From positions 13,493 to 49,710 of the forward strand of contig DGTF01000027.1 in assembly GCA_002394235.1 (NCBI GenBank): a stretch of 36,218 nt of DNA. Reading direction: 5' to 3'. Below, one piece after another: positions 1 through 36,218 of the stretch. Both the position numbers and the translations under genes were made by a program. This DNA is from Eubacterium sp. UBA4343 (GTDB lineage Bacteria > Bacillota > Clostridia > Lachnospirales > Lachnospiraceae). The notes under the pieces are model-generated. The model did no database searches. It was given only the letters and a program-made list of their open reading frames with translations, and was not told the origin of the DNA. Each line of letters opens with the position of its first letter. Within the stretch, counting starts at the first letter, position 1.

Positions 1-69
1 GCGAAGTATTCGTGTGCGGCGAGCGTCGCGATAGCGAGATAAAACTCGCGCAGCGTGTTTTATCTCGTT
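1..69. repeat. interspersed two-hairpin repeat, copy 1 (partial)
   Basis: Positions 1-69 are identical, base for base, to 19956-20024. The copy is cut by the window edge, so its first part is not visible. It holds the perfect inverted repeat CGAGATAAAA / TTTTATCTCG, which forms a stem of 10 bp, and it ends three bases beyond the guaA stop codon. It may therefore form the 3' end of the guaA transcript, in inverted orientation relative to that gene. The sequence identity is directly seen; a role in mRNA ends is inference. Confidence 0.9.
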
Positions 70-72
70 CCG

Positions 73-1629
73 TTATTCAAATTCGATGGTCCCCGGCGGC
101 TTTGAGGTGATGTCATAGAATACTCTGTTGACGTGATTCACTTCATTTACGATCCGGTTCGTTACTTTTTTCAATACCTCATACGGAATTTCCACGGCGT
201 CGGCGGTCATGAAATCAACGGTGCTTACTGCGCGAAGGGCAATAGCATAATCGTAGGTCCGCTCATCCCCCATGACACCGACCGATCTCATATTGGTCAG
301 AGCGGCGAAGTACTGGCTTGCGACCTTATTCATTCCGGCCTTGTCCATCTCCTCGCGATAAATCGCGTCGGCCTCCTGAACAATCTGTACCTTCTCAGGT
401 GTTACTTCTCCGATGATACGAATACCTAATCCCGGTCCGGGGAAGGGCTGTCTCATAACCAGTTCCTCCGGGATTCCAAGATGTAAGCCGACCTTCCGGA
501 CCTCATCCTTGAAGAGGTCGCGGAGCGGTTCAACGATCTCCTTGAAATCGACATACTCCGGAAGACCGCCGACATTGTGATGAGATTTGATCGTAGCAGA
601 TTCACCGCCCAGACCGGATTCCACAACATCCGGATAGATGGTTCCCTGGACAAGGTAATCGACCTTTCCGATCTTTTTTGCTTCCGCCTCAAAGACACGG
701 ATGAAATCTTCTCCGATGATCTTACGCTTTCTCTCCGGCTCTGTCACGCCCTTGAGATCAGCAAAGAAGCGATCTCCGGCATTCACGCGTACAAAGTTCA
801 GATCATAGGGGCCGTCAGGGCCGAAGACCTTCGATACCAGATCTCCCTCATCCTTACGGAGCAGTCCGTGATCCACGAACACGCAGGTAAGATTCCTGCC
901 GATTGCTTTCGACAGCAGAACAGCAGCCACAGAGGAATCGACTCCGCCGGACAGTCCGCAAAGAACCTTTCCGTCTCCGATCTTTTCACGAAGCTCTCGG
1001 ATCGTCTTCTCCGCGAAGTCATCCATTTTCCAGGTGCCTTTGCAGCCGCATACGTTCCATACGAAATTGCGAAGCATCTCTTTTCCGAACTGGCTGTGGA
1101 GCACCTCCGGATGATACTGAAAAGCGTAGAGCTTTTTCGAGGTGTTCTGAACAGCAGCGTACGGACAGTTCGCGGTATGCGCGATCACTTCAAAGCCTTC
1201 GGCGATTCTTGTGATGTAGTCATTGTGACTCATCCAGACAATGCTCTTCTCCGGAACCCCTGCAAATACAGGGGAATCCGGCCGGTCGATGATAAGTCCG
1301 GTTTTCCCGTATTCCCGCTCGGGCGCTTTCTGCACGTCGCCGCCCAGAACATACATCATGAGCTGTGCTCCGTAACAGAGGCCGAGAATCGGAATTCCCA
1401 TCTCAAACAGTTCCTTCGATGCCGTAGCCGCACCCTTCTCATATACGCTGTTCGGACCGCCGGTAAGAATGATACCCTTCGGGTTCATTGCCTTGATCTG
1501 GTCCAGAGGCGTCCGGTAGGAATAAATCTCACAGTACACATTGCTCTCACGCACCCGCCGCGCGACAAGCTGATTGTACTGACCGCCAAAATCAATGACG
1601 ATTACTTTCTCCTGATCTGCCTGTGCCAT
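73..1629 (-). CDS. guaA: GMP synthase (glutamine-hydrolysing)
   Basis: Converts XMP to GMP using ATP and glutamine, the last step of de novo guanine nucleotide synthesis, in the cytosol. At 518 residues it is the usual full length. The N-terminal class I glutamine amidotransferase domain shows GLCYGAQLM with the nucleophilic Cys and the HPEV segment carrying the His/Glu pair. The ATP pyrophosphatase domain shows the PP-loop [10 protein letters not shown], and the protein ends with the standard GMP synthase dimerization domain and TIEFE terminus. The ATG at 1629 is preceded, on the minus strand, by AAGGAG about 9 bases upstream. It is a single gene: its 5' side faces a mobile-element scar and its 3' side an interspersed repeat. 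A sigma-A-like promoter and a repeat-filled leader of about 200 nt lie upstream. I saw no purine riboswitch in the leader. Confidence 0.98.
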
Positions 1630-1650
1630 CTAAAATTCTCCTTATACCAA

Positions 1651-1769
1651 AATACATATGTCATCGATATATAGATGCTATTCATATACAGGTGCGGTAA
1701 ACATACAGCTATTATCCATATGCAGATGCTGTCCATATACAGATGTTATCCACATACATATGCTTTTTG
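1651..1769. repeat. 17-bp degenerate tandem repeat, seven copies
   Basis: Seven consecutive units of exactly 17 bp can be laid end to end from 1651. Examples are ATACAGATGTTATCCAC, ATGCAGATGCTGTCCAT and ATATAGATGCTATTCAT. The units are diverged but keep ATA-CAG-TG-T-TCCAT. The array lies between the proposed guaA promoter and the guaA ribosome binding site, so it would be transcribed as part of the guaA leader. No phase change is needed across the array. Confidence 0.85.
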
Positions 1770-1842
1770 TGCAGCGCCATATATGCAAGAAAACCATACA
1801 GATGATCTTGTTGATTATTATATCAAGTGACTGTACCTGACA

Positions 1843-1871
1843 ATTATACCCCTTGTAGAATCTTCTGTCAT
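1843..1871 (-). promoter_or_regulatory. sigma-A-like promoter of guaA
   Basis: On the minus strand ATGACA (1866-1871) is followed after 17 bp by a perfect TATAAT (1843-1848). Transcription would start near 1836, giving a leader of about 205 nt that includes the 17-bp repeat array. Confidence 0.65.
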
Positions 1872-2008
1872 TATCGAATTTCCATAAGCTTCTTTAGCTT
1901 TTGTAAGCGGTTAATCATCAGTACCTGTTGAACTCGGCTAATTTTTGAGATAATCAAGTCGAATAAATTTAAGATTTTTTTGACTTGCCCAAAGGAGGCT
2001 GGGTATTA

Positions 2009-2095
2009 ATGGACAAGATCACTTCCAATGTTCGACGCAGTCAGTGGCTTGACATCATTCATGCGTGTAATACCAGCGGTCTTACTTGGAAGTCG
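2009..2095 (+). pseudogene. IS66 TnpA (Orf1) N-terminal fragment
   Basis: A strong AAAGGAGG (1991-1998) precedes the ATG at 2009. The first 29 codons read like the N-terminus of the small IS66 accessory protein TnpA: MDKITSNVRRSQWLDII, then SGLTWKS, where the intact family continues into a Trp-Cys or similar segment and a YYYWLRK-type motif. Those later parts are absent. At about 2095 the similarity jumps to the end of tnpB in another frame, so this is a deletion product and not a functional gene. Confidence 0.7.
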
Positions 2096-2232
2096 GCAGC
2101 TTCAAGTGGCCTCGAAATACCAAAGAGCTTGCTGAGATTTCACCGGAGCAGTTTCATCGTCTGCTTGACGGTTTTGTTGTGATTGACACATCGACCGTTC
2201 AAACGGATCTGCATCCCACGGACCTCCTCTGA
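2095..2232 (+). pseudogene. IS66 TnpB (Orf2) C-terminal fragment
   Basis: Read from 2095, one frame on from the tnpA fragment, 45 codons precede the TGA at 2230. They begin GSFKWPRNTKELAEISPEQF, which is the characteristic C-terminal signature of IS66-family TnpB (G-F-WPRN...I-PEQ). Its N-terminal two thirds are missing. Direct joining to tnpA codon 29 shows an internal deletion of roughly the end of tnpA and most of tnpB. Confidence 0.75.
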
Positions 2233-2906
2233 TCTTTGTGCAAAACAATGGTGAAGATGATAATACGACTATCGTAGATCTTCATAAAAGAGGATTCCCG
2301 ATTGTTACGGTGGAAAGGTATGGTGAGGAACTCAAAGATGTACCGAGAATTCCTTTCGCAAACCTGGAAGCCGAGGAACAGGTAGTGGATTATCTGTACA
2401 GATGTGGACATAGACGTATAGCTTATATCAGTGGCCCGCCAACTGCTACGAATGCGATCCGGAGACTGGAAGGATTTCAAAATGGACTGAAACGGAATGG
2501 ACTGAGTGCAGATAATTCTCTGATCATGACAGGCAATTATAAGATGGAATCTGGACAGGATTGCATGCGGAAGATTCTCGATGCATGTATGCATAAAGGC
2601 GGAAAGCCAGATTTTTCTGCGGTTATGGCTGGAAATGACTTAATGGCAATCGGGGCATGCAAGATAATCCTTGAGAGAGGACTGCAGATACCGGATGATA
2701 TTTCTGTGGTTGGTTGTGATGGAACCATGTTAGCTGGTTTGATCCGACCGAAGATAGGAACTATTCGACTGGGCGGAATTGATATGGGGAAAAAGGCTGC
2801 AGAATATCTGATTAATGAGATTAAATCGCAGAATACCGAGAAGAAAAAAGTCCTCTTTCAGCCGGAATTGTTACTCGAAGGAAGAATAAAATCAATAGAG
2901 ACCTGA
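2223..2906 (+). pseudogene. LacI/GalR-family regulator lacking its DNA-binding domain
   Basis: The reading frame is open from about 2223 (PLIFVQNNG) to the TGA at 2904-2906, roughly 225 codons, against about 335 for an intact family member. It contains the second part of the periplasmic-binding-protein-like effector domain: GHRRIAYISGPP, then AGNDLMAIGA, IPDDISVVGCDG, and a terminal MGKKAAEYLINEI. The helix-turn-helix, hinge helix and the first part of the effector domain are missing. The break coincides with the IS66 remnant, so the gene was probably truncated by the insertion and later deletion. A GTG at 2238 could start a 222-residue fragment, but no convincing ribosome binding site is seen. 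Confidence 0.8.
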
Positions 2907-2961
2907 TTTAATGGATTATTAAAATTTTGAATTTTTAATTGTAAAATCGCATAAATTTCAC

Positions 2962-2992
2962 TTGACAAAATAGTGCAATGTGCCAGTATAAA
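2962..2992 (+). promoter_or_regulatory. putative promoter of the membrane protein gene at 3027
   Basis: TTGACA (2962-2967) is followed by GTATAAA, with a -10 at 2986-2992 depending on register and a spacer of 18-19 bp. It lies in AT-rich DNA 30-60 bp upstream of the start codon. Confidence 0.55.
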
Positions 2993-3026
2993 TTGCGTAG
3001 ACTTCCATTTATGAAGAGGCTTGATA

Positions 3027-5237
3027 ATGATGAAATTTCTGGGACGTATGTTTTCTTTCGTGCTCTCAGGCATCACCGCATGCATGCTGGGATTTGCACT
3101 ATTTTTTTCACTCATCACGGGGTTCGGAAAGGGACTTCCGGATATGGCGGTAGAGGGAATCATGCAGCGCTTTCCGGAGACCTGGTCTTCTGTTGAGATC
3201 CGTGTCTTTCTGATTGCGCTGATTCTTCTGTTTGTGGGATTCGTCTTCCTGGCATTTGCCTGGATTGATCGTGCGGGTCATAGGAAAAGGCTGCTGATGT
3301 TTCTGATTCTCGGCGGTGTATTTCTGGTGATGCAGCTTTTCATTGCGTTCGGGCTGCATACCATTCAGAATACGGATGCCTTTGAGGTTCAGGATCAGGC
3401 GCTTGCTATCGCGCGGGGCGTTCACCAGATCGTTGATTATACAAAATCCACGTATTTTGCCAAATATGGAAATAATGATCTTTACCTGATTTTCTGCGTT
3501 CAGGTCTTCAGGGTCTGTATGTTGCTGCATATTCATGCGTATCGCACGGTGTTTGCGGTGCTGAATGTGGCTGCCGTCGATCTTGGCATTCTCATGACCT
3601 GGCGGACGGTTTTTCTTCTGAGGGGGCCGAAGGCAGCACTGAAGGTATTTGTGCTGAGCGTTTTCAATCCGCTGAATATTCTTCTGATATGCTGGCCCTA
3701 TACCTGTACGCTCAGCATGCCGCTGATGATGCTGAGCCTGTGGATGGCTGCGGCGTTTCTGAAGGGGAAGGACAGCGGAACACTGCATTTTGTGGAGTTT
3801 CTGGTGATCGGACTGACGGCTGTGACCGCATATTATTTTCGTCCGACGGCCGCGTTCCCGGTAATCGCTCTCGTTCTGTGCGGCGTATGCGCAGGCGTGC
3901 AGAAGCTTTTAAAAGAATCATCTTCCTATACAATGGGAAAGAGCCGGAAATTGCGGAATCTTGCCAGAAAGGGTATCCCTGCCGTCTGCGTGATTCTTCT
4001 GATGGCGGTGACATCTTCTGCGATCCGCAGCGCTTCCCTAAGTCTGGATCCGGTGACAGACACACAGTTTCCGACCGTATACTGGCTGATGCTTGGCGCT
4101 TCGGAGACCGGACGGGTGAATTCGGAAGATATGAATTATAACCGGCGCATGTACACTGAGAAGGAGAACAGGGAAGCGGATATTGCAGCAGTCCGGCAGA
4201 TTCTGAAGGAGCGTGGTCTGGCTGGCAATGTGAAGCACTATCTGGAAAAAACAGGGCTGACATGGTCGGATGGAACCGCGGAATATCTCAGCCGCAGCAT
4301 GGGATCCGAGAACAGCCTTCCATGGCTGTATCGGCTCCTGAACGGGCCGGGTGCCGGAATTCTTTCTCTGTGTTGCCAGGCATATCGTATGGTGATGCTT
4401 TTTATGGCTCTTGCCGGAATTCTGGTCTGGCTTTGTTCCGGGAGAGAATCGGGATGTGCCGGCAATTTTATCTTCCAGGTATGCGTCATCACCCTGCTCG
4501 GGGGTTTTGTCTTTTATACATTCTGGGAAGGAAAGCCGGTTTACAGCTATCCCTTCCTGCCCTATTTGATTCTGGTCAGCCTGCCCGCCTGGGAAAAAGC
4601 GTGCCGCGTATATGAGGGGAAATATCAGGATGCGCCGTCTTCCGCGGAAATCGTACGTCGGCTTGTACTCGTTCTTCTGCTTGCCGTTACCGGGCTCGGG
4701 CTGTTTCAGAAGTACGTCATCACAGCGGAATCAGGCGTTTTTGATGTACCTTCCATTGTGTGTGACAGTACGGCTCTGGCCGACTGGGTCAGTGTCCCGG
4801 AAGGTCAGACGCTGACGCAGAGCTTCTATCCCTCGGGATCATTTAATACCATCTTGATCCGGGCAAGAACCGCAGGCAGGGGCAATACGAAGGACAAGTA
4901 CCGGATCGTCGTGGTCTCCGGTGATTCCGGAGAAGAGGCGAATTCCGCCGCTTATCGCCCGGAGGACGTCATTGCGGATAAAACAATTCAGGCTGGCAAG
5001 ATAAAGGATCGAAGCATCATCCTGAATTTCCCGACTGTTTTTCCGGCAAAAAACGAAGCCTTCCGGATCATTGTCACAAACCTTTCCACAGAGGGAAAAG
5101 GGCAGGACGGACTGCAGTCTACAGTACGTTTCGGAACCAGGCTTTGTTATGTGATGGATGAGTATAAAGGGAACTGCGTTGTCAGGGGCAGGAGGCATGC
5201 CGGTGATCTTTTAATTCGTGTAAGCAATATAGGGTAA
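3027..5237 (+). CDS. large polytopic membrane protein, possible GT-C glycosyltransferase
   Basis: About 736 residues with roughly a dozen hydrophobic segments over the first 570, followed by a soluble C-terminal region of about 150 residues with alternating polar/hydrophobic strands that looks like an extracytoplasmic beta domain. After the second or third membrane segment comes an acidic loop (NTDAFEVQDQALAIARG, about residue 115), and late in the membrane part a FWEGKPVYSYPFLPYLIL segment. Both are reminiscent of PMT/GT39-like GT-C enzymes that use lipid-linked sugars. I do not recognise the exact family and no substrate can be proposed. ATG 3027 is chosen because AAGAGG (3014-3019) sits 7 bases upstream; a TTG at 3021 is less likely. 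The gene is monocistronic, with its own promoter, and converges on the SRAP gene. Confidence 0.6.
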   Translation: MMKFLGRMFSFVLSGITACMLGFALFFSLITGFGKGLPDMAVEGIMQRFPETWSSVEIRVFLIALILLFVGFVFLAFAWIDRAGHRKRLLMFLILGGVFLVMQLFIAFGLHTIQNTDAFEVQDQALAIARGVHQIVDYTKSTYFAKYGNNDLYLIFCVQVFRVCMLLHIHAYRTVFAVLNVAAVDLGILMTWRTVFLLRGPKAALKVFVLSVFNPLNILLICWPYTCTLSMPLMMLSLWMAAAFLKGKDSGTLHFVEFLVIGLTAVTAYYFRPTAAFPVIALVLCGVCAGVQKLLKESSSYTMGKSRKLRNLARKGIPAVCVILLMAVTSSAIRSASLSLDPVTDTQFPTVYWLMLGASETGRVNSEDMNYNRRMYTEKENREADIAAVRQILKERGLAGNVKHYLEKTGLTWSDGTAEYLSRSMGSENSLPWLYRLLNGPGAGILSLCCQAYRMVMLFMALAGILVWLCSGRESGCAGNFIFQVCVITLLGGFVFYTFWEGKPVYSYPFLPYLILVSLPAWEKACRVYEGKYQDAPSSAEIVRRLVLVLLLAVTGLGLFQKYVITAESGVFDVPSIVCDSTALADWVSVPEGQTLTQSFYPSGSFNTILIRARTAGRGNTKDKYRIVVVSGDSGEEANSAAYRPEDVIADKTIQAGKIKDRSIILNFPTVFPAKNEAFRIIVTNLSTEGKGQDGLQSTVRFGTRLCYVMDEYKGNCVVRGRRHAGDLLIRVSNIG

Positions 5238-5246
5238 GCCAGATAG

Positions 5247-5342
5247 ACGAACCGGTCCGGATGGAACGCGGGTAATCGCATAACGAACCGGTTGTGATGG
5301 AACGCTGGTAATCGCATAATGATCCGGTTCAGATGGAATCAG
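5247..5342. repeat. 36-bp tandem repeat, 2.7 copies
   Basis: Units at 5247-5282 and 5283-5318 share ACGAACCGG, GATGGAACGC and GGTAATCGCATA. A third, truncated and more diverged copy (5319-5342) runs over the stop codon of the SRAP gene. The array fills the gap between two convergent genes. Confidence 0.85.
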
Positions 5343-5995
5343 TCCGGACGAACCGGGGTATGGCGGGAAACAGGAGTGATCATCATATCGTCCAGCATTT
5401 CCGCGGCGATTTTCTCCGGATCTGAGTCCGGGCAAATCCAGTCCCCGATTGCGTCTCGAGGAAGGATGACGGGCATGCGGTTGTGAATATGCGCGAGCTC
5501 CGGGGTCGGTTCTCTTGTGAGAACGGTGAAGACCGGATATGTCAGGCCGCTCGTCTCTTCCATGTGGTACAGCCCGGCAAGGTAGGTCAGATCGGATGCT
5601 TCGGGACGGATTGCGTACTTTCCACCGGTTTGCACCCGTCCGCCGGACGTCCGGATATGCTCCCATTCGAAATAACAGGATGCGGGAATGACGCAGCGAT
5701 GCCGTCTCCAGTCAGAGGAGAACGAGACCTTCTCCTTCGCAGATTCGATTCTGGCATTTACAACAGGCCCTTTCACACCGGGGATATGATATCCCCATAT
5801 CATCGGAAACACAGCTTTTTCTGCGGAAGCGGAGGGCGCAATTACGGCGGCAATATCGGTCGGACGGATTTCTCCAGATGTTCTGAATTCTTTTCCGAGC
5901 CGATCGGTCATTCTGCGCAGAAGTGCCGTGCTGCCCGCTGCCTCCGTGTATGGATTCATTTCTTCAGAGGGTTCGATAAAAAACCGCGTACACAT
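5339..5995 (-). CDS. SRAP-domain protein (YedK/HMCES family)
   Basis: 218 residues, normal for bacterial SRAP proteins. The family traps abasic sites in single-stranded DNA by a thiazolidine bond to the N-terminal Cys2, and has been called SOS response-associated peptidase. Visible family features are Cys2 exposed after removal of Met1 (MCTRFF, where CGRF is more usual), the NARIES segment with the conserved Asn, YFEW with the catalytic Glu, and HNRMPVIL with the conserved His. The start is supported by AAAGGAAG upstream on the minus strand. It stands alone between a convergent membrane protein gene and the divergent TerB operon. No SOS box was recognised upstream by eye. Confidence 0.93.
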   Translation of the reverse strand: MCTRFFIEPSEEMNPYTEAAGSTALLRRMTDRLGKEFRTSGEIRPTDIAAVIAPSASAEKAVFPMIWGYHIPGVKGPVVNARIESAKEKVSFSSDWRRHRCVIPASCYFEWEHIRTSGGRVQTGGKYAIRPEASDLTYLAGLYHMEETSGLTYPVFTVLTREPTPELAHIHNRMPVILPRDAIGDWICPDSDPEKIAAEMLDDMMITPVSRHTPVRPD

Positions 5996-6094
5996 ATTCG
6001 TTTGAACTTCCTTTTTTCATTAGCTTTTAAGTGTCTGCTCGTCTCCTATACAATACCACACAAAGTCAAAACAGATCCCGCAATAATCGAAAAT

Positions 6095-6123
6095 TTGTTC
6101 TTTTCCATTGCAGCTGATATAAT
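6095..6123 (+). promoter_or_regulatory. extended -10 promoter of the TerB operon
   Basis: TTGTTC (6095-6100), a 17-bp spacer, then TGATATAAT with the perfect -10 at 6118-6123 and the upstream TG of an extended -10. Transcription would begin near 6130, exactly where the 31-bp repeat array starts, leaving a leader of about 190 nt. Confidence 0.65.
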
Positions 6124-6127
6124 AATT

Positions 6128-6274
6128 GAGAATATAACAGAACCGGATTTTGTGATTGAACAAGAATCGTGTTTCGGATTTTGGGATTGTGATAGAAATG
6201 GATTCTGTAATTAGAGATTGTAACAGAAACGGATTCCGGATTTAGAGATTGTAACGGAACGGTTTCTGGATCTT
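6128..6274. repeat. 31-bp degenerate tandem repeat, about five copies
   Basis: Units begin at 6128 (24 bp), 6152, 6183, 6214 (31 bp each) and 6245 (30 bp). The best pair begins GAGATTGTAACAGAAACGG and GAGATTGTAACGGAACGG; older units are more diverged. The array occupies almost the whole leader between the proposed promoter and the TerB protein start. This is the main content of the 325-bp gap upstream of that gene. Confidence 0.8.
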
Positions 6275-6320
6275 GAAATTGGAAAAAGTATCTGATTGTG
6301 GATTTGGTGAAGAAAATGTC

Positions 6321-8156
6321 ATGGAGAGGTCGGAATTGACTGCCAGTATTGTGGTGGACAACACAGGGAAGGGAAAAAATAAAAGAGAAGAAGTATACCG
6401 GGATACACCGCTTCCATTTGCGGGCAGCATTTCCGGGCAGTTCCCGCGCAAGGAAAGAGCAGCCAGGTGCAATGCAGAAGCAAAATCGGGTGCGGAAGCG
6501 GAGGAAAGCCCATTAGCAGGCCGGGGTTCTTCGGTGGAAGAAAGTCATTCAGCGGAACGGAACGGGTACTCCTCTGATGTACCCGGACAGATTCTGGAGA
6601 TGATCCGTCTGTATGAGTTCGGGGACGGTTCGCCCGAACACCGTGCCAGGATGTTCTGCAGGCAGGGAAAATTTATGGAAAAGTATGAGGATGATTTTCC
6701 CTGGCAGGGAGATTTCAGACGTTATTTCACGACCTATCACGATCTGAATATCCGTCAGCTGCGCGGCTACTTTACCTGGAGAACAGGAATACGAAACGGA
6801 GAATACCGCCCGATCTCCACGTCGCTGGCATATATGTACCTGTACGAGCTTCTGTGCGGCATCGGTGCGTCATCGGTTGACGATGTGCTTCAGAAGATGG
6901 AGACATTTGAGAAAAACTATGTAGATGCCGGCATCAGTGATCCGGGGATGCGGAAAAACATCCGCCGGTGGATGTTTGAATATGCGGTGCTTCATGGCCT
7001 GCCGGCAGAGAGGGTCCGCTCATACGCAAATCCGGAAGCTCTGGATTTTGATCATTCTCTTGTGATCCTGAAAAACCCGGAGAATCATGCGGATGAGGAG
7101 ATTTTTCATGCAATGAGCCGCTTCACAGGACAAACGATTGAAAAATCCGCCGTTCTGACCCGCAATAGAAGGAAGGGTATTCAACTTCTCGCCGGAATCT
7201 GGAGATATCTCTCTGAACATTTTGAGGATAACGGGAGGGATATTTTTACGGTGTGTTTCGGCACACGGAAATGTTATCCGTGGCATCCGCTCTCAAATGC
7301 AGTATACTGGGAGGAAAGGGAACTTCCGGACATGGATTTCAAGCTGGATGAATGCAGAACATTTCATCTGCGGGACGGGAAGTGGCAGGAGGAGCGGTAC
7401 GGCGGTCTTGGATTGCATCTGGACTGGTTCCGTTCCCTGCTTCGCGCCTCGGACAGGATTTTACGCAGAGAGCTGAGAACGGGACATTATCTTCGGGAAA
7501 GAAAGGACGAGCAATGGGCGGTTCCTTACATTGAAGCTGCGCTTCGGGAGATGGAGGCGGAAGAGCAAAGAGCAGCGATGCCCGTGATTGAAATAGATTA
7601 TTCCGGTCTGAAGCAGATCCGGGAGGATGCCGCGATCACGCGGGACAGCCTTCTGACCGATGAAGAGATAGAGGAAAGCCGGGAGCCGGAGAGCACGGGC
7701 GGACAGGAGATGGATTCCGCTGTGAAGATGGATCTGTCGTCGGCTGAGGCAGATACAGAGGTAGTTGTGAACAAGATCCGACCATCGTTGTATCTGGCAG
7801 ACATAGAGCCTGCCGTCAAGAAAATGCGGCCATCGTCGAGTGATGTGGATACAGAGGCCGTCGTGAAGAAGGATCGGCCGTCGTCGGGTGAAGCGGATGG
7901 AGATGCGGGAGTAAAACCGAAAACCGGTGCGGACAGCCTGTACCGCCGGATTTTGCTCATGCTTCTGGACGGGAAGCCCGTGAACGATGTGGTAAGAGAA
8001 AATCATCTGATGCCTGCTGTTATCGCGGATGCGATCAACGAGGCGTTTTTCGATGAAATCGGCGATAGTGTCGTCGAATGCGACGGGGATGAGATCTGCG
8101 TCGTTGAGGATTACAGAGAGGATATAATTCAGGCGTTAGGGGAGATCAGCTTATGA
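6321..8156 (+). CDS. TerB_N/TerB_C domain protein
   Basis: About 611 residues from ATG 6321 (GGTGAAG about 8 bases upstream; a TTG at 6273 is an alternative). Residues 1-85 are low-complexity and charged. The region from about 90 to 290 has the TerB_N signature: LYEFGDGSPEHRARMF, YFTTYHDLNIRQLRGYF, WRTGIRNGEYRPISTSLAY, YLYELLCGIG. The end (about 535-605) matches the TerB_C pattern: LLMLLDGKPV, HLMPAVIADAINEAFFDEIG, a final ED-Y-EDI. Between them lie four 16-residue repeats. The molecular function is unknown; TerB-type domains occur in tellurite/stress and phage-defence contexts. The stop overlaps the ATPase start by 4 bases (ATGA), so the two are translationally coupled. It probably acts with the downstream ATPase and helicase. 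Confidence 0.85.
   Translation: MERSELTASIVVDNTGKGKNKREEVYRDTPLPFAGSISGQFPRKERAARCNAEAKSGAEAEESPLAGRGSSVEESHSAERNGYSSDVPGQILEMIRLYEFGDGSPEHRARMFCRQGKFMEKYEDDFPWQGDFRRYFTTYHDLNIRQLRGYFTWRTGIRNGEYRPISTSLAYMYLYELLCGIGASSVDDVLQKMETFEKNYVDAGISDPGMRKNIRRWMFEYAVLHGLPAERVRSYANPEALDFDHSLVILKNPENHADEEIFHAMSRFTGQTIEKSAVLTRNRRKGIQLLAGIWRYLSEHFEDNGRDIFTVCFGTRKCYPWHPLSNAVYWEERELPDMDFKLDECRTFHLRDGKWQEERYGGLGLHLDWFRSLLRASDRILRRELRTGHYLRERKDEQWAVPYIEAALREMEAEEQRAAMPVIEIDYSGLKQIREDAAITRDSLLTDEEIEESREPESTGGQEMDSAVKMDLSSAEADTEVVVNKIRPSLYLADIEPAVKKMRPSSSDVDTEAVVKKDRPSSGEADGDAGVKPKTGADSLYRRILLMLLDGKPVNDVVRENHLMPAVIADAINEAFFDEIGDSVVECDGDEICVVEDYREDIIQALGEISL
7737..7928 (+). repeat. coding minisatellite, four 48-bp units
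   Basis: Four adjacent 48-bp units encode 16-residue repeats in the linker ahead of the TerB_C region: SSAEADTEVVVNKIRP, SLYLADIEPAVKKMRP, SSSDVDTEAVVKKDRP, SSGEADGDAGVKPKTG. Common positions are the Asp at 6, the Val/Ala core, the Lys pair and the terminal Arg-Pro. The exact multiple of three keeps the frame. Confidence 0.9.
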
Positions 8157-9484
8157 GTGATGAGCGCAGAAAAGTACCGAAGAGAATCGCGCAGACGGTT
8201 CTGAATTCGCTGAAGGGCGGTGTGGTTCCGAGGATCGGACTGCCCTATATCGCAGTCGGCAGAAAGAACGAGATTGAGGCGCTTTTACATGATGTAGACA
8301 TTATCTCAGAGGGAGGCGCATCCTTCCGGTTCATCGTCGGAAGGTACGGATCCGGCAAGAGCTTTCTGATTCAGACGATCCGGAATTATGTGATGGACCG
8401 CGGCTTTATCGTGGCGGATGCGGATCTTTCGCCGGAGCGCCGTCTTCAGGGAACGCGTGGACAGGGCCTTGCGACGTATCGGGAACTGATTGGAAATCTC
8501 TCCACGAAGACAAAGCCGGAGGGAGGGGCACTTACACTGGTTCTGGATCGGTGGATCAGTGCGGTGCAGGCGGATGCCTCAGGGGAGACGGGACGGATGC
8601 CGGGCGATCCTCTGCTCACGGAGGCGGTAGACCGGAAAATCGTCGCTGTGACCTCGCTGATCAGCGAGCTGGTGCACGGATTTGAGTTTGCTTCCCTTCT
8701 GTCGCGCTATTACCATGCTTACATTGATGGGGATGACGAGACAAAGGGAAAGGTTGTCCGCTGGTTTCGGGGCGAATACGCGCTGAAACGCGAGGCGAAA
8801 GAGGAGCTCGGCGTAAATATCATTATCACGGACGATGACTGGTACGATTATCTGAAGCTGTTTGCTGTTTTTTTTCGCCTGGCGGGCTACTCGGGGATGA
8901 TGATCATGATCGATGAGCTGGTGAATCTGTATAAGATCCCGAATGCCATCACCCGGCAGTACAACTATGAGAAGATGCTCACCATGTATAATGACACCCT
9001 GCAGGGGAAGGCAAAATACCTTGGCATTATCATGGGAGCGACACCGCAGGCGGTGGAAGACAGGCGCCGCGGGGTGTACAGCTACGAGGCGCTTCGATCC
9101 AGACTTGCGGAGGGGAAATTTTCGAGGCCGGGGGCGAGAGATCTCCTCGCGCCGGTCATCCGGCTTGATCCTCTGACTCCGGAGGAAATGCTGGTCCTGT
9201 GTGAAAAATTGTCTGACATGCATGCCGGATTGTATCAGTACGAGAGAAGAGTTACGACGGAAGAGCTTGGCGATTTCATCAAGCTTGAGTATGGACGGAT
9301 CGGAGCGGATCAGAACATCACGCCCAGAGAAGTGATCCGTGATTTTATCGAGCTGCTTGATCTGCTGTATCAGAATCCGTCCCTCGACATGGAGAAGATG
9401 CTTGCATCGGACGCATTTACGTACACGAAGTCGGAAGCTGTATCGGATCAGACAGACAGCAGCTACGCGACCTTTACGATCTGA
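8153..9484 (+). CDS. DUF2791 (BrxD-like) P-loop ATPase
   Basis: 443 residues. Walker A GRYGSGKS at 63-70 and a Walker B-like MMIMIDEL near 250 mark an AAA/STAND-like ATPase. The N-terminus (RIAQTVLNSLKGGVVPRIGL, YIAVGRKNEIEAL) and the later IIMGATPQAVEDRRRGVYSY segment fit the DUF2791 family, to which BREX BrxD belongs. In BREX type 2 and related loci this family is paired with a BrxHI-type helicase, as here. It presumably loads or regulates the helicase; that is inference. ATG 8153 overlaps the preceding stop (ATGA) and the helicase begins 13 bases downstream, so the three genes are a tight operon. No BrxC, PglX methylase or PglZ is in the window, so this is not a BREX locus in the strict sense. 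Confidence 0.88.
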   Translation: MSDERRKVPKRIAQTVLNSLKGGVVPRIGLPYIAVGRKNEIEALLHDVDIISEGGASFRFIVGRYGSGKSFLIQTIRNYVMDRGFIVADADLSPERRLQGTRGQGLATYRELIGNLSTKTKPEGGALTLVLDRWISAVQADASGETGRMPGDPLLTEAVDRKIVAVTSLISELVHGFEFASLLSRYYHAYIDGDDETKGKVVRWFRGEYALKREAKEELGVNIIITDDDWYDYLKLFAVFFRLAGYSGMMIMIDELVNLYKIPNAITRQYNYEKMLTMYNDTLQGKAKYLGIIMGATPQAVEDRRRGVYSYEALRSRLAEGKFSRPGARDLLAPVIRLDPLTPEEMLVLCEKLSDMHAGLYQYERRVTTEELGDFIKLEYGRIGADQNITPREVIRDFIELLDLLYQNPSLDMEKMLASDAFTYTKSEAVSDQTDSSYATFTI

Positions 9485-9497
9485 AAGAGAGCAGGGA

Positions 9498-11843
9498 ATG
9501 AATGTATTCGAAAGGTATGCACCATTTATACAGGATTATATTTACCGCTCCGGCTGGCAGACGCTTCGGGGCGTTCAGAACGCGGCGGGAGAAGCAATCT
9601 TCGGCTCTGACCAGAATGTTCTTCTGACTGCGCCGACTGCCTCGGGTAAAACCGAAGCGGCTTTCTTTCCCGTCCTGTCTCTTCTGGATGAGGAACCATC
9701 CCGGAGCGTAGGCGTTCTGTACATCGCTCCGCTGAAGGCATTGATCAACGATCAGTTCGGGCGGCTGAATGAACTGTGTGAAGAAGCCGGGATTGCTGTC
9801 ACCCGATGGCACGGAGACGCGGCACAGTCGGGGAAGCGAAGGCTTCTGAAGAAGCCCTCGGGTATTCTGCAGATCACACCCGAATCTCTGGAGTCGCTGA
9901 TGATCAATAAACATATGGAGATTCCTTCCCTGTTCGGAGATCTGCGATTCATCGTGATTGATGAGATTCATTCGCTTCTGCGGGCGGACCGGGGACTGCA
10001 GACCTTCTGCCTGATCGAACGGCTCTGCAGACTGGCAGGCTGCAATCCGAGGAGAATCGGGCTGTCCGCCACTATCGGGAATCCGGAGGAAGCGGGGAAA
10101 TTCCTGTCTGCCGGCAGCGGAAGAGGCTGCATCATTCCGGAATTCGAGGGCGCGAAAGAGGTCTGGCATCTCTCGATGGAGCATTTTTTTAACACCGCTC
10201 CGCAGGCGGATGAGGGGAAAACGATTCCGGAGAAGCTACCGGCTGCCGGAATAACAGCCGGTGCCGGACCGAAGGCTTCGACAATGGAAGAGGCAGCCGG
10301 TGCCGGGCCGAAAGCTCCGGCTATGGAAGAGGCAGCTGATGCCGCGCCGAATGGCGCTGTAGAAGAAGCAACCGATACCGCGCCGAAGGCGGCTGATCCC
10401 GGAATCGGGTATATTTTTGAACACACCCGGGGAAAGAAATGCCTGATTTTCACAAATTCGCGTGAGGAATGTGAGGCGGTCTGTCAGCATCTGAGGCAGT
10501 ACTGCGAGGCGGTGCACGAGCCTGACCGTTTTCTGATTCATCACGGAAACCTGTCGGCATCTTATCGGGAGAGTGCGGAAGAGGAGATGAAGGAGGATTC
10601 CCTGATGTCGGTGTGCGCCACGGCAACACTCGAGCTCGGCATCGATATCGGAAAACTGGAGCGCGCCTTTCAGATCGATGCGCCGTTCACGGTGTCCGGT
10701 TTCCTCCAGAGAATGGGAAGGACAGGCAGAAGGGGCAATCCTTCAGAGATGTGGTTCGTGATGCGTGAGGATCACCCGGAACCCAGAGCCATGCTGCCGG
10801 AGATGATCCCGTGGTATCTGATACAGGGGATTGCCCTGGTTCAGCTGTATCTTGAGGAACGGTTTGTCGAACCGCCCCGCACGGGCCGGCTCCCGTTCAG
10901 CCTGCTGTACCATCAGACCATGAGCACACTTGCGTCCTGCGGAGAGATGACGCCCGGAGAGCTTGCGTCGCGTGTGCTGACACTCTCGGCCTTTCATCGG
11001 ATCACGGCTGACGATTACCGTGTGCTTCTGCGGCATCTGCTGGAGATCGACCATATCAACCGGACCGAAAACGGAGGGCTGATTGTGGGAATAGCGGGCG
11101 AGAGGATTGTCAACAACTACAAATTTTACGCCGTCTTTCAGGAAAACATCGAATACACCGTGCGCTCCGGATCCGAGCAGATCGGAACCATCGTGAAACC
11201 ACCGCCTGCAGGGGACAAAATTGCCATCGCCGGCCGCGTGTGGGTGGTGGAGGAAGTGGATCATAAGCGCAGAGAGGTGTACTGTACGCTCGTCAAGGGA
11301 AATATCCCCGCCTATTTCGGTGATGTGGCCGGAGATATACACACCCGCATTCTGGAACGGATGTACGGGGTGCTCTGTGAGGAAAAATCATATCCATATC
11401 TCATGCGTCACGCCGTGGGAAGACTTTCCGATGCCAGAGAGACATCCCGGAAATCCGGGATGGCGGAGCATCCGCTGGTCCATCTCGGAGGAAACATGTG
11501 GGCGCTTTTTCCCTGGCTCGGAAGCTACGCGTTTCTTGCGCTGGAGCGTTTCCTGAAAATCCGGTGCGCAGGGCGGCTGGGGCTGAAAGGGCTGAATGCG
11601 TCCAGACCGTATTACATGCAGTTTACCATGAAAACGGACGAGACGGAGTTTTACCGGATCGTATCTGAGGAGGCCGGGAAAGATATCGACCCGCTAGAGC
11701 TGGTATATCCGAAGGAGGTTCCGGTTTTTGAAAAATATGACGAATACGTTCCGGAAGAACTGGTCCGGAAGGGATTTGCGTATGGAGTGCTTGATATCGA
11801 AGGAATGCGGGATCGTGTGCTCTCCTGGAGCAGGGAGGTGTAG
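9498..11843 (+). CDS. Lhr/BrxHI-like superfamily 2 DNA helicase
   Basis: 781 residues from ATG 9498, with a purine-rich ribosome binding site ending GGGA. Superfamily 2 motifs: APTASGKT (45-52), DEIH (155-158), LSATIG (near 190), CLIFTNSREE, ATATLELGIDIG and QRMGRTGRRG (near 404). The long C-terminal part after the RecA domains resembles the accessory domains of Lhr-type helicases. This matches the helicase that accompanies DUF2791 ATPases in BREX-related loci (BrxHI). A feature not expected of the family is a repetitive Ala/Gly/Pro/Glu insertion of about 50 residues between the two RecA domains. It likely works as the DNA or RNA:DNA remodelling motor of the three-gene module. Confidence 0.88.
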   Translation: MNVFERYAPFIQDYIYRSGWQTLRGVQNAAGEAIFGSDQNVLLTAPTASGKTEAAFFPVLSLLDEEPSRSVGVLYIAPLKALINDQFGRLNELCEEAGIAVTRWHGDAAQSGKRRLLKKPSGILQITPESLESLMINKHMEIPSLFGDLRFIVIDEIHSLLRADRGLQTFCLIERLCRLAGCNPRRIGLSATIGNPEEAGKFLSAGSGRGCIIPEFEGAKEVWHLSMEHFFNTAPQADEGKTIPEKLPAAGITAGAGPKASTMEEAAGAGPKAPAMEEAADAAPNGAVEEATDTAPKAADPGIGYIFEHTRGKKCLIFTNSREECEAVCQHLRQYCEAVHEPDRFLIHHGNLSASYRESAEEEMKEDSLMSVCATATLELGIDIGKLERAFQIDAPFTVSGFLQRMGRTGRRGNPSEMWFVMREDHPEPRAMLPEMIPWYLIQGIALVQLYLEERFVEPPRTGRLPFSLLYHQTMSTLASCGEMTPGELASRVLTLSAFHRITADDYRVLLRHLLEIDHINRTENGGLIVGIAGERIVNNYKFYAVFQENIEYTVRSGSEQIGTIVKPPPAGDKIAIAGRVWVVEEVDHKRREVYCTLVKGNIPAYFGDVAGDIHTRILERMYGVLCEEKSYPYLMRHAVGRLSDARETSRKSGMAEHPLVHLGGNMWALFPWLGSYAFLALERFLKIRCAGRLGLKGLNASRPYYMQFTMKTDETEFYRIVSEEAGKDIDPLELVYPKEVPVFEKYDEYVPEELVRKGFAYGVLDIEGMRDRVLSWSREV
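10257..10402 (+). repeat. coding minisatellite in the helicase inter-RecA linker
   Basis: Tandem in-frame units encode AGAGPKASTMEEA, AGAGPKAPAMEEA, ADAAPNGAVEEA and TDTAPKAADPG (13, 13, 12 and about 11 residues). They sit between the first RecA domain, which ends after LSMEHFFN, and the second, which begins GYIFEHTRGKKCLIF. The first two units are nearly identical, pointing to recent duplication. Confidence 0.85.
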
Positions 11844-11848
11844 AAAAA

Positions 11849-12070
11849 ATGTTTGGTCTTTTGCTGCTGATATTGATCGTGATCGGACTTTTTAAGCTGA
11901 CAGGCATTATCTTGCATGCTGTCGGGAAGATCCTTGGCGGAGTTCTGGGCATTTTCGGCTGGCTGGTTCTGGCGGGACTTGCGGCAACAGTATTCGGATT
12001 TGGTCTGTTTATGTTCGCGATTATCCTGATTGTCGGGGCGATCGCATTGATTATCAGTGTGATGACATAA
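11849..12070 (+). CDS. small hydrophobic membrane protein
   Basis: 73 residues, almost entirely hydrophobic, with two or three predicted membrane helices (MFGLLLLILIVIGLFKL; LGGVLGIFGWLVLAGLAATV; LFMFAIILIVGAIALIISV). AGGGAGG lies about a dozen bases upstream of the ATG, and the start is only 5 bases after the helicase stop, so it is cotranscribed with the TerB-ATPase-helicase operon. I do not recognise a family. It could be a membrane anchor or effector for the module, or simply an operon passenger. Confidence 0.65.
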   Translation: MFGLLLLILIVIGLFKLTGIILHAVGKILGGVLGIFGWLVLAGLAATVFGFGLFMFAIILIVGAIALIISVMT

Positions 12071-12149
12071 AGAAGATGAGAGGTTAATTGGAAAGGCTGG
12101 AGGACAAAAATGACAGGATTTGATGTGATTGACGGGGTGTGGAGGAATC

Positions 12150-12734
12150 ATGAGAGGTGAAGGCGGATCGGCGCTGAGCAGTGAGAAGAAGGATACGGGT
12201 TTCTTTCTGCACAGCAGAGAGTTTTACAAATCTTTTTTTGTCATGATGGCGCTTCTCGTCTTCCAGAATATCATTACCTATTCGGTAAATGTGGCTGACA
12301 ACATCATGCTTGGCGGTTACAGTCAGACAGCGCTGTCCGCCGCTGCTGCCTGCAATCAGATTCAGTACATTTTGCAGCAGTTTACAGTTATGGGACTTGG
12401 CGAGGGAATTGTCATTCTTTCCAGCCAGTACTGGGGAAAAAAAGACACGGAGATGATTCAGAGAATCTCCGGCACGGCGATGCTGTGCGGGATACTTGCG
12501 GGAGCGGCTCTGACGGCAGCTGCGTTCGTCGCGCCGGACCGTATGGTTGGTATCTTTACCGATGATCCGGATATCATCCGGATGGGAGTCTCTTATCTGT
12601 CGATCATCCGGTACACGTATCTGATCTTTATTGTGACAAATCTGATCCTGTCAACGCTGCGCAGCGTTCAGGTTGTAAGGATTGCTTTTCTGCTTTCCTG
12701 CCTGGAGCTTGTGATCAATGCGGGAATCAATTAC
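12150..12734 (+). pseudogene. MATE efflux transporter, 5' part (split by IS)
   Basis: 195 codons of a MATE-family multidrug/Na+ antiporter: N-terminal FYKSFFVMMALLVFQNII, the DNIMLGGYSQTALSAAAACNQ loop, and LGEGIVILSSQYWGKKD typical of the family. ATG 12150 is chosen for GGAGG at 12141-12145. Coding is interrupted after ...VINAGINY at 12734 by the IS608-like element, and the frame resumes at 14927. Joined, the two parts encode about 477 residues with no lost or added base, the expected length for a MATE protein. In this chromosome the protein is truncated (one extra codon, then a stop inside the IS). Confidence 0.92.
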
Positions 12735-12753
12735 AAATAATTTAGCGAGAAAG

Positions 12754-12773
12754 CCCACGGTTTCAACCGTGGG
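12754..12773. repeat. left-end hairpin of the IS608-like element
   Basis: CCCACGG TTTCAA CCGTGGG, a 7-bp perfect stem with a 6-base loop, preceded by AAAG. It is the binding site for the TnpA HUH transposase on the single-stranded left end. Confidence 0.85.
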
Positions 12774-12838
12774 ATGATAGCGTCAAAGCGAAAATTGTTT
12801 TGATTGAATATGTGTACAAAATATTCTATTATATACAC

Positions 12839-13240
12839 ATGAAGAATGAATATAAACACACCAAAACAACCGTATCCTTGATTCACTATCACTTGGTGTT
12901 CTGTCCAAGATACCGTCGAAAGATCTTTAATATTCCAGGCATAGAAGAACGTTTCAAGGCATTAACTTCTGCGGAATGTCAAAAACATCATATCGATATT
13001 CTTGCAATGGAATGTCACATTGACCACGTTCATATGTTTGTTAGCGTATATCCCCAGCAGAGCATTCCTGATGTGGTAAAACAGATCAAAGGAGCGACTT
13101 CCCATCAACTGAGGGAGGAATTTCCCCAGTTAGCAAAAATGCCGTCCTTATGGACACGTTCTTATTTTGTAAGCACAGCCGGAAATGTAAGTTCTGAAAC
13201 TATAGAATGGTACATCCACACGCAAAAGACGAGGGATTAG
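12839..13240 (+). CDS. tnpA: IS200/IS605 transposase TnpA (HUH, Y1)
   Basis: 133 residues from ATG 12839 (MKNEYKHTKTTV), the usual size; an in-frame TTG at 12800 would add 13 residues foreign to the family. The metal-binding HUH motif is in HIDHVHMFV and the nucleophilic Tyr in WTRSYFVSTAG, followed by the terminal helix TIEWYIHTQ. It cuts and joins single-stranded DNA at TTAC and TCAA, moving the element as a circle. All catalytic residues are present, so it should be active. The stop is immediately followed by the tnpB ATG. Confidence 0.95.
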   Translation: MKNEYKHTKTTVSLIHYHLVFCPRYRRKIFNIPGIEERFKALTSAECQKHHIDILAMECHIDHVHMFVSVYPQQSIPDVVKQIKGATSHQLREEFPQLAKMPSLWTRSYFVSTAGNVSSETIEWYIHTQKTRD

Positions 13241-14752
13241 ATGCACACCGTAAGATTACTGTTAGCCACAACCAGATACGACGAAACGGTCATAGAAAAG
13301 CGTTTTCATGCCATTAGCCATATCCATAACGTAATCGTCAAGCATGCCCAAAAACGTCTGAAAAGACTGTCATATGATGCCGAATATCAATCTCTAAAAG
13401 CAGAATATAAGAAGCTCCTGAAAAAGGATACTCTCTCAATAGAGGAAAAGACAAGGCGAAAACTGATCTCCAGGCAAATGGCAGAAATCATTCGGACTCA
13501 CAGTTTGTCTGAGTATGCTTTTCAGTCATACATCAAAGTCTGCGGAAAACAGTTTCGGAAATGTCTTTCCTCACAGCAGATACAAAAAGAAGCCACCCGT
13601 GTCTGGAAGGGCGTCGAAGCAGTCCTCTATGGAAACGGGAAAGAACTTCATTTCAAAAAATACAGAGATTTTCATACGATCTGTGGAAAGACGAATACCA
13701 ATGGCGCAAAATTTCAAAAAGAGTCTTGTTCCATTCAATGGCTTGGGCTGAATATCAAATGTAAACTTCCAAAAGATCAAGATTATCTTCTGGAAGCCTT
13801 GGATTCGGAAATCTCCTATTGCGAAATGGCACGAAAGATGTTTCCAAATGGCTGGCACTATTATGTTGTTGTGTATCTGAAAGGCGATGCCCCGCATAAA
13901 ATAAAAGCCGTAGGAAGAGATGATGTTGCCGGTATTGATATCGGAACTTCTACCGTAGCCTGTGTATCTTCCCGGTCGGTCACATTACAAGAACTTGCCC
14001 CCAAATGCAGGGAATACAATCAGAAGATTGAGCGTTTATTAAGACGCATGGATCGTTCCAAACGGATCTTAAATCCGAATAAATATCGGGCAGACGGCAC
14101 GATCGAGCCGGCCAATCATGAAAAGTGGAAATTTTCCAAAGCCTACCGAAAGAATCAGAATCGGTTGAAATCTTTGTATCGACAAAAAGCAGCTTATGTC
14201 AAACAGTCACATGAAGAAACGATCAACAGACTTTTGCACGAATCTGTCTGTTTTATTGTCGAGGATATGTCTTTCACAGGTCTGCAAAGAAAGAAAAAAA
14301 CGACAGAACGCAGGGATCAGGTATCTGAAATCAGGCAAAAGGATGGTTCTGCAAAGAAGATTCATAAATATAAGCGCAGGAAACGTTTTGGTAAGTCGAT
14401 AACTGACAGAGCACCGGCAAGTTTTGTCACGATTCTGGAACAAAAGGCAAAACTTTACGGCGGTAATGTATCGAAAGTAAGTACGAAAGAATATAAAGCC
14501 AGCCAGTACGACCATGCGAAAGATCAGTACATAAAAACGGACTTGTCTGTGAGAGAAAAAATAATCGCCGGTCATAAGGTACAAAGAGACTTGTATAGTG
14601 CTTTTCTTTTGAGAAACAGTAACCAGAAATTAAACAAGCCGGACCAGAAAAAATGCATCTATGAATTTGATCGATTTGTAAAGCTACAAGACCAACTGAT
14701 CGAAAAAATGAAAGAAAACAATATATCTATGAAACAGTGTTTTGGATTCTAA
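13241..14752 (+). CDS. tnpB: RNA-guided nuclease TnpB (zinc-ribbon-less variant)
   Basis: 503 residues, starting directly after the tnpA stop. RuvC-like nuclease motifs are visible: GIDIGTSTVA with the first Asp, IVEDMSF with the Glu, and VQRDLYSAFL with the last Asp. TnpB uses a guide RNA from the element's right end to cut DNA next to the target motif at empty donor sites, promoting retention of the IS. Between the second and third RuvC motifs, where many TnpB proteins carry a four-Cys zinc ribbon, this one reads STKEYKASQYDHAKDQYIK and has no CxxC pair. The three acidic residues are all present, so nuclease activity is plausible. The region is AT-rich relative to the host genes. Confidence 0.92.
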   Translation: MHTVRLLLATTRYDETVIEKRFHAISHIHNVIVKHAQKRLKRLSYDAEYQSLKAEYKKLLKKDTLSIEEKTRRKLISRQMAEIIRTHSLSEYAFQSYIKVCGKQFRKCLSSQQIQKEATRVWKGVEAVLYGNGKELHFKKYRDFHTICGKTNTNGAKFQKESCSIQWLGLNIKCKLPKDQDYLLEALDSEISYCEMARKMFPNGWHYYVVVYLKGDAPHKIKAVGRDDVAGIDIGTSTVACVSSRSVTLQELAPKCREYNQKIERLLRRMDRSKRILNPNKYRADGTIEPANHEKWKFSKAYRKNQNRLKSLYRQKAAYVKQSHEETINRLLHESVCFIVEDMSFTGLQRKKKTTERRDQVSEIRQKDGSAKKIHKYKRRKRFGKSITDRAPASFVTILEQKAKLYGGNVSKVSTKEYKASQYDHAKDQYIKTDLSVREKIIAGHKVQRDLYSAFLLRNSNQKLNKPDQKKCIYEFDRFVKLQDQLIEKMKENNISMKQCFGF

Positions 14753-14926
14753 ACAGAAATAAAAAAGGTTCAGACATAAAACTTTCGTCTGGAAAGTAAG
14801 TACACAGGTATTGAAATCCTATAGACGATAAATCTTGAAAGACTTAACTATATCCCTCCTATACGACTGTGGTGATGTTAAGAGAATCTAAAGAATCCCA
14901 CGGCTTCAGCCGTGGGAGTATGTCAA
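14753..14926 (+). ncRNA. presumptive omega/right-end guide RNA of the IS element
   Basis: The non-coding stretch between the tnpB stop and the right end is where TnpB systems encode their guide RNA scaffold, which ends at the element boundary and uses flanking host DNA as the guide. The guide here would begin at 14927 with TGCCTGATCTATGG, inside the MATE gene, and the target-adjacent motif would be TTAC. AGACATAAAACTTTCGTCT (14772-14790) gives one short stem. This is inferred from position and known biology of the family; the transcript itself is not visible. Confidence 0.6.
14897..14916. repeat. right-end hairpin of the IS608-like element
   Basis: CCCACGG CTTCAG CCGTGGG, with the same 7-bp stem as the left end, preceded by GAAT and followed by GAGTATG and then the TCAA terminus. 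Confidence 0.85.
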
Positions 14927-15775
14927 TGCCTGATCTATGGAAAATTCGGCTTCCCGGAGATGGGAATTCATGGCGCGGCGATCGGTACGCTGATCGCGAA
15001 TCTGACGGGGCTTGTGGTGCTTGTGTTCTATTGCCGGTTCAGCCGGAACGTCCCGCTTCGTCTGGATCTCCGGAAGATGATGCTGGTGAACGGAGATATT
15101 CTGAAAAATTATCTGAAGGTGGCACTTCCGTGTGTGGTTTCCGCCATTGTGTTTGCCAGCGCGGTGGCGATTCAGACCGTGATCTTCGGTCATCTCTCCA
15201 GTGATGCGCTGGCAGCCTCCGGAGTTGCCGGAACCTTTTTTCAGTATGTCAAGATGATACCGGTCGGCGCTTCATCTGCCGCCGGCGTGCATGTGGGCAA
15301 AACCGTTGGAAGCGGGAAACTCAGAAAGCTCAGACAGATGGTGCATTCGCTCCAGGCAATTTTCCTGGTGGTCGGCTGCACATCGTGCGTGATTCTTCTG
15401 GCGCTCCGGTACCCGGTACTGTCTCTGTATAAGCTGACCGATACGGCATATTCCTATGCGCTGACGCAGATGACGATACAGGCCTTCATTGCGATCGGCA
15501 TGTCTTTCCAGATGCCGGAGCAGATGGGAATCATCCGCGCCGGCGGGGATACCCGTTATTCCATGATCAGCGATATTGTATACAGCTGGATTGTCGTGAT
15601 TCCGATGGGCCTGGTCGGCTGTTTCGTGCTCGGCTGGCCGTTCTGGGCAATGGTGCTCTGGCTGAACATGGATCAGATCCTGAAATGCTTTACCGTGACG
15701 CACAAGGTATCAACCTATTCGTGGATCCGGAATCTTGCGGGCGCGGAAACTGCGAAAGACGTAAACGGACTTTGA
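14927..15775 (+). pseudogene. MATE efflux transporter, 3' part (split by IS)
   Basis: 282 codons continuing the MATE gene in the frame left at 12734: CLIYGKFGFPEMGIHGAAIG is the classic mid-protein MATE segment, followed by the second six-helix bundle, with GASSAAGVHVGKTVGSGK in its first part and MPEQMGIIRAGGDTRYSMI later. It has no start codon and ribosome binding site of its own that fit the family, so it is probably not made unless the IS excises. It ends 20 bases before the convergent nitroreductase stop. Confidence 0.92.
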
Positions 15776-15795
15776 TTCTCTTCCGGCAGCAGGCT

Positions 15796-16320
15796 TCAGT
15801 CGACAGTGTTGCAGGAGAACTTATGCTTCTCCGGAATTTCACGGTCGGAATATCCGGCATCGGTCTGACCGAGGATAATAGAACCGGTGGGAGTGAAGCC
15901 TTCCGGCAGGTTCAGCTTCGCGACGATCGCCGGATCCTGGGAGAGTGCGTAGGTGGCACCGTAGATATCGCAGTGACCAACGCCCTCCTCTACAGCGGCA
16001 AGGGACATGTTCTCGATAATCATGGCTACGTTGGCACTTGCCACATTGCCCTGATCGCTGGAGGAAACGACGATCAGCATCGGTGCGCCGTAGAGCGGGT
16101 GCATGGACGGATTCCCGAAGAATTTTGCGCCCGCCTTGTCGATGGCGTCCAGAAGCCCTTTGTTTGTCACGATGGTGAGGTGGATGCTGTCATATTTCCC
16201 CATTCCGATTGGTGATTCATACGCAGCTGTAAGTATAGATGCAAGCTGAGCGTCGGTAATGGGTTTTCCGTTATAGGAGCGGATTGATTTTCTGTTGTTC
16301 ATTGCCTTCTTCAATTCCAT
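15796..16320 (-). CDS. nitroreductase-family FMN oxidoreductase
   Basis: 174 residues, in the short range for the family. It begins MELKKAMNNRKSIRSYNGKP, where the R-S-R-Y type N-terminal FMN phosphate contact of nitroreductases is recognisable, then ILTAAYESPIGMG, and later the glycine-rich EEGVGHCDIYGATYAL and GSIILGQTD segments of the fold. It would use NAD(P)H to reduce small organic substrates in the cytosol; the substrate cannot be told. GGAGG lies upstream of the ATG on the minus strand. It converges on the MATE gene and diverges from thiD. Confidence 0.88.
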   Translation of the reverse strand: MELKKAMNNRKSIRSYNGKPITDAQLASILTAAYESPIGMGKYDSIHLTIVTNKGLLDAIDKAGAKFFGNPSMHPLYGAPMLIVVSSSDQGNVASANVAMIIENMSLAAVEEGVGHCDIYGATYALSQDPAIVAKLNLPEGFTPTGSIILGQTDAGYSDREIPEKHKFSCNTVD

Positions 16321-16432
16321 GATGGTAACCTCCTTGTTTTACACAGTATACACAGAATGTGTCTCGGTATGCCGGAGTTAAGCCAGCATGACCGTTTGCT
16401 GCGGTATGGTCCGGATACGTATAACCACTGCT

Positions 16433-16441
16433 ATTATAGCA
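16433..16441 (-). promoter_or_regulatory. extended -10 promoter of the nitroreductase gene
   Basis: On the minus strand TGC-TATAAT (perfect -10 at 16433-16438, TG at 16440-16441) lies about 110 bp upstream of the ATG. No good -35 box is seen, as is common for extended -10 promoters. Confidence 0.5.
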
Positions 16442-16473
16442 TAATGCAGAGATCATTACGATAAGGGGATCTG

Positions 16474-16507
16474 CGGATAGTCTGGGGGTTCTCTGGATAG
16501 TCTGGGG
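16474..16507. repeat. 21-bp tandem duplication upstream of thiD
   Basis: GGATAGTCTGGGG occurs at 16474-16486 and again at 16495-16507, with partly matching flanks (CTGC/CTCT), giving a 21-bp period in two copies. Confidence 0.8.
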
Positions 16508-16567
16508 AAGACGAAGAGATGGCTGACATTGGCGGAGAAACAGCGAATCAAAGTGGAGGTTGAGCAT

Positions 16568-17374
16568 ATGAAACGAAAAACAGCTTTATCGATTGCGGGA
16601 AGTGACTGCAGCGGGGGTGCCGGCATTCAGGCGGATCTGAAGACGATGACGATAAACGGTGTTTATGCCATGAGTGTGATCACGGCGATGACGGCACAGA
16701 ATACCACCGGGGTGAGAGCGGTTCAAGAGGCAGCTCCTGAATTCCTGAAAGAACAAATCGATGCGGTTTTTGAAGATATCTTTCCGGATGCCGTGAAGAT
16801 CGGAATGGTTCCGTCGGCCGCGCTGCTGCATGTCATCAGTGACAGGCTCCGGTATTACGGGGCGCGAAATGTGGTCGTAGATCCGGTCATGGCAGCAAGC
16901 ACCGGGTCTCTTCTGGCGAACGAGAATTCGGTAAAGGCAATGACAGAGGAATTGCTTCCCGTTTCTTCCCTTGTCACACCGAATATTCCGGAGGCGCAGA
17001 TCCTTTCGGGCATTTCCATTGAAAACAGGGAAGATATGGTCCGTGCCGGGAGGAAGATCAACAGCCGCTATCATTGCTCTGTGCTGGTGAAGGGAGGACA
17101 TATCGCGGGGAACGCGGATGACCTTCTGATTGATCAGGGTGAGATTTACTGGTTCAGCGGAAATCGGATTGAAAATCCGAACAGCCATGGAACCGGCTGC
17201 ACGCTGTCGAGCGCGATCGCATCAAATCTTGCAAAAGGCAGCACGATGTATGACGCGGTGCAGAAGGCGAAGGACTATCTGACGGGCGCGCTTTCTGCCA
17301 TGCTTGATCTTGGAAAGGGAAGCGGCCCTCTGGATCACGCATTCTGTCTGAAAAAAACTGCATTTTTTCCATAA
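16568..17374 (+). CDS. thiD: hydroxymethylpyrimidine/phosphomethylpyrimidine kinase
   Basis: 268 residues from ATG 16568, supported by GGAGG at 16555-16559; upstream in-frame codons lack family similarity. It phosphorylates hydroxymethylpyrimidine twice for thiamine synthesis. Ribokinase-like fold markers: ALSIAGSDCSGGAGIQADLK at the N-terminus, DPVMAASTGSLL, TPNIPEA, LVKGGH, and the anion-hole/catalytic NSHGTGCTLSSAIA. The final LKKTAFFP is poorly conserved. No TPP riboswitch is seen in the short upstream region. It may instead act as a pyridoxal kinase paralogue (PdxK/ThiD2 type), which sequence alone does not exclude. thiN is encoded in the same window but far away. Confidence 0.92.
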   Translation: MKRKTALSIAGSDCSGGAGIQADLKTMTINGVYAMSVITAMTAQNTTGVRAVQEAAPEFLKEQIDAVFEDIFPDAVKIGMVPSAALLHVISDRLRYYGARNVVVDPVMAASTGSLLANENSVKAMTEELLPVSSLVTPNIPEAQILSGISIENREDMVRAGRKINSRYHCSVLVKGGHIAGNADDLLIDQGEIYWFSGNRIENPNSHGTGCTLSSAIASNLAKGSTMYDAVQKAKDYLTGALSAMLDLGKGSGPLDHAFCLKKTAFFP

Positions 17375-17390
17375 AAAGGCAGAAATAATC

Positions 17391-17427
17391 TTGACATGAG
17401 GAGTCTGATTCGATACGTTTGTATTAT
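17391..17427 (+). promoter_or_regulatory. promoter of the structured RNA
   Basis: A perfect TTGACA lies at 17391-17396. A -10 with the key bases (TACGTT, 17414-17419) has a 17-bp spacer; a better-looking TATTATAA begins at 17422 but is too far from the -35 for a normal spacer. Either way, transcription would start just before the closing stem of the RNA. Confidence 0.6.
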
Positions 17428-17690
17428 AAATTACGTGTTGTATCCGGCCCTGATAGGTTACGGAATTTATCCCGTTCATACCTGGTAGAGGGATGAGTGT
17501 GAAGCCGTGTGAAACACGGCGAAAACGTGAATATGCGCGGTCAGTGAGCCACATCCGCTCACTCAAGGGGTGAAGCAGTGAGGCGAACGCCGCGACAGAC
17601 CGACAAAGTCGGTCACATGTAGGATTGCAGGAACGCAAAGCACGGAGCAATCCGTAGCTGATACAGTCTGTGGCGCCCCGCTTGTGGGGC
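17428..17690 (+). ncRNA. structured non-coding RNA or long leader, family unassigned
   Basis: About 260 bases with no long reading frame, a promoter in front and many perfect stems: TGTATC (17439-17444) with GATACA (17660-17665) as closing stem; ACGG/CCGT around 17459-17473; GCCGTGT-GAA-ACACGGC (17504-17520); GTGAG/CTCAC near 17548-17565; GACCGAC-AAA-GTCGGTC (17598-17614); GGATTGC/GCAATCC (17622-17653); GCCCC/GGGGC (17675-17690). GTTCATACC and CTGGTAGAG (17474-17490) resemble tRNA T- and D-loop sequences. Size, closing stem and tRNA-like motifs make the raiA-motif RNA of Clostridia a family to test first, but I cannot confirm that. RNase P, SRP and tmRNA hallmarks are absent. It could act alone or as the leader of the 83-residue gene. 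Confidence 0.7.
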
Positions 17691-17703
17691 ATGGGGGTTT
17701 ACT

Positions 17704-17955
17704 ATGCAGGATTATGATGAGGCAGTGTTGAAATGCTTTCTTGAAAATCAGGACAGATTATTCCCGGAACCGGTAGCTTCTTCAGAGGAAGAGGCGGAGT
17801 ACTTCCTGGAGGATGTCTGCGCGGTTGTTGTAGATTCCAGGGATGAGGTTCGCCAGTATTTTGAGGAGGAGGGCATTGATCTTGAGGGAGATCCGCTCGA
17901 AGAGGCGGAGGTGTTCAATATCGGTGACGGCAGATTCCTGATTGTAGAAGGATGA
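17704..17955 (+). CDS. 83-residue acidic protein of unknown function
   Basis: MQDYDEAVLKCFLENQ at the start, a central SSEEEAEYFLEDVCAVVVDS, then EVRQYFEEEGIDLEG and a terminal VFNIGDGRFLIVEG. Strongly acidic, no signal peptide or membrane segment, a compact alpha/beta pattern. The coding look (third-position GC, no rare codons) supports a real gene. The only ribosome binding site is GGGGG (17693-17697), lying 3 bases after the GCCCC/GGGGC hairpin of the upstream RNA, so translation could respond to folding of that RNA. I do not recognise the family. Confidence 0.75.
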   Translation: MQDYDEAVLKCFLENQDRLFPEPVASSEEEAEYFLEDVCAVVVDSRDEVRQYFEEEGIDLEGDPLEEAEVFNIGDGRFLIVEG

Positions 17956-18131
17956 GAGCTTAAGAATACCGGAGAAATACGAACTTAAGAAAATCTAAGA
18001 GATGTGACCTTAAGTATATCCGGGAATCGTAACAAACAGAAGATGATATGCAGCAGACAGTCCTGTCCGACGGTTTATTATACCGCGATGGGAATGTCTT
18101 TTTTGTGCCTTTATGGATCAGGAGGTAAGCC

Positions 18132-18422
18132 ATGCAGAGGAACAGGAAAGAAAAAAAGTCCGGAAAGAGAAAAAAGGATCACCTGACCCGCGCGCAGCAG
18201 CTGCGGCGGCTGAGTCTCTTGTTCCTCCCAGTTGGAATTGGCCTTGGCATCGCGGGAGCATTTGCGGGAATCATGGCGGGAAGGCTGATCTATGTGCTTG
18301 CTTTTACAGCCCCGGCAGTCTCCTTTCTGGTGATGGGGATCTTCTTCCGCGAGTTTCCGGTCGGTGAGGATATGCCGGACAGAGATGGAAGCGGAGAAAA
18401 AGAGGAAGGAAAGATAGAATGA
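18132..18422 (+). CDS. small two-helix membrane protein
   Basis: 96 residues with a very basic N-terminus (RNRKEKKSGKRKK), two hydrophobic segments (LLFLPVGIGLGIAGAFAGIM and LIYVLAFTAPAVSFLVMGIF) and a charged tail. A textbook AGGAGG at 18120-18125 sits 6 bases before the ATG. An overlapping frame starting at 18113 lacks this site and a plausible composition. No recognised family; the basic N-terminus should stay in the cytosol. Its stop codon lies inside the first unit of the 39-bp repeat that leads into the EamA gene. Confidence 0.7.
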   Translation: MQRNRKEKKSGKRKKDHLTRAQQLRRLSLLFLPVGIGLGIAGAFAGIMAGRLIYVLAFTAPAVSFLVMGIFFREFPVGEDMPDRDGSGEKEEGKIE

Positions 18423-18535
18423 GAATAACTGCCATAAAAAGAGGAAGAGAAGACAAAATGAGGATAACTGAGACAAAGAGGAAGGAAAGACAACAGAATG
18501 AGGGTTAGTGACACAAAGAAAAAACTGGATCTGAC
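18418..18535. repeat. 39-bp tandem repeat carrying duplicated start codons
   Basis: Units begin at 18418, 18457 and 18497, each opening with AATGAG and followed by (A/G)(A/G)TAACTG or GGTTAGTG and an A/G-rich tail containing GAGGAAG. The first unit spans the stop of the small membrane protein; the third is the first codons of the EamA gene. Each of the first two therefore ends in a ribosome-binding-site-like stretch followed by an ATG. Confidence 0.8.
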
Positions 18536-19457
18536 ATCGGTTCCGGCAATTATCCTCCTGGCATTTATCAGCTGCTTTTTGTGGGGAAGTGCTTTTCCGT
18601 GTATAAAAATCGGCTACCGGATGTTTGACATTGCCGCCTCGGACACCGCGGGGCAGATTTTTTTTGCCGGAGTACGGTTTGCCATTGCGGGGCTGATGGT
18701 TCTCCTGACCGGAAGCCTGCAGCAGAAGAAACCGCTGCGTCCGAAAAAGGAGATGATCGTGCCGGTGATGGGCCTCTCTCTGATGCAGACCATCGGCCAG
18801 TATTTCTTCTTTTACATCGGACTCGCCCATTCAACGGGAGTGAGTTCGTCTATCATTGAGGGGGCGAATACCTTCTTTACGATCCTGATTGCCGCGCTGA
18901 TTTTCCGGACGGAGCATCTCACCTGGAATAAGATACTGGGATGTGTGGCTGGGTTCGCAGGGGTTCTGCTGATTCAGCTTCCGTCGGGAGGCGGAGCGAG
19001 GCTCGGGTTCACCTTCGCCGGAGAAGGCTTCATCCTGATTTCAACCATCCTGGCCGCGTTTTCTTCTTCTTATATTAAAAGATGTGCCCGGAGAGAGAAT
19101 CCGGTCACGATGTCCGGCTATCAGTTCCTTTTTGGCGGCGTTGTACTTGCGGCTGGCGGATTTTTTGCGGGAGGCAGACTGAGGGTTCATCCGGCGGGAA
19201 TACTGCTGCTTCTGTATATGGCTTTCATATCTGCGGCTGCGTATACGATATGGAGCATGCTCCTTGCCGCTAATCCGGTTAGCCGGATCGCGGTCTTCGG
19301 CTTTTTCAACCCGGTCATCGGTGTCTTGCTGTCAGCGGTTCTTCTCGGAGAGTCGAATCAGGCATTCAGCCTCCGCGGTCTGCTGGCCCTTGTGCTGGTC
19401 AGCGTTGGAATCGTGGTTGTGAATCATGCGTTTTCCGGCGGAGATCAGTCGCAATGA
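18498..19457 (+). CDS. EamA/DMT-family transporter
   Basis: 319 residues with ten hydrophobic segments in two halves, the drug/metabolite transporter architecture. Recognisable points: FISCFLWGSAFPCIKIGYR in helix 1, QYFFFYIGLAHSTGVSSSII near the end of the first half, then a second-half repeat ending FFNPVIGVLLSAVLLGE and a final helix LLALVLVSVGIVVVNHAF. Substrate unknown; many such proteins export amino acids or metabolites. ATG 18498 has GGAAGG about 14 bases upstream, a weak site partly made by the repeat. It is followed by a 626-bp gene-free stretch. Confidence 0.9.
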   Translation: MRVSDTKKKLDLTSVPAIILLAFISCFLWGSAFPCIKIGYRMFDIAASDTAGQIFFAGVRFAIAGLMVLLTGSLQQKKPLRPKKEMIVPVMGLSLMQTIGQYFFFYIGLAHSTGVSSSIIEGANTFFTILIAALIFRTEHLTWNKILGCVAGFAGVLLIQLPSGGGARLGFTFAGEGFILISTILAAFSSSYIKRCARRENPVTMSGYQFLFGGVVLAAGGFFAGGRLRVHPAGILLLLYMAFISAAAYTIWSMLLAANPVSRIAVFGFFNPVIGVLLSAVLLGESNQAFSLRGLLALVLVSVGIVVVNHAFSGGDQSQ

Positions 19458-19483
19458 TACGGTTTATCAGATGCCGCCGTACG

Positions 19484-19579
19484 GCCCCCTGCGCTGGCAA
19501 TGGGGATATCAAGTATTCGGGCAATGCATCGGTTACATTACCAATCGTACTGCCCCCTGCGTTGGCAATGGGGATATCA
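19484..19579. repeat. 28-bp hairpin repeat, two copies
   Basis: GCCCCCTGCG(C/T)TGGCAATGG and the following GGATATCA occur at 19484-19511 and 19552-19579 with a single C/T difference. Each copy can fold with CCCC-TGC pairing to GCA-GGGG around a short loop; the difference falls in the loop. Confidence 0.8.
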
Positions 19580-19712
19580 GGCGGTTCTTTGCTTAAAAAA
19601 ATAGAGAGCGGAGTTTATACTTTTTTATGAAGACGATCACAGATTGTACACATCTGCTCCGTATGATGAGACACAGATAGTTGATTAACCACTCACTATC
19701 TCCCCCTCATTT

Positions 19713-19767
19713 AAAGAAGCACCGGCAGGATTTTTCTGATGAAACGGAATTCCGCCGGTGCTTCTTT
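19713..19767. terminator. long inverted repeat, possible bidirectional terminator
   Basis: AAAGAAGCACCGGC (19713-19726) is perfectly complementary to GCCGGTGCTTCTTT (19754-19767), with a 27-base loop. T/A-rich ends on both arms could work as a terminator in either direction, though the run of T is only three to four bases beyond the stem. It lies 255 bp downstream of the EamA stop. Confidence 0.5.
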
Positions 19768-19930
19768 ACGTATCGGACGCAATATGGTATTCTTTATTTT
19801 GAGTTTTTGTGTCCTTCACATAAACCGGGATGCTTTGCAAGGACGCCACATATGGTGTAAGCTGCGGATTGCTTCGTGCCCCGCACTTTCGCAATCCTGC
19901 CGGTGTGAGATGAAAAGTGTTTTTTATTTA

Positions 19931-20024
19931 CGCGAACAGTGAGCCGCAGCCGAATGCGAAGTATTCGTGTGCGGCGAGCGTCGCGATAGCGAGATAAAAC
20001 TCGCGCAGCGTGTTTTATCTCGTT
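19931..20024. repeat. interspersed two-hairpin repeat, copy 2 (complete)
   Basis: Begins GAACAGTGAGCCGCA and ends TTTTATCTCGTT. First hairpin: GCCGCA (19943-19948) with TGCGGC (19970-19975), and inside it CGAAT (19951-19955) with ATTCG (19963-19967). Second hairpin: CGAGATAAAA (19990-19999) with TTTTATCTCG (20013-20022). Positions 19956-20024 equal 1-69 exactly; the first 17 bases match the start of the third copy at 36202. Confidence 0.9.
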
Positions 20025-20083
20025 GCGGTAAATATCCGGAACATCACGCGGATATTGCTGGTTTAATATAAGGAGAGTGAAGA

Positions 20084-21610
20084 ATGGAAAAGAATCTGAG
20101 ACAGCTGCTGGCTGGACTGAAATATGAGGTGATTCAGGGCAGTGAAGACAGAGAAATTATGGGGGTTGCTTATGATTCCCGGAAGGTGGAGGAGAATTTC
20201 CTGTTTGTCTGCATCAAGGGTGCAGTATCTGACGGTCATAAGTATGCGTCGGTTGCTGCACAGAAGGGCGCGTGCGCGATTGTGGCGGAGGACGCGGTTG
20301 AAGTTCCGTCTTCTGTGACGGTGATCCGGGTCGAGAATTCCCGGTATGCACTGGCCTTGATTTCCGCGGAGTGGTTTGATCATCCGGCGAAGAAGCTGAC
20401 GACGATCGGTATCACGGGAACGAAGGGGAAGACGACCACCAGTTACATGATTCAGTCGATTCTGAACGCGGCCGGCCACAAGTGCGGCCTGATCGGAACG
20501 ATTGAGAGCATCACCGGAAAGCGTGTGATTCCTTCGGAGAATACAACACCGGAATCATATCTGATCAATGAGTATTTCTCGGAGATGGTTGAGTCCGGGT
20601 TTGACAGTGTGGTGATGGAAGTGTCGTCTCAGGCGCTGATGCTGGACCGTGTGGCGGGAATCTATTTTGACTTCGGTATTTTTACCAATATCGCGCCGGA
20701 TCATATCGGCCCGAATGAGCACAAAAGCTTTGAGGACTACATGGAGTGCAAGAAAAAGCTACTCCGGCAGTGCCGGATCGGTATCGTCAACCGCGATGAC
20801 CGCCATTATGAGCAGATCGTCGAGGGCAATACCTGCGAGAAGCTGGAGACTTACGGATTTGACAGCAATGCCTCGCTCAGAGCGTCCAATGCCATGATGC
20901 TCAGCAAGAGAGGAAGACTGGGAATACGCTATGAGGCGAGCGGAATCGTCAATATTCCGGTGGAAATCGATATTCCCGGCAAGTTTTCCGTGTATAATTC
21001 TCTGGCGGCTATCGCCGTCTGCCATCATTTTGGCGTGACACCTGACGCAATCATGGACGCTCTGACCCATGCGAAAGTGAAGGGCAGGGTGGAGATGGTA
21101 CATGTATCTGACAATTTTACCGTCATGATCGATTATGCGCATAATGCGATGGCGCTGGAAAGCCTGCTTTCGACATTGCGTGAATATCATCCGTCGAGAC
21201 TGATCTGTCTGTTCGGATGCGGCGGAAACCGCGATCCCGAGAGAAGATTTTCCATGGGAGAGGTTTCCGGCAGAATGGCGGATCTGACGATTATTACGTC
21301 GGATAATCCGCGAAATGAGGAGCCGCAGGCGATCATCGACAATATCGTGACCGGTATCCGTAAGACAGATGGCCGGTACGTGACGATCATTGACCGCCGG
21401 GAGGCAATTGCGTGGGCGATTCATCACGGAGAACCCGGAGATATCATCGTCCTCGCGGGTAAGGGCCATGAGGACTACCAGATCATCAAGGGGAAAAAAT
21501 ATCCCATGGACGAACGCGTCATCATACGGGAGATTCTGGACAGAGATGCGGAAACGCTGAAGGCAGGCGGAGAGATCAGGGACAGAGAGTATACTATTCA
21601 TCAGGGCTGA
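20084..21610 (+). CDS. murE: UDP-MurNAc-tripeptide synthetase (meso-DAP adding)
   Basis: 508 residues. Adds the third residue to UDP-MurNAc-L-Ala-D-Glu in the cytosolic phase of peptidoglycan synthesis. The ATP-binding P-loop GTKGKTTT is near residue 111; NTTPES and a VMEVSSQAL segment follow; DYAHNAMALE marks the C-terminal domain. The substrate-selecting motif near residue 407 reads DNPR, which in this family indicates meso-diaminopimelate rather than lysine. The ATG has AAGGAGAG 6 or so bases upstream. priA follows after 25 bases. A hairpin (20031-20056) and the 94-bp repeat lie in the leader. Confidence 0.96.
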   Translation: MEKNLRQLLAGLKYEVIQGSEDREIMGVAYDSRKVEENFLFVCIKGAVSDGHKYASVAAQKGACAIVAEDAVEVPSSVTVIRVENSRYALALISAEWFDHPAKKLTTIGITGTKGKTTTSYMIQSILNAAGHKCGLIGTIESITGKRVIPSENTTPESYLINEYFSEMVESGFDSVVMEVSSQALMLDRVAGIYFDFGIFTNIAPDHIGPNEHKSFEDYMECKKKLLRQCRIGIVNRDDRHYEQIVEGNTCEKLETYGFDSNASLRASNAMMLSKRGRLGIRYEASGIVNIPVEIDIPGKFSVYNSLAAIAVCHHFGVTPDAIMDALTHAKVKGRVEMVHVSDNFTVMIDYAHNAMALESLLSTLREYHPSRLICLFGCGGNRDPERRFSMGEVSGRMADLTIITSDNPRNEEPQAIIDNIVTGIRKTDGRYVTIIDRREAIAWAIHHGEPGDIIVLAGKGHEDYQIIKGKKYPMDERVIIREILDRDAETLKAGGEIRDREYTIHQG

Positions 21611-21635
21611 GACGTTTGATCAAGGGGAGCAGCAG

Positions 21636-23870
21636 GTGAGTTTAGAGAAGGAAAGATACGCGGATGTGATCGTGGATGTCACACAGGCGAGCATGGATCG
21701 TTCCTACCAGTACCGGATTCCTTCGGAGCTTGAGAATAAGGTCCGGGTCGGGTGCGTCGTGAGGATTCCCTTCGGAAACGGAAAGCGGTCGGCGGAGGGA
21801 TATGTGCTCAATATCGGAACTGAATCGAGGATCGCAAAGGATCGGATCAAGCCGATCCTTGAAGTGCCGGATAACCGGGTTACGATTGAGTCAAAGCTTA
21901 TTGAGCTGGCGCTCTGGATGAAAACGACGTACGGCTCCAGTCTGAACAATGCCCTGAAGACGGTTCTTCCGGTGCGTGAGAAGGAAAAGCACGCGGTGCG
22001 GGAAGAGGTTTCGCTGGTGTGGCCGGAGAAGAAAACGAGACTTCTTCTGGAACAGTATACAAGACGCCATTACGCGGCAAAGGTCCGGCTGCTGACGGCG
22101 CTGCTGAAGACAAACGAGCTTGAGAAGAGCTATGTGACAGGAACGCTGAAGATCACACCGGAGAGTCTGAGAAGCCTGGAACGTGAGGGCGTGATTTCCG
22201 TGAGAAGCGCGGATCTTACGAGAACTCCGGATGATCTGCAGGAACCGGAGGAGAAGGAAGAACCCTGTATTCTGACACCGGAGCAGAGCCGGGTGTGCAG
22301 CGGTATTGTCAGAGAGTGGGAGGGCGCGAACCGCCCATGTCTGATCCGGGGAGTGACCGGGAGCGGAAAGACCCTTGTCTATATGGATCTGATGGAGAAA
22401 GTGCTGAAAGAGGGAAGGCAGGTGATTCTGCTTATTCCGGAGATCGCGCTTTCCTGGCAGAATGTGAAGAGGTTTCGCAGCCGTTTCGGGGATGCCGTTA
22501 CGATTCTGAATTCGAAGATGTCAAAAGGGGAACGGTATGACCAGTTCGAACGGTTGAAGAAGGGGGAGGCGCAGATCGTGATCGGTCCGAGGTCTGCCCT
22601 TTTTACTCCGTTCCCGAAGCTTGGCCTGATAATCATCGATGAAGAGCAGGAGTCTTCTTACCGCAGCGAGAATGCGCCGAGGTATGACGCAAGAGAGACC
22701 GCGCTGGAGAGAGCGAGGATCGAGAACGCCCATGTGGTATTCGGATCCGCGACTCCTTCGGTTGATTCCGTCTTCCGGTGCAGAGAGGGCCGTTACGCCG
22801 GCTTTCTTCTGGAAAGCCGTTACGGAAATGCTGATCTGCCTGCGGTCCATGTGGAAGACATGAGAGAGGAACTCAGGCACGGAAACCGCTCCATACTGAG
22901 TGAAGCTCTCCGAAAGGCGATCAGTGAGCGACTTGCGAGGAAGGAACAGACGATTCTGTTCCTGAACCGGCGAGGATATTCCGGTTTTATTTCCTGCAGA
23001 TCCTGCGGAGAGGTGATCAAATGTCCGCACTGTGATGTCTCCCTGACATTTCACACAAACGGCAAGCTGGTGTGCCATTATTGCGGCTATGAAATCGACC
23101 AGGTGAGCCGGTGCCCTTCGTGCGGATCCCCGTATATCGGAGGCTTTCGGGCAGGAACAGAGAAGGTCGAGGCGGAGCTTCACCGTTTTTTCCCGGAGGC
23201 GGGTATCATTCGTATGGATGCGGATACCACCAGAAAAAAGGACGGCTATGCCAGAATTCTGCGCTCCTTTGCCTCTGGCGAGGCGGATATTCTGGTCGGA
23301 ACCCAGATGATCGTGAAAGGACATGATTTTCCAAGGGTTACTCTGGTGGGCGTTCTGGCAGCCGATCTCTCGCTGTTTGTCAGTGATTACAGAGCGGCGG
23401 AGCGGACGTACCAGCTTCTGGTACAGGCGGTGGGACGCGCCGGAAGAGGCGATCTTCCGGGAGAGGCTTATATCCAGACCTACCATCCGGATCACTACAG
23501 CATTCGGGCAGCGGCGAAGCAGGACTACGATGCGTTCTATGACGAAGAAATGCTTGCGAGGGAGATGATGCATTATCCGCCGGCATGCAATCTTCTGGCG
23601 ATTCACGGGTCCTGTGCGGACGAGCAAAGACTCGTTGTCGCGATGGGGCACCTCAAGAGGTATCTGATTCGCAATCAGAGCAGGGATACGGTGATTATCG
23701 GACCTGCTCCCGAGAATATCCGGAAGATACAGGACATTTACCGGCAGGTGCTTTACGTAAAGGAACCGGATGAGGAGCGGATTATCCGGCTCAGAAGACT
23801 GGCGGAGAAGTTCATTGAAATCAATTCAGGCTTTAACCGGATGATGTTTCAGTATGATCTGAATGCGTAG
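21636..23870 (+). CDS. priA: primosomal protein N', replication restart helicase
   Basis: 744 residues, starting with GTG 21636 after GGGGAG. Recognises stalled forks and reloads the replisome. Order of features: N-terminal DNA-binding domain (ADVIVDVTQASMDRSYQYRI), Walker A GVTGSGKT (about 238-245), the PriA-type box DEEQESSYRSENAPRYDARE, GSATPS, then the inserted zinc-binding region with Cys pairs (CRSCGEVIKCPHCD; CHYCG; CPSCGSPY, about 454-498), and helicase motifs GTQMIVKGHDFPRV and QAVGRAGRGD. All eight zinc Cys appear present. It sits at its usual place directly before def-fmt. Confidence 0.97.
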   Translation: MSLEKERYADVIVDVTQASMDRSYQYRIPSELENKVRVGCVVRIPFGNGKRSAEGYVLNIGTESRIAKDRIKPILEVPDNRVTIESKLIELALWMKTTYGSSLNNALKTVLPVREKEKHAVREEVSLVWPEKKTRLLLEQYTRRHYAAKVRLLTALLKTNELEKSYVTGTLKITPESLRSLEREGVISVRSADLTRTPDDLQEPEEKEEPCILTPEQSRVCSGIVREWEGANRPCLIRGVTGSGKTLVYMDLMEKVLKEGRQVILLIPEIALSWQNVKRFRSRFGDAVTILNSKMSKGERYDQFERLKKGEAQIVIGPRSALFTPFPKLGLIIIDEEQESSYRSENAPRYDARETALERARIENAHVVFGSATPSVDSVFRCREGRYAGFLLESRYGNADLPAVHVEDMREELRHGNRSILSEALRKAISERLARKEQTILFLNRRGYSGFISCRSCGEVIKCPHCDVSLTFHTNGKLVCHYCGYEIDQVSRCPSCGSPYIGGFRAGTEKVEAELHRFFPEAGIIRMDADTTRKKDGYARILRSFASGEADILVGTQMIVKGHDFPRVTLVGVLAADLSLFVSDYRAAERTYQLLVQAVGRAGRGDLPGEAYIQTYHPDHYSIRAAAKQDYDAFYDEEMLAREMMHYPPACNLLAIHGSCADEQRLVVAMGHLKRYLIRNQSRDTVIIGPAPENIRKIQDIYRQVLYVKEPDEERIIRLRRLAEKFIEINSGFNRMMFQYDLNA

Positions 23871-24019
23871 GCGCAGGGCATCTGACCAGGTTTTCCGGCA
23901 ATCATACGTTGACTGCGCACCGTCGGGAGGCAGGAGCCGGGCTGGCTTCTATGTATGAGCTGGCTGCCGGCGGGAAGCGGGAGCACAGCAGATTTATATA
24001 TATGAAGGAGAAATAGATT

Positions 24020-24529
24020 ATGGGTATCAGAAAGATCAGAGAAGAGGGAGATCCGATTCTCACAAAGAAATGCAGACCGGTTGAGAAGATGAATCTCAGG
24101 ACAAAGATTCTGATTCAGGATATGTTTGAGACGATGTATCACGCGTACGGCGTCGGCCTTGCCGGGCCGCAGGTCGGGGTGCTGCGACGGCTGTGTGTCA
24201 TCGATGTGGACGGTGAGCATCCCTACGTGTTCATCAATCCGGAGATCATCGAGCAGTCCGGTGAGCAGACCGGTGAGGAGGGATGCCTGAGCATTCCCGG
24301 GATGTGCGCGCTTGTTACGAGACCCGAACATGTAAAGGTAAGGGCGCTCGACATCAATATGGAGCCGTTTGAGCTGGAGGCTGACGGCCTCCTTGCCCGC
24401 GCCTGCTGTCACGAGTTTGATCATCTCGATGGTATCATGTATCCATCTCGCGCACTCGAGCCGATTCACCCGGTGGATCAGGGAGAGGATGAAGAGGATG
24501 AAGAGGAAGCGCCGGAGGATGAGCTTTAA
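24020..24529 (+). CDS. def: peptide deformylase
   Basis: 169 residues. Removes the formyl group from nascent protein N-termini. The three family motifs are GVGLAGPQVG (about 44-53), EEGCLSIPG with the metal-binding Cys (about 87-95), and CHEFDHLDG with the HExxH-type metal ligands (about 130-138). The C-terminal tail is unusually acidic (runs of Glu/Asp). AAGGAG precedes the ATG. It pairs functionally with fmt, 73 bases downstream, which adds the formyl group. The 149-bp gap after priA contains no recognised gene. Confidence 0.97.
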   Translation: MGIRKIREEGDPILTKKCRPVEKMNLRTKILIQDMFETMYHAYGVGLAGPQVGVLRRLCVIDVDGEHPYVFINPEIIEQSGEQTGEEGCLSIPGMCALVTRPEHVKVRALDINMEPFELEADGLLARACCHEFDHLDGIMYPSRALEPIHPVDQGEDEEDEEEAPEDEL

Positions 24530-24602
24530 TCCGGCTGCCGGCGGATTGAAAAATTGCAATCTGCGCTGTGTATGACGCAGACAGAAAGTGATGAGGTGAT
24601 TT

Positions 24603-25541
24603 ATGAGAGTTGTATTTATGGGCACGCCGGATTTTGCGGTCGGTACACTGAATGCGATCGCGGATGCGGGCTATGAAATAGCGGGTGTTGTCACCCAGAC
24701 GGACAAGCCGGTGGGAAGGAAACAGGAGCTGAAGCCTACCGCCGTCAAGGCAGCTGCTCTGAAGCGGGGATTGGCGGTATTCCAGCCGCGGAAGCTGCGG
24801 AACAATCCGGAGTTTCTGGAGACGCTGAAGCAGCTTGCACCGGATGTCATCGTGGTGGCAGCATACGGAAAGATTATTCCAAAGGAGATCCTGGAACTGC
24901 CGAAATACGGATGTCTGAATGTACACGCGTCTCTGCTTCCTAAATACCGTGGAGCGGCGCCGATTCAGTGGGCGGTCATCGACGGCGAAGAAAAGTCCGG
25001 AGTAACGATTATGCAGATGAACGAGGGACTGGATACCGGTGACATGCTGGCATCGGTCGAGGTGGCGATCTCGAAAGAGGAGACAGGAGGCTCGCTGTTT
25101 GACAAACTCGCGAAGGCAGGCGCGGAGCTTCTGGTGGAAACGCTTGCGAAGCTGGAGAAGGGTGACCTTCATCCGGTGAAACAGCCGGCGGAAAGCCCGA
25201 CCGCATACGCACGTATGATCAGTAAGGCGGACGGAAGGATTGACTGGTCGCTTCCTGCCAGGAAGCTGGAATGTTTCATCAGAGGAATGAATCCCTGGCC
25301 AGCCGCGTACACCTCCCTGCAGGGAAAAGGGCTGAAAATCTGGAAGAGCCGGGTTGAAACAGGAGAATCCGGGGAAAAGCCCGGCACGGTACTTGCCGCG
25401 GATGAGAGCGGCCTGCTCGTTCAGACCGGTGAAAATGCACTGCGGATCGCGGAACTTCAGCTGGAAGGAAAGAAGCGCATGAAGGCTTCGGATTTTCTGC
25501 GCGGACACAGTGTGAAGACGGGGACCGTTCTTGGGGAATAA
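24603..25541 (+). CDS. fmt: methionyl-tRNA formyltransferase
   Basis: 312 residues, full length. Formylates initiator Met-tRNA using 10-formyl-THF. It begins MRVVFMGTPDFAVGTL, with the N-terminal Rossmann fold. The catalytic region shows NVHASLLPKYRGAAPIQWA (around 106-124) containing the Asn/His pair, followed by GVTIMQMNEGLDTGDML with the Asp. The C-terminal tRNA-binding domain contains IRGMNPWPAAYT. The last codons (TTGGGGAATAA) merge into the first unit of the repeat array that follows. Confidence 0.97.
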   Translation: MRVVFMGTPDFAVGTLNAIADAGYEIAGVVTQTDKPVGRKQELKPTAVKAAALKRGLAVFQPRKLRNNPEFLETLKQLAPDVIVVAAYGKIIPKEILELPKYGCLNVHASLLPKYRGAAPIQWAVIDGEEKSGVTIMQMNEGLDTGDMLASVEVAISKEETGGSLFDKLAKAGAELLVETLAKLEKGDLHPVKQPAESPTAYARMISKADGRIDWSLPARKLECFIRGMNPWPAAYTSLQGKGLKIWKSRVETGESGEKPGTVLAADESGLLVQTGENALRIAELQLEGKKRMKASDFLRGHSVKTGTVLGE

Positions 25542-25808
25542 CAGGGTGTTATAAACGCAGATTTTTCGGGAATAACCGGACTTTTATAAACACGGATTTT
25601 CCGGGAATATCCGGGCTTTTATAAACACAGATTTTCCGGGAATAAACGGGTATAATACAGAGACATATTTTTCCCGGGGAATTACCGGGTTTCATACAGA
25701 TACAGACGGTTCCCGGAAAATTGCCGGGATTCCTATTTGCGAGACGATTCCCGGAGGACAGCCGGGATTCCTATTTATGAGACGATTCCCGGAGGACAGC
25801 CGGGATTC
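25535..25808. repeat. 35-39-bp hairpin-bearing tandem repeat, about seven units
   Basis: The two best units, 25733-25770 and 25771-25808, are 38 bp and differ by two bases in the centre of CTATTT-(GC/AT)-GAGACG. Older units to the left (starting TTATAAACAC or CATACAGA) are diverged but each carries a CCGG-rich inverted repeat: TCCCGG/CCGGGA with changing loops (GGACAG-like, AAATTG-like, AATA). The array starts at the fmt stop codon and ends about 12 bases before the ribosome binding site of the peptidase gene. It accounts for the whole 294-bp gap. Confidence 0.85.
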
Positions 25809-25835
25809 ATTCGCATCAAGAGAGGAGGCTCTCCT

Positions 25836-26543
25836 ATGTACTACGGCGGATACGGATTGTATTTTGACTGGACTTATATTCTTGTCATTCTTGCGTTTGT
25901 ACTCTCGCTGATTGTTCAGACGTCCATGCAAAGCACGTTCCGGAAATACAGCAGGGTTCGAAGTTCATATGGCATGACAGGGGCGGAAGTGGCGCAGAGA
26001 ATTCTTGAAAGCGAGGGTATTTACGGAGTTCAGGTGCGCCGCGTCAGAGGAAGTTTGACGGATCATTATGATCCGAGGTCGAAAACGGTGAATCTGTCGG
26101 AATCGATTTATGGCAGTACATCGGTAGCGGCGCTTGGCGTCGCCGCACATGAATGCGGTCATGCGATTCAGGATGCGAGAGACTACGCACCGCTGCGTAT
26201 CCGATCGGCACTTGTTCCGGCTGCTGATTTCGGCTCGCGTTTTTCGTGGATCCTGTTCTTCATCGGCCTTGTATTCCAGTCCGGTATTCTGACGGAGATT
26301 GGCATCCTTTTGTTCTGCCTTGCACTGCTGTTCCAGCTTGTGACGCTTCCGGTAGAATTCAACGCGTCTCACCGGGCCATGCAGAAGCTGAAAACGATGG
26401 GAATGGAAGAGGGACGGGAACTCTCCGATACGAGAAAGGTTCTCATCGCGGCTGCGATGACCTATGTTGCCGCAGTATGCGCGTCCCTTTTGTATCTGCT
26501 GAGGATGATCATTTTGTCAGGAGGAAGCCGGAGACGTGACTGA
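25836..26543 (+). CDS. membrane zinc metallopeptidase (YugP family)
   Basis: 235 residues from ATG 25836; AGAGGAGG (25821-25828) decides this start over earlier in-frame codons that read through the repeat array. Membrane segments at the N-terminus (WTYILVILAFVLSLIV), two adjacent ones in the middle (WILFFIGLVFQSGIL, IGILLFCLALLFQLV) and one at the C-terminus. The active-site helix AAHECGHAIQ (about 103-112) carries the HExxH zinc motif; FNASHRA supplies a probable further polar residue. The family (DUF2227-independent, YugP-type) is conserved in this Firmicutes cluster, substrate unknown. The stop overlaps the rsmB start by 8 bases. Confidence 0.9.
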   Translation: MYYGGYGLYFDWTYILVILAFVLSLIVQTSMQSTFRKYSRVRSSYGMTGAEVAQRILESEGIYGVQVRRVRGSLTDHYDPRSKTVNLSESIYGSTSVAALGVAAHECGHAIQDARDYAPLRIRSALVPAADFGSRFSWILFFIGLVFQSGILTEIGILLFCLALLFQLVTLPVEFNASHRAMQKLKTMGMEEGRELSDTRKVLIAAAMTYVAAVCASLLYLLRMIILSGGSRRRD

Positions 26544-27972
26544 GAGAATCAATATCAGAGAACTGGCGCTTGAGACTCTGCTCGCCATCCGGGAGGATGG
26601 CCGGCAGAGCCATTTCGTCATCCGGGACGTTCTGCAGCGCTACGGGTGGCTGTCGGATCAGGAGCGTGCCTTTTATCTTCGTCTGACGGAGGGAACGCTG
26701 GAATATCAGATCCGTCTTGATTATATTCTGAATCTCTTTTCAAAAACAAAGACAGAGCGCATGAAGCCGGTGATCCGGGAGATCCTGCGGATGGGCGTGT
26801 ATCAGTTGCAGTTCATGGATTCGGTGCCGGATTCCGCTGCGGTAAACGAGAGTGTACGTCTTGCGGGAAGAAAGGGATTTTTCGGTCTGAAGGGATTCGT
26901 GAACGGGGTGCTGCGAAATATTTCGAGGCATCCGGAGAGGATCGTTTATCCCCCGATGGAAGAGCCGGTCCGGTGTCTGTCAGTGCGGTATTCGATGCCG
27001 GAGCTGCTGGTGTCAGACTGGATCAATGCGTTCGGCATTGAAAAAACGGAGGACATCTGCCGCGGATTTCTTGAGCAGAACGAGGTAACCATCCGTGTCC
27101 GGAAACGGAAGGAAGACGGATTATATGCCGGGGCAGAAGATGTCGTGAGAGAACTGAAGACAGAGGGGGTGGAGCTGGAGAAGGCCCCTTATGTGCCGGA
27201 TGCCTGGTATCTCAAGAATGCGGGAAATCCCGCGGAGCTTTTACCATTTGAAGATGGCGGTTTTCTCATGCAGGATGTGAGCTCACAGCTTGCGGTCCGC
27301 TGCGCAGGGATCCGTCCGGGGGATCTGGTTTTCGATCTCTGTGCAGCTCCGGGAGGGAAAAGCCTGCTCGCGGCCGATCTGATGGAAGGCACGGGGAAGG
27401 TGATCTCCGGTGATCTCACGGAAGCGAAGGCAGCTCTCATACGGGAGAATGTGGATCGCTGTCAGGTGAAAAATAATGAAATTGAGGTGCAGGATGCCTC
27501 CATTCCGCTTCCGGGGCGCTTCGGGACAGCCGATGTGGTCATCGCGGATGTGCCCTGCTCCGGCTACGGTGTCATCGGCAAGAAACCGGATATCAAATAC
27601 CGTGCTTCTCATAAGAAGGAAATGGAGATCGCTGCTCTTCAGAGAAAAATTCTGACAAACGCTGTGTCGTATGTGCGTCCGGGAGGAATTCTGCTGTTCA
27701 GCACCTGCACCATCGCCAGGACCGAGAACGAGGACAATGTAAGATGGCTTCTGGACAGCTTTCCGCTGGAGAGCGTCGGACTTACGGATATTCTGCCGGA
27801 CGAGCTGCTCGCAGACGAGAGCTTGAGAAAAACGGCAGAAAGGGGTTTCGTGCAGCTGCTTCCGGGCATTCATCACTGCGATGGATTCTTCTTCGCGAGG
27901 TTCCGCAAACTGGAGGGAAGCCGGAAGCAGGAGAAGAAGAAGGGTCGGGAGGATTTAAATGATCAGCAGTGA
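26536..27972 (+). CDS. rsmB: 16S rRNA (cytosine-967-C5) methyltransferase
   Basis: 478 residues from GTG 26536, overlapping the peptidase stop. N-terminal NusB-like RNA-binding domain (LALETLLAIREDGRQSHFVI; ...VNESVRLAGRKGFFGLKGFVNGVLRN), then the SAM-dependent fold with VFDLCAAPGGKSLLAADLM. Catalytic cysteines are in DVPCSGYGVIG (about 339) and STCTIARTENEDNV (about 390). It modifies C967 in 30S assembly. Translation is coupled to neighbours on both sides (8- and 14-base overlaps). Confidence 0.96.
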   Translation: MTERINIRELALETLLAIREDGRQSHFVIRDVLQRYGWLSDQERAFYLRLTEGTLEYQIRLDYILNLFSKTKTERMKPVIREILRMGVYQLQFMDSVPDSAAVNESVRLAGRKGFFGLKGFVNGVLRNISRHPERIVYPPMEEPVRCLSVRYSMPELLVSDWINAFGIEKTEDICRGFLEQNEVTIRVRKRKEDGLYAGAEDVVRELKTEGVELEKAPYVPDAWYLKNAGNPAELLPFEDGGFLMQDVSSQLAVRCAGIRPGDLVFDLCAAPGGKSLLAADLMEGTGKVISGDLTEAKAALIRENVDRCQVKNNEIEVQDASIPLPGRFGTADVVIADVPCSGYGVIGKKPDIKYRASHKKEMEIAALQRKILTNAVSYVRPGGILLFSTCTIARTENEDNVRWLLDSFPLESVGLTDILPDELLADESLRKTAERGFVQLLPGIHHCDGFFFARFRKLEGSRKQEKKKGREDLNDQQ

Positions 27973-29029
27973 GGAAAAATTGCAGGGCGTGACAGATATT
28001 AAATCAATGCTTCCGGGGGAACTGGAGGAGTGCATGCAGAGCCTCGGGGAGAAAAAGTTCCGGGCGGCGCAGCTTTTTTCCTGGATGCATCAGAAGCGGG
28101 TGGAGAGCTATGACGAGATGACAAGCCTTTCTCTGAAGCTCCGTGAGAAACTGGGACAGGAGTATCCGCTGACGAGACTTAGAGCGGTCCGGGAGCAGGT
28201 ATCAGCGATTGACGGAACGAGAAAGTATCTGTTTGCATTAAATGACGGGAATGTGATCGAGAGCGTCTGGATGAAATATCATCACGGAAATTCCGTCTGC
28301 ATTTCTTCCCAGGTTGGATGCAGGATGGGCTGCCGTTTCTGCGCATCCACCCTGGACGGTCTGGTGCGTTCGCTTACAGCATCGGAAATGCTCGAGCAGG
28401 TCTATCAGATCCAGAGGATTACCGGGGAAAGGGTTTCCAATGTCGTCATTATGGGAAGCGGAGAGCCCATGGAGAATTATGACAGCGTGGTTCGCTTTGT
28501 ACGTCTCGCAAGCGCAGAGGAGGGGCTGAATATCAGCCAGCGGAATATCACGGTGTCGACCTGCGGAATCGTTCCGAGAATCCGTCAGCTGGCGAAGGAG
28601 GATCTTCAGATCACTCTCGCGATTTCCCTTCATGCTCCGAACGATGAGAAGAGAAGGAAGCTGATGCCGGTCGCGAACAAGTACAGCATAAGGGAGCTGA
28701 TGGACGCCTGCCGTTTTTATTTTGCGGAAACAGGACGCAGGCTGACATTTGAGTACGCGCTTGCGAAAGGGCAGAACGATTCGGAGGAGGATGCCGCAGA
28801 GCTGGCAGGTCTGCTTACAGGCCTCAATTGTCATGTGAATCTCATCCCGGTCAACCCGGTAAAAGAGCGCCATTTCGCCCGTTCCGGCCGTCAGGCGGTT
28901 TTGAATTTTCAAAATAAACTTGAAAATTACGGGATTAATGTTACTATAAGAAGGGAAATGGGCGCTGATATCGACGGCGCCTGTGGACAATTACGCAAAA
29001 GTTATATTGACAGTAACCAGGAGAATTAG
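27959..29029 (+). CDS. rlmN: radical SAM rRNA/tRNA adenine-C2 methyltransferase
   Basis: 356 residues. Makes 2-methyladenosine at 23S A2503 and tRNA A37. The radical SAM cluster motif reads CRMGCRFC (Cys121, 125, 128). GSGEPMENYD follows as the SAM-binding segment. The methyl-carrying C-terminal Cys is in GACGQLRKSY near residue 341. The start overlaps the end of rsmB by 14 bases; prpC follows after 2 bases. Nothing suggests the Cfr resistance variant. Confidence 0.97.
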   Translation: MISSEEKLQGVTDIKSMLPGELEECMQSLGEKKFRAAQLFSWMHQKRVESYDEMTSLSLKLREKLGQEYPLTRLRAVREQVSAIDGTRKYLFALNDGNVIESVWMKYHHGNSVCISSQVGCRMGCRFCASTLDGLVRSLTASEMLEQVYQIQRITGERVSNVVIMGSGEPMENYDSVVRFVRLASAEEGLNISQRNITVSTCGIVPRIRQLAKEDLQITLAISLHAPNDEKRRKLMPVANKYSIRELMDACRFYFAETGRRLTFEYALAKGQNDSEEDAAELAGLLTGLNCHVNLIPVNPVKERHFARSGRQAVLNFQNKLENYGINVTIRREMGADIDGACGQLRKSYIDSNQEN

Positions 29030-29031
29030 GC

Positions 29032-29754
29032 ATGAAGGTATTTTCTGCAACCGATATCGGCCAGAAAAGACATATGAATCAGGATTTTATCTTTACCTCA
29101 GAGGAGTCGGTGGGCAATCTGCCGAATCTTTTTGTGGTTGCGGATGGAATGGGCGGACATAATGCCGGCGACTTTGCATCACGATATGGGGTGTCGGTGC
29201 TGGTCGAGACCGTTCGCAAGGACAAGAATTTCAATCCTGTAAAGGTCATGAGGAATGCGATTGAGGCGGCAAACCGTGAGGTTTTTTCCCAGTCAAGGAA
29301 TGATCCGTCTATGGCTGGCATGGGAACGACAATGGTGGTATGCACTGTCGTCGGTGGATACGCGTACATCGCAAATGTCGGAGACTCCAGGCTTTATCTG
29401 GCGGGAAGCGATTCCATGACACAGATCACACAGGATCATTCGCTGATTGCTGAAATGGTCCGCCTTGGAGAACTGACACCGGAGGAGGGCAGAAATCATC
29501 CGGACAAGAATATAATTACAAGAGCGGTCGGAACCAATGAGGATGTCAAGATCGACTTCTTCGATGTAAAGCTGGAGACGGGGGACCAGATCCTGATGTG
29601 TTCGGACGGCTTATCCAATATGGTCGAAGATCAGAGAATCTTCGAAATTTTGAAGGGTGAAGATACAGAAGAAGATAAGGCGCAGGTTCTGGTTGATGAG
29701 GCTAACGCAAATGGCGGACGGGACAATATCGCTGTCATTGTGGTAGAGGCATGA
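29032..29754 (+). CDS. prpC: PP2C-type Ser/Thr protein phosphatase
   Basis: 240 residues, the compact bacterial PP2C (Stp/PrpC) without extra domains. Metal-binding motifs: TDIGQKRHMNQDF, VADGMGGHNAG, then GMGTTMVVCTV, NVGDSRLYL, TQDHSLIAEMVRLGE, CSDGLSNMV and the terminal GGRDNIAVIVV. It removes phosphates placed by the adjacent kinase. It lies 2 bases after rlmN and 25 bases before prkC, the standard arrangement. Confidence 0.97.
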   Translation: MKVFSATDIGQKRHMNQDFIFTSEESVGNLPNLFVVADGMGGHNAGDFASRYGVSVLVETVRKDKNFNPVKVMRNAIEAANREVFSQSRNDPSMAGMGTTMVVCTVVGGYAYIANVGDSRLYLAGSDSMTQITQDHSLIAEMVRLGELTPEEGRNHPDKNIITRAVGTNEDVKIDFFDVKLETGDQILMCSDGLSNMVEDQRIFEILKGEDTEEDKAQVLVDEANANGGRDNIAVIVVEA

Positions 29755-29779
29755 ACAGAGCAAACGAGGTGAGAGTGTT

Positions 29780-31888
29780 ATGTTAAAAGAGGGAGTTATA
29801 CTGGGCGAGCGCTACGAGATCATATCCAGAATCGGATATGGCGGTATGGCGGATGTTTATAAGGCTCAGGACAGAAAACTGAATCGTCTCGTCGCGGTCA
29901 AAGTCATGAAGGCGGAGTTCCGTGAGGACAGCAGTTTTGTAGCGAAATTCCAGAAGGAGGCTCAGGCGGCAGCCAAGCTTTCTCATCCGAATGTTGTAAA
30001 TGTCTATGATGTCGGTGAGGACAGGGGCCTTCAGTATATCGTCATGGAGCTGATCGAGGGGATCACGCTCAAGAATTACATCGCAAAGAAGGGGAAGCTG
30101 AGCGTAAAGGAAGCAACCAGTATCGCGATTCAGGTTTCTCTGGGTCTGGAGGCTGCCCATAATGTGGGAATCGTCCACAGGGATGTGAAGCCTCAGAATA
30201 TTATGATTTCAACCGACGGGAAGGTGAAGCTTTCCGATTTCGGTATTGCTAAGGCAATTAATTCAAATACCATCACGGCGAATGTAATGGGATCGGTGCA
30301 CTACAGCTCTCCGGAGCAGGTCCGCGGAGGTTACTCCGACGCCAAGAGTGATATCTATTCGCTTGGCATCACGATGTATGAGATGGTCACCGGAAGGGTT
30401 CCGTTTGATGGGGATACAACGGTTGCGATTGCGATCAAGCATCTGCAGGAGGAGATTGTTCCGCCGTCAATATACACGCCGGATCTTCCGTATTCCCTGG
30501 AGCAGATCATTCTGAAGTGTACACAGAAGAATCCGGAGCGCCGCTATCAGAATGTCGGAGAGCTGATCGATGACCTGAAGCGTTCGCTGATCGACCCTCA
30601 GGGCAATTTTGTTCAGATTGCGCCTCTGGCTTCTCATGCGGCGACTGTGAAGATGACCGACCATGAAATGAATGAGATACGGCGCGGAATGAACAATGGA
30701 ACGCTTCGCGGCGATGACGACGATGATGATGACGACGACAGATATGAGCGCCGCAAGAAATACCTGGATCATTATAACGATGATGACGATGATGACGATG
30801 AGGAGGATGCCGGAAGCACGAAGCTGGAGAAGGCAATCACGATCGGCGGATTTATCGTCGGCGCGATCATTATCGTGATTCTGATTCTTGTCATCGGCAA
30901 TATGGCAGGGGTATTCCATTTCGGAGGATCTTCCTCCAAGAGCAGCAGTTCCGCGGCGGCAACCTCAGCGAGTACGTCAGAGGAGAGCTCCTCTTCGTCC
31001 TCGGATTCTCAGGTGGAGGTTCCGAAGCTTCTCGGTATGACACTGGAGGAAGCGCAGCAGGCGACAAATAAGCTTGGAATCGGCGTGAGTGAGACCGATG
31101 AGCAGACATCGGAGGATTACTCCGAGGGTCAGATCATGGACCAGTCGATTGAGGCGGGTACGAAGGTTGACCCCGGAACAACGATTAATGTCACGGTCAG
31201 CACAGGAAAGGCGGATGTCACGGTACCGAGCGGCATTACCGGAGCTACACAGCAGCAGGCAACGGATCTGCTGACTGGAGTGGGCCTTCAGGTAGAGGTT
31301 TCTCTCGACTACAGTGATTCCGTCGATGTGGGCTATGTCATCTCATGTGATCCCGCAGAGGGAACCAGTGTCGCTGCGGGAAGCACCGTGACGCTTACCG
31401 TCAGCAAGGGAGAGGACGACTCGAACAAGGTTCAGGTTCCTTCTGTTGTCGGATGGTCGAAGGAAGATGCGGAATCCACACTGGATTCCATGGGGCTTTC
31501 TTACAAGGAAAAGGAATCTGAGGATAAGACACAGGCGGACGGTGTTGTTCTTGCCGTGAGCCCGGATGTCGGCACATCTGTGGACGCAGGATCGAGTGTG
31601 ACACTGACGATCAACAAGCTGAGCAGCACCAGTAGCACTTCCGCGAAGAAGTATGTGTGCTACAGCCCGCTGTCCCAGCCGTCCGGATACAATGGCGGAA
31701 CCGTTAAGCTCGAGCTGGTACAGGGTGACCAGACCACAACTATTTACGAGGGCTCGGACCCATGGAATGGAGGAACGTACAGTACTCCGATCGAGAGCAC
31801 ATCCGGTGAGACCGGTGTGATCAATGTGTACGAGGATGGTACGCTGATCGCGAAGTATCCGAATGTAACCTTCCAGGAGGAGAGCTGA
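29780..31888 (+). CDS. prkC: PASTA-domain Ser/Thr protein kinase
   Basis: 702 residues. Cytosolic Hanks-type kinase (about 10-275) with glycine loop IGYGGMADVY, Lys in VAVKVM, HRDVKPQNIM and SDFGIAKA. Next come a linker with two Asp tracts (nine Asp near 312-320, seven near 333-341), one membrane helix (about 352-378), a Ser-rich stretch, and three PASTA repeats (roughly 412-477, 478-545, 546-614) that sense muropeptides/lipid II outside. About 88 residues follow the last PASTA, with an Ig-like strand pattern. It governs growth, germination or cell-wall responses in related bacteria. A hairpin with a T-run ends the unit. Confidence 0.97.
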   Translation: MLKEGVILGERYEIISRIGYGGMADVYKAQDRKLNRLVAVKVMKAEFREDSSFVAKFQKEAQAAAKLSHPNVVNVYDVGEDRGLQYIVMELIEGITLKNYIAKKGKLSVKEATSIAIQVSLGLEAAHNVGIVHRDVKPQNIMISTDGKVKLSDFGIAKAINSNTITANVMGSVHYSSPEQVRGGYSDAKSDIYSLGITMYEMVTGRVPFDGDTTVAIAIKHLQEEIVPPSIYTPDLPYSLEQIILKCTQKNPERRYQNVGELIDDLKRSLIDPQGNFVQIAPLASHAATVKMTDHEMNEIRRGMNNGTLRGDDDDDDDDDRYERRKKYLDHYNDDDDDDDEEDAGSTKLEKAITIGGFIVGAIIIVILILVIGNMAGVFHFGGSSSKSSSSAAATSASTSEESSSSSSDSQVEVPKLLGMTLEEAQQATNKLGIGVSETDEQTSEDYSEGQIMDQSIEAGTKVDPGTTINVTVSTGKADVTVPSGITGATQQQATDLLTGVGLQVEVSLDYSDSVDVGYVISCDPAEGTSVAAGSTVTLTVSKGEDDSNKVQVPSVVGWSKEDAESTLDSMGLSYKEKESEDKTQADGVVLAVSPDVGTSVDAGSSVTLTINKLSSTSSTSAKKYVCYSPLSQPSGYNGGTVKLELVQGDQTTTIYEGSDPWNGGTYSTPIESTSGETGVINVYEDGTLIAKYPNVTFQEES

Positions 31889-31896
31889 CAGACAGG

Positions 31897-31955
31897 AAAA
31901 AGATACAGGCTGATGCGCTGACCGGGAGAGATCCCGGGCGGTGTACAGCCTTTTT
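31897..31955 (+). terminator. intrinsic terminator after prkC
   Basis: AGGCTG (31907-31912) pairs with CAGCCT (31946-31951), enclosing a second stem CCGGGA-GAGA-TCCCGG (31922-31937 region), followed by TTTTTC; a matching A-run (31897-31901) extends the stem. It lies between prkC and rsgA, so rsgA expression may depend on read-through or a second promoter. Confidence 0.7.
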
Positions 31956-31993
31956 CTGTTTCCGGTAATCAGAGAATCGGCAGGATGTGAGGA

Positions 31994-32875
31994 ATGACAG
32001 GGAGAATCATTAAAGGAATCGCCGGTTTCTATTATGTAGAAACCGAAAAAGGCGAATACGAATGCAAGGCGAAGGGAATATTTCGAAAAGAGAAGATGAA
32101 GCCGCTGGTCGGGGACCGGGTGGAGATCGAGGTGCTTGATGAGACGAAGCGGACGGCAAATGTAGTGAGGATCCTTCCGCGTAAGAATTCGCTGATCCGT
32201 CCCGCGGTGGCGGGTGTGGACCAGGCCCTGGTTTTTTTTGCCCTGAAAAGTCCGGATCCGGAATCCGGGCTGCTGGACCGGTTTCTGATCTCGATGGAGA
32301 GGCAGCATATTCCGGTACTCATCTGCTTCAACAAGAAGGACATTGCGGACAGCAGGGAAGCGTCTCACTGGCGGGATATCTATGTATCCTGCGGGTATGA
32401 GGTCCTTCTGATCAGCGCGGAGAGGCAGGAGGGGACGGAGGAGGTGATCCGCCGTCTGAAGGGGAGGACGACCGTTGTGGCTGGCCCGTCAGGCGCCGGA
32501 AAATCAACGCTCACCAATCTTATGCAGAGTGAGGTCCATATGGAGACCGGGGAACTCAGCCGGAAGCTCGGAAGAGGAAAAAATACCACCCGGCATTCGC
32601 AGCTCATTGCTCTGGGGGAGGACACCTACTTCTGTGACACACCCGGATTTACCTCGCTGGATCTTCCGGAGATGGAACCGGAGGAGCTCCAGAAGTATTT
32701 CCCGGAATTTGCACAATTTGAGCCGAACTGCCGTTTTCAGGGATGCTCTCATATACGTGAGCCGGACTGCGGTGTCCGGGAAGCGGTGGAGAATGGAAAA
32801 ATTTTTCAGGAGAGATATGACAATTACTGCAGGTTTTATGAAGAACTGCGTGAGATGAAGAAAAGGAGATACTGA
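31994..32875 (+). CDS. rsgA: small-ribosomal-subunit biogenesis GTPase RsgA
   Basis: 293 residues. Circularly permuted GTPase that checks late 30S maturation. Motif order is as in the family: N-terminal OB fold; G4 NKKD (about 114); G1 AGPSGAGKSTLTN after it; G2 region with GRGKNTTRHSQL; G3 DTPGFTS. The C-terminal zinc-binding region reads CRFQGCSHIREPDCGV. ATG 31994 follows GTGAGG. The rpe start lies 1 base after its stop. Confidence 0.96.
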   Translation: MTGRIIKGIAGFYYVETEKGEYECKAKGIFRKEKMKPLVGDRVEIEVLDETKRTANVVRILPRKNSLIRPAVAGVDQALVFFALKSPDPESGLLDRFLISMERQHIPVLICFNKKDIADSREASHWRDIYVSCGYEVLLISAERQEGTEEVIRRLKGRTTVVAGPSGAGKSTLTNLMQSEVHMETGELSRKLGRGKNTTRHSQLIALGEDTYFCDTPGFTSLDLPEMEPEELQKYFPEFAQFEPNCRFQGCSHIREPDCGVREAVENGKIFQERYDNYCRFYEELREMKKRRY

Positions 32876-32876
32876 C

Positions 32877-33560
32877 ATGACTAGAATTTACCGACTTAGC
32901 CCCTCTATTTTATCTGCGGATTTTTCGAAACTCGGCGAACAGGTACGCATCCTGGAAGACGCCGGAGCACCATGGCTTCACATTGACGTGATGGACGGTC
33001 AGTTTGTGCCGCCGGTTTCCTTCGGTGATGTCGTGATCCGTTCAGTCCGGCCTGTTTCGAAAATGTTCTTTGATGTTCACCTGATGGTGACCGAGCCGGA
33101 CCGGTTTGTGGACGATTACGCGAAGGCGGGCGCGGATATGTTTACCGTTCACGCAGAGGCCTGTGCGCACCAGGACCGGACGCTTCAGCATATCCATGAG
33201 AGCGGAATGAAGGCCGGGATTGCTCTGAATCCGGCGACACCGCTGCAGGTGCTTGATTATGTGCTGGATAAGGTGGATATGGTTCTGATCATGACCGTGA
33301 ATCCGGGATACGGCGGACAGAAATATATACCGTCAATGACGGCGAAGATCCGTGATCTGCGGCGGAAGCTGGATGAGGCCGGGTATCAGGATCTTCCCAT
33401 TGAGGTTGACGGCGGCATCAATGCGTCCACGATTGATACCGTTCTGGACGCCGGCGCGTCTGTGATTGTGGCCGGCTCGGCTGTTTTCCGCGGCGATATC
33501 GCGAAAAATACATCCGATCTGATGAAACGGATTCATGAGAAGGAGATATCAGGAAGTTGA
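32877..33560 (+). CDS. rpe: ribulose-phosphate 3-epimerase
   Basis: 227 residues, TIM-barrel. Interconverts ribulose 5-phosphate and xylulose 5-phosphate. Typical segments: LSPSILSADFSKLGEQV, LHIDVMDGQFVPPVSFG with the metal-binding His and catalytic Asp, DVHLMVTEPDRF with the second His, MTVNPGYGGQKYI, and EVDGGINASTI with the second catalytic Asp. Directly after rsgA, as in most Firmicutes. Confidence 0.97.
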   Translation: MTRIYRLSPSILSADFSKLGEQVRILEDAGAPWLHIDVMDGQFVPPVSFGDVVIRSVRPVSKMFFDVHLMVTEPDRFVDDYAKAGADMFTVHAEACAHQDRTLQHIHESGMKAGIALNPATPLQVLDYVLDKVDMVLIMTVNPGYGGQKYIPSMTAKIRDLRRKLDEAGYQDLPIEVDGGINASTIDTVLDAGASVIVAGSAVFRGDIAKNTSDLMKRIHEKEISGS

Positions 33561-33713
33561 GTCACGGACTGAAACACGCACCGGACGCAGGAGGCTTGCG
33601 GGTATAAATTTTTAAGGTAAGAAGCAGGAATAATCCTGCAGTGATATGGCAGGGATAGATGAGAGCGGAACAATACGCGGGGACAAGAACGAGCAAGAGG
33701 TAAGAAGAAAATC

Positions 33714-34409
33714 ATGCGGAAAGTGATAGTTTTTTCCGGGGGCAGCATCGATAAAAGGGCTGCCCTGAATTATCTGGATAAGGAAAAACCGGAGATCTGC
33801 ATCGCGGCGGACCGTGGTGTACGGTTCTGCTATCAGAATCAGATCACACCGGATTATATCGTGGGAGACTTTGACAGCCTTTCTGCGGGAGGAACGGCAC
33901 TGTCATCGAAGGAGAGAGCGGATGCTTCCCCGGAGCTTGCCGCATTCCGTAGGGCAGGTGTCCCGATCGATGAATACCGTCCGGAAAAGGATATGACAGA
34001 TACCGACATTGCTCTCGAGAAGGCTGTATCCGTCGGCGCGGATGCCGTCTGCTTTTTCGGGGCTACGGGTTCGAGGCTGGATCATGTCTTCAGCAGTGTG
34101 TTTGACCTGTATAAGCTCTATGCACAAGGGATTGAGGGCAGTATCATCGATGGAACGAACCGGATCTCCATGCCGGTGGGACGGAAAATCGTGATCCCAA
34201 AATCGGAGCAGTACGGAAAGTATGTCTCGGTCTATCCGTTTCGCGGAGAGGCTCACGGGGTCAGCCTCACAGGATTCCGATATCCGCTGAAGGATGCGGA
34301 CATCATCCAGGGCGACGGAGGGCTTACGACAAGCAATGAGATTGTCGCAGATGAGGGTATTATCGAGTGCAGGGAAGGAATTCTGATCGTCATGGAGACA
34401 AGGGACTGA
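33714..34409 (+). CDS. thiN: thiamine pyrophosphokinase
   Basis: 231 residues. Transfers pyrophosphate from ATP to thiamine, giving TPP. ThiN-type features: IAADRGVRFCYQNQITPDYI, VGDFDSL, the catalytic/Mg-binding EKDMTDTDIALEKAV, FFGATGSRLDHVF, and in the C-terminal domain SLTGFRYPL and SNEIVADEGII. Ribosome binding site AGAGGT. The 153 bases after rpe contain one hairpin (GCAGGA-ATAA-TCCTGC, 33624-33639) and no gene. Its stop overlaps the next start (ATGA-type, 1 base). Confidence 0.95.
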   Translation: MRKVIVFSGGSIDKRAALNYLDKEKPEICIAADRGVRFCYQNQITPDYIVGDFDSLSAGGTALSSKERADASPELAAFRRAGVPIDEYRPEKDMTDTDIALEKAVSVGADAVCFFGATGSRLDHVFSSVFDLYKLYAQGIEGSIIDGTNRISMPVGRKIVIPKSEQYGKYVSVYPFRGEAHGVSLTGFRYPLKDADIIQGDGGLTTSNEIVADEGIIECREGILIVMETRD

Positions 34410-36160
34410 TGAGGGATCATACATTCGGACAACACTCAAATGACGGGTCCGGTCACGGACAATCTGGTCCGCATCTGCGGTTTGCCGGCGTGCTTTTTTG
34501 CGTCTTTGCTGCCATGTTCCTGTTTCCTGCACTTCCTGCTGCCGGAGCGGAAAATACCGGGACAGTGCGTACGGTTAAAACGGATGGCGCGTCTGCGGGG
34601 GCGGCAGATGAGAACCGAAGAATTGTCTTTGTAGGCGATTCCAGAACGGTCGGCATGTACATCACGCTTTCCGGGTCCGGCTACAGCGAGGACATTAACG
34701 CATCTCTGGGAAATGAGGTTTATATCGGACGTGTAGCCATGGGCTTTGACTGGTTTGCCGGAACAGGCATGGCAGAGGCAGAGCCATGGATGGAACAGGG
34801 GAATACAGATCTTGTCATTCTTATGGGCTGCAATGATATGGGATCCCCCGTGAGCAGTGCGAACCGTTATGTGGAATATGTGAATGCGAATGCAGACAGC
34901 TGGAGCAGGGACGGCAACCGCGTGTTCTTTGATTCGGTGAATCCGGTCGGTCATCAGAACGGAGGAGCGGAGACCTCCTCATCGGTTTATTCCAATGATG
35001 GGACCTGCGCGCCGTTCAATGATACGCTGAGGAACGCGCTGAGTGACAAGGTTACCTGGATCGATTCCTACAGTTTCCTCTTGTCGGGAGGCTACGCCAC
35101 AGTGGATGGAATTCATTATGACGGCGGCACCTATCGGGCCATTCACGATTATATCCGGAATGCGGTGTCGGAGGCGCAAAAGAGAGAATATAGGGTCATC
35201 TTTGACGCAGCGGGCGGCTCCTGCGCTGTGCAGGAGAAGAAAATCCGGGAGGGAGAATCCCTGACAGATCTGCCGGTACCTGAAAAAAAGGGATATGTTT
35301 TTGACGGCTGGTGTCTGAACGGAAGCAGGGTGACGGATCAGACAGAGATGCCGTCTGAGAATATCACCCTTACGGCATCGTGGAAGGCATCGGATCACAC
35401 ACCGTATCAGGTGATTTTTCACTGCGGGAGCGAAGCGGATCATGTGGAGACGAGATATGGTACGACCGGGGAAAAGGTAACGGTGAATGCGCCGGCAAAA
35501 GACGGATACAAGACTCCCGATGCGCAGACCGGCGTCATTTCCGCAGACGGTGCTGCAAAATTTGAGTTCACTTATACTCCGCTGTCGTACAAGCTGACGA
35601 TTCACGCCGGAAAGGGAGTCAGTCTCACCGGGAAGCCGGTTCCGGAAAGCCAAAAAACCGGCGGGAGGGAACGCAGCTTTTCGACCCGCTGCACGTTTGG
35701 GGATGAGGTCAGTCTCCTGGCATCAGAGGAGAGGGGATACAAGGATCTGAAAATAACAGGAGATCTGCCGGATGCGCTGTCGGGCAAAGAGGCGGGCGTC
35801 ACCGACTTCCGGATGCCGGATCATGATGTGGAAATCACCATGAGTGCCGAACCCGTCATCTATCATATCCGGTACACTCCGGGGGTATACAGTACCGCAG
35901 GGCTTCCGGAGATGTACACCGTGGAGGATCTGCCGCTCCGGCTGAAAAATCCGGCAATGCCATTCCTGACGTCATTCGGATTCTGGACCGATGAAAATGG
36001 ACGGGAGGTTCGGACGATTACAGAGGCGGAGAGCGGAGATCTCTCGCTCACAGGGGAAGTCTTTGATTATCGGGCTGCCGCTGCAGCAGATGCTGCAGGA
36101 ATTCTTCTGATGGTCATCCTGGGCGTCCTGATTCAGATGAAAAACCGCAAAAGAAAATGA
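34409..36160 (+). CDS. secreted SGNH-like protein with InlB-type repeats
   Basis: 583 residues from ATG 34409. A signal peptide (LRFAGVLFCVFAAMFLFPAL, cleavage after an Ala-rich PAAGA) precedes an SGNH/GDSL-like domain with IVFVGDSRTVGMY, LVILMGCNDMG and VDGIHYDGGTYRAIHDYI, which supply the Ser, Asn and the late Asp-x-x-His of such hydrolases. Then comes a Listeria-Bacteroides (InlB/Flg_new) repeat (YRVIFDAAGG ... GYVFDGWCLNGSRV ... ITLTASW), a second related one, and further beta repeats. A C-terminal membrane helix with a KNRKRK tail anchors it; there is no LPXTG motif. It probably modifies or binds cell-surface glycans; this is inference. Its attachment to thiN by a 1-base overlap is unusual. 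Confidence 0.85.
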   Translation: MRDHTFGQHSNDGSGHGQSGPHLRFAGVLFCVFAAMFLFPALPAAGAENTGTVRTVKTDGASAGAADENRRIVFVGDSRTVGMYITLSGSGYSEDINASLGNEVYIGRVAMGFDWFAGTGMAEAEPWMEQGNTDLVILMGCNDMGSPVSSANRYVEYVNANADSWSRDGNRVFFDSVNPVGHQNGGAETSSSVYSNDGTCAPFNDTLRNALSDKVTWIDSYSFLLSGGYATVDGIHYDGGTYRAIHDYIRNAVSEAQKREYRVIFDAAGGSCAVQEKKIREGESLTDLPVPEKKGYVFDGWCLNGSRVTDQTEMPSENITLTASWKASDHTPYQVIFHCGSEADHVETRYGTTGEKVTVNAPAKDGYKTPDAQTGVISADGAAKFEFTYTPLSYKLTIHAGKGVSLTGKPVPESQKTGGRERSFSTRCTFGDEVSLLASEERGYKDLKITGDLPDALSGKEAGVTDFRMPDHDVEITMSAEPVIYHIRYTPGVYSTAGLPEMYTVEDLPLRLKNPAMPFLTSFGFWTDENGREVRTITEAESGDLSLTGEVFDYRAAAAADAAGILLMVILGVLIQMKNRKRK

Positions 36161-36166
36161 AAAAGC

Positions 36167-36199
36167 AGGCTGCTGCACGAAAGTGCGGCAGCCTTTTTT
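36167..36199 (+). terminator. intrinsic terminator at the end of the cluster
   Basis: AGGCTGCTGCAC-GAAA-GTGCGGCAGCCT, a stem of about 11 bp with one mismatch and a GAAA tetraloop, followed by six T. It starts 7 bases after the surface protein stop. Confidence 0.92.
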
Positions 36200-36201
36200 A
36201 C

Positions 36202-36218
36202 ACGAACAGTGAGCCGCA
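36202..36218. repeat. interspersed two-hairpin repeat, copy 3 (start only)
   Basis: ACGAACAGTGAGCCGCA at the very end of the window matches the beginning of the complete copy (19932 onward, one A/G difference) and lies directly behind the terminator T-run. The remainder is outside the window. Confidence 0.75.

Follow-up and report, generated by a model that had tools for sequence, protein, structure and literature searches.

A very probable chromosomal Shango (SngABC) operon in Eubacterium sp. UBA4343, followed by a lineage-specific hydrophobic ORF

The window, i.e. the whole stretch of 36,218 nt from Eubacterium sp. UBA4343 that was analysed, contains on its + strand a gene for a TerB_N/TerB_C protein, an ATPase gene, a helicase gene and a 73-aa hydrophobic ORF, in this order (all coordinates are those of the window). 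The TerB gene ends at 8156 and shares an ATGA overlap with the ATPase gene, whose ATG begins at 8153; 13 nt separate the ATPase stop (9484) from the helicase ATG (9498), and 5 nt lie between the helicase stop (11843) and the small ORF (11849-12070). The four genes, their order, strand and spacings had been given exactly in the original prediction, and most of the domains it named for them were confirmed by profile search. The features of the locus are as follows:

6095..6123, + strand: promoter-like site (TTGTTC, 17 nt, TATAAT) read from the sequence, unlisted in the consensus scan
6185..6270, no strand: leader with an imperfect tandem repeat (2.8 copies, period 31)
6321..8156, + strand: sngA, TerB_N/TerB_C protein of 611 aa (the ORF from TTG 6273 has 627 aa); PF13208, PF15615, PADLOC SngA
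7689..7931, + strand: SngA linker, residues 457-537 of 611, predicted to be disordered (pLDDT <50)
7929..8153, + strand: C-terminal part of SngA, weakly winged-helix-like
8153..9484, + strand: sngB, BrxC/D-type ATPase of 443 aa, Walker A GRYGSGKS at residue 63; PF10923, PADLOC SngB
9498..11843, + strand: sngC, SF2 DEIH helicase of 781 aa; PF00270, PF00271, PADLOC SngC, motifs
10255..10351, + strand: in-frame 39-nt tandem repeat within the SngC linker
11849..12070, + strand: 73-aa hydrophobic ORF
5339..5995, - strand: SRAP protein, divergent neighbour; PF02586 (4.4e-34)

Nucleotide similarity to the sister species (genome G014) sets in at 6321, which makes ATG 6321 a more likely start of sngA than TTG 6273. 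A promoter had also been predicted upstream of the operon. TATAAT is indeed present at 6118-6123 behind a 17-nt spacer, but the -35 element TTGTTC is poor (3 of 6 consensus positions) and the consensus scan gives no support, leaving 6095-6123 unlisted and finding 2 promoter-like sites in the region against 4.7 in shuffles; the site is a plausible candidate. No Rfam family matched the window at gathering scores. Tandem repeats, all imperfect and with a period between 31 and 39 nt, were found at 5247-5338, 6185-6270, 10255-10351 and 25534-25808, lying between genes and, in the sngC linker, in frame. This repeat linker of SngC is missing from a relative of another genus.

To identify the three large proteins, we compared them with Pfam and PADLOC models. 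SngA matches TerB_N (PF13208; 1.7e-20, 74.1 bits) and TerB_C (PF15615; 4.6e-19, 69.5 bits), both above the cut-offs, the ATPase matches BrxC_BrxD (PF10923) at 1.3e-167, and the helicase matches DEAD (PF00270; 2.4e-29) and Helicase_C (PF00271; 2.3e-17). Most families named in the original prediction were recovered in this way, but the Lhr winged-helix model (WH_Lhr) reached 15.2 bits in the helicase, under its cut-off of 27 bits. The PADLOC models gave 235.6 bits (5.1e-70) for SngA, 623.3 bits (6.5e-188; 437 of 439 positions or nearly so) for SngB and 925.9 bits (5.6e-279) for SngC, while the BREX models in PADLOC scored far lower (BrxD, 161.5 bits; BrxHI, 417.2 bits). Because the three Shango models match far better than BrxD and BrxHI, we assign the locus with high confidence to a chromosomal Shango (SngABC) operon; its genes are contiguous (ATGA overlap, 13 nt), the adjacency expected of Shango. 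SngB has intact Walker A and Walker B motifs and SngC intact motifs I, II, III and VI, and no nuclease was recognised in SngA, SngB or SngC. When solved structures were searched by sequence at E 1e-10, SngC had matches to 25 distinct sequences, and SngA and SngB had none.

The separate module that had been proposed here is accordingly a known one. According to PMC10250203, Shango of P. aeruginosa PA14 consists of three genes with anti-phage activity, which in PAO1 lowered plating 10-100-fold for many, not all, phages and protected liquid cultures, and an earlier E. coli report, as cited there, gave an effect of about 10-fold on two phages. Shango is a previously described three-gene anti-phage system and the copy in the window is a further member of it. 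The earlier E. coli report is that of Millman et al. 2022. Like the PA14 system, the locus brings together genes for a TerB-domain protein, an ATPase and a DEAD/DEAH helicase, and the PADLOC models are matched over most of their length, this comparison running through those models and not through the sequences of tested Shango proteins. The window copy has its own peculiarities, namely long linkers in SngA and SngC and the lineage-specific hydrophobic ORF downstream.

The ATPase and the helicase belong to the same superfamilies as BrxD and BrxHI, and this kinship would also suit a degraded BREX locus that retained only brxD and brxHI. That reading can practically be dismissed: the NCBIfam BrxD equivalog is missed (163.7 bits, cut-off 350), no PglZ (PF08665) match was found in the organism's own genome (85.8% complete), and the same trio recurs across many genomes. 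The PADLOC scan of 15 window ORFs likewise gave no BrxC/PglY and no PglX. The TerB protein is a third partner that sets the locus apart from BREX, and the original prediction of a defence-type module distinct from BREX holds to this extent. In PMC12278908, SngC is grouped with BrxHI, DruE and DpdJ as a possible clade of defence helicases. The first helicase domain of SngC aligns to solved chains of ATP-dependent DNA helicases and of YprA. We take the former chains to be of the Lhr type. A ligase-associated (Lhr-type) DNA damage response helicase was considered for SngC and rejected, since the TIGR04121 equivalog gave 210.6 bits against a cut-off of 850 and WH_Lhr stayed sub-threshold.

The 73-aa ORF has a good ribosome-binding site and follows sngC at a distance of 5 nt; it is probably a real gene that is co-transcribed here. 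This position favours the reading of the original prediction, in which a membrane protein is the fourth partner, and by extension a new four-gene system with the membrane protein as effector. However, tblastn found no homologue in the 43 Shango loci of the family, and a profile search of all ORFs of at least 30 aa in 123 loci gave no unbiased match. Two matches (L073 and L074; E 0.004-0.005) lie about 2 kb from sngC in one genus, their composition bias exceeds the score, and we treated them as chance. Among 110 loci with room downstream, only one has a small hydrophobic ORF on the same strand within 60 nt of sngC, and its sequence is unrelated. The relatives in the genus occur in two genomes where SngB was not found (G004, which is 69% complete, and G009), and in the sister species on a contig other than that of Shango. 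In a large protein database 4 proteins resemble the ORF, and no viral contig was confirmed to encode a relative. Judged from these comparisons, the ORF is not a Shango component, and a new four-gene system is very unlikely: the other three genes are conserved without the ORF, and they are Shango.

Compared with the sister species, which belongs to the same genus, dN/dS is 0.24 for SngA, 0.04 for SngB and 0.08 for SngC, values that indicate purifying selection on all three genes. Nine flanking genes have dS values of 0.68-1.02, a range that includes that of sngABC (0.68-0.88), and the order SRAP, sngABC, MATE is retained, although the sister species has several extra kilobases on the left and another stretch between sngC and MATE. 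Because dN/dS is low, dS is within the flank range and gene order is retained, the operon probably stood at the same site in the common ancestor and has since been kept functional.

Such common flanks, with a locus that diverged in step with them, could also belong to a module with a housekeeping role in DNA repair or stress that merely resembles Shango; the neighbours are ordinary chromosomal genes, and the G+C of the locus (0.52-0.56) is near that of the window (0.51). The distribution points the other way. Of the 16 genus genomes, 5 have SngB and 11 gave no match; among the 9 good ones it is present in 2. In the family, 41 of 397 genomes have it and 356 gave no match; counting good genomes alone, 37 of 319 have it and 282 gave no match. 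Complete Shango is slightly rarer still, since a few family SngB loci lack SngA or SngC. Within the genus, SngB identity is 94% in the sister species, 81% in G015 and 67% in G011 and G012, and in other genera it reaches 86%. Among named genomes, 311 stretches encode relatives; identity is 82-94% in the best 80, among which are the chromosomes of Treponema putidum and T. vincentii. SngA and SngC relatives were present at 80 of 80 loci, so the co-occurrence that had been foreseen for four genes stands for three, the small membrane gene lying beside no other Shango examined.

Treponema SngB and SngC are 82-85% identical to those of the window and SngA 40-41%, while GuaA is 59-61% identical and PriA 40-46% over the matched parts. 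Because SngB and SngC so exceed GuaA and PriA, these identities indicate that Shango was transferred between phyla. SngB relatives also occur in 685 plasmid records, 541 of them predicted to be conjugative, all being less than 60% identical and counted by SngB alone. No match was found in 50,697 phage records, and no viral contig was confirmed to carry Shango in a search sensitive to close relatives only. The patchy distribution that had been predicted is thus borne out, together with horizontal movement, and a housekeeping module is improbable beside the Shango assignment. As to gene arrangement, SngA lies downstream of SngC on the opposite strand in G011 and G012; this layout, sngB-sngC plus opposite-strand downstream sngA (L041, L042, L067 and L068), is one change on a quick SngB tree. 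In T. vincentii (L194:396-12496), kilobases separate sngA, sngB and sngC, which gives the impression that other genes were inserted in between.

The original prediction had also expected enrichment in defence islands. From 43 family loci a script selected 158 neighbour ORFs, 133 of which were scanned, the other 25 being left out by hand (mostly short, a few long, and the sister species' SRAP). With Pfam, the neighbours are mostly metabolic, transport and signalling genes, among the best 25 of 176 families. With PADLOC at 1e-10, among the best 25 of 49 models, there were 5 matches to mad3, 2 to DEDDh and one each to PDC-S01, HEC-02B, PD-T4-6, mad6, subtilase and a GlgB-like model. For the control, 120 ORFs were selected and 108 used after 12 short ones had been dropped; they were chosen non-randomly from the flanks of the window and from loci of small-ORF, MATE and SRAP relatives, and they gave mad3 2, mad8 2, DrmD 1, DndA 1 and SspA 1. 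The neighbours thus show scattered matches not clearly above this non-random control, a rough negative, and the expected enrichment did not clearly appear. The case for defence is carried by patchiness and transfer, the neighbourhoods not being visibly defence islands in the family as far as examined. The SRAP gene, correctly named as the divergent neighbour, was offered as DNA-damage context. Among 123 loci, at least 6 of them repeats, it lies within the examined stretch in the sister species only (counted twice, as L040 and L116), and it is not linked to Shango elsewhere.

What is new here is modest, namely the fast evolution of SngA, the gain and loss of its YjbR domain and the transfer between phyla. 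SngA evolves much faster than SngB and SngC, and many SngA relatives have an N-terminal domain with the YjbR fold of MmcQ/YjbR proteins, a DNA-binding type, which the window SngA lacks. The window protein aligns to the PADLOC SngA model from position 63, while the relatives bearing the domain align from position 13; the window SngA has probably lost it. YjbR-TerB fusions are mentioned in PMC7641849. At L115:11525-12271 in G003, a genus genome without SngB match, an ORF of 249 aa carries this YjbR-like domain too (E 6.2e-9).

SngB and SngC can be viewed as a slowly changing motor pair, and SngA as a fast subunit whose DNA-binding-type N-terminal domain varies. Because the SngA C-terminus is weakly winged-helix-like, a possible DNA-binding fold, and many relatives carry the double-wing YjbR domain, a likely one, SngA may be the DNA-recognition and scaffold subunit. 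It would bring the ATPase SngB and the SF2 helicase SngC to phage DNA or to intermediates of its replication. ATP-driven remodelling or unwinding at these sites would then stop the phage from replicating, and the system would need no nuclease of its own. The fast change of SngA beside its slow partners SngB and SngC is in keeping with a subunit directed at a changing target. We put this mechanism as a whole forward tentatively, as rather doubtful than likely. That Shango was rebuilt in this lineage, shedding the YjbR domain and gaining the 73-aa peptide as membrane effector or anchor, with a change from DNA-interfering to abortive defence, seems highly improbable. If SngA sets the target, swapping SngA between operons with near-identical SngB and SngC should swap phage specificity. 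The comparison offers a testable structure for Shango, whose mechanism is given as unknown in a 2026 review (PMC12926258).

Mobile elements had been predicted on both sides of the locus. The right side has one: at 12741-14900 an IS200/IS605-type element interrupts a MATE transporter gene that is intact in the sister species. It consists of an IS200-type transposase (Y1_Tnp) and an ORF with a weak Cas12u2 match (1.6e-4), a probable TnpB, and its G+C is 0.40 against 0.51. On the left, the 7 ORFs scanned in 1-5237 include none, and four ORFs that lie upstream in this contig each encode a glycolytic enzyme or part of PPDK. Besides, a strongly folding repeat of 101 nt (predicted -50.8 kcal/mol) lies at 19924-20024 and 1-69. 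It has 80 matches in its own genome, 74 in G009, 51 in the sister species, 25 in G011 and 1 each in G002 and G012, some being second hits to one copy; the remaining 10 of the 16 genus genomes have none, and Rfam gave no match. Between species with a gene dS near 0.8, identity of the copies reaches 100%, and those compared lie at different sites; the repeat is a recently mobile or homogenised hairpin element.
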